Below are positions 1 through 64,000 of a stretch of DNA of 64,000 nt, one piece after another. The stretch's first letter is position 1. The number at the start of each line of letters is the position of its first letter. The translations under genes and the position numbers were made by a program. Below the pieces are notes generated by a model that worked only from the letters and a program-made list of their open reading frames with translations, was not told the DNA's origin and made no database searches. The stretch comes from Methylophaga thalassica MP (GTDB lineage: Bacteria; Pseudomonadota; Gammaproteobacteria; Nitrosococcales; Methylophagaceae), in NCBI RefSeq assembly GCF_000214595.1, contig NZ_AFIG01000001.1:1964382-2028381 (forward strand), written 5' to 3'.

Positions 1-1
1 T

Positions 2-568
2 GCTGGCTTACAGTTAAGTCAGGACAATCACTATGATGTATTGTTACTGGACTTAAATCTGCCCAGAATGGATGGTCTGACAGTGTGTGAGCGATTACGC
101 GGACAAGGTTATGATATCCCTATTCTGATGCTGACAGCACGTGACCAAATCAGTGACAAAATTACCGGTTTTAACACTGGAACAGATGACTACTTGGTCA
201 AACCGTTTGATCTGGATGAACTGGTTGTACGTATTCAGGCACTGGCACGTCGTCGTAGTGGTCAGGTGCAACGCTTGCAATGCGATGATTTAATTATGGA
301 TCTTCAGACAAAAACTGTCACTCGCCGAGGACTGAACTTAAAACTTTCACCAACCAGTTGGCAGTTATTAGAAGTCTTAATGCGTGCTTACCCCGATGTG
401 GTAAGCAAACAAAAACTGGAAGCCGCTATCTGGGGCGATTCACCACCTGATAGCGACAGTCTCAAAGTACACATGTTTCATCTAAGAAAAGCCGTTGATG
501 CGCCATTTGATAAAAATTTAATTCACACCATTTCCGGCCATGGGTTTGCACTAAGAAATGAAACTTAA
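2..568 (+). CDS. OmpR/PhoB-family response regulator (5' end outside window)
   Basis: This is a DNA-binding response regulator of a two-component system. The reading frame is open from base 2, so the N-terminal part of the receiver domain lies left of the window. The visible part has the phospho-acceptor Asp in the motif LLLDLNLP, the conserved Lys in LVKPF, and a C-terminal winged-helix effector domain (about the last 95 residues) ending in a typical GHGFALR wing. It overlaps the downstream histidine kinase gene by 11 bases, which indicates translational coupling and a cognate pair. The length and domain order fit the QseB/PmrA/PhoP type. The target genes and the signal cannot be read from the sequence. 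Confidence 0.93.
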   Translation, partial: AGLQLSQDNHYDVLLLDLNLPRMDGLTVCERLRGQGYDIPILMLTARDQISDKITGFNTGTDDYLVKPFDLDELVVRIQALARRRSGQVQRLQCDDLIMDLQTKTVTRRGLNLKLSPTSWQLLEVLMRAYPDVVSKQKLEAAIWGDSPPDSDSLKVHMFHLRKAVDAPFDKNLIHTISGHGFALRNET

Positions 569-1859
569 ACTCAGCCTCAAACTCTGGATCGCTCTGTCTT
601 TTTTGATACTCGGAATAACCATTGTTACGGGTTACTCTATGCTCAGTATTCATTTCTTTTTCCGTGGCATGGATAGCATTATTTCAGCCAATATGGAGAA
701 CGCAGCGGAAGATTATCTTAGTGGCATAAAAGAGGGAAAGGCAAATCCAGGCAATGTTGATAATTACACTGTCACACAAACATGGGAAGCGCAGACCGAA
801 CAGATAAAAACCTACTTTAAAGAACCCAAACGGTTTGGTGAGTTACATAAGCAACGTAAACAGGCTGAACCTGGAAAACGTCCTTATTTAATGTATTTTC
901 TGATCAAATTGAGAGTGGAAGGTCAGACTTATTTTGTCAGTCGTGCTTTTACCAGGGCGGATGCTTCTCCCTTAGTTGGTCAAAATGCCAGACAGAGCCG
1001 CCAGCTTATTATCAGCCTGAGTATGGGTATTACCCTGCTCCTCGCGCTGGTGACCTGGTTATTGATGAAACGTTTATCGCAGCCGGTCTCAAAACTCACA
1101 AAATGGACACATGAACTTCGCCCAGAAACATTAAAACAATCACCGCCTGATTTTGCCTATCCAGAGCTTAATGAGATGGCGGAGCTGATTAAGGGTTCTT
1201 TATCATCCGTCAATGAATCGATGGAACGCGAACAAAAATTCTTACGCTTTACCAGTCATGAATTACGCACACCTATCAGTGTGATCAGAAATAATGTGGA
1301 ATTAATGCATAAAATTCAGCAAAAACAGTCCAGCGCTTTACCCGATAAGCAGCAGGAAATTTTTGAACGAATTGAACGCGCCAGCCTGACGATGCAGAAT
1401 CTGTGCGAAACATTATTGTGGCTAAATCGTGATGAGACTGACTCATTGGTCAAACAGCATTTTCGTCTGGATGAATTAATCGATAACTTAGTCGATGAAT
1501 TACGTTATTTGCTCAAAAGCAAACCCGTTACTATCCAAGTTGAAACACAAGAATGTGAGTTGCATGAGTCTTCCGTGGCAGCAAGAATCATCATTGGCAA
1601 CCTGATAAGAAATGCTTTTCAGCATACCTGGAATGGCCATGTCAGTATTCAACAGCATGGTGCGCAGATCAGCATTCGAAATCACTCCACTCAAGCCGAT
1701 AAAGGTAATAGCAGCGAAGATCAGGGCTTTGGTTTAGGTCTGCAACTCACCGAACAACTTTGTCGTAAATTGCAGTGGCAGTATCAAAATCAAGTAAATA
1801 GTGACGGCCACACTGTGACGTTATCGATTATCCCGGCTCATTCAGCTGAACGGGAATAA
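558..1859 (+). CDS. Sensor histidine kinase partner of the upstream regulator
   Basis: This 433-residue membrane kinase has a first transmembrane segment at about residues 8-30, a short periplasmic region of roughly 120 residues, and a second segment at about 150-170. A HAMP-like linker follows, then a HisKA helix with the phospho-acceptor His in SHELRTP (about residue 234). The HATPase domain has a good N box (NLIRNAFQH) and G2 box (GFGLGLQL), but the usual DxGxG motif is replaced by IRNHS, so the nucleotide-binding Asp is not obvious. The small periplasmic domain resembles those of QseC/PhoQ-like sensors only in size. Its 3' end overlaps the convergent gene below by 32 bases. Confidence 0.92.
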   Translation: MKLKLSLKLWIALSFLILGITIVTGYSMLSIHFFFRGMDSIISANMENAAEDYLSGIKEGKANPGNVDNYTVTQTWEAQTEQIKTYFKEPKRFGELHKQRKQAEPGKRPYLMYFLIKLRVEGQTYFVSRAFTRADASPLVGQNARQSRQLIISLSMGITLLLALVTWLLMKRLSQPVSKLTKWTHELRPETLKQSPPDFAYPELNEMAELIKGSLSSVNESMEREQKFLRFTSHELRTPISVIRNNVELMHKIQQKQSSALPDKQQEIFERIERASLTMQNLCETLLWLNRDETDSLVKQHFRLDELIDNLVDELRYLLKSKPVTIQVETQECELHESSVAARIIIGNLIRNAFQHTWNGHVSIQQHGAQISIRNHSTQADKGNSSEDQGFGLGLQLTEQLCRKLQWQYQNQVNSDGHTVTLSIIPAHSAERE

Positions 1860-3750
1860 CCAGTATGAAGGACGTGCCTTTACCAGGCTGTGAGCTTACG
1901 CTAATTGAGCCGTGTAACAACTGTGTGATCCACTGGTGGCAAAGGTGTAATCCAAGGCCTGTGTGTCCTTCTCCCCTCGCGTTAGTTTCAAACGGATCAA
2001 AGATTTTTTTCAATCGATCCGCCTCAATACCGTTGCCATTATCAGAGATTGTTACCGTCACATGATCTAGTGTTTCCTGAAAAACGTCTATCTGAACTTG
2101 CCCGCCAGCACGTCCAGCGAAACCATGTGCAATCGCATTATCAATCATGTTCTGGAATAACTGCGAAATAATGCCAGCGTAACTCTGTATCACTAGCTCT
2201 TCAGGCCCAGATATATCCACACGAATATCCAACCCCTTCAGTCTGGGTAAAGACGTTGTGGTGACATCTTTAATCACCAGCATTAAATCAAATTCTGTTG
2301 CCTCATCAGTATGTCGGTCAACCGCCAGACGTTTAAAACTGGTGACTAAATCAGTGGCTCTTCGTAGATTTTTTTGAGCAAGTTCAATCGTATCGGCCGT
2401 CTGTGTTAAATAATCCTGAAGATCACTTTTTCTCAACCCTTCCGTGACCGCTAAAGCTAGTTGTCTACGGGATGAATCAAGGCTCGATAATGTCAGTGAA
2501 GCACCGCCTAACGGCGTATTTAATTCATGAGCTAAACCTGCCACCATCATCCCCATTGAAGACAGCTTACGCAGTTCGACCATGGTGTCCTGCATTTGCT
2601 GTTGTTGTTCATAGGCGATCTTTAATTGTTGATTAGAGAGAGATAATGCCTCTTTCTCTATAGCCAGTTCTCTGAACAAGTCATACTGTTTTCGTCCATC
2701 GTGAAGAAAACGCCAAATCAAAAACAAGACAATCAGCAAAATCGATATAGCCGGACTAAAGACAATTAAAGCAACTTTTTGCTCGACATCATTTAATAAA
2801 TCCGGTTCGGAGCTATCAATAAAAAACAGGCGGTGACGACTCTCGGCCGTATTATCACCAAGATCTATAACACTGTAACTGATCAGCCTGTTGTCTTTTA
2901 TGAAGTTATGTAATGGCTGTTGCTTAAGTATAGTTCTGATGACATCAGCTTGTAGTAAGGTGTTTGTTCTGACGAGGTAGTCTGTATACGAACGAAAATC
3001 AAGCGAAGCATTAGGATGCATAATCCAATAACCTTTATTATCAATTATGCGTAATTTATTGCTTTGCCCCTGGTTGAGGGACTCAAGCATATCATTTAAC
3101 ACAAAATTGATGATTAATACCCCATCCTGTAAACCATCCTCCGGCGCAGTATGCATCACTGCCCGGATAGTTTTTTCCAGAGGCATGATGACATTACCAT
3201 TTTCAATATTGGGGTTTATCGATGAAATAAATACGTCATCTCCCCGAAGTTTCATCCCTGCCTGAAAATAGCCACGTTTAGATTTATCTTGTAATTGTTT
3301 TTGCTCAACAACGATGATGTTATCGCCATTGATATTGACTCGGACTTTTTCCATCCCATGCTTATCCAGCCACCTCACCTGACTGATATAAGATGAAACG
3401 TTTGAGAAATCAGTAAACACCTTTTCTATTGAAGAAAAATCCGGCGGCTGGCCAAACGGCAATGATTGTTCAAACTGTTGATTGTAACGAAGCAGACGAA
3501 TTAACTGTTGGATATGTCCCAGTTCTCTTGAAAAAGTATTCATAGCATTATCGAGCCGATTTTGCTGTGCTTCAAAATACGGCTGATAATTTGATTCAAG
3601 TATTTGAAGATAAATGTGATAACTGAGAAAGCTGATAACAAAGAAAATGGGCAGATAGAGAATAACCAGGCTTTGCCATACATTTCTGAATATTAATGGC
3701 AGATCAAATCCCTTGGTTTCATAGGCTGTTACTGGTGTTTTAGTGCCCAC
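1828..3750 (-). CDS. Sensor histidine kinase with periplasmic double-Cache-like domain
   Basis: This 640-residue kinase has a transmembrane helix at about 27-49, a periplasmic region of about 275 residues with Cache-type features, and a second helix at about 327-350. A coiled-coil stretch leads to HisKA with HELNTPLGG (His about 405) and a complete HATPase domain (NMIDNAIAHG, DNGNGIE, TGLGLHLC). HELNTPLGG is typical of NtrB/DctB-like kinases. The GTG start lies inside the 3' end of the upstream EAL-protein gene (22-base overlap), so the two are translated together and probably act in one pathway. The natural ligand is unknown. Confidence 0.9.
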   Translation of the reverse strand: MGTKTPVTAYETKGFDLPLIFRNVWQSLVILYLPIFFVISFLSYHIYLQILESNYQPYFEAQQNRLDNAMNTFSRELGHIQQLIRLLRYNQQFEQSLPFGQPPDFSSIEKVFTDFSNVSSYISQVRWLDKHGMEKVRVNINGDNIIVVEQKQLQDKSKRGYFQAGMKLRGDDVFISSINPNIENGNVIMPLEKTIRAVMHTAPEDGLQDGVLIINFVLNDMLESLNQGQSNKLRIIDNKGYWIMHPNASLDFRSYTDYLVRTNTLLQADVIRTILKQQPLHNFIKDNRLISYSVIDLGDNTAESRHRLFFIDSSEPDLLNDVEQKVALIVFSPAISILLIVLFLIWRFLHDGRKQYDLFRELAIEKEALSLSNQQLKIAYEQQQQMQDTMVELRKLSSMGMMVAGLAHELNTPLGGASLTLSSLDSSRRQLALAVTEGLRKSDLQDYLTQTADTIELAQKNLRRATDLVTSFKRLAVDRHTDEATEFDLMLVIKDVTTTSLPRLKGLDIRVDISGPEELVIQSYAGIISQLFQNMIDNAIAHGFAGRAGGQVQIDVFQETLDHVTVTISDNGNGIEADRLKKIFDPFETNARGEGHTGLGLHLCHQWITQLLHGSISVSSQPGKGTSFILVIPVQLNEPG

Positions 3751-5942
3751 ACAACCGCCTCATCAATAGGCATTGGTCTGGCATAAAAATAGCCCTGCCC
3801 TAAAGTACATCCAAGTTCAATCAACTTATCCCTTTGCAGTGTGGTTTCGACACCTTCAGCAATCACTTTGAGTCCGAACCGTGTCGCTACCCGTATGATC
3901 ATATCTACCACATGTTCAGACGATTCTCTTTCACCAAGATACTGCACGAACGATTTATCAATTTTTAAGGTAGTTGCAGCCAGTTCTGTCACATGTGATA
4001 AAGAAGAGAAACCAGTACCAAAGTTATCAATACTCACATCCATTCCAAGAGCAATGAGCTTTCTCAATGTTGCTGATACCTGCTCATAATCAATCATGGC
4101 TAAGGTTTCAGTTATTTCCATATCGACCTGATGCGGCGAAATAGCTTCTGCCTCAAGTAATGACAGAATAGTAGAGGAAAAATCACTGAGTAATAATTCA
4201 TGGCAGGAGACATTAAAAGAAATAGGTACACTTATCCCAGCAGCCTGTAATTGTTTGATGGCCGCACAGCATTGCAATAATATGGCTTTATCTAACTGCT
4301 CCACTAAGCCTGATGCTTCAGCAATAGGGATAAAAATATCTGGCGGTACCATTTCACCATCTGATTTAAACCAGCGTGCCAGTGCCTCAAAACCAATCAA
4401 TCTCCTGCTCACCATATCGACTTTGGGTTGAAGGTAGGCGTGTATTTCATTTTTTGTCAGACCAATATTGAAATCATTCAACATTTCCAAATGCTTAGAA
4501 AACATGGCTTCGTTGTCTAACGAAACGTGGTGAAAATGGCTGCTACTGACGGCTCTGAGACGATATAGGTGACTCTCCATTTGTCCAAGTAGACGCTCGG
4601 GACTTCGGTTCAATGATGGATCTAACTGAGCTGAAACTGCTTTCGCAATAATCTTATGCTCACGACGCTGGATCTGGTTTTTCTTACCTAATATCTCATC
4701 AAATCTTGAAGCAGATAGTACATGTGACTTATCCAATAAAATTGCAAATGCGTCCCGACTGATGATGGCTATCGCTTGTATTCCTTCAACTTGTGATAAC
4801 TCGTCGTGCACTGTCTTTAATAATTGAATGGCAAACTTCTCACCAAAAGTCACCGTAATATCACTGAATCTATCAATCGAAATTAAAACAATTTGTGCCT
4901 GCTCAACCCAATACTCATCAGCAACCAGTTGTTGACAAAACCAGTTCCGATTATATATCCCGGTTTGCCAATGTTTGAATGCCAGTTCGTTTAAATATTC
5001 TGTGAGTGCAATATTGGCAAAACCATTGTAGATATTCTCGCCAAAGACCTTTAGTAAGTGAATATCTGACTCAGTTAATGCTGTGGCGGACTTGACGACA
5101 ATTAGATAATAAACCGGATTAGGCTGTTTAAATGAAAAATACAATAACGAATAGCGTCCTACAAACATGTGCTGTTTTTGCTGTATCGTTTTTTTTATTC
5201 TTTTTAACAGGATTTCATTTTCCAGAATAGTAATTGATTGACCTACATAAGGTTGATATTGGCCTGTTGCCGCTAAAACGGCGGAGCCTTTTTCTAAATC
5301 AAGCGACTCCGTCATTTTCAAACTCATAATACCGCCGTCGGTGATCCCGATAATCCGGTCGATTTCTTCAAGCACAGTTTGCGAAAAATGGGGTAAGTCG
5401 TTCTGTCTTGAAATGGCTTGTGAAGCAGTGACGACTCTTTCTAATCCCTGACGGGCACTTTTTAACTCGTTCATGCGACGCCAGGTTTTCAGATTACCAT
5501 TCATCACATTGAATAAGTGCTCTTCACCCAAGTCGGTTTTAGACCAGTAATCGTCAATATCATACTGCTCCATCACATCACGATTGGGGGCGACTCCGGG
5601 CTGCCCGGTTAGTAAAATAATTCGAATAATAGGATTATTGAGCGTACTGCGGATGTAATCAACTAAGCGTAAGCCAGCATCATCCGATTCCATAACAACA
5701 TCGAGGAGTATCAAATTAATATCTGGACGCTTTTCCAGGATAAGTCGAGCCTCTTTTGCTGAAGAGGCTGTGAGCACTTCCATGGTATGCCCTTGTACAA
5801 TCATTCTTGATAAGGCATTGACTAATGATTGTTGAAAAGTGTCATTATCCTCTACACTGAGGACTAACCAACGCGGCTTTTTCGACGTTGAGGAAATAGT
5901 ATTCTCGGCGTCAAACTCGAAAAAAGAATTGTCTCGATTCAT
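3729..5942 (-). CDS. REC-DUF3369-degenerate GGDEF-EAL cyclic-di-GMP protein
   Basis: This 737-residue cytoplasmic response regulator starts with a receiver domain whose phospho-acceptor is Asp81 in LILLDVVM. A DUF3369 region follows (about 160-330), then a GGDEF-like domain (about 350-480) in which the signature is replaced by ISRDAF and so is predicted inactive as a cyclase. The C-terminal EAL domain has the EAL motif (about 516-519), NVSCHELL, EITETLA, KIDKSFV and AEGVET. In loop 6 the usual DDFGTG reads DNFGTG (about 637), removing one of two metal-binding Asp residues, so phosphodiesterase activity is uncertain. A good Shine-Dalgarno site (AAGGA) precedes the ATG. It is the first gene of a two-gene unit with the Cache-like kinase. 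Confidence 0.92.
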   Translation of the reverse strand: MNRDNSFFEFDAENTISSTSKKPRWLVLSVEDNDTFQQSLVNALSRMIVQGHTMEVLTASSAKEARLILEKRPDINLILLDVVMESDDAGLRLVDYIRSTLNNPIIRIILLTGQPGVAPNRDVMEQYDIDDYWSKTDLGEEHLFNVMNGNLKTWRRMNELKSARQGLERVVTASQAISRQNDLPHFSQTVLEEIDRIIGITDGGIMSLKMTESLDLEKGSAVLAATGQYQPYVGQSITILENEILLKRIKKTIQQKQHMFVGRYSLLYFSFKQPNPVYYLIVVKSATALTESDIHLLKVFGENIYNGFANIALTEYLNELAFKHWQTGIYNRNWFCQQLVADEYWVEQAQIVLISIDRFSDITVTFGEKFAIQLLKTVHDELSQVEGIQAIAIISRDAFAILLDKSHVLSASRFDEILGKKNQIQRREHKIIAKAVSAQLDPSLNRSPERLLGQMESHLYRLRAVSSSHFHHVSLDNEAMFSKHLEMLNDFNIGLTKNEIHAYLQPKVDMVSRRLIGFEALARWFKSDGEMVPPDIFIPIAEASGLVEQLDKAILLQCCAAIKQLQAAGISVPISFNVSCHELLLSDFSSTILSLLEAEAISPHQVDMEITETLAMIDYEQVSATLRKLIALGMDVSIDNFGTGFSSLSHVTELAATTLKIDKSFVQYLGERESSEHVVDMIIRVATRFGLKVIAEGVETTLQRDKLIELGCTLGQGYFYARPMPIDEAVVWALKHQ

Positions 5943-6091
5943 TTCGATAATCCTTTATGAAATTACAGCCACGCTACTCTATATCAATGAATAAAAGTAA
6001 GTATTTAGATGCTAGACATCATCATTCATTGTTTAATTTCATTTAGCCAAACAGATGATCAATAATCAACCAAGCATTCGTGTGGTTATAG

Positions 6092-6862
6092 CTAAAACTG
6101 AGCACGATAATATTGATAAAACTGTTTTGCCGTTCTACCACTGTGGCTCCCCCTTCCCATCGCGTAAAGGCGGGCAGCCTCATGTAATTGACTCTTATCA
6201 GTACTGATATCGGCAAATAATTTTTCAACTATAGCAAAATAATTTTCCCAGTTAGCTGGGTAGAAAGATAAGGTCAGTCCGAACCTATCCGATAGGGCTA
6301 ATTTGTCTTCCAGGCTATCAGCATAATGCACTTCACCATCGACTAATCCACTTAGCTGATTTTCAGACTGCTTTTCTGGCAATAGATGACGTCGGTTTGA
6401 TGTAGCATAAAGTCTGACATGTTCAGGGGGCAGTTCCAATCCACCTTCCAGTAAGGTTTTTAATGGTTTATAACTGGATTCACCGGCTTCAAACGATAGA
6501 TCATCACAAAAAATGATAAAGCGAAATTGCTCACTTTCTTCTTCCAACTCATCAAGGATTTCAGGCAGAAAACTCAGATCATCTTTATCAATTTGAATGA
6601 TACGTAAGCCTTGAGGTGCCATTTCATTCAGGAGCGCCTTAATCAGAGAAGATTTACCTGTACCTCTCGCTCCCCATAACAAGGCATGATTGCTGGTTTT
6701 GCCTTCCAGAAAATGCTGTGTGTTTTCAATAATAGCTTGTTTTTGTCTATCGATTCCCTGCAGTTCATCCATTCGAACAGCGTCAAGGCGAACCACCGGC
6801 TTTAACTTTTGACTCCGGCTTCGCCAAATGGCGGCATAAACCTGATGCCAATCAATACGCAT
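6092..6862 (-). CDS. DUF815-family P-loop ATPase
   Basis: This 256-residue AAA-like ATP-binding protein belongs to the DUF815 family. It has a Walker A motif GARGTGKS (residues 64-71) and a Walker B motif IIFCDDLSF, followed by a sensor-like YATSNRRHL. The length is normal for the family. The biochemical role of DUF815 proteins is not established, so I assign none. It stands alone between the signalling genes and the tonB operon, 48 bases downstream of the PepSY gene and on the same strand. It could be read through from that operon, but no terminator or promoter is obvious between them. Confidence 0.88.
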   Translation of the reverse strand: MRIDWHQVYAAIWRSRSQKLKPVVRLDAVRMDELQGIDRQKQAIIENTQHFLEGKTSNHALLWGARGTGKSSLIKALLNEMAPQGLRIIQIDKDDLSFLPEILDELEEESEQFRFIIFCDDLSFEAGESSYKPLKTLLEGGLELPPEHVRLYATSNRRHLLPEKQSENQLSGLVDGEVHYADSLEDKLALSDRFGLTLSFYPANWENYFAIVEKLFADISTDKSQLHEAARLYAMGRGSHSGRTAKQFYQYYRAQF

Positions 6863-6910
6863 AATATCTCCTTCATTTATTCAAATGAAGCTAGCATAGC
6901 ATTATCTATG

Positions 6911-8134
6911 TTAGTGGAGAGAAGAAGACATACTCAGCGCTTGATTGATTCGGGTAGAGACTCTGGCACGGCGTTTTTTTGCCCAGATAATAATACCGGT
7001 GACGCTGAAAATCGCTATCATCAGTCCCATGATAGAAACCATCACTCTCCCTGGTAGACCTATGATGCGGCCAGAGTGTAATGGGAATTGGGCTTGAATA
7101 AAAATATCTCCGGCAGTTCCTTGTCCCGGCAATTTACCACCAAGGTATTCACCACTTTTACCATCAAAATACAGCCATGGATTACCTAAACCACCATCAC
7201 CATGATCATTCTCTGGTCTATAAAAACCAACCCCGTAAACATCGTAGTGAGATGCATAAAAAATACCGCCGGCTGGATCTGTAATCCCCATTTTATCGGC
7301 CTGCTCACGCGCAAGGGGTAAAATTTGTTCGCGTGTCAGTTCAGCATTCACCGGCTCATCCAATGCTGTGGGCGTACGCTGATCAAATGGTGTTGGTGTC
7401 AGTTCAGAAAAAACAGATATCACTGGTCGCATCACTTCGTTATTCAGATTCATCGAAATCGATGTAACAGCCAATATCACTACAAATCCCCAGAGCCAAA
7501 CGCCTCCAGAACGGTGCAAATCAAAGTTTAATTTGTAACCGCCTTTTTTCCAGCGAAACCGGAATGACTTTTTCCAACTTTTGGCTTTTGGGAAGCTAAT
7601 CCATAATGCAATAAAGCTATCTATCGTCCAGACAATAGCAATAATTCCCATAAAGAGAATACCTAGCTCTATACCAAAACCATCTGGAATATGCATGCTG
7701 TAATGTAGCTTGTATAAAAAAGGAAGAATATTCTCTCGACTCAGTGATATCTGGCCCCACATTCTGTTTGCCTGGACTTCTGACGTCGCAGGATCAATCG
7801 CAACTTGATTGAAATCAACAGGTGCTGCCTTACCTGTTTCAGGTAAAGGTCTCGGCATCACTGTCATCAATAAACTATGATCAGCTTCAATATTGAGTGG
7901 CATAAAGCTGACCATTAACTGTGGGTTTTCCGCTTCGAATTTGTTTGCAAGTGTTAACGGACTCACCAAATCGTTATCTAGGCTTTGTGTTTTTGCTTTA
8001 TAAAGCTGAGGGTTTAACCACTCATCGACCTCATGATCCCATGAAATGATCGCCCCGGTCAGTCCAGCAATAAACAGAAAAACTGCCGTAGCCAGACCAA
8101 ACCAGCGGTGAGCGACGACCCAGATTGAACGCAT
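6911..8134 (-). CDS. PepSY-associated TM helix protein of the iron-uptake operon
   Basis: This inner-membrane protein of about 407 residues has a PepSY-type arrangement: an N-terminal helix containing HRWFGL, a large extracytoplasmic loop, paired central helices, HRSGGVWLWGFVVILAVTS, and a last helix near the C terminus. HRW, LHR and LHSG are conserved family motifs. Proteins of this family often sit beside TonB-dependent siderophore receptors, and some are linked to ferric-siderophore reduction; that function is inferred here. I chose the ATG at 8134 because GGTGG lies 5-6 bases upstream; an in-frame ATG (8146) and TTG (8152) lack a site. It is the last gene of the Fur-controlled exb-tonB operon. 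Confidence 0.85.
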   Translation of the reverse strand: MRSIWVVAHRWFGLATAVFLFIAGLTGAIISWDHEVDEWLNPQLYKAKTQSLDNDLVSPLTLANKFEAENPQLMVSFMPLNIEADHSLLMTVMPRPLPETGKAAPVDFNQVAIDPATSEVQANRMWGQISLSRENILPFLYKLHYSMHIPDGFGIELGILFMGIIAIVWTIDSFIALWISFPKAKSWKKSFRFRWKKGGYKLNFDLHRSGGVWLWGFVVILAVTSISMNLNNEVMRPVISVFSELTPTPFDQRTPTALDEPVNAELTREQILPLAREQADKMGITDPAGGIFYASHYDVYGVGFYRPENDHGDGGLGNPWLYFDGKSGEYLGGKLPGQGTAGDIFIQAQFPLHSGRIIGLPGRVMVSIMGLMIAIFSVTGIIIWAKKRRARVSTRINQALSMSSSLH

Positions 8135-8171
8135 ATTAACCACCATTAGCAATTATCAAATCAATATCAGC

Positions 8172-8984
8172 TTATGAATTTAACTGGAAAGCAATAGGCA
8201 CATTAACTTCGAGCTGAGACTGCGTCATATCATCAGGAAACGATGGCAGTGGCTGTGCTTTTTTTAACATGCTAATTACAGCTTCATCCAAACGTGCTGA
8301 ACCTGAACTTTTTGTAATACGAAACTCCAGCACCTTGCCGGTACGATCGACAATAAAAAAGAGTTTAACAATCCCTTCTTCACCACGACGCCTGGATGCC
8401 ATAGGGTAGCGCTTATGCTTAGCAAGCGTAGCAGCGAGTTCACTGTAATACGATTTCTGTGCAGCAATTTGACCACCACTCAATTGAGTACTAGCTTGGC
8501 CGGTAGTCTTTTTCTGTGATGTTTGTTTATTATCACTTGTGCTTGTTGTGCTACTGGCTACAGTGTGCTGTTTAACTGGCTTAACCGGCTCTACTTCTTT
8601 CTCAATTACCTCTTCAACCACTTTTTGTGGTTTAGGCTTCGGTTGTGCTTTTACTTTTGTTTCTGTTTTTTGTTTTGCTTCCACTTTTTTCGGCTCAATC
8701 ACCGGCTCAGGCTCAACAACAGGTTCAGGTTCCACTACGGGCTGAGGTTCAGGTTCTGGCTCTTTCTGTGGCTCCGGCTCTGGTTCGGTTTCAGTCGATT
8801 GTTCTTCCGTTTTCTCTACTTCACCAAGATCACCCAGCATACCGAGATCAATTTCTACTCCCTGCAATCCCTCAAGTTCAGCTCCATCATCGTCTTCAGC
8901 ATGATAAGTAAAGAAAGCAAAGCCTGCGGCGTGAATAGCAACCGCTATAAACAGCGCAAATATCCAATAACGATGTTTTGTCAT
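8172..8984 (-). CDS. tonB: Energy transducer TonB
   Basis: This 270-residue protein transmits proton-motive force from ExbB/ExbD to outer-membrane receptors. It has an N-terminal signal anchor (about residues 6-26), a long periplasmic linker (about 60-150) rich in Glu-Pro and Lys-Pro repeats, and a C-terminal TonB fold with RYPMASRRRGEEG and the ending NVPIAFQL. Its ATG overlaps the stop of the preceding exbD gene as ATGA. The repetitive linker produces long open frames on the opposite strand that are not genes. The operon position and upstream Fur box indicate a role in iron acquisition. Confidence 0.95.
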   Translation of the reverse strand: MTKHRYWIFALFIAVAIHAAGFAFFTYHAEDDDGAELEGLQGVEIDLGMLGDLGEVEKTEEQSTETEPEPEPQKEPEPEPQPVVEPEPVVEPEPVIEPKKVEAKQKTETKVKAQPKPKPQKVVEEVIEKEVEPVKPVKQHTVASSTTSTSDNKQTSQKKTTGQASTQLSGGQIAAQKSYYSELAATLAKHKRYPMASRRRGEEGIVKLFFIVDRTGKVLEFRITKSSGSARLDEAVISMLKKAQPLPSFPDDMTQSQLEVNVPIAFQLNS

Positions 8985-9408
8985 GACACTTCCGCTTGTT
9001 TTTGTGTGGCTAGTGAAACACGTTTAATACCTGACTGTTTGATAATCGATAATACGTACTGTAAGCGTTCGACAGGCAAACTGCCATCCACTTTGACTAA
9101 AATACGAAACTTGTCTTTATCTGCTGCAGCCTCAAATTGCTTGTTAATAACGGGTAATAATGCATTATCGTCCACAATGTCCTGCTCAATCGCTACTTGA
9201 CCATTGTCAGATACCACAATAACCAGAGGCTGCTCTATCTGTTTTGTCTCACTAGACGATAAAGGCGGTTGGACTTTAATTGGATCGGATTGACTGATAT
9301 GGCCTGCTACCATAAAAAAGATAAGCATTAAAAAACAATATTTATCAGTGGTACCAGACTATCATCCTGATCTGGTTTTTTATGTTGAATTGTTTGCGCG
9401 ACTTTCAT
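8981..9408 (-). pseudogene. exbD: Second ExbD-family protein, frameshifted at a T6 run
   Basis: The natural start is the ATG at 9408, which shares its A with the TGA stop of the upstream exbD. From there the frame encodes 26 residues that align with an ExbD N terminus (SLVPLINIVF), then hits TAA immediately after six T residues on the coding strand (A run at 9330-9335). One extra T would continue as LMLIFFMVAGHI and yield a normal 142-residue ExbD with a transmembrane helix and periplasmic domain. The break may be a true mutation, a sequencing error in a homopolymer, or a site of slippage. The stop overlaps a new ATG (TAATG), so re-initiation is also possible. The usual transmembrane Asp is Asn23. 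Confidence 0.82.
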
Positions 9409-9800
9409 CAGTTCACTCCAGCCAGACTGACTGATTTGGCACCAGCTTGTTTAAATGCATCCAGTAAATCAATCATTGTTTGCGTTTCAATACCTGATTT
9501 CACATCAATGACATACACGGCTTCAGGATCCTGTTTAACGACTGTCATAACAGAATCCATATCTTTAAGAGATAAGGTCATATTGCCGATTTTATATTTG
9601 CCGTCGTTAGATATCAGCGTTACCACACGCTGATCACGTGATTCAGACTGTGATTCACTCGGGGCCGATACGTCAATTTGGCGCCACTGAATAAAGGTGG
9701 ACGAGAGCATAAAAAATAATAGCAGAATGAACACAACATCAATCAGTGGTGTCAGACTAATCGCCCTTTTATGTCTTGGCTGTTCAGTATTAAGCAGCAT
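9408..9800 (-). CDS. exbD: ExbD/TolR-family biopolymer transport protein
   Basis: This ExbD-family protein of about 130 residues is part of the proton channel that energises TonB. It has one N-terminal membrane helix with the conserved proton-carrying Asp21 (SLTPLIDVVFILLLFFML), followed by a periplasmic domain. I place the start at the ATG at 9800, giving the usual short cytoplasmic N terminus with basic residues; this overlaps the exbB end by 11 bases. A longer frame to 9845 would add 15 hydrophobic residues inside exbB and is unlikely. The stop overlaps the start of the second exbD. Confidence 0.92.
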   Translation of the reverse strand: MLLNTEQPRHKRAISLTPLIDVVFILLLFFMLSSTFIQWRQIDVSAPSESQSESRDQRVVTLISNDGKYKIGNMTLSLKDMDSVMTVVKQDPEAVYVIDVKSGIETQTMIDLLDAFKQAGAKSVSLAGVN

Positions 9801-10626
9801 GGCGCATGGTTTTATTATCTGCAGAAACAGGCTGAGCACGTTCAACAGTAAAGATTTGTGTGACGGTGTCGTTCATTAATGCAGCGACACGTTCAACCTT
9901 ACGTTCCATCCAGTTATGTACAGTCACCACAGGAATAGCGACAGCAAGACCGACAGCAGTGGTCAACAATGCCTGCCAGATACCACCTGATAACACAGAA
10001 GGATCAACCTGATTTCCCGCTGCTTCCATTTGCTGAAAAGCTACGATCATTCCTAGTACAGTACCTAACAAACCTAATAATGGACTTAATGTGGCAATCA
10101 CTTCCAATGGTCGTAAATACGCACGTAATTGATTGAGACGAAGCGTTGCAACACGATCCAGCTCTTCTTTTAACGTGGCCAAATCCATTTTATGTTGTGT
10201 TAAACCACGAATAGAGATTAAGACTAACTCATCTACCGGACGTTTTGGATTGAGTCTCACCATGGCTTCAGCCGCATCACCTTTTTGCCAGTCACGAATC
10301 ACAGACTTGAGGTGTTTTGCAGACTCTGGACGCGTAGACATAAACTGCCAAAGTTTGATTAACACAATCGCTAAAGCGATAACCGAAAATCCCGTTAGAA
10401 TCCAGACAACCGGACCGCCAACATGCATGAATTCAGCAAATTGAGACATAAGCGCATCAGGTTGCTGCTGAGTTAAGGTACTGACATCCGTACCATTCAA
10501 TGCATCAGTTATCCCTGTAGTAACTGCACTTGGATCAGCATTGGCAGCAGAATCTACATTCGTTGCTGTGTCTGCACTATTGCCAATATTCTCTGCTGCA
10601 CTTACTGCGTCATTTTCTTGAGCCAT
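9790..10626 (-). CDS. exbB: ExbB/TolQ-family proton channel protein
   Basis: This 278-residue protein has the three transmembrane helices of the MotA/TolQ/ExbB family (first at about 75-97, then LLGLLGTVLGMIVAF and WQALLTTAVGLAVAIP). It forms the channel of the TonB motor with ExbD. The N-terminal extension of about 65 residues is rich in Ala, Asn, Asp and Thr and has no hydrophobic core, so it is probably a soluble periplasmic tail rather than a signal peptide. The start is supported by a strong GGGGGA site 3 bases upstream. It is the first gene of the operon, directly behind the promoter and Fur box. Confidence 0.94.
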   Translation of the reverse strand: MAQENDAVSAAENIGNSADTATNVDSAANADPSAVTTGITDALNGTDVSTLTQQQPDALMSQFAEFMHVGGPVVWILTGFSVIALAIVLIKLWQFMSTRPESAKHLKSVIRDWQKGDAAEAMVRLNPKRPVDELVLISIRGLTQHKMDLATLKEELDRVATLRLNQLRAYLRPLEVIATLSPLLGLLGTVLGMIVAFQQMEAAGNQVDPSVLSGGIWQALLTTAVGLAVAIPVVTVHNWMERKVERVAALMNDTVTQIFTVERAQPVSADNKTMRHAA

Positions 10627-10648
10627 AAATCCCCCTTTTCAATTTATC

Positions 10649-10678
10649 AATGATAATCGTTATCATTTAGCTTATCAA
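10649..10678 (-). promoter_or_regulatory. Sigma-70 promoter overlapped by Fur box, exbB-tonB operon
   Basis: On the minus strand a -35 box TTGATA (10673-10678) and a -10 box TATCAT (10650-10655) are separated by exactly 17 bases. The spacer and -10 lie in the inverted repeat AATGATAATCGTTATCATT (10649-10667, plus-strand reading), which has 8-base arms and closely matches the Fur consensus. Fur with iron would block RNA polymerase here, so the operon should be induced by iron starvation. Regulation is inferred from the match and the operon content. Confidence 0.88.
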
Positions 10679-10763
10679 GAGGAACTCTTTCCTATTTATA
10701 TAAGGTCTGCTCAGGTCTGTGATTGTCTGAATGGTGATAAAAATTTATATTTATTTTGATAAA

Positions 10764-10790
10764 AAAAAGCCCCGCATTGCGGGGCTTTTT
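10764..10790 (-). terminator. Rho-independent terminator of pnp
   Basis: A GC-rich hairpin (GCCCCGC / GCGGGGC, with ATT or AAT loop) is flanked by A and T runs and is followed on the minus strand by eight T residues. It lies 22 bases past the pnp stop and ends the rimP-pnp region before the exb promoter. Confidence 0.92.
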
Positions 10791-10811
10791 CAGAACACAT
10801 TAAAGAAAAAT

Positions 10812-12911
10812 TTATTCTTCTTCTTTTGTTTCTTCATTAACCGCTTTCATACTTAAACGAATACGGCCTTGGCGATCAACTTCCAGAACTTTCACCTGGA
10901 TTAAATCCCCTTCAGAGAGTTTATCCGACACATTTTCAACTCGTTCTTCAGAAATTTGAGAAATGTGTACCAGACCATCTTTACCAGGCAGAATGGTGAC
11001 AAACGCACCAAAGTCCATTAATTTAGCGACGCGACCTTCATAGATCTTGCCAACTTCAACTTCAGCGGTAATATCTTCTACTCGGCGTAATGCCTGTTGT
11101 CCGGCATTGTAATCAGAAGAGAAGATCATCACGGTACCGTCGTCCTGGATATCGATTGTAGCGCCTGTTTCTTCGGTAATTGCACGGATAGTAGCACCAC
11201 CTTTACCAATAACATCGCGAATTTTATCTGCATTGATTTTAATGGTGATGATGCGAGGTGCAAACTCAGACATTTCAGTACGATGTGAAGAAATGACCGC
11301 ATTCATTTTTGTCAGGATATGCATACGACCATCACGTGCCTGTGCTAATGCAGTGCGCATGATTTCTTCATTGATACCTTCGATCTTGATATCCATTTGC
11401 AGCGCTGTAACACCTTTTTCAGTACCAGCCACTTTAAAGTCCATATCGCCCAAGTGATCTTCATCACCCAAGATATCTGTCAGAACAGCATAACCATTTT
11501 CTTCTTTGATTAACCCCATCGCGATACCAGCAACAGGCGCTTTGATAGGTACACCAGCATCCATCAATGCCAAGCTAGTACCACAAACAGAGGCCATTGA
11601 GCTTGAACCGTTTGATTCAGTGATTTCAGAGACCACACGAACCACATAGGGGAACTCAGCTGCAGTTGGCATAACCGCTTGCACGCCACGTTTCGCCAAT
11701 TTACCGTGACCAATTTCACGACGTTTTGGCGAACCCACCATACCGGTTTCACCTACACAGTAAGGAGGAAAGTTGTAATGCAACATAAAGCGATCACGGT
11801 ATTCACCTTCAACCGCATCAATCGTTTGAGCATCACGCTCTGCACCTAATGTCGCGATGACAATAGCCTGCGTTTCACCACGAGTGAATAATGCAGAACC
11901 ATGAACACGTGGAACCAGGCCTGTTTCGACAAAGATAGGACGAACGCTGGCAGTATCACGGCCATCAATACGTGGTTCACCAGCAATAATTCTGCCGCGA
12001 ACTAATTCTTTTTCAAGCTTGGAGAAAACACCTTTCACCTCTTCTTCATCATATTCAGACTCATCAGAGACCAGTGCTTCAACAGCCGCGTTTCTAACTT
12101 TGCTCAGTTCATCCAGACGAGCCAGTTTGTCGCTAATCGCGTATGCCGCTTGAATACCAGCATAGGCTTGTTCTTTAACCATGTTGTACAAGGTTTCGTC
12201 TTTCTCTGGTGCCGTCCAGTCCCATGCAGGTTTGCCCGCTTCAGCTTGCAATGCTTTAATCAAGTCCATCGCTGTTTGCATTTGCTGATGACCGAACATA
12301 ACTGAACCCAGCATCACTTCTTCAGGCAGTTCAGAGGCTTCAGATTCAACCATTAATACGGCTGACTCAGTACCCGCAACAACCAAATCCAACGCGCTGT
12401 TATCAAGTTGTGATTTATTTGGATTTAAAACATAAGCGCCATCAATATAACCTACGCGCGCAGCACCTAATGGACCGTTAAATGGGATACCAGAAATAGC
12501 TAAGGCAGCAGATGCACCAATCATTGCAGGAATATCAGGATCAATTTCTGGATCCAGACCAATCACTGTGGCTACAACCTGAACTTCATTGATAAAGCCA
12601 TTTGGGAATAATGGGCGAAGAGGACGGTCAATCAGACGTGAAGTCAGTGTTTCTTTTTCTGTTGGACGTCCTTCACGTTTGAAAAAGCCACCAGGGATTT
12701 TACCAGCTGAATAAGCACGTTCTTGATAATTAACTGTTAATGGAAAAAAGTCCTGGCCTGGTTTAACCTCTTTTTTACCGACAACGGTGACTAAAACTGC
12801 TGTTTCACCAAGACTTGCGATAACTGCACCACCCGCTTGGCGTGCAATTTTCCCCGTTTCTAAACTTAATGTGTGCTGGCCGTATTGAACTGTCTTTTTT
12901 ACTGAGTTCAC
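10812..12911 (-). CDS. pnp: Polyribonucleotide nucleotidyltransferase (PNPase)
   Basis: PNPase degrades RNA 3' to 5' phosphorolytically and is part of the degradosome. The 699-residue product has two RNase PH domains joined by the helical linker, then a KH domain ([12 protein letters not shown]) and an S1 domain ([18 protein letters not shown]). I chose the GTG at 12911 (protein starting with [12 protein letters not shown]) because AAGG lies about 8 bases upstream and the length matches the family; the ATG at 12974 would add 21 unrelated residues. It follows rpsO, separated by a hairpin where processing and autoregulation occur in E. coli. Confidence 0.97.
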
Positions 12912-12987
12912 TCTTTTTTCCTTCTCTTCTCTGTTGTCAGTTATGGACCCGTTCCACAACTGATATGAATTCATAAATCTAAAAATG

Positions 12988-13026
12988 AATATGCCCCTGA
13001 AACCGTTATAGCTTCAGGGGCATATT
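12988..13026 (-). terminator. Hairpin between rpsO and pnp (attenuator/[14 protein letters not shown])
   Basis: A 14-base inverted repeat (AATATGCCCCTGAA with TTCAGGGGCATATT) encloses an 11-base loop. The T tract on the minus strand is short and interrupted, so termination is likely partial. The same place in E. coli carries the rpsO attenuator with RNase [15 protein letters not shown] nearby. Confidence 0.75.
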
Positions 13027-13099
13027 TTATATATCCTGCCTTGAGGTCGCCGAATTGACCGGCCACATTGGCTGCATATTCTGAGTCACCAAAATCAAC

Positions 13100-13369
13100 T
13101 TAGCGACGTAAACCTAATTCAGCAATCAGTGCACGGTAACGTTCGATATCTGTCTTTTTCAGATAGTCCAACATTTTACGACGGCTGCTAACCATTTTTA
13201 ACAGACCTTGACGTGAATGATGATCGTGAATGTTTGTTTTAAAATGTTCTGACAAGTTTGTAATACGTGCTGTTAATAAAGCAACTTGTACTTCAGCAGA
13301 ACCAGTATCACCTTCTGAACGAGCAAATTTAGTGATAAGTTCTTTCTTTTGTTGTGCAGAAATAGACAT
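13100..13369 (-). CDS. rpsO: 30S ribosomal protein S15
   Basis: This 89-residue protein has the standard S15 length and sequence ([40 protein letters not shown]). It binds 16S rRNA in the platform of the small subunit. The ATG at 13369 is supported by TGGAG seven bases upstream; a further upstream in-frame start at 13381 lacks support. It lies between truB and pnp as in other gammaproteobacteria. A gap of about 130 bases behind truB probably contains its own promoter, which I could not place with confidence. Confidence 0.98.
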
Positions 13370-13502
13370 TAAATACTCCAACTTTATATAGCTTTCGCTA
13401 CTAGTTAAATTCTGAACTGCCCCAGCTACTTCACACCAGAACAGCCAACCTTTTTGAAGGTAGGAATTCTACCGACTTTCTTAATACGAAACAAGGCGTA
13501 AG

Positions 13503-14429
13503 TTAAGACACCGCATTCGCGAATAATCGCTTCGGTGCTACTACTCCCTCTGCTGACATCTCACCTAGGCCAAGAAATTGATTATTCATATTAAATAATC
13601 TGACATTTGCGCTTTTAAAGGGTGTTTGCACAGTGACCGATTGCCCAAAACCGATACTTTTTGTGCCCTCTTCATCAAGCACAATTGCAGGCCAGTCAGG
13701 TAAAGCATCTTCAGCCTGCTGCAAGCTGGCATCTAATGTTACAAAACCATCTTTGTCGGCCATTTCCTGCAAGGTTTCAACGGTTATCGCTTCTGATAAA
13801 TCATAGCCTGCTACCGCTGTTCTTCTTAACATGATGACATGCCCACCGGTTCCTAAAGCATGGCTAATATCTTCAACTAAGGTACGAATATAAGTACCTT
13901 TGCTACAGCGTACGGATAAGGTGAAGCGATCAGACTGGCAATCGATTATATCGATAGCATAGATAAAAATGCGGCGCGCTTTTCGCTCAACATCAATACC
14001 TTGTCTTGCCAACTTGTATAACGGCTGGCCCTGATGTTTTAGAGCAGAAAACATGGGCGGAACCTGTTCGATTTCGCCTAGAAATTGCTGGGTGACCTGG
14101 CTTAATGTGTCTTCGTTAAATTCTGGCACAGGCATTTCATTGATGACATTGCCATCCGAATCACCACTGTCAGTGACAATGCCTAATTGGCAAGTCACCA
14201 GATACTGTTTATCAGCATCCAATAAATAACTGGATAATTTGGTAGCATCGCCCAGGCAGACCGGCAAAACACCTGTTGCTAGCGGATCAAGACTCCCTGT
14301 ATGACCTGCTTTTTTTGCATCAAACAGTCGTTTAACGCGTTGAAGAATATGATTTGAACTGTGACCAGTAGGTTTATCAATGATCACAATACCGGTGATA
14401 TCCCGGCCTTTTTTATGTCGTCTTGCCAT
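13503..14429 (-). CDS. truB: tRNA pseudouridine(55) synthase TruB
   Basis: TruB converts U55 in the T loop of tRNAs to pseudouridine. The 308-residue protein has the catalytic Asp48 in GHTGSLDPLATGVLP, the KGTYIRTL motif, and a C-terminal PUA-like region. Length and order match the family. It starts 11 bases downstream of the rbfA stop, within the nusA-infB operon. Confidence 0.97.
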   Translation of the reverse strand: MARRHKKGRDITGIVIIDKPTGHSSNHILQRVKRLFDAKKAGHTGSLDPLATGVLPVCLGDATKLSSYLLDADKQYLVTCQLGIVTDSGDSDGNVINEMPVPEFNEDTLSQVTQQFLGEIEQVPPMFSALKHQGQPLYKLARQGIDVERKARRIFIYAIDIIDCQSDRFTLSVRCSKGTYIRTLVEDISHALGTGGHVIMLRRTAVAGYDLSEAITVETLQEMADKDGFVTLDASLQQAEDALPDWPAIVLDEEGTKSIGFGQSVTVQTPFKSANVRLFNMNNQFLGLGEMSAEGVVAPKRLFANAVS

Positions 14430-14440
14430 TGCTGAATAAA

Positions 14441-14821
14441 TTAGTCTTCGTCATCCCGACGAATATCAGCATTCGCTTTGGCAATGAGATCATCCATATG
14501 AAAACCATGTTCTAAGGTTTTATCATAGAAGAACTGGAGTTCAGGCATATTCCTGAGTTTAACGCGACCCGCCAGACCTCTGCGCAGATAACCAGAGGCA
14601 CTATTTAATCCGGCCAGACATTCTTTAATATCTTGCTCGTCTTCGAAACCATTAAAACGCGTTACATAGACTTTGGCATATTTCAGATCTGAAGTGACAT
14701 CGACATGTGAGACGGTGACCATACCCACACGTGGATCAGAAATCTCGCGTTGAAGCATCAACGCGAGTTCTCTCATTATGACTTCGCTAAAGCGATTTGT
14801 ACGACTAAATTCTCTTGCCAT
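14441..14821 (-). CDS. rbfA: Ribosome-binding factor A
   Basis: RbfA is a KH-like small protein needed for late 30S maturation and cold adaptation. The 126-residue product has the family's N-terminal motif (REFSRTNRFSEVIMREL), DPRVGMVTVSHVDVTSDL, and MPELQFFYDKTLEHG. Its ATG shares one base with the infB stop (TAATG), so it is translationally coupled. Confidence 0.97.
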   Translation of the reverse strand: MAREFSRTNRFSEVIMRELALMLQREISDPRVGMVTVSHVDVTSDLKYAKVYVTRFNGFEDEQDIKECLAGLNSASGYLRRGLAGRVKLRNMPELQFFYDKTLEHGFHMDDLIAKANADIRRDDED

Positions 14822-17628
14822 TACAGGGTCGGTTTCATCAATACACGTTCATAGACTTCAATCTGGTCGCCAGGTTTAACGTCTTTGTAGTTTTTCACAC
14901 CAATACCACATTCGGTACCCGCATTCACTTCGTTAACATCATCCTTGAAACGACGTAATGATTCGAGTTCACCTTCGTAAACAACGACATTGTCACGTAG
15001 TACACGAATTGGGTTATTACGTTTAACCGTACCTTCAACAACCAAACAACCGGCAATGTCACCAAACTTAGGCGATCTGAATACATCATCAACTCGAGCC
15101 AGACCAATTATCTCATCTCTATATACAGGTTCAAGCATACCTGTCATTGCTTTAGTCACGACATCAAGCAAGTCGTAAATAATGCTGAAGTACTGAACGT
15201 CCAGACCTTTTTCAGCAATCACTTTTCGCGCTGCATTATCGGCACGAACGTTAAAGCCAATCAGAATCGCATCAGATGCGGCCGCAAGTTGAGCATCGGT
15301 TTCATTAATACCACCAACACCTGAGCCAACCACTCTGACTTTAACCATATCTGTAGACAGTTTTTGTAGTCCCTGACTAACCGCTTCAACAGAACCGTGA
15401 ACGTCGCCTTTAATAACCACATTAAGTGTTTTAACGTCACCTTCTTCCATTTTATTGAACATTTCGTCCAATTTAGCCGCTTGCTGTTGAGCCATTTTTT
15501 GCTCTCTGGCTTTGGTTTGACGGAAGTTAGCAATTTCGCGTGCGGTACGATCATCTGGTGCAGCCTGAAGCTCATCACCTGCTGCTGGAGTACCGGATAA
15601 ACCAAGTAACTCTACTGGTGTTGATGGACCAGCATGATTCAGCTGTTCACCTGTTTCATTAAACATAGCCCGGACACGACCATACTCCTGACCTACGACA
15701 ACGATATCGCCTTTATTTAGCGTACCTTGCTGTACCAGAACAGTTACGACCGTACCACGACCTTTATCCAGACGAGCCTCAATAACCGTACCGTGTGCAG
15801 GACCTTCTTCAGGTGCTTTCAGTTCCATTACTTCAGCCTGAATAGAAATTGCTTCCAGTAGGTCTTCAATTCCCTGGCCTGTCAATGCAGAGACAGGAAT
15901 AAATTGCACATCACCACCCCAGTCTTCAGGAATGACTTCATGATTAGCCAGCTCCTGTTTAACACGTTCTGGATTAGCGTCTTGCTTATCGATCTTATTC
16001 ACAGCAACAATGATCATTGATTCAGCCGCTTTCGCATGCTGAATAGCTTCAATTGTTTGCGGCATAACACCATCATCAGCGGCAACAACCAAGATAACGA
16101 TATCCGTCACTTTAGCACCGCGAGAACGCATTTCAGTGAAAGCAGCATGGCCAGGCGTGTCAAGGAAAGCAATTTGTCCACGGCTGGTTTCGACTTTATA
16201 AGCACCGATATGTTGTGTAATACCACCGGCTTCGCCAGAAGTTACTTTAGTGCGACGAATATAGTCCAGCAATGATGTTTTACCATGGTCAACATGACCC
16301 ATAACGGTAACAACCGGTGCTCTTGGAACAGCTTCGCCCTGATTCTCATCGGAAACTTGAAGCGCTTGTTCAACTTCATTTTCCAGAATCGGTTTCGCAA
16401 TATGGCCCATTTCTTCAACAACGATAATCGCCGTATCCTGATCCAGGACCTGATTAATCGTCGCCATCGTACCAAGCCCCATAAGGGTTTTAATCACTTC
16501 AGCGGCTTTAACTGACATTCGTAGAGCCAAGTCAGAAACACTAATCGTTTCAGGTACATTCACTTCACGAACAACAGGCGCCGTTGGTTTAGAAAAACCA
16601 TGTTCCTGATCTTTACTTACAGAAACTTTAGATGCACCGCCGCCTTTTTTCTTCTTACGACGACCACCTTTACCTTCGGTCACATGGAGCTCTTTACGCT
16701 CGAAATCATCATCGTTACGACCACCTTTACGGCCAGACTTATCACGATTATGTTTCGCTTCGGCATCTTTAGTTTTACGCACACCGGCTTTCTGCTCTTT
16801 GGCTTGAGCTTCAGCGGCTGCGGCTCGAGCTTTTTCTTTTTCTTTTTCTAAAGCCTCTTCTTCTTCGCGCGCTTTTTTCTTGGCTTCAAGTGCCTTTTCA
16901 GCTTCTATTCGAGCTAGGTTAGCAGCACGGCGTTTCGCATCGGCTTCTTCAAGCTTTTTATGAGCAAGCTGTGAGGCGGATAACGTTTTTTCTGTTGTTT
17001 GCTTTGGTTTAGGATTCACTTTTTCTTCAATTGCTTTTTCAGCTTTCTTAGATTTAGCTTCTTCTTCCAGGGCTTTTCTCTCTTCTTCTGCTGCTAGTTT
17101 AGCTTCTTCTGAAGCTTTATTTTCTGCTTCAATAGCAGCAGCCACTGCAGCGGCTTCTTCCTCTGACTCTCGTAAACGTCGCGCTTCGTCTTCTTGTTGA
17201 CGACGCTTAGCTTCTTCTAAGCGAAGAGCCTCAAGCCTCGCTACCTCTGCAGCTTGTTGTTCAGCCACACTCAATTGAGGTGTTTGTTCAGCGTTATTAG
17301 TTGTATCTTCAACTTCATCACGTTTTACGTAGGTTCGCTTTTTGCGAACTTCTACACTGACACTTTTACCGCCACGAGCAGCACCACCTAATTTAATTTC
17401 ACTGACAGACTTACGCTTCAGTGTAATTTTCTTCGGTGTGGTAGTTTCACCATCGCCAGATTTACCATGACGCTGTTGCAAGAATTGTAATAACGTCTGT
17501 TTTTGATCTTCGGTGATGAAATCATCAGGCTTTGAGACGTTAATCCCTGCTTCGTTCAGCTGTTCGACCAAGCGTTCAGCTGTAATTCCGACTGTGCCAG
17601 CTAGGTCCTTAACCCTCATGTCACTCAT
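14821..17628 (-). CDS. infB: Translation initiation factor IF-2
   Basis: IF-2 is the GTPase that brings initiator tRNA to the 30S subunit. The 935-residue protein has IF2_N modules at the N terminus, then a long Glu/Ala/Lys-rich linker (about 110-330) and a second IF2_N region ([17 protein letters not shown]). The G domain has GHVDHGKT (about 445), DTPGH and NKID, followed by domains II-IV. A GGGGAG site six bases before ATG supports the start. The charged linker gives several false open frames on the other strand. It starts 3 bases after nusA. Confidence 0.98.
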
Positions 17629-17631
17629 TGG

Positions 17632-19140
17632 TTACTCCCCTGCATCTGTTTGTTCGTCAGCAAACCACGATTCTCTGGCTTTCATGATAAGTGCAGCAGC
17701 TTGCTTTTCATCCATATCACCTATTTCAACTAGCTCATCAACAGCAAGCTCAGCTAAATCATCAAGATCAGTGATACCTTTACTTCCTAAGGTTAACGCG
17801 AGATCTCGTGTCATACCTTCCATATCAATCAACTCTTGTGTGGGTTCGGCCGATTCAAGTTGTTCTTCACTAGCAATCGCTCGAGTTAATAGAACATCTC
17901 TAGCTCTTGAACGCAGTTCAGCGACGATATCTGCATCAAACTCTTCAATATCTAGCATTTCATGTTCAGGCACATAAGCCACTTCTTCAAGCGAAGAGAA
18001 ACCTTCCTGAGCCAGGATTAACGCGACATCTTCATCGACATCCAAATCCGCCATAAATGTTTTGATCAGAGCACCGATTTCTGATTCTGCTTTTTTATCA
18101 GCATCAGATGCTGACATCACATTGAGTTCCCAGCCTGTTAACTGACTAGCTAAACGTACATTTTGACCACCACGGCCAATTGCTTGTGATAATTGTGCAT
18201 CTTCAACTGCAATATCCATGCTATGTGCATCTTCATCTACAACGATAGATAACACTTCTGCAGGAGCCATTGCATTAATCGCAAAACGAGCAACATCTTG
18301 GTCCCAGAGAATAATATCAACACGTTCCCCAGCCAACTCATTGGTCACAGCCTGTACACGTGAGCCACGCATACCAACACAGGCACCAACCGGGTCAATG
18401 CGAGACTCTTTCGCTAATACAGCTATTTTAGCTCTCAAACCGGCATCACGAGCAGCACCTTTGATTTCAATCATGCCATCGCTGATTTCAGGGACTTCCA
18501 AACGGAAAAGTTCGATTAACAACTCAGGTGCAACACGACTTACAATAAGTTGAGGGCCACGACCTTCTGGTCTGATTTCTTTTAAATAACCACGAATGCG
18601 ATCACCGGTCCGGAAACTTTCACGTGGAATCATTTCTTCACGAGGTAAGAATGCTTCAGCATTGCCACCTAGATCCAAGGTGACATTACCGCGTTCTACA
18701 CGCTTAACTGTACCGTGGATCATCTGACCGACTTTTTCACGATACTGATCGACCACTTGTGCACGCTCAGCTTCACGTACTTTTTGAACAATAACTTGTT
18801 TTGCAGTTTGCGCCGCAATACGACCAAACTCTACAGACTCCATCGGCTCACGAATGTAATCGCCAACAACTGCATCTGCTTTTTTCTCTTGAGCATCTTC
18901 TATGGTAATTTCTGTTTCTGGTGATTGGTAGTCTTCATCTTCTACAATCAGCCATTGACGGAAAGTTTCGTAATTACCTGTGACACGATCAATTTGCACA
19001 TGTGCATCCAATGCCATGTCATAGCGTTTACGCGTAGCCATTGCTAACGCCGCTTCAATTGCCTGAAAAATGACTTCCTTACCCACGCCTTTTTCATTAG
19101 ACATGGCATCGACAACCAATAAAATTTCTTTGTTATTCAT
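17632..19140 (-). CDS. nusA: Transcription termination/antitermination factor NusA
   Basis: NusA binds RNA polymerase and modulates pausing, termination and antitermination. The 502-residue protein has the N-terminal polymerase-binding domain ([16 protein letters not shown]), an S1 domain ([17 protein letters not shown]), two KH domains ([24 protein letters not shown]) and two C-terminal acidic helical repeats like those of E. coli. The ATG at 19140 fits the family N terminus, with GGGGG about 4 bases upstream; a GTG directly before it is also in frame. Confidence 0.97.
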
Positions 19141-19215
19141 CACGCCCCCAGTGGATTACGTAGCAGACCAATCCAGCTCAGTATTCAATTATTAACCGCT
19201 AATAATACGCTTTTT

Positions 19216-19662
19216 TTAGGCAACAAGTCTTGCTTTTGCTAACTTTGCCAAAGGTAAGGCATACACCTCACCATCCACTTCTATTAAGATGTCACCATCA
19301 CTAAAGCCTTCTAAAATACCTTTAAAATTGCGTCGGCCATTGACCGGTAATTTCATGGATATTTTCGCTTCAGCACCTTTAAATCTTTCAAAGTCCCGAG
19401 CCTTAAATAAAGGTCGATCAAATCCTGGTGAGGATATTTCCAGCAAATAGGCGCTACGGATAGGTTCTTCAACATCAAGGATACCGCTCACCTGATGGCT
19501 AACCCTTTCACAGTCCTCTATACCAATCCCCTGTTCAGCATCGATGTAGATACGCAAGATCGGATCAGGGCCGCCTTGAATATATTCAACGCCTACCAAT
19601 TCGTATCCGAGCGTCTCTATCGACGACTCAACAAGTTGTTCAATCTGATCAGTAATGGCCAT
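19216..19662 (-). CDS. rimP: Ribosome maturation factor RimP
   Basis: RimP assists 30S assembly. The 148-residue protein has the two family domains: an N-terminal KH-like domain (LGYELVGVEYIQGG, LRIYIDAEQGIGIEDCERVS, YLLEISSPGFDRPL) and a C-terminal Sm-like domain. It is the first gene of the nusA-infB operon. A candidate structured leader with a terminator-like hairpin lies just upstream. Confidence 0.96.
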   Translation of the reverse strand: MAITDQIEQLVESSIETLGYELVGVEYIQGGPDPILRIYIDAEQGIGIEDCERVSHQVSGILDVEEPIRSAYLLEISSPGFDRPLFKARDFERFKGAEAKISMKLPVNGRRNFKGILEGFSDGDILIEVDGEVYALPLAKLAKARLVA

Positions 19663-19705
19663 AAAGTATGTATTAAGCCTCTCGGCCTAAATCAATTCTC
19701 CAGAA

Positions 19706-19860
19706 AAACAAAAACCCCATACAGGGGCCCGGAATTCAAAATATTGTCATGCGGCTGATGTTCACCGCTCTGCCATAAGTATCTGCGCCGGAATACACAT
19801 GTCCCCAGTACTGATTACTCTCCAGAAAGCACAGAATATTAACAGATACCTACCCAGCAC
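19706..19860 (-). ncRNA. Candidate structured leader RNA upstream of rimP
   Basis: The 339-base gap between rimP and the opposite-strand gene at 20002 holds no open frame I trust. On the minus strand it has a stem GCGGUGA-ACA-UCAGCCGC (seven pairs with one bulged G, about 19749-19766). Then comes a terminator-like hairpin GGCCCC-UGUA-UGGGGUU followed by UUUGUUUUU (about 19706-19729), ending 44 bases before the rimP start. This suggests a leader with an attenuator or a small RNA. A rimP-leader motif is known in some gammaproteobacteria, but I cannot confirm a match. The remainder toward 20001 is AT-rich, with no clear signals. Confidence 0.42.
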
Positions 19861-20001
19861 AGCAACTTAAACTGCTTTCTCTCACTTTTAGCTCAATATC
19901 TTGTCATTTTTAGATCATGAAAAAAAGGATTCAATCAATATGAAATATACCTTTTATTTTCAATCACAAAACTATCCATAACCGAGTGAGTCAACTTCCA
20001 A

Positions 20002-20415
20002 ATGAAAAAAACAGCAGGAAAACGCTTTATGAAATCATTAGCATCAATTTTCATTTTATTTTTCTCATCTATCAATGTCGCCGGTCAAGTCGCTCTAGCC
20101 GATGAAAACGCTGCTGCTGATTTTATTGTCTTTAAAACGCTTGAAGACAAAGATACCAGTAGTGATTGTACACAACGAGGAGGACTGCGAATTTATGTTG
20201 AAAACACCCACCCCGAAAAAACGATTGACCTGAGTTTAGACCGCTACTTCTCCACTGTCCGACAAGCTGGTCGGTCAATGTTTGCTTTGGAAAATGGCCA
20301 CAGCCAAGCACTCGGCTGCAATATCGTTATGGATAGCGAACAACATTGGGAATTGATTAGTGCTGAATTCATCAGCAAAGAAGATGCTCTGCAACGCTAT
20401 GGGACGTTGTATTAA
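20002..20415 (+). CDS. Small secreted protein of unknown function
   Basis: I do not recognise this 137-residue protein. It has a basic N terminus and a hydrophobic segment (SIFILFFSSINVAGQVALA) typical of a Sec signal peptide, with likely cleavage after ALA near residue 33. The mature part of about 105 residues has two Cys residues (in SDCTQRGG and ALGCNIV) that could form a disulfide, consistent with a periplasmic location. The alternative start at 20029 has a better AGGA site and still keeps the signal peptide. It sits alone on the plus strand between an initiator tRNA and rimP, which are adjacent in E. coli, so it may be an insertion. Confidence 0.72.
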   Translation: MKKTAGKRFMKSLASIFILFFSSINVAGQVALADENAAADFIVFKTLEDKDTSSDCTQRGGLRIYVENTHPEKTIDLSLDRYFSTVRQAGRSMFALENGHSQALGCNIVMDSEQHWELISAEFISKEDALQRYGTLY

Positions 20416-20429
20416 TGACCCAATAAAAA

Positions 20430-20457
20430 AGCTCAAAACAATAAATTGTTTTGAGCT
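20430..20457 (-). terminator. Terminator of the initiator tRNA transcript
   Basis: A 12-base inverted repeat (AGCTCAAAACAA with TTGTTTTGAGCT) has a short AT loop and on the minus strand is followed by TTTTTTATT. It starts 14 bases past the tRNA 3' end. It also follows the plus-strand gene, but the T tract there is poor, so I assign it mainly to the minus strand. Confidence 0.82.
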
Positions 20458-20470
20458 TCTATATTCAGTT

Positions 20471-20547
<77 letters not shown>

Positions 20548-20600
20548 CCTGATTAAGCAATGCATTATACATACCACTTCATAGGCACGCAAGTCTTATT

Positions 20601-22016
20601 CTAATTTTCTTTTAATTTACGCGTTAAGGTATTTCTACCCCAACCTAATAATTTGGCTGCTTCCTGGCGTTTTCCAGCCGTCTTTTCCAGAGCCACTTCC
20701 ATCAAAAGTTGCTCTATCAAAGGAACGACATCAGCTAAAGCCCCTTCCTGCCCGGTCAAGGCTTTATTAGCAGCCCATTGTCTGAATAATTGCTGCCAGT
20801 CTCCACCTTGTCTGCCACTATGAGCATCTATGGTTTCTGTAGAAAGCTCTACTGGCAGGTCGTCCATCTGAACAACTTGCCCGGGCGACATCACCGTTAA
20901 CCAGCGGCAAGTATTTTCTAATTGGCGTACATTACCAGGCCAGGGTAATTGGGATAAATACATTTCGACATCCGAGGCTACAGACTTGGTCGACATATTT
21001 AATTCTTTTGCTGCTTTATTTAAAAAATACGCAACCAGGGCAGGAATATCTTCTCGTCTTTCACGAAGTGAAGGAATATGAATACGAATCACATTGAGGC
21101 GATGAAATAAGTCCTCACGAAAATCGCCACGTTCAACCAATTTTTCTAAATTCTGGTGTGTTGCCGCAATGATACGTACATCGACTTTGACGGCACTATG
21201 CCCACCCACTCGGAAAAATTCACCATCCGATAACACACGTAACAGGCGCGTTTGTAACTCAATGGGCATGTCACCAATTTCATCTAAAAACAGCGTACCG
21301 CCATTAGCCTGTTCAAAGCGCCCTTTTCGCTGTACATGTGCACCAGTAAAAGCTCCTTTTTCATGACCAAATAATTCTGACTCCAATAATTCTTTTGGAA
21401 TAGCGGCCATATTTAAAGCGATGAAAGGGCCATGTTTGCGTGGACTATGGCGATGTAAAGCCTGTGCAACTAACTCTTTACCTGTGCCTGACTCGCCATT
21501 CACCATGACCGTTATATTCGAGCGGGCAAGACGACCTATGGCTCTGAAGACTTCTTGCATAGCCGGTGCTTCACCGACTATCTCTGTGCTGATATTTACA
21601 TCTTCAACAGGCTTATTATTCTGTTCACGGCTATGACTTATTGCTCTTTGAACCAGTTCAACCGCTTCATCAACATCAAATGGTTTTGGCAGATACTCAA
21701 AAGCACCACCTTCATAGACAGAAACAGCACTATCGAGATCGGAATATGCCGTCATGATAATGACCGGTAGTTCAGGATAACGTTCTTTGATCTCGGATAA
21801 TAATTCCAAGCCATCAATACCAGGCATTCTGATATCACTTATCAAGACATCTGGTCTTTGTTCACGTCCCTGTTTTAGCTCATTTAATGCAATATCACCA
21901 GTTTCAAAAGCACGAACAGTAATGTCAACAACTTCTAGGGCCTTTTGTAAGACCCATCGAATTGATCGGTCATCATCTACAATCCAAGCTATCGCTCTAC
22001 TAGCGTTCACGTGCAA
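20601..22016 (-). CDS. ntrC: Nitrogen regulation response regulator NtrC
   Basis: NtrC activates sigma-54 promoters under nitrogen limitation. The 471-residue protein has a receiver domain (phospho-acceptor Asp61 in ISDIRMPG), a sigma-54 AAA+ domain with GESGTGKE and the GAFTGA loop that contacts sigma-54, and a C-terminal Fis-type helix-turn-helix (RQEAAKLLGWGRNTLTRKLKE). It overlaps the ntrB end by 17 bases. Probable NtrC sites lie in front of glnA in this same window. Confidence 0.97.
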   Translation of the reverse strand: MHVNASRAIAWIVDDDRSIRWVLQKALEVVDITVRAFETGDIALNELKQGREQRPDVLISDIRMPGIDGLELLSEIKERYPELPVIIMTAYSDLDSAVSVYEGGAFEYLPKPFDVDEAVELVQRAISHSREQNNKPVEDVNISTEIVGEAPAMQEVFRAIGRLARSNITVMVNGESGTGKELVAQALHRHSPRKHGPFIALNMAAIPKELLESELFGHEKGAFTGAHVQRKGRFEQANGGTLFLDEIGDMPIELQTRLLRVLSDGEFFRVGGHSAVKVDVRIIAATHQNLEKLVERGDFREDLFHRLNVIRIHIPSLRERREDIPALVAYFLNKAAKELNMSTKSVASDVEMYLSQLPWPGNVRQLENTCRWLTVMSPGQVVQMDDLPVELSTETIDAHSGRQGGDWQQLFRQWAANKALTGQEGALADVVPLIEQLLMEVALEKTAGKRQEAAKLLGWGRNTLTRKLKEN

Positions 22017-23067
22017 ACTCCAAAGGAAATGTTACTGAAAAAATAGTTTGTCCAGGTTTACTGCAACAGCAAACTGTTCCTCCATTGCGTTGGACTAAGT
22101 TTTGAACTAGATACAGACCAAGTCCTGTTCCATCAGCCCTACCCGTGACCAATGGATAAAACAAACTATCTTGTAATGATTCGGGAATACCTGGGCCGTT
22201 ATCTTCAATCTCAACTAAAACGCCCAATTTGTAATACTGTTTTTCTATGGTGATATTTCGCTGAATTCTGGTGCGGAGAATAATCAAACCTACACCATGC
22301 ATGGCTTGAACAGCATTTCTTACAATATTAAGAAAAATCTGAATAAGCTGGTCAAAGTCAGCATACAGTTCAGGAATACTGGGATCATAATCAATTTTAA
22401 ATCGAAGACGCTCGTCTACTTCAATATCAACTAATTGACGAACATGTTGCAAAATCTCATGAATATTTGTGTGGCGTTTTTCAGGTTGCTGATTTGGTCC
22501 CAGCATTCTATTCATCAAGTTCTGTAAGCGGTCTGCCTCGGTAATAATAATTCGTGTGTATTCTTTTAAATCTTCAGAGTCCAGTTGCCTTTCAAGTAAT
22601 TGTGCGGCACCACGTAATCCCCCCAACGGGTTTTTTATTTCATGAGCCAAGCCACGAACGACTTGCTGTTGAGTGTGGAGATTTTCATCCCGCGTTATTC
22701 TCTGTTGATAATCAAGAAGTGCAAGCTCAAGGATGACGTAAGAATCATCCACATCCAACATTTTCATAGAGCAGTCCACCAAGACTTCGCCACTTGCAGG
22801 CAAAAACAAATGTACTTCACGTTCAATCAGTGCTTGTCCGCTAGAGACGACACGCTCAAGCGATTTAAATAATTTTCTCTCACCAGGTAACAAGGTTTGT
22901 AGTGGAATGTTTTCAGCCTGACGCTGACTGATCTCAAATAAAATTTCTGTGGCTGTATTGATGTAACAAACGCGTAAAGCGGAGTCCAGAATCAGTATAG
23001 AAGTAGATAAACTTTCTAATACATCATTGCTGGCGAAAGCATTGTGGCTCATAGTGGTAACACTCAT
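22000..23067 (-). CDS. ntrB: Nitrogen regulation sensor kinase NtrB
   Basis: NtrB phosphorylates or dephosphorylates NtrC in response to PII signalling. The protein of about 355 residues is soluble, with an N-terminal PAS domain, the HisKA motif GLAHEIKNPLGGLRGAAQLL, and a HATPase domain (DNGPGIPE, GTGLGLYLVQ). Several starts are possible; I chose the ATG at 23067 because GAG lies 7 bases upstream. The ATG at 23052 is an alternative, and a frame to 23103 is unlikely. It is followed by ntrC with overlap. Confidence 0.95.
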   Translation of the reverse strand: MSVTTMSHNAFASNDVLESLSTSILILDSALRVCYINTATEILFEISQRQAENIPLQTLLPGERKLFKSLERVVSSGQALIEREVHLFLPASGEVLVDCSMKMLDVDDSYVILELALLDYQQRITRDENLHTQQQVVRGLAHEIKNPLGGLRGAAQLLERQLDSEDLKEYTRIIITEADRLQNLMNRMLGPNQQPEKRHTNIHEILQHVRQLVDIEVDERLRFKIDYDPSIPELYADFDQLIQIFLNIVRNAVQAMHGVGLIILRTRIQRNITIEKQYYKLGVLVEIEDNGPGIPESLQDSLFYPLVTGRADGTGLGLYLVQNLVQRNGGTVCCCSKPGQTIFSVTFPLEFARER

Positions 23068-23275
23068 ATTCATGCTCAGTTGGTAGCAAAAAACGCTCCA
23101 CATTTGAGCACTGTCAAAGGGGTTATAGTTAAGCTATTGATTGCTATAACAACACCATTAAATTCTTCTCAGATTTACTCAGTGGTGTAATGAAAAATAA
23201 TACAGACTACCACTACCTATGCACCATAACTGTGCATTGGATATTCGTACTTTTTCTCATTAATCGGCGCGTTAG

Positions 23276-23788
23276 CTAATTTAGCTTAGATGCTCGGTGT
23301 AAATGAAATACGATGTTATCAGAGGCTAATTCTTTATCATCGGCACTGATAATTTTTGCCGTGATTTGGTGTGAACCTCGACTAAGGTTAGTAAATTGAT
23401 AAGAGGTTGATGCCTGGGGCTCACCGACAGCCTGCCCGTCAAGATACACCTGAATCGCATCCCCTCTGTCGGGATTCAGTGCTGGCTCTATACTCAATGT
23501 GACTTTCACATCACCATTATTTACCCAAATACTTTCATTTGCTGCTGGAGCGGTAATTGAAATCTGATAATCAGGTACTGGCGAGGAATCTGTTTCTGAC
23601 TCTGTTTGGGTTATTTGTTGAACTTCTGGTGGAGAATACGTGGCTGAAGGTGGCAATTCAATCAGTTCAGCACCGGGCCTTTCTTCATCAGAAAATACAA
23701 CTGTACCGTCTGGTTCTACCCAGCGGTATATAGCTGCCAGAACCTGACTGCTGAATAATAACAAGAAAATCAGATATATAACTCTCAT
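23276..23788 (-). CDS. DUF4124-domain secreted protein
   Basis: This 170-residue protein has a signal peptide (IYLIFLLLFSSQVLAA, cleavage after VLA) followed at once by a DUF4124 motif (IYRWVEPDGTVVFSDEERPGA). A Pro/Ser/Thr-rich segment and a C-terminal beta-rich domain (about 75-165) with Ig-like features (GDVKVTLSIEPALNPDRGD, YLDGQAVGE) follow. Such genes commonly lie between glnA and ntrB in gammaproteobacteria. The function is unknown. It lies behind the glnA terminator. Confidence 0.88.
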   Translation of the reverse strand: MRVIYLIFLLLFSSQVLAAIYRWVEPDGTVVFSDEERPGAELIELPPSATYSPPEVQQITQTESETDSSPVPDYQISITAPAANESIWVNNGDVKVTLSIEPALNPDRGDAIQVYLDGQAVGEPQASTSYQFTNLSRGSHQITAKIISADDKELASDNIVFHLHRASKLN

Positions 23789-23835
23789 TGGCTAAGCATA
23801 TTCCACCATGTCTCTAACCGCAACTCACAGCCATA

Positions 23836-23862
23836 AAAAAAGCGCCCCGAAAGGCGCTTTTT
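23836..23862 (-). terminator. Rho-independent terminator of glnA
   Basis: The hairpin GCGCC-TTTCGG-GGCGC is flanked by A and T runs and is followed on the minus strand by seven T residues. It lies 23 bases past the glnA stop. Confidence 0.93.
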
Positions 23863-23884
23863 GTTAGCTTCATCACATAAGTGA

Positions 23885-25294
23885 TTACACGCTGTAGTAC
23901 AAGTCATACTCAACTGGGTGTGTTTCCATACGGATACGTGTGACTTCTTCCATTTTCAATGCAATGTATGCATCGATCATGTCATCAGTAAATACACCAC
24001 CTTCAGTCAAGAAAGCGCGATCTTCATTCAAACAATCAAGTGCTTGATCTAGTGAATGACATACTGTTGGAATTTCTGCTGCTTCTTCAGCTGGTAAGTC
24101 ATACAGATCCTTATCCATTGCATCACCAGGATGGATTTTGTTTTTAATACCATCTAAACCAGCCATTAACATCGCTGAGAATGCTAAGTATGGATTCGCG
24201 GTTGGATCAGGGAAACGTACTTCAATACGGCGACCTTTTGGATTACTAACAAAAGGAATACGGATTGAAGCTGAACGGTTACGTGCTGAGTAAGCCAACA
24301 TAACAGGCGCTTCAAAACCTGGCACAAGACGCTTGTAGCTGTTTGTTGAAGAGTTAGTAAACGCATTCAGAGCACGCGCATGTTTGATGATACCACCGAT
24401 GTAGTAAAGCGCAGTTTCAGATAAACCACCATATTTATTACCAGTGAATTGGTTTTCACCATCTTTAGAGAAAGATTGGTGAACGTGCATACCACTACCA
24501 TTATCACCTACGATAGGTTTAGGCATGAATGTCGCTGTTTTGCCATAAGCATGAGCAACATTATGAACAACGTATTTCAGGATTTGTACTTCGTCAGCTT
24601 TTTTAACCAGTGTGTTGAATTTAACACCGATTTCGCACTGACCTGCAGTTGCTACTTCATGGTGATGAACTTCAACAGGTAAGCCCATTTCTTCCATGGT
24701 TAAGCACATTGCAGCACGGATATCGTTGAGTGAGTCAACAGGAGGAACAGGGAAATATCCTCCTTTCACTTTTGGACGGTGACCTTTGTTACCATCAGCG
24801 AATACTTTTTCTGTATTCCATGCTGATTCATCAGAGTCGACTTTAAAGAATGAACCAGACATATCGCTTCCCCAGCGAACATCATCTAAGATGAAAAATT
24901 CTGGTTCAGGACCGAAGAAAGCAGTATCACCAAGGCCAGTAGATTGCAGGTAAGCTTCAGCACGCTTAGCAACACTACGTGGGTCACGTTCGTAACCTTG
25001 CATAGTTGCAGGTTCGACGATATCGCAACGAATAATTAGTGTGTTGTCGTCCATAAATGGATCCATCACAGCTGTTTCAGGATCTGGCATTAAAATCATG
25101 TCTGATTCATTAATACCTTTCCATCCTGCAACAGAAGAGCCATCGAACATTGCGCCTTCTGTGAAGGTATCTTCATCAATTGTGTGTGCAGGGTAAGAAA
25201 CATGCTGTTCTTTACCACGCGTATCGGTGAAACGGAAGTCAACAAATTTGACATCCTCATCTTTGATCATTTGAAGCACATTTTCGACTGACAT
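23885..25294 (-). CDS. glnA: Glutamine synthetase type I
   Basis: GlnA makes glutamine from glutamate, ammonia and ATP. The 469-residue protein is a GSI-beta enzyme with [21 protein letters not shown], the ATP-binding [11 protein letters not shown], and [11 protein letters not shown]. The regulatory Tyr (about 398, in DKDLYDLP) is present, so adenylylation control is expected. GGAGAAG precedes the ATG. Transcription is probably driven by the sigma-54 promoter and NtrC sites upstream, with a strong terminator behind. Confidence 0.98.
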
Positions 25295-25318
25295 TTAACT
25301 TCTCCAATTTTTATAAAC

Positions 25319-25336
25319 TGCACTTTCTGTAGTGCA
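25319..25336. promoter_or_regulatory. Inverted repeat TGCAC-N8-GTGCA in the glnA leader
   Basis: This palindrome (TGCACTTTCTGTAGTGCA) has NtrC-like half-sites, but its spacer is 8 bases instead of 7. It lies just downstream of the predicted transcription start. It may be a weak NtrC site or an RNA hairpin. Confidence 0.4.
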
Positions 25337-25358
25337 AACTAAACACGCGACACAATAC

Positions 25359-25375
25359 AGCAGAAATCACGCCAA
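25359..25375 (-). promoter_or_regulatory. Sigma-54 promoter of glnA
   Basis: On the minus strand TTGGCGTGATTTCTGCT has the invariant GG and GC separated by exactly 10 bases, as sigma-54 requires. The predicted start is near 25348, leaving a leader of about 54 bases before the glnA ATG. The NtrC sites upstream agree with this reading. Confidence 0.83.
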
Positions 25376-25426
25376 CTTTTACTACATAAAAAAATCAACT
25401 ATTTAGGTGCATTTGCACCAACACTA

Positions 25427-25474
25427 AGCACCAATAAAGTGCATAAAAACCCATAAACGCACCATATTAGTGCT
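25427..25474. promoter_or_regulatory. Two NtrC-binding sites upstream of glnA
   Basis: Two 17-base sites match the NtrC consensus (GCAC-N7/8-GTGC): AGCACCAATAAAGTGCA at 25427-25443 and CGCACCATATTAGTGCT at 25458-25474. Their centres are about 87 and 118 bases upstream of the predicted start, a usual enhancer spacing. A third GGTGC/GCACC palindrome lies at 25405-25420. The distal site overlaps the end of the TusA-like gene. Confidence 0.8.
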
Positions 25475-25700
25475 ACGCACCAACTCGAACCGTAATGACA
25501 AGTTCATCATCATTTTGTTGCGTGGCTATTACTTCATGGCCATTGATGCGAGCCCATGCAGGAATATCATGTAAAGCACCAGGATCCGTGCATATTACAT
25601 CCAGCTCATCGCCCTTAGTCATCTGCTTAATTTGATTTTGAGCTTTTATTACTGGTAAAGGGCATAACATCTTTCGAGCATCTAAAGTTTGCTTACTCAC
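25473..25700 (-). CDS. TusA-like sulfur-carrier protein
   Basis: This protein of about 75 residues has the TusA/YeeD fold signature with the sulfur-carrying Cys in KMLCPLPVIKA (about residue 13) and the CTDPGALHDIPAWA segment. Family members accept persulfide sulfur and pass it to partner proteins. The GTG at 25700 is chosen because AGGAG lies 8 bases upstream and it overlaps the stop of the upstream gene as GTGA. Coupling to an MnmA-like gene suggests it supplies sulfur to that enzyme. It is not necessarily the canonical TusA of the tRNA pathway. Confidence 0.85.
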   Translation of the reverse strand: MSKQTLDARKMLCPLPVIKAQNQIKQMTKGDELDVICTDPGALHDIPAWARINGHEVIATQQNDDELVITVRVGA

Positions 25701-26752
25701 ACATACCACTCCTGTAAAACTTGCTCCGCAGAAAGTGGGGGAGTTTTTACCTGCAAACTACCTTGTTTTGGTAATGCAATATCCAACTCAACTTCATCCG
25801 CCATTCTACCTTGCCCAAAGCGAGCAACAATAGCTGCGGCGAGTTCATATTGTTCCTCATCAAGCTCACCGTCAACCAGCGCCATCGGGCCACTATGACT
25901 TAAGGCGTGAATACTAATAAACTCTTTTCGATAGCCTTCTAAAAACTTACTTTCACCGGCATCACGCGCGATAATCAACTTAAATTCTGCCTTTGGACGA
26001 ATATGTCTGCCCACTTTCAGCAGCATGATATCGTCCATCTCATACTCTCTGCTATTACGCGCTTGCCATAAATCGACAAGCTTGTCAGAGTAACTTTTGT
26101 CGGTGAGAAAACAACAACCACCCGCTGGAGTCGCAAAATCAGTTAAGCCAAACTGTTTGGCCAAAGCAATTTGTGGTTTACGGTTACGACCATGAAAATC
26201 GTACAATTTACTACGATCTACCCAGCCTTCACGCTCTGGTAATGTTTCAGGAAGATTTTTAGCACACAACGGTCTGAGTAATAAATCCTCAGCACCAGAC
26301 TCTTCAGAGATAATCGGCATGGTCGCTTTACGTTGCGACATTGGGCGTTGGCCAATCACTTCGCCAGTAATAATAAAGTCAAAACCATCGTGATGATTTT
26401 CTTTTATCCACTCAACTGCTTTGCTGACCATGAAAATCTTACAATCCAGGCAGGGGTTCATATTCGCCCCGTAACCATGTTTAGGATTCAGTAATACTTC
26501 TTTGTATTCTTCAATAACATCAACGATATGTAATTTAATGCCTAGTTGCTCCGCCACCCAGAGTGCATTATTTCGTTTTTGTTTATTCTTATCTTGATTA
26601 CGAATGGCATGGGTGTGCCCTTCAACACAAAAACCGGTATAGAAATTAATCCCTTCTACTTCAATACCTTGTTCTTGCATGACCCGGACGGCCAGCATTG
26701 AATCCAGACCGCCTGAAATCAAGGCGACTGCTTTATGTTTTTTTTCCATCAT
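25697..26752 (-). CDS. MnmA/ThiI-like PP-loop ATPase, probable tRNA thiolation enzyme
   Basis: This protein of about 351 residues starts with an adenylating PP-loop (ALISGGLDSMLAVRVM), as in MnmA, ThiI and TtcA. It has two Cys positions like those of 2-thiouridine synthases: NPCLDCK (about 110) and GGCCFLTD (about 220). The central region (GEVIGQRPMSQRK) is also conserved in this group. The C-terminal part (about 230-350) is unlike canonical MnmA and may be an RNA-binding NFACT-R-like domain; that is from memory and unproven. The ATG at 26752 lacks a strong ribosome site; a GTG at 26779 overlaps tldD. Substrate tRNA and position are unknown. Confidence 0.8.
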   Translation of the reverse strand: MMEKKHKAVALISGGLDSMLAVRVMQEQGIEVEGINFYTGFCVEGHTHAIRNQDKNKQKRNNALWVAEQLGIKLHIVDVIEEYKEVLLNPKHGYGANMNPCLDCKIFMVSKAVEWIKENHHDGFDFIITGEVIGQRPMSQRKATMPIISEESGAEDLLLRPLCAKNLPETLPEREGWVDRSKLYDFHGRNRKPQIALAKQFGLTDFATPAGGCCFLTDKSYSDKLVDLWQARNSREYEMDDIMLLKVGRHIRPKAEFKLIIARDAGESKFLEGYRKEFISIHALSHSGPMALVDGELDEEQYELAAAIVARFGQGRMADEVELDIALPKQGSLQVKTPPLSAEQVLQEWYV

Positions 26753-26762
26753 TATTTTAAAT

Positions 26763-28205
26763 CTAAGCTGTTCCACCAACAGTTAGTGCATCAATTTTCA
26801 GAGTAGGCTGTCCCACCCCTACAGGTACACTCTGTCCTTCTTTACCACAGTTACCCACACCGGTATCAAGTTCCAAATCGTCAGCAACCATTGATATGCG
26901 TTGCATGACTTCTGGTCCGTTACCAATGAGTGTTGCCCCTTTTACAGGTGTGGTGACTTTACCGTTTTCAATGAGATAGGCTTCACTTGTCGAGAAAACA
27001 AATTTGCCAGAGGTAATATCGACTTGGCCACCGCCAAAATTAACGGCGTAAATGCCTTTCTCGACAGAAGCAATAATCTCTTCTGCTTTATGCTCACCAG
27101 GCAGCATGTAGGTATTCGTCATGCGAGGCATCGGCAAGTGCGCGTATGACTCTCTGCGTCCATTACCCGTACTCGTGCTGCCCATAAGCCGTGAATTATG
27201 CTTATCCTGCATGTAACCTGTTAGTTTGCCCTTTTCGATCAAGGTAGTGAATTGGGTTTCCACTCCTTCATCATCCACATTCAATGAACCTCTTCGTGAC
27301 GGCATGGTGCCATCATCGACGACCGTACACAAAGGAGAGGCCACCTGCTCACCCATTTTCCCTGAGAACGTGGATGTACCTCGTCGATTAAAGTCACCTT
27401 CTAAACCATGACCAACGGCTTCGTGTAATAAAACTCCTGGCCAACCATTACCGAGTACGACGGGCATTGTCCCCGCTGGAGCAGCAACGGCTTCTAAGTT
27501 AACTAAAGCCAATCTGACCGCTTCTTTTGCATAATTAACAGCCAGACTATTTTGTTGGAAGTAACGATAATCCATTCGACGTCCACCACCAGCACTACCA
27601 CGCTCACGGCGTCCATTTTGCTCAACAATCACACTGACATTCATACGAACAAGAGGTCTGATATCTGTGGCATATGTGCCATCACTTGCGGCGATCAACA
27701 CTGTATCAATACCACCTGCCAGACTCACACTCACTTGTTTAACACGAGGATCAGCGGCTCTTGCTGCAGCATCTGCTTCTCGTAATAAGTTGAGCTTTTC
27801 AGTCACGGTCAACGCGAGGATAGGATCATCCGGGGTATACAGTACGGGAGATTGCTGTTTTGTCCAGACGGCGACAGATTGTTGAGAACCTTGTCTGGAA
27901 ATTGCCTGAGCCGCCTTAGCTGCCTTTTGTAAAGCAGGCAAAACCAGGTCATCTGAATAAGCAAAACCCGTCTTCTCACCACTACAGGCTCGGACGCCAA
28001 CACCTTGTTCAAGATGATAACCACCGTCTTTAATAATGCCGTCTTCTAACACCCAGTTTTCTTGTCTGGACTGTTGAAAATACAGATCGGCGTAATCGAC
28101 ACCAGCGGTCATTGTCGTTGCTAATGCATTTTCCAAATCAGTGTCTGTTAAACCAACAGGAACTAAGAGTTGCTGTTGAACTTTTTCGGGAATCGAGGCG
28201 CTCAT
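26763..28205 (-). CDS. tldD: Metalloprotease TldD
   Basis: TldD forms a heterodimeric zinc peptidase with TldE (PmbA) that processes unfolded or modified peptides. The 480-residue protein has the HExxxH metal motif in [13 protein letters not shown] and the conserved [20 protein letters not shown] region. The ATG at 28205 is preferred over the in-frame TTG just upstream. No pmbA gene is in the window. It follows yhdP, as in E. coli. Confidence 0.97.
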
Positions 28206-28252
28206 CAATAAAGAATCATCGTTTGTTTAGGATGGGCACATGATATCAGATT

Positions 28253-31200
28253 CTACTGCTGAGCTGGATTCATAACATTGAGTTTAGGGTCACTCCAAGG
28301 TCCAGTCAGCTTGTAACTATAGCTGATTAGGTTAATTACATCCCTATCCAATACACTGCCTGCGATTTTATCAAACAGCAAGATGGCGGTACCTACGCCA
28401 AGCCCCACTGGACCACCGGCGACAGCCCCAGCGATAGGCAAGGTCGACGACACTTTAGGTGTGACTTTAACGACTTGATTATAGGTCTGATTAACCATAT
28501 CAATAGGGCCTTTCATTTCAATCACAGCCGAATCCCCTTGCATGGTCAGATCATTGGTTGAAGCGATACCATTGTCAAACTGAAAATGGCCTTTGATACT
28601 GCTGAAATCAAAGCCGCCACCGAACAGGTCACTAAAATCCAGAGATAATCGCCGTGGGATAGCGGCAATGCTGAGTAATCCAAAAATTCTGCCCGCAGCA
28701 CCAGGTTCGACTTCTAGCAAACTTCCCCGACCTACAGACAAATCTAATTTGCCATTTAGACTCTGACGAGAAAATGACAAGGGATCATGGCTCCAACTCA
28801 GGTCAGCATTCACTTTGACCTGCTTAGCTGCAATCACTTTCTGATAATTAAAATGGTCGAGTAATGCTTTTAAGTCATCACTTTCAATACCCAGCACAAA
28901 ATGACTTTGATCACCAGACTCCGTTTTTTGCCATTCTCCAGTCGCAGATGCCTTCATGGCCGCTGATGATAATGATGCAGTTTTTATTATCCATTGATTT
29001 GGTGTTGTCTGTGCTTCCAGGTCTAACTGCCCCAAATCAAGATTGTTAATCGTCAATGAGTTAATTGCCAACTTAATAGGCGGCCATAAATCAGCCGGCT
29101 GCTTATTCTTCTCTTGCTCGTTCTCATCCTCGTCATTTACGTTTAGCTTAAGATACTCAAGACTCACATCAAGAGGTGCCGAATTATTGATATCCTCCGG
29201 CACACTCACAACGCCTTTTACTTGAGGTGAGCTTAAATCTAGTAACCATTTAGAATCGGTTTGTTTACCTTTAATAAGTAAATTATCAAGCGACTGGTCT
29301 TTCAGTTGAAGTTTAGCCAGCCGGATGTCAAGACTATCAATTTTATCGAGCAATGATGGTCCAGTTGTTTCAGGCAAGCTGTCTTGCCAGTCTAACCATG
29401 GCTGAATATCCAGATTGTTAATCACTCCGGCGACTTGTAAACCGCTAAGCGATTCGTTAGCGGCCTGACCGCCCAGCATAATTTGCCCAGAAATTTCACT
29501 ATTTTTATCAGCATAAATGGCAGCCTTTAACCAGTCTGCATAATGGATGTTATACATAAGGCCATCACTTTTCTCATGCATCACAGCCTGAAGCCGGACA
29601 GGCTCTGAGACCGTTTTTCCCAATGGCTTGGGTGCATCAATCTGAATACCTTGTAAATCACTGGTGACTGTGACATTGAGTTCAAAATTACCCGGTTTCG
29701 GTTCACTGATGGCAATTCCTGTTGAATAATCACTTTCTCCACGGACAAATGCAGGCACGGCACCTGGCCATGTGTTATTGAGTGCTGCAACAGCTACTCT
29801 GCCATTGATATCAACATAGGTTTTTGCTTGTTCAGTTTTCGCATTAATGACTATGGGCTCATTAAAGGCTGTCGCCGTGATTTTTTCTGCTGATACACCG
29901 TCATTACTGAACAGAAGACGACCGTTAATATTACCTATTTCCAGCCCTGCTATGGCTTTGGTCGTCAAAGCACTTTGATTAAAACTGACATAACCTTTGG
30001 CCTGGGTATTATCAGGGTCCACTAATGGCACGGTTAAATCTAATTGAATATTGCTTTGTCCCTTGGCCTGGAGCCAGTCATCAACACTGCCAAAGCGTGA
30101 CTTTAATGGACTCTTTTTCAAAAAAGCTAAGGCATTACTGGTCGAACCATTTAGTGTGCCACTGACTTTCAGAATCGGATTACTCCTAACGAGATTACTG
30201 ATAGTGGTGGTAACTTTATTAAAGTTAAAACCCGCTATCTGTCCGGACTCACTCTGAATGAGCAAATTATTACCCTGACCTTCCACTGTGCCATTAACAT
30301 GCATTAAGTCAGGCCAGCCAGGGCCATAATGCAACTGAACATCTTCGACGTTCAGTTGCATATCAAACTTACCTTGATCAGGTTCAGTATCAAAAGGAAA
30401 GGCTGCCGGGTCACCTTTCATCACAATCGTGCCAGAACGAATAATACCCTGCTGAAAAGCATCAGCTGACCACTTTTCAAAGTCGTCGGGCAAAATTCTT
30501 TTAGGCACATACTGTCGCCATTTATTTGCGGCAATATCCTGCAATGTCAAGGTTAAGTCGGTATCGGTAACACCCTTTATCTGTTCAACTTCGCCACTAA
30601 GCAGAATATTTAAATCATCGTTCCAGATTTGTAATGCATCTGTATTCACCGCCCACTCATTATCTTGTTTATGCCAACGTATTTTGCCTTTGATCGAATC
30701 AAACAAAACAGAATCTGGCAGCCAGGTATCAGCGTAAATGGCGCTTGCTCGGCTATCCAGCTCAAGTGTGCCTTTATTTTTATCCTTATCAATGGAAAAA
30801 CTTAGGTCATTAGCACCTGGGTAGTCCTGCCAAGGTAAGAAAGAAACACCACTGGCTTTCATGGCAAGCTTATCCAATCCTGACTGCTCAGAATAAGCAA
30901 AAGAGACATTTTGCAAATCACCTGCGGGTTTTGTATTCACCAAAACAGCCGGCATATCATTCATCAATAACGCTAGGGAAGTAATGTCACTCAAACGAAT
31001 AAATGAAGCCTTTCCTGACAATTCACCATTTGTTTCTTGTTTTATATCAAAAAAAGTCGTGGGCCATTCTTCACCCGCCATTTTAATTTGAACTTGTTTA
31101 CCCTGTAATTGCCACTGCTTATCAGCATAATCAAGTTGAAAATGCCCCATCAGCTGTTCAAGGCTCACCTCTGTGAACTCATCATCAGGTTTGGACGAAG

Positions 31201-32065
31201 ACAAGGTAGCATCAGTCAGCTCCAACTCAAGTCCCGCCAGCAAAGCTTGTTGGCTTGCTTTCTGTACGTTTAATGTGGCGGTTAATAGTCCGTCATCTAA
31301 TTTAGCCCCTCTGTATGCGCGTTTTTTCAGTAATTTGCCCAGAGAAACCTCATCAAGACGTAACAGCCCCTGCCAGGAAGTAATATTTAGTGCATCATTA
31401 ATTTGGGCGGTTGCTGATAACTCAAGACTATTCCCCAAAGTCTCAGGGAGTGCTAACGTGGCTTCAGAAATGAATTGTTGGTTATTAAATCGTAGTGATG
31501 CCTGTTCGATAATGTACTGACCAGACAGTGCAGGTTCATTATCATCTTTGTATTGGACCTGCACATTCGCTAAACGTGAATGCTTGAGTCTGGTTAACCA
31601 GTTAAAAACCGTTTGGATATTATCGTCAGAAAGCGGTTGCTGTGATTGATGCTGATAGCCTTTTACCCGGAATTGACCATCCGTTGTATGTTCTACCTTT
31701 AGTTGGGCATTACGAATACTGGCATCCGCTATCATCAACTCGCCACTGCGAACAGATGAAAAGACGTCTACCGCCAGATAAACTTGGCCAGCCTGGAAAA
31801 TGGGCGTATCCCCTTGTTTCGTCAATACCTTTAGCTGACGAATTTCAAGTTTGGGGATGAGGTCCAGCCAATACAGGCCAGCTTCTTCGATTTCTACAGG
31901 GTAACCACTTTGCTGAGACGCCCAGCTGGCAATTTCATCTTTTCGCTCGGCAACCTGATCTGACAGCCAGATAGCGGTTATCAGTAATAAAAGCCCCAAC
32001 GTGATCGAAATCGCGGTGAGATAAAATAATTGCCGTCCGGCAATATGCAGGCTGCGCTTTAGCAT
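28253..32065 (-). CDS. yhdP: YhdP-family AsmA-like protein (DUF3971)
   Basis: This 1270-residue protein has one N-terminal membrane helix (about 15-35) and a very long periplasmic beta-rich region of the AsmA/TamB-like repeating-groove type. The C terminus carries the conserved AsmA_2 part (IFGLLSIAAIPRRLSLDFSDLFGGGFDF and VINLISYSYKLTGPWSDP). In E. coli, YhdP works with TamB and YdbH in phospholipid transport to the outer membrane. The gene lies between rng and tldD, as in E. coli. The ATG at 32065 starts 8 bases upstream of the rng stop side and is preferred over a TTG one codon earlier. Confidence 0.95.
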   Translation of the reverse strand: MLKRSLHIAGRQLFYLTAISITLGLLLLITAIWLSDQVAERKDEIASWASQQSGYPVEIEEAGLYWLDLIPKLEIRQLKVLTKQGDTPIFQAGQVYLAVDVFSSVRSGELMIADASIRNAQLKVEHTTDGQFRVKGYQHQSQQPLSDDNIQTVFNWLTRLKHSRLANVQVQYKDDNEPALSGQYIIEQASLRFNNQQFISEATLALPETLGNSLELSATAQINDALNITSWQGLLRLDEVSLGKLLKKRAYRGAKLDDGLLTATLNVQKASQQALLAGLELELTDATLSSSKPDDEFTEVSLEQLMGHFQLDYADKQWQLQGKQVQIKMAGEEWPTTFFDIKQETNGELSGKASFIRLSDITSLALLMNDMPAVLVNTKPAGDLQNVSFAYSEQSGLDKLAMKASGVSFLPWQDYPGANDLSFSIDKDKNKGTLELDSRASAIYADTWLPDSVLFDSIKGKIRWHKQDNEWAVNTDALQIWNDDLNILLSGEVEQIKGVTDTDLTLTLQDIAANKWRQYVPKRILPDDFEKWSADAFQQGIIRSGTIVMKGDPAAFPFDTEPDQGKFDMQLNVEDVQLHYGPGWPDLMHVNGTVEGQGNNLLIQSESGQIAGFNFNKVTTTISNLVRSNPILKVSGTLNGSTSNALAFLKKSPLKSRFGSVDDWLQAKGQSNIQLDLTVPLVDPDNTQAKGYVSFNQSALTTKAIAGLEIGNINGRLLFSNDGVSAEKITATAFNEPIVINAKTEQAKTYVDINGRVAVAALNNTWPGAVPAFVRGESDYSTGIAISEPKPGNFELNVTVTSDLQGIQIDAPKPLGKTVSEPVRLQAVMHEKSDGLMYNIHYADWLKAAIYADKNSEISGQIMLGGQAANESLSGLQVAGVINNLDIQPWLDWQDSLPETTGPSLLDKIDSLDIRLAKLQLKDQSLDNLLIKGKQTDSKWLLDLSSPQVKGVVSVPEDINNSAPLDVSLEYLKLNVNDEDENEQEKNKQPADLWPPIKLAINSLTINNLDLGQLDLEAQTTPNQWIIKTASLSSAAMKASATGEWQKTESGDQSHFVLGIESDDLKALLDHFNYQKVIAAKQVKVNADLSWSHDPLSFSRQSLNGKLDLSVGRGSLLEVEPGAAGRIFGLLSIAAIPRRLSLDFSDLFGGGFDFSSIKGHFQFDNGIASTNDLTMQGDSAVIEMKGPIDMVNQTYNQVVKVTPKVSSTLPIAGAVAGGPVGLGVGTAILLFDKIAGSVLDRDVINLISYSYKLTGPWSDPKLNVMNPAQQ

Positions 32066-32072
32066 CAAATAC

Positions 32073-33545
32073 CTACATTAAAACCACGTTGAACTGCTCA
32101 CGGCCATATTGCGGTTCACACTGGAATAATATGGGCTTACCGATATGGTGTTCTAAGTCAGCTACTTTCGTAGAGTCCTCATCATTCAGACGGTCAATCA
32201 CGTCTTGTGAAGCCAGAATAAGAAACTGTTTGGTCTCATACTGTTTAGACTCACGTACAATCTCACGGAATATTTCATAACATACCGTTTCAACATTTTT
32301 GGTGTAGCCTTTACCTTCACAGCAAGGACAGGCTTCGCACAGAATGTGACCTAAACTTTCACGAGTTCTTTTTCGTGTCATCTCCACCAGACCAAGCTCT
32401 GATACCGCACTGATGTTATGACGTGCCCGATCTAACTGCATGGCTTTTTCTAAGGCACGTAAGACTTGCTCACGGTGGCCAATTTCATCCATATCAATAA
32501 AGTCGATAATGATGATTCCGCCCAGATTGCGTACCCGTAACTGGCGGGCAATGGCATGCGCAGCTTCGAGATTTGTTTTGAAAATGGTTTCTTCCAGATT
32601 TTTATGCCCAACAAAACCGCCGGTATTTACATCCACCGTTGTCATGGCTTCCGTTTGATCAAAAATAAGATAGCCGCCAGATTTCAACGGTACCTTACGC
32701 TGCAATGCTTTCTGGATTTCATCTTCCACGCTGAACAAATCAAATAGCGGTAAATCGCCTTTGTAATGCTCAAGCCGAGCGGCACACTCAGGCATAAACC
32801 CCTCAGCAAAATGCACGGCTTTATGAAATGTTTCTTCAGAATCAATACGAATTCGGTCAATATCTGCAGAAAATAAATCACGTAATGCGCGCATTGCAAG
32901 CGATAGATCTTCATGTAGAGGCTCGCCGCACTTGACGAGTTGTTTGCGTTCTTGCAGTTTCGCCCATAATCGGTAAAGAAATTTGAGATCAGCCTTTAAT
33001 TCAGCTTCTGATACACCTTCTGCTGCAGTCCGCAGAATATATCCACCGGCACCTTCTTCTAGCAGATCAATCAAACAGGTTTTTAGTCGTTCACGTTCCT
33101 GCTCTGTTTCAATTTTTAATGAAACGCCAATGCCTTCCGTTTCCGGCATATACACTAAATAACGTGATGAAACCGAGAGTTGCGTGGTAAGACGCGCCCC
33201 TTTTGTGCCCATTGGGTCTTTAATGACCTGAACCAGGATCTCCTGACCTTCACGTAACAAACTACTGATAGTCGGCTCAACACTGGGGGCTTCTTTCAGA
33301 TCACCGGTCTGGCCTTTAGGTATTGAAATGTCTGATACATGTAAAAACGCCGCTCTTGAAAGGCCAATTTCAACAAAAGCCGCTTGCATGCCAGGTAAAA
33401 CGCGACACACCTTTCCTTTGTAAATATTCCCTACTAAACCACGATATTCATTACGCTCAATAAATACTTCTTGAAGTAGTCCATTCTCAACTACAGCTGC
33501 ACGGGTTTCACTCGGCGTCACGTTGATCAATATTTCACTACTCAT
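32073..33545 (-). CDS. rng: Ribonuclease G
   Basis: RNase G cleaves the 5' end of 16S rRNA precursors and some mRNAs. The 490-residue protein lacks the long C-terminal scaffold of RNase E. It has an S1 domain (GNIYKGKVCRVLPGMQAAFVEIGL), the catalytic Asp residues (VDVNTGGFVG, IIIDFIDM) and the zinc-link motif CPCCEGKG. The ATG overlaps the maf stop as ATGA. The order maf-rng-yhdP-tldD matches E. coli. Confidence 0.97.
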   Translation of the reverse strand: MSSEILINVTPSETRAAVVENGLLQEVFIERNEYRGLVGNIYKGKVCRVLPGMQAAFVEIGLSRAAFLHVSDISIPKGQTGDLKEAPSVEPTISSLLREGQEILVQVIKDPMGTKGARLTTQLSVSSRYLVYMPETEGIGVSLKIETEQERERLKTCLIDLLEEGAGGYILRTAAEGVSEAELKADLKFLYRLWAKLQERKQLVKCGEPLHEDLSLAMRALRDLFSADIDRIRIDSEETFHKAVHFAEGFMPECAARLEHYKGDLPLFDLFSVEDEIQKALQRKVPLKSGGYLIFDQTEAMTTVDVNTGGFVGHKNLEETIFKTNLEAAHAIARQLRVRNLGGIIIIDFIDMDEIGHREQVLRALEKAMQLDRARHNISAVSELGLVEMTRKRTRESLGHILCEACPCCEGKGYTKNVETVCYEIFREIVRESKQYETKQFLILASQDVIDRLNDEDSTKVADLEHHIGKPILFQCEPQYGREQFNVVLM

Positions 33546-34120
33546 TGGTCATCCATTGTTAATAAAAGTTGTCCCGTTTCCCTGATGGGTAATCCCATAA
33601 TGCCAGAATAACTGCCTTCTATATGCTCGATAAACAAAGCAGCCAGGCCTTGTACCGCATAACCACCGGCTTTATCGACACCTTCTTTAGTGTTGACGTA
33701 CCAGAGAATATCCTTTTCTTTCATCTCAGTGAAGCGAACATCATTTACAGAAACTAAGCTTGATATCGAATTTTCTTTTGCTAATGCAATCGCCGTCATT
33801 ACCTGATGCGTTTTACCCGATAACATTTTTAACATGCTTATCGCCTGCTCATCATTCTCGGGTTTACCCAAAATAGTGTTATCAACGACAACGGCAGTAT
33901 CAGCAGCCAGCACAGGCTTTTTATCAGCGGCTAATAACAAACCTCGTCCCGTTTGTGCCTTTAACTTAGCAATACGACTCACATAATCAAGCGGGAGTTC
34001 GTTGTCAAAGACAGATTCATCGACATCTGGATTGATGACAGAAAAGTCCACGCCCATCTGTAATAACAGCTCACGTCGTCGTGGTGAACGTGAAGCAAGA
34101 TAAATTGACGGAAAATTCAT
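33542..34120 (-). CDS. maf: Maf-family nucleoside triphosphate pyrophosphatase
   Basis: Maf proteins hydrolyse dTTP, UTP and modified nucleotides. The 192-residue product has the family start (YLASRSPRRRELL), the Asp/Glu cluster (LAADTAVVVD, LGKP) and GYAVQGLAALFIEHIEGSY. The Ser-Arg-Ser-Pro-Arg-Arg-Arg-Glu-Leu start and neighbour rng fit the YhdE (dTTP/UTP) subtype. It overlaps rlmH by 4 bases. Confidence 0.95.
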   Translation of the reverse strand: MNFPSIYLASRSPRRRELLLQMGVDFSVINPDVDESVFDNELPLDYVSRIAKLKAQTGRGLLLAADKKPVLAADTAVVVDNTILGKPENDEQAISMLKMLSGKTHQVMTAIALAKENSISSLVSVNDVRFTEMKEKDILWYVNTKEGVDKAGGYAVQGLAALFIEHIEGSYSGIMGLPIRETGQLLLTMDDQ

Positions 34121-34587
34121 GATCGATGATAGGGATGATTCTGCAGGATAGTCCAGGCTCGATAGAGTTGTTCAGCTAATACAATACGCACCAGTGGATG
34201 AGGCAAAGTCATTGCAGATAAAGACCATTTCTGATTAGCGCGCTGTAAACAACTCTGATCCAGTCCATCTGGCCCACCAATCATTAAAGCAACATCACGT
34301 CCATCTGTCAGCCATTGCTGCATTTGTGATGATAAGACTTCGGTACTCCAACTTTGACCGGTCACTTCCAATGCCACCACGTGCTGATTATCTGGAATCG
34401 CAGCCAGAATTCGCTGGCCTTCTTCTTTCTTCCACTGTTCTGGCTGCGCATTTTTCGTTCGGCGTGCAGGCGTGATTTCTGTCAGTTGTAACCCACATTC
34501 CCGAGGCATTCGTTTGCTGTATTCTTCATAGCCCTCAGTCACCCAGCCTGGCATTTTATTGCCAACAGCGACGAGATTTATTTTCAT
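34117..34587 (-). CDS. rlmH: 23S rRNA (pseudouridine1915-N3)-methyltransferase RlmH
   Basis: RlmH is a SPOUT methyltransferase acting on helix 69 of assembled ribosomes. The 156-residue protein has the knot motifs [24 protein letters not shown] and [18 protein letters not shown]. It overlaps rsfS by 4 bases, and the rsfS-rlmH pair is nearly universal. Confidence 0.97.
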
Positions 34588-34940
34588 TCCCGCTCAGCCG
34601 ATGCCTGTTCACTCTGTGCTGGTACAGTCCATAGTTTTTCGAGGTTGTAGGTCAGACGCGTTTGCGGAGTCATGATATGTGTAATCACATCCCCTAAATC
34701 TACCAGCGCCCATTCGCCTACTGTTTCCCCTTCAACCCCTAGAGGTTGTACACCTGCTGCTTTTGCTTGCATGACGACTTCATTTGCTAAGGCTTTCACC
34801 TGACGACTTGATTTACCTGTGGCAATAATCATGATGTCTGTCACATCAGTCATTTCTTTTACGTCCAGTACCTGGATATCTTCTGCTTTAATGTCTTCGA
34901 GAGCATCGATGACCAGTAATTTTAGTTGTTCTGCCTGCAT
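34584..34940 (-). CDS. rsfS: Ribosome silencing factor RsfS
   Basis: RsfS binds L14 and blocks subunit joining in starvation. The 118-residue protein has [18 protein letters not shown] and [17 protein letters not shown] chose the ATG at 34940 because GGAG lies 6 bases upstream; the ATG at 34952 overlaps that site. The short tail beyond LEKLW is typical. The usual nadD neighbour is one gene further upstream. Confidence 0.96.
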
Positions 34941-35015
34941 TGGGCACTCCATTTAATCTATCTGTTTCATAGTGTAACGTAAGGGCTTATTAATATCCCG
35001 ATTATTACGTATCAA

Positions 35016-35840
35016 TTAGTCTTTTTTATCAACGCTTACAGTTGCTTGCGGAAACCAGCTTTGTGTTTTTCCGGTGGCGTAATAAACCACCAGGCCAAGC
35101 CATTCATGGCAGGCTGTTTCCAACACCGCCAGATGTGCTGATAAATCAAAATCCCAATAGCGATTATTGGGTTTGTCACTCCGGTAATCCACTGGGTATG
35201 GAATCACATTGATATGCTGTTGCTTAGCGACACCTACCGCTCTGGGCATATGAAAAGCTGATGTGACCAGTATGTATCTGCCAGCGGGTTTCGGAAGTAA
35301 TGGTTTTATTTTTTGGAAATTCTCATAGGTATTACGCGCCTGCGTTTCAATAATTACTCGTGCTGGCTCCACCCCCGCCTGCGAAAGCAGCTTCTTAGCA
35401 ACTTGTCCTTCACTATCCAGATCTTGCATCTGTACCAAATTACTACCACCAGTCACAATTATCGGCAATGTTGGATACTGTTGTGCTAACTCAGCTGTTT
35501 GTAAAATTCGTTCCGCACCATCGCCAACCTGTGGCGCTTGCCAACTGTCCGATAATTTTAATTGTTCTGCACCCCCCAGCATAATAATGCCTGCTAAGGG
35601 TTCAGGCATTTGTTCTGGTACCGAAAAACGGGTTTCCAAAGGGTGTATTAAATAATCACCGACCGGATAGCCCATCACGATAAACGACACAATACTCATC
35701 AAGAGTAGTAATTTTTTAGCCTGTCGAACGTAATTGAGCCAGAGTAGCAACGTGACAAAAACAAGCAGCCAGACCATTAAGCTTGTCGGGCTGAGTAATC
35801 CCCACACCAGTTTTGATAAAACAAAAAACAGATTATCCAT
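35016..35840 (-). CDS. YdcF/ElyC-like DUF218 membrane protein
   Basis: This 274-residue protein has two N-terminal membrane helices (about 15-35 and 42-62) followed by a DUF218 domain with GIIMLGGAEQ, IIVTGGSNL, ETQARNTYEN and VTSAFHMPRA. DUF218 proteins such as ElyC (YcbC) influence lipid carrier recycling and envelope integrity, and SanA relates to envelope barrier function; the subtype here is not certain. The ATG overlaps the nadD end by 8 bases, so it is co-translated. It is inserted between nadD and rsfS. Confidence 0.88.
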   Translation of the reverse strand: MDNLFFVLSKLVWGLLSPTSLMVWLLVFVTLLLWLNYVRQAKKLLLLMSIVSFIVMGYPVGDYLIHPLETRFSVPEQMPEPLAGIIMLGGAEQLKLSDSWQAPQVGDGAERILQTAELAQQYPTLPIIVTGGSNLVQMQDLDSEGQVAKKLLSQAGVEPARVIIETQARNTYENFQKIKPLLPKPAGRYILVTSAFHMPRAVGVAKQQHINVIPYPVDYRSDKPNNRYWDFDLSAHLAVLETACHEWLGLVVYYATGKTQSWFPQATVSVDKKD

Positions 35841-36507
35841 CTGTTGCTGAAGCTGATGATATTTGAGAGTAAAGACCTAATTGCTCAATCAGGCTGATCA
35901 CGGCATCCGGTAAAAGATAACGTACATCCCGACCTTGTTCTAATGCCTCACGAATCGCGGTTGCTGAAATCGACATTTGTGTCACAGGCACCGACCAAAT
36001 TTTGCCCGCGTTTAATTCAATATCCGCCGGTTCAGCCTGATGTTTATCATAAAAAGCCTGAAGTTCATCGCTTAATAAGAACGCCTCATCGGCCCGCTGC
36101 ATCACGACAATATGTGCTAAATCAATGATTTCCTGCCACCGTGACCAACTGGGTAAGCTACAAAACGCATCGGTTCCCATTAATAGAAACAGTGGTGTGT
36201 CAGGGAAGTCTTCTCGCAGGCTTAACAAGGTATCAACCGTATAGGAAGGCCCTTCCCTGCTCAGTTCACGATCATCAACAAGCAGTTTGGGATGGTTCTT
36301 GATCGCCAGTTCCAACATCATACGGCGCTGTTTTGCATTGGCAACGGGTTCGATACGATGCGGCGGTATGGCACACGGGATTAGGCGTAGCTGATCCAGG
36401 CTTAACTGCTCAACGACATCTAACCCAGTACGTAAATGACCAAAGTGAACAGGATCAAAAGTGCCGCCTAAAATCCCAATTGCTGGTTTATTTTCTGATC
36501 TGACCAC
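35833..36507 (-). CDS. nadD: Nicotinate-nucleotide adenylyltransferase
   Basis: NadD adenylates nicotinate mononucleotide in NAD synthesis. The 224-residue protein has the nucleotidyltransferase motif [13 protein letters not shown] and the C-terminal [12 protein letters not shown] motif. A GTG at 36507 starts inside the proA end (20-base overlap); no nearby ATG fits. It continues into the DUF218 gene. Confidence 0.96.
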
Positions 36508-37744
36508 TGCCCAATACTATCCATTTTTGTGACGTCAAACCTTCAAGCCCTACTGGACCGCGAGCATGAATTTTATCTGTGGAAATACCGATTTCAGCAC
36601 CAAGTCCATACTCAAATCCATCAGCAAATCGTGTCGATGCATTCACCATCACCGAGCTGGAATCCACCTCAGCCAGGAATTGTCTTGAACGCTGATAGTC
36701 CTGAGTGATAATGGACTCAGTATGACCCGAACTATGCCTGTTGATATGCGCTATTGCTTCATCAATATCATCGACAATTTTAATTGATAAGATAGGGGCC
36801 AAGTACTCAGTATCCCAATCTTCGGCTGTTGCTTTATTGATATCAGTCAAAATCTGTAAAGTGCGCTCACAGCCTCTTAACTCAACACCTTCTTCAGCGT
36901 ATTTCACGGCTAAACGAGGTAAAATGGCATTCGCTTCATCAGCCGCCACAAGCAATGTTTCCATCGCATTACACACGCCATAACGATGGCATTTTGCGTT
37001 AATCGCTATGGTTTCAGCCATATCCAGATCAGCACCTTTGTCGATATAGACATGACAAATACCATCCAGATGTTTAATAACAGGCACTCTGGCATCTTGG
37101 CTGATACGTTCGATCAATCCTTTACCACCTCTTGGTACGATAACGTCCACATATTGTGACATGGTAATCAAGGCGCCTACAGCGTCACGGTCAGTGGTTT
37201 CAACGACTTGAATAACGGTCTCAGGTAAACCAACCAGGTTCAAACCTCGTTTAATGCATGCAGCAATCGCTTGATTAGAATGAATCGCTTCACTACCACC
37301 TCGTAAAATAGTGGCATTACCTGATTTCAGACATAATGCAGCGGCATCAGCGGTTACATTCGGACGTGACTCATAAATAATGCCAACGACTCCGAGAGGC
37401 ACACGCATTTTGCCTAATTGAATGCCTGAAGGGCGATACGTCATATCACTCACTTCACCGACAGGATCAGCCAAAGCGGCAATTTGCTCCAAGCCTTCAG
37501 CCATGGATTCAATGCGAGCATCCGTTAATGTCAGGCGATCTAATAAAGCAGCATCCAGTCCTTTCTCTTGCCCTGACTTCAAATCACGGGCATTTTCCTG
37601 CTTTAATAGTTCGGCATGAGCGCGAATATCTGTCGCTATCGCCAGCAGTGCTCGGTTTTTAATATCTGTACCCGCGCTCGCGAGCTTGCGACTGGCTAGC
37701 CGAGCCTGCTGACCTAATGTGTGCATGTACTCAACAACGTTCAA
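36488..37744 (-). CDS. proA: Gamma-glutamyl phosphate reductase
   Basis: ProA reduces gamma-glutamyl phosphate in proline synthesis. The 418-residue aldehyde-dehydrogenase-like protein has [40 protein letters not shown], and the catalytic Cys in [11 protein letters not shown]. The length is standard. It abuts holA with no gap and overlaps nadD. proB is not in the window. Confidence 0.97.
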
Positions 37745-38788
37745 TTAAGCACTCCTTTCCAATATATTGGTTTTTATGTCTATGCCAGAAGCACTCAAAC
37801 AAAGTGTTTCCAAAAGACGCCAAGGACAGTTTTTTGTTATCCCTTTCGCAGCCTGGTCGATATCAGACATTTGCTGTAAGAAGAACTGCCAGCGACTGTG
37901 GTTATAGCGTTCGATAGCTTGTCGCATTACCGCTTTGTTTTTATCCCAAACAGGAGGTTTTTGAGAAGCAAAGACACGTTCAATCTGTTCGCCTGCAGCC
38001 ACTTGAGCAGCCATATCAACCACACGCTGTAATGACCAATTTACCGCAGAAAAAACAGCCAGAATATCAACACCTTCGGCGCGTAAACGGGCTATTATAC
38101 GTGGGATTCTTGCATACTGTCCTGCAAATACAGCATCCATAAGTCCAAAAGCCTCAAACTTGGCATTGTCAGCGACTGATGCCAACACCAAAGCTTCATC
38201 AATTTGACCATCAAGACTCAGCAAGGAAAGCTTTTCAATTTCTTGTGCTGCAGCAAACAAGTTACCTTCCACTCGTTCTGCAATAAGTGTAGCAATTTTA
38301 AGATCAGCCTTCAGTCCCTTTGCTTGCATTCGTTGTGCGACCCACTGTGGAAGTTGAGCCAGAGCAACAGGCCATATCGGCAGTGTCACTCCAAGATTAT
38401 CCAGCTCAGTAAACCATTTTGCTTTTTGTGATCGGGCATCAATTTTGCCACTGATAATTAACAGTGTTGTATCTTGTGGTGGGTTGGCTGCAAACTTGCG
38501 TAGAGCCTCACCACCCTCCTTGCCAGGGCTTCCGGAAGGCAGACGGATTTCGATCAAACGCTGACTAGCAAATAAAGATAAGCTTTGTTCCTGCCATTTA
38601 ATTTGTGCCCAATCAAAGCGACCTTCAACGCTCCATACTTCACGTTCATTGGCCCCAGCCTGACGAATATGTTGACGGATAATATCCGCCGACTCTTCGA
38701 TCAGAAGCGCTTCTTCCCCGAATAATAAATAAACAGGTTTTAATGAAGCCGATAAATGATTGCTTAACTGTTCCAGTCTTATCCGCAT
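37745..38788 (-). CDS. holA: DNA polymerase III delta subunit
   Basis: HolA is the clamp-loader subunit that opens the beta clamp. The 347-residue protein has the family start (PVYLLFGEEALLIEESAD), the middle helical part (LFAAAQEIEKLSLL) and the C-terminal domain (QFFLQQMSDIDQAAKG). It stands between lptE and proA; leuS-lptE-holA is a conserved order. Confidence 0.96.
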   Translation of the reverse strand: MRIRLEQLSNHLSASLKPVYLLFGEEALLIEESADIIRQHIRQAGANEREVWSVEGRFDWAQIKWQEQSLSLFASQRLIEIRLPSGSPGKEGGEALRKFAANPPQDTTLLIISGKIDARSQKAKWFTELDNLGVTLPIWPVALAQLPQWVAQRMQAKGLKADLKIATLIAERVEGNLFAAAQEIEKLSLLSLDGQIDEALVLASVADNAKFEAFGLMDAVFAGQYARIPRIIARLRAEGVDILAVFSAVNWSLQRVVDMAAQVAAGEQIERVFASQKPPVWDKNKAVMRQAIERYNHSRWQFFLQQMSDIDQAAKGITKNCPWRLLETLCLSASGIDIKTNILERSA

Positions 38789-38791
38789 GGT

Positions 38792-39289
38792 TTACTTCAG
38801 TGCTGATAAGCGTCTCAGCACATTCTGAACCATCTGTTTATTCAAATCATCGCGAATAACGGTCTGTTGTTCGTCCATAGCTAATAGTTGATTACGATCA
38901 AACTGATAGTCACGTCTGGCCTGAACTGTAATCACATCACTCATCGGTTCACCGCTTGGCGAAGAGACTTTGAAAGAAAAACGGGTTTCCAACTCATACT
39001 CTGTGACTTTGGCATCTGAACCAACAGACAGTACGTTCTGATCAAACACATTTTCCACAACGGTCATCACAGCAGCACCTTCTTTATAAGTATCCAGTAC
39101 CTGGATACCATTGCGCGTCAAGGCACGTTTTAGCTGCAAGCCAAATGAATCTTGTCGTATGTTCAGACCTTGTATGTAGATGGTTTTTAACGATTCGGGC
39201 ACATTGGCTTCACCTCGTAGATGAAAACCACAGGCTGTCAGTGTCAGCATCAAGATACCGGTCATCAAACTCATCAATACACGATTCAT
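38792..39289 (-). CDS. lptE: LPS-assembly lipoprotein LptE
   Basis: LptE plugs the LptD barrel that inserts lipopolysaccharide in the outer membrane. With the start at 39289 (AAGG about 8 bases upstream) the 165-residue protein has a lipoprotein signal with lipobox LTAC (Cys about 20) followed by GFHLRGE, which is characteristic of LptE. An ATG two codons upstream (39295) is also possible. The gene starts inside the region just after leuS. Confidence 0.95.
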   Translation of the reverse strand: MNRVLMSLMTGILMLTLTACGFHLRGEANVPESLKTIYIQGLNIRQDSFGLQLKRALTRNGIQVLDTYKEGAAVMTVVENVFDQNVLSVGSDAKVTEYELETRFSFKVSSPSGEPMSDVITVQARRDYQFDRNQLLAMDEQQTVIRDDLNKQMVQNVLRRLSALK

Positions 39290-39305
39290 TTTCATATCCT
39301 TAAAT

Positions 39306-41771
<2,466 letters not shown>

Positions 41772-41851
41772 TTAAATCAGGGACTTGAAAAGCGCTAAGC
41801 ATAACTCAGAGCATCATTAAGGCTCAAAATAATCTGTCGTTTTGTTTAGCT

Positions 41852-41880
41852 AAAAAAACAAAGCAGCTCTTCAGCTGCTC
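41852..41880 (-). terminator. Rho-independent terminator behind the ferredoxin gene
   Basis: The hairpin AGCAGCT-GAAG-AGCTGCT is followed on the minus strand by TTGTTTTTTT. It lies about 32 bases past the ferredoxin stop and isolates leuS from upstream transcription. Confidence 0.87.
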
Positions 41881-41911
41881 TATTTGATGTGACATTGGGT
41901 ATCAGCTTCAG

Positions 41912-42169
<258 letters not shown>

Positions 42170-42205
42170 TTACTCCAGTAAAATTCAATAATGATCTTAG
42201 CGCGG

Positions 42206-43270
<1,065 letters not shown>

Positions 43271-43287
<17 letters not shown>

Positions 43288-44575
43288 CTACTAATACCGT
43301 TAACATTTTGTCTGCGTGAACACGCCTTTTAAAGGCGTCTTTTATATCAGCCACAGTCACGGCATTCACTTTATCGTTAAAGCTATCCAGATAATCCAGC
43401 GGCAATCCGTAAAAGCCTATCATAGAAAGGTAATCAGCGATCTTGCTATTACTATCTACTCTGAGGGCAAACCCACCTGTGATGTTTTGTTTTGCTGCTT
43501 TCAACTGTGCTTCAGTCGGTCCGTTTTTAATATAAGCATTTAGCGTATCTTTTAGTACATGAAGTGCTTCTTCAGTTTGATCATTTCGTGTTTGCAAACC
43601 AAACACATATGGTCCTGCTTTTTGCATGGGACTGAAGTAACTATAAACACCGTAAGTCAGTCCACGTTTTTCGCGTATTTCATCACTCAGCATCGAGACT
43701 AGACCGCTGCCGCCCAAGATGTGATTACCGACATACAAAGGAAAATAATCAGGGTCATCCCGACTCATACCAATTTGTCCCATCATAATCGTGGTTTGAG
43801 ATGACGGGAACGGTAACACGACTTGTTGCTGTTTAGTCAGAGGTGTGACTGCAGGTAGCTCTGGTGCTGTGTTTCCACTTTTCAGGTTCTTAGTTAAGGT
43901 GGTTGCCATTTCATTGGCTTGCTGTTTACTGACATCTCCGACAATAACTACGACTGCATTTTTCGCCACATAATATTGCTGATAAAACGCTTTTAAATCA
44001 TCCAGATTAATTTTTTCTACACTAACAGTATCTCCCACAGACATTCGGCTATAGGGATGCTGACCATAGAGTTTCTGAAAGAAAGTGCGGGTAGCGATGC
44101 TTTGTGGAGACTGTTTTTCAGCCTGTAACGCGGTTAATAACTGCTGTTTTATGCGAAGAAATGACGATTCAGGGAAACTCGGTTTTGCTATTACTTCAGC
44201 AAACATATTCAGTGCAGTATCAAACGCTTTTTTCTCCGTCAGCGTTCGCAGACTCAACACGGCCATATCTCGCTCAGAACTAGCACTGTAGTTTGCGCCA
44301 ACCGATGAGAAAGTATCAGCGATTGCATCCGCATCCAAGTCAGCAGCCCCCTCATCAAGCATAGCGTTAGTTAGCTTTGCCAGTCCCGGATATTCACCAT
44401 CACGCGCAGCACCGGCATTAAAGACAATATTCACATCAACCATGGGTAACTCGGGCGCATTCACAAAATATACTCTGGCGCCGTTATTCGTTATCCAGTG
44501 CTCAATATCAGGACTGGCAAAAAGGCTAGAACTGAACAATAAGCTGATAACGAAAATCCATTTTTTAATGGACAT
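43271..44575 (-). CDS. M16 peptidase-like protein lacking the zinc motif
   Basis: This 434-residue secreted protein belongs to the M16 (pitrilysin/processing peptidase) family and has a signal peptide (WIFVISLLFSSSLFA). The N-terminal half has no HxxEH; the position reads as GLAKLTNAMLDEGA. The C-terminal half has the substrate-binding region (SDEIREKRGLTYGVYSYF). It is probably the non-catalytic partner of the zinc-bearing M16 protein encoded just upstream. The ATG at 44575 has GGAGG 5 bases before it and overlaps the upstream gene by 11 bases. Confidence 0.92.
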
Positions 44576-45932
44576 ACTGACCTCCAGCAGATGAAACAGG
44601 ATGACGACCATCAAGAGGTAATGGCACTAACTCGCCAACCGTTAATTGATCGTTTGTAAGATATTTATTTGCTACGGTCTGCACTTGCTCGGCAGTAACC
44701 GCTTTGATGTTATCGACATATTGCTCACCCACACGCCAGTCGACACCGATAGTTTCCAGCATGCCAATCTGCATTGCCTGATAGAACACGCTATCTTTTT
44801 CATACACTGCATCAGCAACAACTTGTGCTTTCACACGCTCTAACTCCTCTTGACTGACAGGCTGATTTTTAAGTTGAGTAATTTGTTCGATAATGGCTTT
44901 TTTCAGATCTTCTACTGATTTACCATTGGCGGGTGTTCCAGCAATCGTAAATAAATCGGATAATCGCGAGAATAAACTGTTACCCGCGCCAACACTCGAA
45001 GCGACTTGTTGCTCACGCACCAACTGTTTAGCAAACCTTGCACTGTTACCACCATCAAGAATATTAGCCAAGACTTCTAGCGCATATGGTTCCCATGCAT
45101 TTTCTTTGGAAACAGTGGTGACCGAAGGTACCTTCCAGCCCATCATTAGATAGGGCAATTCAGCAGGAGCTTTTAGTTCAATTTCACGGATGCCTTTTTG
45201 ATTCACTTCAACCTGCGGTTTTAATGTCGCGACTTTTTCTGGCTTTAATGGCCCAAAATATTTCTTTGCCAAGGCCAGCACCGCTTTTGGTGAAACATCA
45301 CCAACCACAACAACAGTGGCATTATTCGGTGCATACCACTTTTGATACCACACTCTTAAATCATCGACTTGATAGTGATTGATATCGCTCATCCAACCAA
45401 TCACGGGGCGATGATAAGGACTACTCACAAATGCAGCGGCATCGAATCGTTCTCTTAGTAAAGCCTGCGGATTATCATCTGTCCGCATCCGACGCTCTTC
45501 CGCAACAACTTTCTGTTCTTTTTTCAACTCATCAGGATCAATAACAAGATTGCGCATTCTATCGGCTTCATTCTTAAAACTGACTTCTAATCTATCTTTA
45601 TGAAGTTTCTGAAAATAAGCCGTGTAGTCTTGTCCGGTAAAAGCGTTTTGCTCTCCCCCATTTTCAGCAATAATATGAGAGAACTCATTCGGTGCCAGGT
45701 GCTTTGTTCCTTTAAACATCATGTGTTCCAGCATATGAGAAATCCCTGTTATCCCTTCATGCTCATAGCTCGCCCCTACCTTGTACCAGACTTGAGAGAC
45801 GACGACAGGTGCCCGATGGTCTTCTTTCACTATAAGCTTCAGGCCGTTGTCTAATTCAAACTCACTCACATTGGCTAAAGCTAGTGTGGGTAAGAAGAAA
45901 ATAAGCCCAGCTATTTTTTTTATATTCAGCAT
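44565..45932 (-). CDS. M16 zinc peptidase (catalytic partner)
   Basis: This protein of about 455 residues has a signal peptide (IAGLIFFLPTLALA) and the inverted zinc motif HMLEH (about 66-70) followed by MMFKGT, with the distal Glu in the next helices (NEADRMRNLVIDPDELKKEQKVV). It is a periplasmic processing peptidase-like enzyme, probably forming a heterodimer with the zinc-less M16 protein below. I prefer the ATG at 45932 (GAG 6 bases upstream) over that at 45938. Its promoter faces divergently from ftsY. Natural substrates are unknown. Confidence 0.94.
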   Translation of the reverse strand: MLNIKKIAGLIFFLPTLALANVSEFELDNGLKLIVKEDHRAPVVVSQVWYKVGASYEHEGITGISHMLEHMMFKGTKHLAPNEFSHIIAENGGEQNAFTGQDYTAYFQKLHKDRLEVSFKNEADRMRNLVIDPDELKKEQKVVAEERRMRTDDNPQALLRERFDAAAFVSSPYHRPVIGWMSDINHYQVDDLRVWYQKWYAPNNATVVVVGDVSPKAVLALAKKYFGPLKPEKVATLKPQVEVNQKGIREIELKAPAELPYLMMGWKVPSVTTVSKENAWEPYALEVLANILDGGNSARFAKQLVREQQVASSVGAGNSLFSRLSDLFTIAGTPANGKSVEDLKKAIIEQITQLKNQPVSQEELERVKAQVVADAVYEKDSVFYQAMQIGMLETIGVDWRVGEQYVDNIKAVTAEQVQTVANKYLTNDQLTVGELVPLPLDGRHPVSSAGGQYVH

Positions 45933-45997
45933 CTGCATCTCTTTTTTTGTAACGCATGATAAGATTTACCGTCGAAGTTTAACGACAAGCAGAGAAT

Positions 45998-47068
45998 ATG
46001 TTTAGTTTCCTTAAAAGAAAGTCAAAAACACCCGCGTCAGACGCCTCTATTGCTGAAGATAACACTGTTGATAATTCGCAAGAATTATCCCCTGCTGATG
46101 AACCCGCAGAGGAAAAGACAGATAACGCACCGCAACCCGGTTTTTTTAGTCGTCTGAAACAAGGCTTGAGCCGAACCAGTAGTAAACTTACTGAAGGTTT
46201 CGCCAGCTTAATTTTAGGTCGTAAAAACATTGATGATGACCTGCTGGAAGAGCTTGAAACTCAACTTCTTACAGCCGATCTTGGTGTTGAAGCAACGACA
46301 CGAATTATTACTGATCTGACTCAGCGCGTGGCCCGCAAACAATTAAACGACGTAGAAGCCTTATTTGCCGCTATGCGTGAGGATATGATTTCTATCCTTG
46401 AACCGAGTAGTCAACCACTGGAAATACCAGAAAAAACTGACGGACCCTATGTGATTCTGATGGTAGGAATAAACGGTGTGGGCAAAACCACTACCATCGG
46501 CAAACTCGCTAAGCAATTCCAACAGCAAGGAAAAAAAGTCATGCTGGCAGCTGGTGATACCTTCCGTGCAGCAGCGGTAGAACAGTTACAAGTATGGGGT
46601 GAGCGTAACAATATCCCGGTTATCGCACAAAAGACCGGCGCTGACTCGGCTTCTGTCATTTTTGATGGATTACAAGCCGCTAAAGCCAGAAATATGGATA
46701 TTCTGATTGCTGACACCGCTGGCCGCCTGCATACACAGTCCAACTTAATGGAAGAGTTAAAAAAAGTGAAACGTGTCATGGCTAAAGTAGATGACACAGC
46801 ACCTCATGAAGTCATGCTCGTGCTGGATGCAGGTACTGGACAAAATGCACTTCAGCAAGCACAGCAATTTCAACAATCTGTTGGTGTTTCAGGCATTACA
46901 TTGACCAAATTAGATGGCACAGCCAAAGGCGGTATTATTTTCGCTATTGCCAATAAAACAAAATTGCCTATCCGTTATATCGGTGTGGGTGAAAAAATCG
47001 ATGATCTACGTCCATTTAATGCCACTGAATTTGTAGATGCTTTGTTGGGAAAAGAAGAGATTAAATGA
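45998..47068 (+). CDS. ftsY: Signal recognition particle receptor FtsY
   Basis: FtsY is the SRP receptor GTPase at the inner membrane. The 356-residue protein has a short acidic N-terminal A domain (about 10-50), a helical N domain, and a G domain with GINGVGKTTTIGKLA, DTAGRLHT and TKLDGTAKGG. It is the first gene of ftsY-ftsE-ftsX-rpoH. The stop overlaps the ftsE start by 4 bases. Confidence 0.98.
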   Translation: MFSFLKRKSKTPASDASIAEDNTVDNSQELSPADEPAEEKTDNAPQPGFFSRLKQGLSRTSSKLTEGFASLILGRKNIDDDLLEELETQLLTADLGVEATTRIITDLTQRVARKQLNDVEALFAAMREDMISILEPSSQPLEIPEKTDGPYVILMVGINGVGKTTTIGKLAKQFQQQGKKVMLAAGDTFRAAAVEQLQVWGERNNIPVIAQKTGADSASVIFDGLQAAKARNMDILIADTAGRLHTQSNLMEELKKVKRVMAKVDDTAPHEVMLVLDAGTGQNALQQAQQFQQSVGVSGITLTKLDGTAKGGIIFAIANKTKLPIRYIGVGEKIDDLRPFNATEFVDALLGKEEIK

Positions 47069-47715
47069 TCCGTTTTACTGACGTTTATAAACGTTATACT
47101 AATCAATACGAAGCTTTATCTGGCCTGAGTTTTGAACTCGAAAAAGGTGAAATGGCTTTTCTCACTGGTCATTCGGGCGCCGGTAAAAGTACCTTATTAA
47201 AACTTATTGCATTGATTGAACGCAGCACGCATGGTCAAGTCTGGGTAAATAACCAAAATCTCACCCGTCTGCCTAAATGGAAAGTCCCTTATTACCGACG
47301 CAAAATTGGCTTAGTCTTTCAGGATCACAATCTGCTTCATGACCGAACTGTTTTTGATAATGTCGCACTGCCATTGATTATAGCAGGTGAAAATCATCGG
47401 GAGATTGGACGTCGAGTTAGAGCGGCTCTGGATAAAGTCAACTTACTGGGAAAAGAACGTAATCTGCCTATTGCTTTATCTGGTGGTGAACAACAACGTG
47501 TCGGTATCGCCCGTGCGGTTGTGAACAGACCTCCAGTGCTACTTGCAGATGAGCCAACTGGTAATTTGGATCCTGAATTATCAAGAGAAATCATGCATCT
47601 CTTCGAACAGTTCAATCAGGTTGGCGTCACAGTATTCATTGCTAGCCATGATCACGAACTGATCAGCACGATGCCCTATCGCCAACTCACGCTACACCAA
47701 GGACGTCTTGCCTGA
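47065..47715 (+). CDS. ftsE: Cell division ATP-binding protein FtsE
   Basis: FtsE is the ATPase of the FtsEX complex, which controls peptidoglycan hydrolases at the septum. The 216-residue protein has Walker A GHSGAGKST, signature LSGGEQQRV and Walker B LLADEPTGNLD. It overlaps ftsY and ftsX by a few bases. Confidence 0.98.
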   Translation: MIRFTDVYKRYTNQYEALSGLSFELEKGEMAFLTGHSGAGKSTLLKLIALIERSTHGQVWVNNQNLTRLPKWKVPYYRRKIGLVFQDHNLLHDRTVFDNVALPLIIAGENHREIGRRVRAALDKVNLLGKERNLPIALSGGEQQRVGIARAVVNRPPVLLADEPTGNLDPELSREIMHLFEQFNQVGVTVFIASHDHELISTMPYRQLTLHQGRLA

Positions 47716-48643
47716 CATGTTGTCATTCAATTTACCTAATTATTTTCTAAGACACTTACAGGTCATGCTCTACAGTTTAGGGCAACTCTCCAGAACGCCT
47801 GTCGCCAGTGTGATGACGGTTTTAGTTATAGGCATAGCGCTAGCACTTCCAGCCGGCTTATATGTGTTACTGAAAAATGTGGAGCAAGTGGCTGGACAAT
47901 GGGATGATGCCAGTCAAATTTCACTCTTTCTGAAACCAAACACAAACGATGCGCGTGGTAAACAACTTGCTGAACAATTACTTGCTTGGCCAGACATCAG
48001 TGCTGTTGACTATCATTCTGCCAAACAATCTTTGCAGGAGTTCCGGCAATTATCAGGGCTAGATGAGATTCTAGATAGTCTACCTACGAACCCCTTACCG
48101 CCGGTCATTATCATTAAACCCGTTGAAACAGAGCACGAAGAAGCTATTCAGGGTTTACTCGAACGTTTACAAAACATGCAGGAAGTTGACTTAGCCCAGC
48201 TTGATATGGCTTGGCTGAAACGTCTAAAAACGATTAATCAAACAGGTGAACGAGGCATTACTATTCTTGCAACTCTATTATCTTTGAGTGTGCTGTTAGT
48301 TATTGGCAATACGATTCGTCTAGCCATTCTTAGCAGGCAAACTGAAATACGCGTGATAAAACTGGTTGGTGGTACTAACGCTTTTGTCAGAAGGCCTTTT
48401 CTATACACGGGATTTTGGTACGGCCTGTTAGGTGGAGCTATTGCCTGGTTCACTTTACTAATAGCCTTACTCGCTATTAATGGACCTATCACTAGGTTAA
48501 CAGCCCTCTATGATAGCCAGTTTTCACTCCAGTGGATGCTTGGACAAATGTTTCTGTCTCTACCACTTTTTGGGCTTCTATTGGGGGTGTCGGGCGCATG
48601 GCTAGCCGTTGGCCGGCACTTGAATGATATCGAACCCACATAG
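47708..48643 (+). CDS. ftsX: Cell division protein FtsX
   Basis: FtsX is the membrane subunit of FtsEX. The 311-residue protein has a cytoplasmic N terminus, a first helix (about 35-57), a periplasmic domain of about 115 residues that in E. coli binds EnvC, and three C-terminal helices. The ending (GVSGAWLAVGRHLNDIEP) is typical. It follows ftsE with an 8-base overlap. Confidence 0.96.
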   Translation: MPDMLSFNLPNYFLRHLQVMLYSLGQLSRTPVASVMTVLVIGIALALPAGLYVLLKNVEQVAGQWDDASQISLFLKPNTNDARGKQLAEQLLAWPDISAVDYHSAKQSLQEFRQLSGLDEILDSLPTNPLPPVIIIKPVETEHEEAIQGLLERLQNMQEVDLAQLDMAWLKRLKTINQTGERGITILATLLSLSVLLVIGNTIRLAILSRQTEIRVIKLVGGTNAFVRRPFLYTGFWYGLLGGAIAWFTLLIALLAINGPITRLTALYDSQFSLQWMLGQMFLSLPLFGLLLGVSGAWLAVGRHLNDIEPT

Positions 48644-48685
48644 TGGCAAATACAGGAACTTTTTCTAAAAATAAGCTTCTTATAG

Positions 48686-48712
48686 TTGATATTAATCCTT
48701 TAGTGTTATGAT
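48686..48712 (+). promoter_or_regulatory. Possible sigma-70 promoter of rpoH
   Basis: TTGATA (48686-48691) and TATGAT (48707-48712) are good -35 and -10 hexamers, but the spacer is only 15 bases. Transcription from here would begin near 48719, which supports the rpoH start at 48744 over the in-frame ATGs at 48708 and 48720. Confidence 0.42.
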
Positions 48713-48743
48713 TAAAGGAATGACTCTCAGGAGACAAGAACAG

Positions 48744-49604
48744 ATGACAATGAATGTAGCTCAATATGATATGGCTTTAGCACCTATTGGTAATTTAGAT
48801 GCTTACACCAGTCTTGTGCATACCATTCCTGTATTAACTGAGGAAGAAGAATACGATCTTGCGAATCGCCTGCAAACTGAAGGTGATCTTAAAGCCGCCC
48901 AACGGTTGGTCTTATCTCACTTACGTTTTGTAGTTCGTATTGCCAAAGGATACAGTGGTTACGGATTACCCGTTGCCGACTTAATTCAAGAAGGCAACAT
49001 CGGCCTGATGAAAGCGGTGAAACGATTTAACCCAGAAAAAGGGGTTCGTCTGGTTTCATTTGCTGTTCACTGGATTCGCGCTGAAATACACGAATATGTG
49101 ATCCGTAACTGGCGCATTGTAAAAATCGCAACAACCAAAGCACAACGTAAATTATTTTTTAATCTTCGTAGCGCCAAGCAGCGTCTTGGTTGGTTAAATA
49201 AAGAAGAAGTTGAAGCCGTTGCAGAAGACCTAGGTGTGACAGCAGATAATGTGATGGAAATGGAGCGTAGATTAGCTCAACCAGACACATCTTTTGATTT
49301 ACCCAACGATGTTGATGATGATGAAAATAATTACTCGCCTGTCGCCTACTTAGCGGCTAATGATAATTCAGATCCTTCTAATCAATTAGAAGATGATAAT
49401 TACACAGATTATCAGCAACAAAAATTATCAAACGCATTAGCAACACTAGACGAACGTAGCCGAGATATCATTATGCAGCGTTGGTTAAATGAAGATAATA
49501 AAGCGACATTGCACACGCTGGCAGATCAGTATCAAGTTTCGGCTGAACGTATTCGCCAGATTGAAAATAATGCCATGAAAAAACTCAAACATCTTATGGT
49601 ATAA
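48744..49604 (+). CDS. rpoH: RNA polymerase heat-shock sigma factor RpoH
   Basis: RpoH (sigma-32) directs the heat-shock regulon. The 286-residue protein has region 2 ([26 protein letters not shown]), the RpoH box QRKLFFNLR (needed for chaperone/FtsH control), and region 4 with a helix-turn-helix ([18 protein letters not shown]). The start at 48744 gives a length like that of E. coli RpoH, with GGAG about 10 bases upstream. It follows ftsX, as in E. coli, and ends at a strong terminator. Confidence 0.97.
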
Positions 49605-49608
49605 AAAC

Positions 49609-49638
49609 AAAAAAGCCCGCGAAAGCGGGCTTTTTTTT
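49609..49638. terminator. Bidirectional terminator between rpoH and fdxA
   Basis: The hairpin GCCCGC-GAAA-GCGGGC has an A run before it and eight T residues after it on the plus strand, and six T residues on the minus strand. It serves both convergent genes. Confidence 0.94.
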
Positions 49639-49657
49639 ATGTCATTCGATAATGCTT

Positions 49658-49981
49658 TTATCTTTCCAGTAAAGGTGTTTTATTAGATTTACCATCCCAC
49701 TCTTCTGCATCTGGAAGTGCATCTTTCTTTTCAGAAATCACAGGCCATACCCGAGATAATTCTTCGTTGATTTGCAAAAACTCCATTTGCTCATCAGGTA
49801 AATCATCTTCAGAGAAAATAGCTTCTGCCGGACACTCTGGTTCACAAAGTGTGCAATCGATGCACTCATCAGGATCGATAACCAAGAAATTAGGACCTTC
49901 GTGAAAACAATCTACTGGGCAGACATCAACACAATCAGTATATTTACATTTAATACAGTTTTCTGTGACAACAAAGGTCAT
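49658..49981 (-). CDS. fdxA: FdxA-type 7Fe ferredoxin
   Basis: This 107-residue protein has an N-terminal 3Fe/4Fe arrangement ([18 protein letters not shown]) and a second motif ([12 protein letters not shown]), with the C-terminal extension of about 45 residues characteristic of FdxA. It transfers electrons in the cytoplasm; the partner is not known. It is convergent with rpoH and divergent from lapA (165-base gap). Confidence 0.95.
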
Positions 49982-50146
49982 GGTGAATTCTCCAAAATCA
50001 CGAGTTGATACAGGACCGACCTGTCAAAATAAAAATGTAATTCTACATGATTTCGCCTTATTCTGGGCAAGGTTCGATTTTAGGGTATGATCCCTGTTGA
50101 ATGAAATTAACGAGAAAACATCAGTAATTTTAAGGAACACCGCACA

Positions 50147-50440
50147 ATGCGAAAAATAATATTACTCCTGATATTCGGACTTATTTTCTTATTGAGTGCC
50201 GCTTTTGCCGCATTTAACATGAGCAGTGTTACGGTGAATTATTATTTCGGTGAATTAACAATTCCTCTATCAGTTCTGGTCGCGCTATCCATGCTCACTG
50301 GTGTCATCATAGGTGCTGTTATCTTGTTATTCAGTACCATGAAACTTCGTTACGAAAATCGCAGACTACAATCTAAACTTTCTGTTTCCGAACAGGAAAT
50401 TAACAGTTTACGAATATTACCGATTAAAGACGCACATTAA
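50147..50440 (+). CDS. lapA: LapA-family membrane protein (DUF1049)
   Basis: LapA is a small inner-membrane partner of LapB in LPS control. The 97-residue protein has two membrane helices (about 3-23 and 40-62) with the motif NMSSVTVNYYFGE between them, then a C-terminal coiled-coil (RYENRRLQSKLSVSEQEINSL). It lies 3 bases before the lapB start. Confidence 0.93.
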   Translation: MRKIILLLIFGLIFLLSAAFAAFNMSSVTVNYYFGELTIPLSVLVALSMLTGVIIGAVILLFSTMKLRYENRRLQSKLSVSEQEINSLRILPIKDAH

Positions 50441-50443
50441 TTG

Positions 50444-51625
50444 ATGCTTGGCTGGTTATTTTTCTTATTACCTGTTGCCGCCCTTTCTGGGTGGATAATG
50501 GCTCGTCGTCATTACAAACGTCGATATCGTCCGCAAGAATCTTCTTTTAGTCCTGACTATTTCAAAGGCCTGAATTATTTATTAAACGAACAGCCTGATA
50601 AAGCGATTGATGTCTTTATCGGTCTATTGGAAGTCAATAGTGAAACCGTTGAAACTCACCTGGCATTAGCGAACCTATTCCGAAGACGCGGGGAAAGTGA
50701 TCGCGCCATCAGGATTCACCAGAACTTAATCGCCAGACCATCACTTAGCGCGCAACAACGGCGCCAGGCTCTGGTTGAGTTGGGCTTGGATTATATGAGT
50801 GCCGGTGTATTGGACAGGGCCGAAGTATTATTTCTGGAATTATTACAACAACCAGGCACTCCACCTGAAGCCCCCAAGCAATTATTACGTATTTATCAGC
50901 AAGAAAAAAAATGGCAGCAAGCCATCGATATGGCAAAGCAAATTCCGGCGAATAATAAAACCAATACACGGGCACTCATTGCTCAATTTTATTGTGAACT
51001 GGCAGAATCACTGTTAGAAAAAGATCAACATCAGGCTTTGAATTTATTACGCAGCGCGCATCATTATGATGCTGACTGTGTCAGAGCAAGCCTGTTGGAA
51101 GGCCGCATACTAATCAAGATGAGACAATATCGAAAAGCGGTTCGCGTCCTCCAGCATGTCGAAAAACAAAATCATTATTTTCTGCCCGAAGCCTTACCAC
51201 TGCTCTATACCTGCTTTGACAACACAAATAACCTGGATGATTTCAAAGACTGGTTAGAATCACTACTAACAAGACATCATCACCTGACTTCCGCAAGGTT
51301 AATGCTGACAAGACTCGTTGAACAAAAACAAGGTACAGAAGCTGCTCAACGCTTTTTATATCGACAACTACATCAGCACCCATCCGTTGAAGGCTTACAT
51401 CAACTTATCATGTTGGGTGAGGACAATCATCAGGCCTTAATACCTCTGATAAAAGAGGTCACCACTACGTTAATACATAAAGGTGATCGTTATACCTGTA
51501 AAAACTGTGGTTTTTCAGGTCGAACTATGCACTGGTTATGTCCCGGCTGTTCACAATGGGCCACAATTCGGCCAATCGAAATTCATTTATCCGCATTAGA
51601 AAAACTACTGGAACCCTCCCGATGA
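50444..51625 (+). CDS. lapB: Lipopolysaccharide assembly protein LapB
   Basis: LapB (YciM) recruits FtsH to degrade LpxC and so limits LPS synthesis. The 393-residue protein has an N-terminal anchor (MLGWLFFLLPVAALSGWI), multiple TPR repeats (about 60-330), and a C-terminal rubredoxin-like metal site (CKNCGFSGRTMHWLCPGCSQW). The ATG at 50444 follows the family; a TTG one codon earlier is in frame. The stop overlaps the next gene. Confidence 0.97.
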   Translation: MLGWLFFLLPVAALSGWIMARRHYKRRYRPQESSFSPDYFKGLNYLLNEQPDKAIDVFIGLLEVNSETVETHLALANLFRRRGESDRAIRIHQNLIARPSLSAQQRRQALVELGLDYMSAGVLDRAEVLFLELLQQPGTPPEAPKQLLRIYQQEKKWQQAIDMAKQIPANNKTNTRALIAQFYCELAESLLEKDQHQALNLLRSAHHYDADCVRASLLEGRILIKMRQYRKAVRVLQHVEKQNHYFLPEALPLLYTCFDNTNNLDDFKDWLESLLTRHHHLTSARLMLTRLVEQKQGTEAAQRFLYRQLHQHPSVEGLHQLIMLGEDNHQALIPLIKEVTTTLIHKGDRYTCKNCGFSGRTMHWLCPGCSQWATIRPIEIHLSALEKLLEPSR

Positions 51626-51972
51626 GCACTATCACAATTTTGCATAACCCGCGTTGCAGCAAATCCAGACAAACACTGAACTTACTTGAAGAAAACGGCA
51701 TTAATCCTGACGTTGTAAAATATCTGGATACACCGCCAACGTTTGATGAGTTAAAAGCGATTATTACTAAACTTGGAATCAGTCCGAGAGACTTATTACG
51801 AAAAGGGGAAGAAGAATATAAAACGCTTAATTTGAAAAATGATTCCTTAAGTGATGATGAAATCATAAAGACTATGGTTAGTCACCCTAAACTGATAGAA
51901 AGACCGATCGTTATCCACGGCAATCAAGCAAAAATTGGTCGTCCACCAGAGTCTGTTTTAGACATCCTCTAA
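51622..51972 (+). CDS. ArsC-family glutaredoxin-like protein
   Basis: This 116-residue protein is of the ArsC/YfgD type, with the catalytic Cys in HNPRCSKSRQTL (residue about 12) and the family motif PKLIERPIVIHGNQAKIGRPPE. It may be an arsenate reductase using glutathione, but no ars genes are near, and many homologues beside wrbA have no proven role. The ATG overlaps the lapB stop as ATGA. A longer frame from 51538 lies inside lapB and is not used. Confidence 0.9.
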   Translation: MSTITILHNPRCSKSRQTLNLLEENGINPDVVKYLDTPPTFDELKAIITKLGISPRDLLRKGEEEYKTLNLKNDSLSDDEIIKTMVSHPKLIERPIVIHGNQAKIGRPPESVLDIL

Positions 51973-52936
<964 letters not shown>

Positions 52937-52980
52937 TTAGTTGGAAAATGGTATAAAGTCAACATAACTGGAGAGATTTT

Positions 52981-53208
52981 ATGAGTAGCATTTCTGCTTT
53001 TCAATCAGGTGTAGCGGGTATTCAGAGTGGCATGTACGGTGCGGCACAAAGTAGCGCCAAAATTGCTTCTGCGGATCCCGGTTCTAACGAACAGTTAACC
53101 AAAGCGATGCTTGAACTGGATGCCAACGCAAGACAAGTTGAAGCTTCTGCAAAAGTAGTCAAAGCAAGCAATGAAATGGTTGGTAGCATCTTAGATATCA
53201 AAGTCTAA
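52981..53208 (+). CDS. Small flagellar rod/hook-like protein
   Basis: This 75-residue protein has two helices separated by a short linker: an N-terminal SAFQSGVAGIQSGMYGAAQS and a C-terminal ASAKVVKASNEMVGSILDIKV. These resemble the N- and C-terminal coiled-coil helices of FlgE/FlgC/FlgG-type flagellar proteins (the C terminus ends with the typical LDIK-like motif), but the middle domain is missing. GGAGAG precedes the ATG. No flagellar genes are nearby, so the role is open. It may be a stand-alone small protein conserved in related genomes. Confidence 0.78.
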   Translation: MSSISAFQSGVAGIQSGMYGAAQSSAKIASADPGSNEQLTKAMLELDANARQVEASAKVVKASNEMVGSILDIKV

Positions 53209-53298
53209 CCATCACCCAATATAAAATTTATGAGGAGACTCCCGTAACTCCTCTTAGCCTGTTAAACTGCTCTTTCGTTTCACAAATCGAACACTCTT

Positions 53299-54102
53299 TT
53301 GAACAATCCAACTTTTTCACCGCTATCGCATGCTGCCATTGTCAGCGCTATGGAACCTCGGAATTTTAATACACTTTCTGAGATTCTTATTCTGCCTGAA
53401 GTAACATCCACCAATGACATTCTCTGGCAACGGTTTAGTCAAGGAGAATTAGGACCAGCAGCTTGTATTGCTGAAACTCAAACCGCGGGACGAGGCCGTC
53501 GTGGTGATGCCTGGCAATCACCAGCAGTGGGGAATTTATATCTTTCTCTATTTTGGCCTCACTGCGCAGAAGAAGCCCGACATGGACTTAGCATTGCTGT
53601 CGGTATCAGTTTAATAAATACCCTCAAGCAGTCTGGAATCAATCAGTTAGCGCTAAAATGGCCTAACGATGTATTACATAAAAGACAAAAGCTTGCTGGA
53701 ATTCTTGTAGAATCAAGATTCAATACCAGACAATATACCGTTGTGGGCATCGGCCTTAATTTCAAGCTTCCAGAAGCCACAAAAACATTAATTCAACAAC
53801 CATCTACCAGCCTCGAACAGCTTTGTGACCCGGTCCCCTGTCGTAACTGGCTGGCAGGAAAAATACTTCAGAACATGATAGAAACCATAGAACTGTTTGA
53901 ACATCGAGGTCTTACTGACTTTGTCCCACTTTGGCCTCAGTATGATGCCTTACATGAGCAAGCGATTACTTTGATCGATGGCGCTCAAAAATCGACAGCA
54001 ATAGCCTGTGGTATTAATGATCAGGGCGAATTACGTTATTTACAAAACAATGAAATAAAACTGCTGTCTAATAGCCACATCAGCATTAGGTTTGCCTCAT
54101 GA
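53299..54102 (+). CDS. birA: Biotin--[acetyl-CoA-carboxylase] ligase without the HTH domain
   Basis: BirA attaches biotin to the biotin carboxyl carrier protein. The product (up to 267 residues) has the catalytic domain: EVTSTNDILW, the biotin loop TAGRGRRGDAWQSP, LKWPNDVL, KLAGILVE, and the C-terminal SH3-like domain. The usual 60-residue N-terminal HTH repressor domain is absent, and the frame has a stop at 53263. The only starts are a TTG at 53299 and an ATG at 53350, both without a clear ribosome site. So it probably cannot repress bio genes. The stop overlaps coaX as ATGA. Confidence 0.92.
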   Translation: MNNPTFSPLSHAAIVSAMEPRNFNTLSEILILPEVTSTNDILWQRFSQGELGPAACIAETQTAGRGRRGDAWQSPAVGNLYLSLFWPHCAEEARHGLSIAVGISLINTLKQSGINQLALKWPNDVLHKRQKLAGILVESRFNTRQYTVVGIGLNFKLPEATKTLIQQPSTSLEQLCDPVPCRNWLAGKILQNMIETIELFEHRGLTDFVPLWPQYDALHEQAITLIDGAQKSTAIACGINDQGELRYLQNNEIKLLSNSHISIRFAS

Positions 54103-55118
54103 AATTACTGGTAGATATTGGCAATAGTCGAGTTAAATGGGCCATTATGGATGATAATGGTCTTACTGAAAGCCAAAGTTTTGACCGAAACAAATCCGGT
54201 ATTAAAGCCTCGCTAAATAAGGCATGGAAAACATTAGCAGATATCAAGGCCATCTATGTAGCCAATGTTGCTGGAGAAAAAATAGCTGAACAACTCAGCG
54301 ACTGGACACAAAAACAATGGAATCTGACACCAAAATTTATTCAAGCTGAGAAAAAACATTTTGGTGTTATCAACGCTTATGATGAGCCGGAAAAGCTCGG
54401 TGTAGACCGCTGGTTATCGCTTATTTCCGCCAGACAACATGCCCGTCTTGCTCAATGCATTATCGACTGCGGGACCGCAATCACTGTTGATATTGTGACC
54501 AAAGCTGGTCAGCACCAAGGTGGAATGATTATTCCTGGTATCAGCATTATGAAAAGCAGCTTGGTCAACAATACCGATGCACTCACTGCAGATACAGACA
54601 ACCAAGAGTTCAAAACTTTAGCAACGAATACCTACAGTGCCATTCATACAGGCACACTTTATGCGGTAACCGCTACGATAGAACGTATCATCAGCGATCT
54701 AAAAGAAAGCTTTAACAATCGAATTCGTTTTATCATCACAGGTGGTGATGCAGAAGCTTTATTGCCTTTACTATCCGACGATGTGCACCACTATCCAGAT
54801 ATTGTGCTTAGAGGTCTCGCCTTTTACGCTAGACAGGATAAAACAAAAACATCAGTAAGAAAGAAAACAAAACCTGAACAAGATGAAGCTACGGCGGCTG
54901 TCAAAGAGTCTGATACTGATGCCAAGCTAGAGAGTGAATCTGCGCCACCAGCAAAAGAAAATACACAAAATGACGCTCAACCGGTGACTGACAGTTCAAC
55001 GAAAGACAAGCCGAAACCCGCACGTAAACCACGTAAAACAAGAGCAACAAAACCAAAAGCGGCCGCAAAAACAGAAACCCAAGCTTCTGATACATCATTG
55101 CCAGAAGAAGCAATCTAG
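54099..55118 (+). CDS. coaX: Type III pantothenate kinase with charged C-terminal tail
   Basis: CoaX phosphorylates pantothenate in CoA synthesis. Residues 1-246 form a complete kinase with LVDIGNSRVKWA, DRWLSLISARQ, DCGTAITVDIV, GGMIIPGISIM, HTGTLYAV and ITGGDAE. After this the protein continues for about 93 residues rich in Lys, Ala, Pro, Thr and Glu, ending in KPARKPRKTRATKPKAAAK and an acidic end. The tail looks disordered and histone H1-like. Typical CoaX is about 245-260 residues. It is coupled to birA. Confidence 0.95.
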   Translation: MKLLVDIGNSRVKWAIMDDNGLTESQSFDRNKSGIKASLNKAWKTLADIKAIYVANVAGEKIAEQLSDWTQKQWNLTPKFIQAEKKHFGVINAYDEPEKLGVDRWLSLISARQHARLAQCIIDCGTAITVDIVTKAGQHQGGMIIPGISIMKSSLVNNTDALTADTDNQEFKTLATNTYSAIHTGTLYAVTATIERIISDLKESFNNRIRFIITGGDAEALLPLLSDDVHHYPDIVLRGLAFYARQDKTKTSVRKKTKPEQDEATAAVKESDTDAKLESESAPPAKENTQNDAQPVTDSSTKDKPKPARKPRKTRATKPKAAAKTETQASDTSLPEEAI

Positions 55119-55139
55119 GGTAATCTTTCGCTCCCTTAA

Positions 55140-55230
55140 GGAGAACTGGCCGAGTGGTTGAAGGCGCACGCCTGGAAAGTGTGTATAGGTTAATAGCCTA
55201 TCGAGGGTTCGAATCCCTCGTTCTCCGCCA
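55140..55230 (+). tRNA. tRNA-Ser (GGA anticodon)
   Basis: The gene has an acceptor stem GGAGAAC/GTTCTCC, D arm GCCGAGTGG, anticodon GGA in CTGGAAA, a long variable arm (class II), T arm GGGTTCGAATCCC and encoded CCA. It lies 22 bases after coaX. Confidence 0.97.
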
Positions 55231-55255
55231 TTTAAGTGATACCGCCTTACCTGCG

Positions 55256-58200
55256 TCACTTATCAATTCCAAACATATAAACTTCAAATTCAGCCACAGG
55301 TAAGGGTTTAGAATAGTAAAAACCTTGCAGACTATGGCAGCCTATATTATTCAAAATATCAGCCTGCGTAGCTGTTTCTACGCCTTCTGCAATGACTTTT
55401 ATATCTAATCGTTTAGCCATCTCCGTAATCGCTTCTACAATGGCTCTGTCATCTTCACTCTCTTCAATATCATGAATAAACGAGCGATCAATTTTTAAAA
55501 AATCAACATCCATTTCTTTCAGATACGATAGCGATGAATACCCCGTCCCAAAATCATCCACAGCGATTTTTATATCAGCATCACGTAAACGATGTAGCAA
55601 CATTCGACTTTCCGATTGTTTTTGCATTAGCGTACTTTCGGTAATTTCCAGTGTAATAAGTTCACTTGAGAGCGATAGCTCCGCTAAATAAGCAAGCCAA
55701 TCTAATCGTCCACGCTGTCCACCAAAATTATGTGCTGAACGATTAATAGAAATATGAGGTGTTTTAGTAGCTTTGCTCTGCCATCGTTTGAGATCTCGAC
55801 AAACTCGCTTGAACACGTAATCGTCAATCTTATCAATCATCCCCATTCGTTCGGCTTGGGGTAGAAAATCTGAGGGCGGGATCATACCTCTTTCCGGATG
55901 ATTCCACCGCACTAGTGCTTCAGCGTATAAATGCTCATGTTCACTCATTGAAATAATGGGCTGATAATGAACATCAAGTTCCCCATTAAGTAATGCAGAC
56001 TCTAACTCATTAATGATAAATGTCCTGGCCAACCAGCTTGACTCGAGCTCTGCATTGTAGAACTTGAATGCGCTGCCCCCCATTTCTTTTGCGGCATACA
56101 TCGCTCTGTCGGCATTTTGAATTAACAAACCAGGTTCTTCAGCATCATCTGGAAAAAACGTCATCCCAATACTAGTTGATACCCGGATAGATTGGCCCTT
56201 TATAATTACAGGTTTTTCTATTTCAGTAATCAGGCTTTTTGCTACAGTAATCGCATGCGCTTTGTTATTAAACTCAGATAAAATAATGGTGAATTCGTCA
56301 CCACCGAGTCGGGCCACCGTATCCATCTCCCGGATACAGCTTGAAATTCTGGTGGCCATTTCTCGAAGCAGTTCATCGCCAAAGTCGTGCCCCAACGTAT
56401 CGTTGACATCTTTAAAGCGGTCTAAATCAAGAAACATCAAACAGATTCTTTCTTTTTGTCTTTCACAACGCTTAATCTCCTGATGCAGACGATCAGTAAA
56501 TAAACGTCGATTCGGCAAATTGGTCAGTGTGTCAAAGTTAGCATGCCTTTCGATCTTGGCATGAGCTTCTTTGACATCAGTCATATCCGTAAAAACAGCC
56601 ACCATATTAGTTAGTGATTGTTCTGCATCATAAATTGCTGATATGGCTAAATATGAAGGCAGAGAGTCACCCGATTTTGTTATCGTCCTGACCTCTCCTC
56701 TCCATGTGCCTTTCTGCTGCATGATATCCCACAGCTCATGTGTCAGTCTGATTGGTTCAGATAGTGAAACTCCCGTCACTAAAAAATCAGGATACTGATA
56801 CATCACTTCTTCCTGACTGTATCCAGTAATATCAATAAATGCCTGATTGACTGCAATGATGTACTTATTAGCATCGGTGATCATCATAGCTTCACTGGTG
56901 GAATTAAACGCCACATCAGAAAGATGTAACTGCTGTTCCGTCAGCTGCATTTTCTTCAGTACATCTCTGATACGCCTTTCTGATTCCTGAGCTCGTGAGG
57001 TAGCTTTTGACAACTCACGAGTTCGTAATATGACTTCTGTTGATATCCGATATGTTCTGCCAGTAATACTGAGAAATAACAAAGTAAATAATGTCGTTAT
57101 CAAAAAGCCACAAACCAATGCCAGAGATGCCAGACTGGTTGAATAGGTATTGATAAAATTTATGGTGGGATAAAATTGTAATTGCATTTTACGACCCGCC
57201 AATTCGAAATCAACGTAGTGCTTGATATCTGAGTTGCTTTCAGCGTTTTGTTGATAAAAATACTCACCGCTTTGAACATCAAGCCAATTTATTTCGAACT
57301 CAGGCTTTCTTGCTTGCTTCAAAATATCTTCTACAAACTCTTCGACCCGAATAATCATATTCACTAGACCAATAACTTGGTTTCCCTCTTTCTCAACACT
57401 CATCTTCCCTGAGGGGGTCTGATAAATAGGGCGATAAATCACTAAAGAATTGATTTGATCTTGCCTGCGTATCATTTTCAACGGACTTCTGGCCATTGCC
57501 TGACCGGTTTCAATAGCTTGATCAATCACTTTCCTTGAAACAACGGATGAGTATGGATCAAATCCTCGTGATAGCGAATTATCAAGTTCAGGTTCAAGAT
57601 AGGTAATCGGATAATAAACATCGCGTTGCTTTGCTGCTCCGAGTGTTTTTGGTGAAACAATTTCGGTAATAACAAAGTCATCACCAAAATATTTTTTTTG
57701 TTCTTCTTCATAGGCTATACGTTGTGAATGCTCTATACGAGGCAACCACTCAACGACCTGGATATGCTGATCATGATAAGTAGTCCAGTTCACAAAATTC
57801 TTAAACTCTTCTCGTGTGACTTTTTCGGAAGAGGCAAATAAACGTGATACGCCATCTTGTATCAACTCTTCCGTTTTTAAGGCGACTTTAAACAGCTCAG
57901 ATGCTTCCTGAGTTCTTATTTTGAATTGATCAGCAAGGCGATTAACTTCAAACTGACGAATACTCCATACAACAGAACTGATAATAATCACAGAAAGCAC
58001 AAAAAGCGTGCCTATAAACCAACGCCTTGTTTTCCATACAGATCGAGGTCGTCCTATAAAGCTAAGAGCCAAAGGCAGCATCACGTAGATGCCAATAATG
58101 TTGCCTCCCAACCAGGTCAACCAGACTCGGAAAAAATCTATTTCTGCTAAATTGAAAAGATAAATGATCCCGAAGCCGATGCTGGCTGTTGCTATACAAA

Positions 58201-58594
58201 TAAGAGGAACCAGTAGCAGGAATAGAAAAATATCGCGATCACGACTAAGTGTAATTGGATATTTAATAAATCGACGGAAAATGTATTTTCCAATAACGAC
58301 TTGTAAACAGACTGATAGCGAAATAGTAGATGCAATAACAATGACTTTAGAGAAGGCTAAATTTAGTTCTGACCATACTGCCACTGCCAATAAAAATGTC
58401 CCAAAAAACAGACCGGGTAAGACATAAACAGGGCGAAATGTCAGATATGATGCCAATGCAATTCCAGCAGGAAAAAAAACCAATGCTGAAAAATGCTCAA
58501 ATGTCGCTAACTGAATACTAAGCCAGCCTGTAACTACATAAGCCAGCGTAATAATAAAGTTAATAAAAGCAGCGGTAAAAAATGTCTTTTTCAT
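55256..58594 (-). CDS. MASE1-CHASE-PAS-GGDEF-EAL cyclic-di-GMP enzyme
   Basis: This 1112-residue membrane protein has an N-terminal MASE1 region with about eight helices (residues 1-220) and a CHASE domain (about 240-450; RGFDPYSSVVSR). One more helix (about 490-515), a PAS domain (about 560-670), an intact GGDEF (RLGGDEFTII) and an intact EAL domain follow. The EAL part has EALVRWNHPERG, NRSAHNF, EITESTLM, DDFGTGYSS, KIDRSF and AEGVET. Both catalytic domains appear complete, so it may make or degrade cyclic-di-GMP. It stands alone, convergent with the tRNA-Ser gene. Confidence 0.94.
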   Translation of the reverse strand: MKKTFFTAAFINFIITLAYVVTGWLSIQLATFEHFSALVFFPAGIALASYLTFRPVYVLPGLFFGTFLLAVAVWSELNLAFSKVIVIASTISLSVCLQVVIGKYIFRRFIKYPITLSRDRDIFLFLLLVPLICIATASIGFGIIYLFNLAEIDFFRVWLTWLGGNIIGIYVMLPLALSFIGRPRSVWKTRRWFIGTLFVLSVIIISSVVWSIRQFEVNRLADQFKIRTQEASELFKVALKTEELIQDGVSRLFASSEKVTREEFKNFVNWTTYHDQHIQVVEWLPRIEHSQRIAYEEEQKKYFGDDFVITEIVSPKTLGAAKQRDVYYPITYLEPELDNSLSRGFDPYSSVVSRKVIDQAIETGQAMARSPLKMIRRQDQINSLVIYRPIYQTPSGKMSVEKEGNQVIGLVNMIIRVEEFVEDILKQARKPEFEINWLDVQSGEYFYQQNAESNSDIKHYVDFELAGRKMQLQFYPTINFINTYSTSLASLALVCGFLITTLFTLLFLSITGRTYRISTEVILRTRELSKATSRAQESERRIRDVLKKMQLTEQQLHLSDVAFNSTSEAMMITDANKYIIAVNQAFIDITGYSQEEVMYQYPDFLVTGVSLSEPIRLTHELWDIMQQKGTWRGEVRTITKSGDSLPSYLAISAIYDAEQSLTNMVAVFTDMTDVKEAHAKIERHANFDTLTNLPNRRLFTDRLHQEIKRCERQKERICLMFLDLDRFKDVNDTLGHDFGDELLREMATRISSCIREMDTVARLGGDEFTIILSEFNNKAHAITVAKSLITEIEKPVIIKGQSIRVSTSIGMTFFPDDAEEPGLLIQNADRAMYAAKEMGGSAFKFYNAELESSWLARTFIINELESALLNGELDVHYQPIISMSEHEHLYAEALVRWNHPERGMIPPSDFLPQAERMGMIDKIDDYVFKRVCRDLKRWQSKATKTPHISINRSAHNFGGQRGRLDWLAYLAELSLSSELITLEITESTLMQKQSESRMLLHRLRDADIKIAVDDFGTGYSSLSYLKEMDVDFLKIDRSFIHDIEESEDDRAIVEAITEMAKRLDIKVIAEGVETATQADILNNIGCHSLQGFYYSKPLPVAEFEVYMFGIDK

Positions 58595-58860
58595 TTATTT
58601 TTCATGTTCAGTCACAGTGAAAAATGATCCACGCTGATACCTATAATCACCATTTCAATATCATTATTTATCGACCATTAACCTTGTTTCATAAACTTAA
58701 ATTTGTAACCACCTCCGGTTAGTATGCGCATATCAACAAGCTTATCAATATGACATTCATGCTTTTTAATACCCTAACTGCTTGTTTGTGGTGATGATGC
58801 GGTTGTAAAACTAAAAGGGGATGGAAAAAACGGTAACAAACACATAGAATGTGTCGTTCT
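58595..58860. other. Intergenic region upstream of the SRP RNA
   Basis: This 266-base AT-rich gap separates the cyclic-di-GMP gene from the divergent SRP RNA. It has no credible open frame. It should contain the promoters of both genes, but I cannot assign -35/-10 pairs with confidence. Confidence 0.5.
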
Positions 58861-58980
58861 ATGGTGGCCTGCATTGGTCTCCTCGCGACGATATGTTGGT
58901 CACCCCGTCAGGCCCGGAAGGGAGCAGCGGAGCCTTCGGACTCGGGCGCCGAGATTCGGCTGGTGTGGGTCGCCACCCTA
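58861..58980 (+). ncRNA. ffs: Small SRP RNA (4.5S)
   Basis: The segment pairs at its ends (GGTGGC at 58863-58868 with GCCACC at 58972-58977). It has the conserved SRP domain IV apical sequence GTCAGGCCCGGAAGGGAGCAGC around 58907-58928, which binds Ffh. It is just upstream of dnaX, the usual gammaproteobacterial location. An in-frame open reading frame over it is spurious. End positions are approximate. Confidence 0.95.
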
Positions 58981-59013
58981 AACATATTAAGTTAACCGGG
59001 TGTCTAATAACCG

Positions 59014-60843
59014 ATGAGTTATCTGGTTTTAGCCCGTAAGTGGCGACCTAAAACATTTGAACAAGTGGTTGGGCAACAGCATGTATTGCGTGCGTTAATC
59101 AACGGTCTTGATCAAAACCGACTGCATCATGCCTTTCTTTTCTCAGGCACACGCGGCGTAGGTAAAACCACTCTGGCAAGAATTTTTGCCAAATCTCTCA
59201 ATTGTGAACAAGGTGTCAGCTCACAGCCCTGTGGTGAATGCCAAAGTTGTGTAGAAGTAGACAGTGGCCGCTTCGTCGATTTAATCGAAGTCGACGCTGC
59301 TTCCAGAACCAAAGTCGATGATACCCGGGAACTCCTGGATAATGTGCAATATGCGCCCAGCCGTGGTCGTTATAAGGTTTACCTTATCGACGAAGTGCAC
59401 ATGCTTTCCACTAGCAGTTTTAATGCTTTATTAAAAACGCTGGAAGAGCCACCTCCTCACGTTAAATTTTTATTTGCTACAACTGATCCGCAAAAGTTAC
59501 CGGTAACGATATTATCGCGTTGCCTGCAATTTAATCTCCGACGTTTAGATGTCACTCAGATCAGTGAACACCTGTCGTTTATTTTGGGTGAAGAACAACT
59601 TTCTTTTGAACATGCCGCCCTGATGCAGCTTGCTCGCGCTGCTGATGGAAGCATGCGTGATGCACTTAGCCTGTTAGATCAGGCTATTGCCTTTGGTGCC
59701 GGCAATGTGACTGGCGATGTTGTTTTTCAAATGCTCGGAAGTATCGATCAGGATCAAATCGATCAACTGCTGAGCGCCTTGTACCAACAAGATGCAAAGG
59801 GGCTGCTGCAACAATCCGCAGAGCTAGCCGCACTTGGTCGTGATTTTGAAGTGATTTTGAATGCCATTCTGGATGGTTTACAAAAAATTGCTACACATCA
59901 ATTAATCCCAGATTTAGCTTCGGAAGAACATGAGTCACCCAAGCTGAAAGAGTTAGCTAACGCATTTGATGCTGAAACGGTACAACTGCTCTATCAAATT
60001 GCGCTGCATGGTAAGCGTGACCTGCCTTGGGCGGCTGATCCGAAAAGCGGCTTTGAAATGACCTTACTGCGAATGCTAAGTTTTCAGCCGCGTAGTGACG
60101 CGAATACTACGGAGAGTCTTCCAAGAAAAAAGTCTGATACGCTCCGTAAGCCGGCCGTCAATGTACCGCCGGTGACCGCCGTGAATGACAACACCAGTGG
60201 CCACAAAGATGTTGAAACACCAACAATCACTCCTGCCGCTACTTCAGAACAAACATCATTAAATACACATGATACGCTGGCTGAAACTCATACAGCCTCA
60301 GCAGCATTGTCAACTGGCTCAGATAAACAACAAAGAGCTGACATCAATCCTGAAACGGCTTCACCATCTCTACACGCAGAGAAATTCGTTACCACGGAAG
60401 TGAACGAAGCCATGCCAGAGGTCAATAAGGATACGTTAATCAGTGTTGATCTTTCACCGGCAAACTGGACGCAAATTATTTCAGAATTGCAGTTATCTGC
60501 ATTAACACGACAATTAGCTGAAAACAGTGCTTTTATTCGCTGTGAAGAAAGAACGCTACAACTCGCTTTATCATCGGAACTTGCCCACTTAGCAACAAGC
60601 AAATCCAAAGAACGACTTGAACAAGCCTTACAAAAGAAACTCGATCAGGATGTCAGTGTCGTATTTAATCATAATGCAGATAGTGCGCAGTCAGGCCCTA
60701 CCGTAGCTGTAGAAAGAGCCGAGCAATTAGCTTTAAAACAGCAACAGGCCATTGAATCGATTCAAAATGACCCCACTATTGAAGTGATAAAAAATACATT
60801 TAATGCTCGTATAATAGAAAGCACAATAAAACCTATCGATTAA
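59014..60843 (+). CDS. dnaX: DNA polymerase III subunits tau and gamma
   Basis: DnaX is the clamp-loader ATPase; tau also links polymerase and helicase. The 609-residue tau has Walker [10 protein letters not shown], a zinc module (CEQG...CGECQSC), LIDEVHML, the SRC motif LSRC, and then a long tail. A programmed frameshift signal lies at 60111-60181: an upstream GGAGAG, the slippery A AAA AAG at 60126-60132 in the E. coli register, and a downstream hairpin. A -1 shift would give a stop one codon after and a gamma protein of about 374 residues, ending at the boundary of domain III. Confidence 0.97.
60111..60181 (+). promoter_or_regulatory. Programmed -1 frameshift signal in dnaX
   Basis: The parts are GGAGAG (60111-60116), the slippery heptamer A AAA AAG (60126-60132), then GTC TGA in the shifted frame. 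A 9-base stem with one C-C mismatch (CGGCCGTCA 60152-60160 with TGACCGCCG 60173-60181) lies 19 bases downstream. The order matches E. coli, although the hairpin is further away. Confidence 0.78.
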
Positions 60844-60859
60844 TCAAAGAGGACATTCC

Positions 60860-61168
60860 ATGAAAGGTGGATTAGGCAATCTGATGAAACAGGCCCAGCA
60901 AATGCAGGCCAATATGGAAAAAGCACAAAAAGAATTAGCATCGGTTGAAGTCATCGGACAAGCTGGCGGTGGTATGGTTAAAATCACCATGACCGGTAAA
61001 CATGATGTCAAGCGTGTTCAGATTGAAGATGCGTTATTTGAAGACGACAAAGAAATGCTGGAAGACTTACTTGCTGCTGCAGTTAATGATGCAAACCGTC
61101 AGGTAGAACAAACAACACAAGAACGTATGTCAGGCATGTTGCCAGCTGGCATGAAAATGCCATTTTAG
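60860..61168 (+). CDS. ybaB: YbaB/EbfC nucleoid-associated protein
   Basis: This 102-residue protein has the family pattern ([56 protein letters not shown]). It binds DNA as a dimer; its precise role is unclear. The order dnaX-ybaB-recR is conserved. AAGAGGAC-like sequence precedes the ATG. Confidence 0.96.
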
Positions 61169-61177
61169 TGCGATAAT

Positions 61178-61777
61178 ATGGCAAAGCTTGGTCCCAGTAT
61201 TGATGAGCTTATCAGCGCTTTACGTTGTTTACCTGGTGTTGGTCCCAAATCAGCGCAGCGCATGACCTTTCATCTGCTTGAACGTAATCGCGATGGTGCC
61301 CAGCGTCTGGTTCAAGCCCTCTCTCATGCATTAGACAATGTTAAACATTGCCAACGCTGTAGAATTCTGTCCGAAACAGAACTCTGCTCACGTTGTAATG
61401 ATGACAGACGACAACAAGATATCTTGTGTATTGTCGAAATGCCGAGTGATGTATTGGCCATTGAACAAGCGACTCAATACCAGGGACAATACTTTGTGTT
61501 ATCGGGACATTTATCACCGCTGGATGGCATCGGTCCCGATGCTTTAGGTATTCCAAAGCTCATTGAATGGCTGGACAAAAATACAATAGAAGAAGTTATT
61601 TTAGCCACCAATCCCACTATTGAAGGTGAAGCAACAGCTCACTTCATTGGTGAACTCGCCAGAACCCGCAATATCAAAGTCAGTCGACTCGCTCATGGAA
61701 TTCCATTGGGGGGGGAGCTTGAATTTATTGACAGCAGCACCCTTTCTCACGCATTCTCAGGTAGGGAGTCGCTTTGA
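61178..61777 (+). CDS. recR: Recombination mediator RecR
   Basis: RecR works with RecF and RecO to load RecA at gaps. The 199-residue protein has a helix-hairpin-helix ([14 protein letters not shown]), a Cys4 zinc finger ([16 protein letters not shown]), a Toprim domain ([11 protein letters not shown]) and [10 protein letters not shown]. Length is normal. Its start is 9 bases after ybaB. Confidence 0.97.
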
Positions 61778-61809
61778 GGTGATGGCTAGCTTAGAGAGAG
61801 CATTTGCTT

Positions 61810-63000
61810 ATGGCGCAGGATGTAGTTGCATTAGAACAATTAAAAACCTTCTCAGGTTTAATTCATCGTCAGCCCTTATTCATCAATGATGAACTGGATG
61901 TTGCCGGCTATCACATTAGCTTTTTCGATCAAAATGGCGAAAAGTTAGATGACGATAGTGCAGTTCCTGACTTTGTCCAACATCTGCCTGAAATCATTTT
62001 AGATATCAATCACAATCCAAACGCACTTCTCTCCATTCCGCACTCATGGCAGCAGGCATTGCTTGCGCTTCCTAAAATAAGCGCATCGTTAACGCTTGAT
62101 ATTAATATTAATTCACTCCCCTCTTCACAGCATAACGGTGCCATTCGATATGCCAAACGATTAAATACATCGGCAAATGGTCATGACCATCAGACCTTAT
62201 TGATCGATCTCGCGTTAGATAATCTTCAACAACTCAGCGAGAGTGATATTCGAGCATGGCGACAGCACCATGACATTCTCTGCGCTATCAATGTTAATGA
62301 TATTGAACAGTATCATTACTGCAAGTCTCACCGGCTGGATCTGTTAGAAGGTATTTTTTATACCAAACCAGACAAACATGCTGGACAGCCATTGCACCCT
62401 TCGACTCAGACATTAATGTCCTTATTAGTCAGGCTGCAGGAAGAGGATGTAGAAACTGAAGATTTAACCGACATTATCAATCAGGATATTAGTCTGAGCT
62501 ATAAACTCCTGCGTTTGATCAATTCAGCTTTTTTTGGTTTGCCAAAAAAAGTGGAAAGTACCAAGCAAGCCATTCTCATGCTGGGCTTAAATAAAATCAA
62601 AACCTGGGCAAGCTTATTATGTCTGTCAGGTATGGATGATAAACCCAATGAACTACGTAATGTAGCCATGTTTCGTGGCAGAATGTGTGAACTGCTTGCC
62701 AAATATTATAAAGGCCATTCCGATATGTTTTTCACCGTTGGTCTTTTGTCAGTACTTGATGCAATGTTGGATAGCTCACTTGCCGATATTATTGAACCCT
62801 TACCGCTGACTGCAGAACTCAAAACTGCCCTGATTGATAAACAAGGCCCTGCAGGTAGAGCATTAGCTGATACACTTAGTTACGAACAAGCTGACTGGGA
62901 AACAGTATCATCGTCTCCCATTCCCAAAGAAATATTAGTCAGAACCTATTTAGAATCTATTCAATGGGCAAAACAACTCACCATACAATTACAAGATTAA
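61810..63000 (+). CDS. EAL-like/HDOD signalling protein
   Basis: This 397-residue protein has an N-terminal EAL-like region (about 1-200; HRQPLFINDELDVAGYHISFF) in which the EAL catalytic residues are not visible. A C-terminal HDOD domain (about 205-390; EEDVETEDLTDIINQDISLSYKLLRLIN, GLPKKVESTKQAILMLGLNKI) follows. This architecture is of the YuxH type and is a regulatory protein with no known enzyme activity. The ATG at 61810 has GAGAGAG about 10 bases upstream. It is inserted between recR and aat. Confidence 0.9.
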   Translation: MAQDVVALEQLKTFSGLIHRQPLFINDELDVAGYHISFFDQNGEKLDDDSAVPDFVQHLPEIILDINHNPNALLSIPHSWQQALLALPKISASLTLDININSLPSSQHNGAIRYAKRLNTSANGHDHQTLLIDLALDNLQQLSESDIRAWRQHHDILCAINVNDIEQYHYCKSHRLDLLEGIFYTKPDKHAGQPLHPSTQTLMSLLVRLQEEDVETEDLTDIINQDISLSYKLLRLINSAFFGLPKKVESTKQAILMLGLNKIKTWASLLCLSGMDDKPNELRNVAMFRGRMCELLAKYYKGHSDMFFTVGLLSVLDAMLDSSLADIIEPLPLTAELKTALIDKQGPAGRALADTLSYEQADWETVSSSPIPKEILVRTYLESIQWAKQLTIQLQD

Positions 63001-63003
63001 GTT

Positions 63004-63726
63004 ATGTCTATCACATGGTTGGCCGCCAGCCCTGAAAGTATTTTCCCACCTGTAGAAAAAGCAACAGAACATGGCCTATTGGCTGCGGGGGGAGATCTAT
63101 CAGCAACACGATTATTAAAGGCTTATCAACACGGTATTTTTCCCTGGTTTAATAAAAATGATCCGATTTTATGGTGGTGTCCGGATCCTCGAATGGTGCT
63201 GTTTACCGATAAAGTACATATCAGCAAGAGCTTGAATAAAGTCATACGCAAAGGTGTTTTCAAGGTGACTATCGACCAGGCTTTTGAGCAAGTCATGAAA
63301 GCCTGTTCAGCGCCTCGGCAGAATCAGCCAACCGATCCAGATAATCGAACCTGGATACACAGCAATATGATCGACGCTTATACAGATTTACATCACCAGG
63401 GTTATGCCCATAGTATTGAGTGTTGGCAAGATGATAGGCTAGTGGGTGGGTTGTATGGTGTATCCATAGGCAAAGCGTTTTTTGGTGAATCTATGTTTAG
63501 TTTTGTGCCTGACAGCTCAAAAGTAGCGCTCATCGCATTATGTCAACAATTACAACGTTGGGATATGCCGATGATTGATTGCCAGATTTATTCCGATCAT
63601 CTATCCCGTATGGGGGCAGAAGAAATTTCCCGAACTCAGTTTATAAAAAAACTTAGCCCCCTATGCGCTGATGAAACACCACCTAAACAATGGCACTTAG
63701 ACACTGATTTACCTTACTCACTATGA
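63004..63726 (+). CDS. aat: Leucyl/phenylalanyl-tRNA--protein transferase
   Basis: Aat adds Leu or Phe to proteins with N-terminal Arg or Lys, marking them for ClpAP. The 240-residue enzyme has FPPVEKATEHGLLAAGGDLS, YQHGIFPWF, WWCPDPRMVLF, GGLYGVSIGKAFFGESMFS and an ending typical of the family. It overlaps the next gene as ATGA. Confidence 0.97.
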   Translation: MSITWLAASPESIFPPVEKATEHGLLAAGGDLSATRLLKAYQHGIFPWFNKNDPILWWCPDPRMVLFTDKVHISKSLNKVIRKGVFKVTIDQAFEQVMKACSAPRQNQPTDPDNRTWIHSNMIDAYTDLHHQGYAHSIECWQDDRLVGGLYGVSIGKAFFGESMFSFVPDSSKVALIALCQQLQRWDMPMIDCQIYSDHLSRMGAEEISRTQFIKKLSPLCADETPPKQWHLDTDLPYSL

Positions 63727-64000
63727 GCCTGAATTTTTATCAAGATCAACCACATGCCTGTTCATATTTAAGCGGCAGACAAGCAAGAAACCTGTATCCG
63801 GATCCCAATAAACCGGCGAGCAAACATCTCTACAGTCACCTTATTCAACATGGATTCAGAAGAAGTGGCGATCACATCTATCGTCCTTTCTGCGCGGAAT
63901 GTGATTCCTGTGTCCCTGTGCGCATCAATATAAAAGAATTTAAACCTAACAGAAGCCAAAAACGCTGTTTGAAGCGAAATCAAGACGTACAGACTAGAAT
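63723..64000 (+). CDS. bpt: Aspartate/glutamate leucyltransferase Bpt (3' end outside window)
   Basis: The visible 92 residues match the Ate1/Bpt N terminus: HACSYLSGRQARNLYPDP, HLIQHGFRRSGDHIYRP, the CAECDSCVPVRI Cys motif and KPNRSQKRCLKRN. Bpt attaches Leu to N-terminal Asp or Glu. The gene starts with ATG overlapping the aat stop, so both N-degron enzymes are made together. The frame runs off the right edge. Confidence 0.93.
   Translation, partial: MSLNFYQDQPHACSYLSGRQARNLYPDPNKPASKHLYSHLIQHGFRRSGDHIYRPFCAECDSCVPVRINIKEFKPNRSQKRCLKRNQDVQTR

Follow-up and report, generated by a model that had tools for sequence, protein, structure and literature searches.

The interrupted second exbD gene of Methylophaga thalassica MP, a marine, methanol-eating bacterium, appears from its sequence to belong to an old branch of ExbD, part of a nutrient-uptake motor, that is nearly always without the proton-carrying aspartate, and its broken reading frame is private to this one genome sequence. 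The gene (exbD2) lies in the 64,000-nucleotide stretch of DNA that was analysed, hereafter the window, where exbB, exbD1, exbD2 and tonB are closely spaced on the minus strand with overlapping ends (Table 1). The adjacency of exbB and tonB by which a TonB energizer operon is recognised is present in the window operon, and among 57 genome-contig loci ExbB is encoded upstream in 56, TonB downstream in 52 and both in 51. The window ExbB retains threonine in its GTVLGM and LTTAVGL segments, which we take, by eye, to match Thr148 and Thr181 of Escherichia coli. The palindrome ahead of exbB suggests putative iron control of the operon; we presume it to be Fur-box-like, and comparison of the region with a 19-mer Fur-box consensus gave no match.

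Table 1. Features of the exbB-exbD1-exbD2-tonB region, in window coordinates.
Feature	Coordinates	Strand	Evidence
exbB, MotA/TolQ/ExbB family, 278 aa, intact	9790..10626	-	PF01618, 105.8 bits
exbD1, 130 aa, intact; PLIDVVF, Asp where E. coli has Asp25	9408..9800	-	PF02472, 77.7 bits
exbD2, frame-broken; intact 142-aa counterpart in same-species genome G022	8981..9408	-	
T6 run (A6 on the plus strand), T7 in G022	9330..9335	-	
Premature TAA overlapping the ATG at 9328 (TAATG)	9328..9330	-	
AAT, Asn23 of ExbD2, aligned to Asp25 of E. coli ExbD	9340..9342	-	alignment to 6tyi
tonB-like gene of 270 aa, intact, overlapping the end of exbD2 at its start	8172..8984	-	PF03544, 60.4 bits
PepSY-associated TM protein, 407 aa	6911..8134	-	PF03929, 194.5 bits
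Exact 8-3-8 palindrome AATGATAA-N3-TTATCATT, 22 bases upstream of exbB	10649..10667	.	1 match, 0.04 expected

The exbD2 frame begins at a TGATG on the minus strand in which the exbD1 stop (9410-9408) overlaps the exbD2 ATG (9408-9406), the coupling to the upstream exbD stop that a preliminary description of this DNA had proposed. From 9408 the frame reads MKVAQTIQHKKPDQDDSLVPLINIVF and is interrupted after 26 residues by a TAA (9330-9328) directly after six Ts (9335-9330), which that description had placed and described correctly. The ATG at 9328, rightly said to overlap the stop in the new frame, opens a 115-aa frame that runs to 8981, holds the conserved rest of exbD2 and matches the Pfam ExbD family (PF02472) with 57 bits against a cut-off of 25.4; the NCBIfam ExbD/TolR equivalogs fall below their curated cut-offs, the best being tolR with 42.6 against 127.3. 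The sequence past the break is still conserved, as had been claimed, and in G022, another genome of this species, the remainder of the gene is identical. G022 has seven Ts at the site and an open reading frame of exactly 142 aa, just the length that a seventh T had been predicted to give, and over the 2453 aligned columns that span exbB through tonB the two genomes differ, besides the missing T, only at a single SNP, which lies in exbB. The closest named relatives of this exbD2 come from Methylophaga. A gene for the second ExbD stands beside exbD1 in 12 other genomes of the genus, and all 12 copies are without an internal stop. The T run at the break site is 2 to 7 long both in these copies and in the 57 loci of the query-peptide scan, and falls short of seven in 53 of the 57. 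Six Ts followed by the stop were not seen in any of the relatives, whose frames are open. We rejected the idea that the G022 sequence is the erroneous one, the T7 frame being that of the family.

The same pair of genomes gives a measure of how unusual such a change is. This genome (3,261,960 bases in three contigs) and G022 differ by 59 indels over 464,397 aligned bases. One-base differences in A/T runs of five or more left the run shorter in this genome seven times and longer eight times, and since the differences go in both directions general under-calling of homopolymers in the assembly was not seen in this 464-kb alignment. Among 1002 open reading frames of at least 120 aa in G022, 672 were comparable, as were 675 of 821 in the reverse direction; 6/672 are frame-shifted here and whole in G022 (exbD2, mreB and four others), against 4/675 in reverse, and these six and four include doubtful cases, one apparently at a start codon, one locus that turns up as a pair, once in each direction, and one 23-base insertion. 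When only shorter runs are counted, 3 of the 1043 coding A/T runs of six or more in the 672 compared genes are shorter here (in exbD2, apparently just before a start, and in mreB) and 1040 are not shortened, while none of the four reverse frame shifts lies in an A/T run of six or more. Shortening of a coding A/T run is a rare event. The gene mreB, present once in this genome (G000 contig C1 280268-281252, loci L164/L163), breaks into two frames at an A6-TC-A6 stretch and forms a single frame in G022; the change is something other than the simple shortening of a run, and it may be genuine. Three further differences from G022 were observed. At window 50440 an A3 run is one A shorter than in G022, the longest open reading frame across the site being 394 aa here and 427 in G022; at window 41859-41889 two indels, one of +1 and one of -1, are separated by 30 bases; and a 2-base difference (L162 19110 vs L128 2717) alters the frame close to the beginning of an 879-aa G022 open reading frame, of which an 813-aa frame remains open here.

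Sequence error and a recent real mutation are inseparable on these letters, and we lean to error. The exbD2 stop is an isolated one-base T7 contraction in one genome sequence; that it is a homopolymer error remaining in the assembly has in our judgement slightly better than an even chance. This reading is favoured because G022 has T7 and the same operon but for one SNP, because the broken exbD2 has gathered no further change, and because three coding A/T runs of six or more are shorter here and none of the four reverse shifts falls in such a run. The broken mreB, whole in G022, weighs most as a sign of residual sequence error, because it is the only copy in this genome and mreB is rarely dispensable or lost in rod-shaped cells. 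The error reading is disfavoured by the A/T-run differences in both directions and the 1040 of 1043 coding runs left unshortened, and by an mreB change that is no plain contraction and may itself be genuine. If the stop is an error, the living strain would make a normal 142-aa Asn-type ExbD partner, which would work alongside ExbB, ExbD1 and TonB. The chance falls somewhat below even for a real and very recent replication slippage from T7 to T6 that would have knocked out exbD2 in an operon otherwise kept, with other TonB systems possibly covering the loss. Such an event is in keeping with the run-length differences between the two strains in both directions and the frame shifts both ways, and with the five other ExbD/TolR genes of the genome, all open; the exbD2 of Xanthomonas campestris is, moreover, unnecessary for iron uptake according to a part of PMC3551730. 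The broken single mreB, which points to sequence error, and the unchanged rest of exbD2 speak against it.

Of the preliminary choice between a recent break, an error and slippage, one missing T, recent or erroneous, stands by virtue of the T7 in G022, and slippage is unsupported, six Ts with a stop occurring in no relative. A bypass that yields a working product, whether by transcriptional slippage adding a U, a ribosomal -1 slip on UUU UAA or re-initiation at TAATG, is accordingly very improbable in our estimate. The letters would allow it, in that a -1 step would let the Phe tRNA pair with UUU again, and an ATG in the correct frame overlaps the stop. The stop after T6 is absent from relatives and the run lengths vary, so that no conserved, selected slippery element is apparent and programmed slippage is unsupported; a programmed frameshift gene was rejected as a candidate, neither the slippery site nor the shifted frame being conserved in relatives. 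A run of six is also short for slippage, selection against which is evident from nine in many genomes in the consulted text of PMC1088944, and the corresponding text of a transcriptome study (PMC5574713) gives no case of a frame restored by slippage. Re-initiation, proposed in the preliminary description, fares no better, as its product would have no cytoplasmic segment and only half a membrane helix. The break itself carries little weight, and annotators should call the gene neither dead nor programmed without a check of the reads.

What the preliminary description missed is that the second ExbD is a separate paralogue that has Asn in place of Asp25. In the alignment to 6tyi, Asp25 of the E. 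coli protein is matched by Asn23 of ExbD2, so the helix aspartate that serves as a criterion for ExbD/TolR (PF02472) is absent from the window protein. The window's own broken exbD2, present as several loci, was left out of the counts that follow. Among 97 tandem loci, which include copies of one locus present in two collections, the residues of the first and second ExbD are D/N in 94 and D/X, D/S and D/D in one each. Taken as distinct proteins, all 89 first ExbDs and all 47 single ExbD/TolR proteins have Asp, and the 88 second ExbDs comprise 85 with Asn and one each with Ser, Asp and X. The exceptions are L208, with Asp in both ExbDs, and L194, with Ser in the second; L045, with an internal TAG, and L093, with a run of N, were counted as pairs and left out of the tree. 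In that tree the 88 second ExbDs fall without exception into a single clade (support 0.92), an Asn-only grouping within it is weakly supported (0.22), and 86 of the 89 first ExbDs group together. ExbD2 is classed here as a divergent ExbD paralogue, neither a standard nor a spare ExbD. The internal TAG of L045 (at about 5160) is in the exbD2 of Marinobacterium nitratireducens, a genome that has a second, intact copy of the operon (L066).

These counts could reflect the way the loci were found. The peptides of the query scan came from the window, one from just past the Asn and none containing it, and the search of the class used an all-Asn profile; its 30 loci were this window, 18 other tandem loci (17 N, 1 S) and 11 single ones, all D. 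The search was repeated across the phylum with a first-ExbD profile as a control for this bias, and of the 30 loci returned 11 were tandem, including the window, the other ten having Asn in nine and Asp in one (L208). The rule of D first and N second is strong, not absolute.

The ExbD helix aspartate is believed to bind protons and let them go again, and a passage of PMC9008036 describes it as strictly conserved, a statement that does not hold for the second ExbDs (85/88 Asn). The open PMC papers, as far as their text was covered, contain no mention of the D-to-N change in second ExbDs. The window protein belongs to the same family as the ExbD of the E. coli ExbB5-ExbD2 motor (6tyi; a further ExbD structure is 7ajq), with the difference that E. 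coli has Asp at the aligned position and that its D25N mutant is inactive (PMC11658791, in part); MotB D22N is said in a section of PMC9389320 to mimic the protonated state. The sequences predict a TonB motor in which one ExbD can be protonated and the other has Asn, the two being placed in one motor because of their tandem order and co-occurrence. The operon would yield an ExbB ring in which the helix of ExbD1 carries the protons while its partner ExbD2 is unable to release one, and this assembly would drive TonB. As a tentative proposal, which we regard as somewhat more apt to fail than to hold, tandem operons may encode an asymmetric proton motor whose axle is an obligate ExbD1/ExbD2 heterodimer, with protons on ExbD1 only and the ExbD2 Asn silent, permanently mimicking the protonated state. 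Such a motor would use half the protons per turn and move in 72-degree, not 36-degree, steps, or would be a gated low-conductance form. The Asn-type clade is of greater consequence than the break. In current models of the Ton, Tol and Mot motors the two helices are equivalent and both bear Asp, and a D/N pair that nature has retained across Pseudomonadota may offer a ready test of how many protonatable residues are needed per turn.

Two known systems resemble the operon in gene arrangement. In the tonB-exbB-exbD1-exbD2 cluster of Xanthomonas campestris, as set out in part of PMC3551730, exbB, two tandem exbD genes and tonB likewise share one cluster, whereas tonB lies downstream in the Methylophaga operon; exbD2 is there called enigmatic, dispensable for iron uptake and needed for pectate lyase activity, a puzzle on which the Asn-type clade may bear. 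The Myxococcus AglR-AglQ-AglS system also has one MotA-like and two MotB-like genes, but AglQ and AglS are both said to carry Asp in the consulted section of PMC9389320, which states that formation of an AglQ/AglS heterodimer is unknown. In Myxococcus, deletion of an exbD2, likened to ours by gene name, resembled deletion of exbD1 in an excerpt of PMC6434023.
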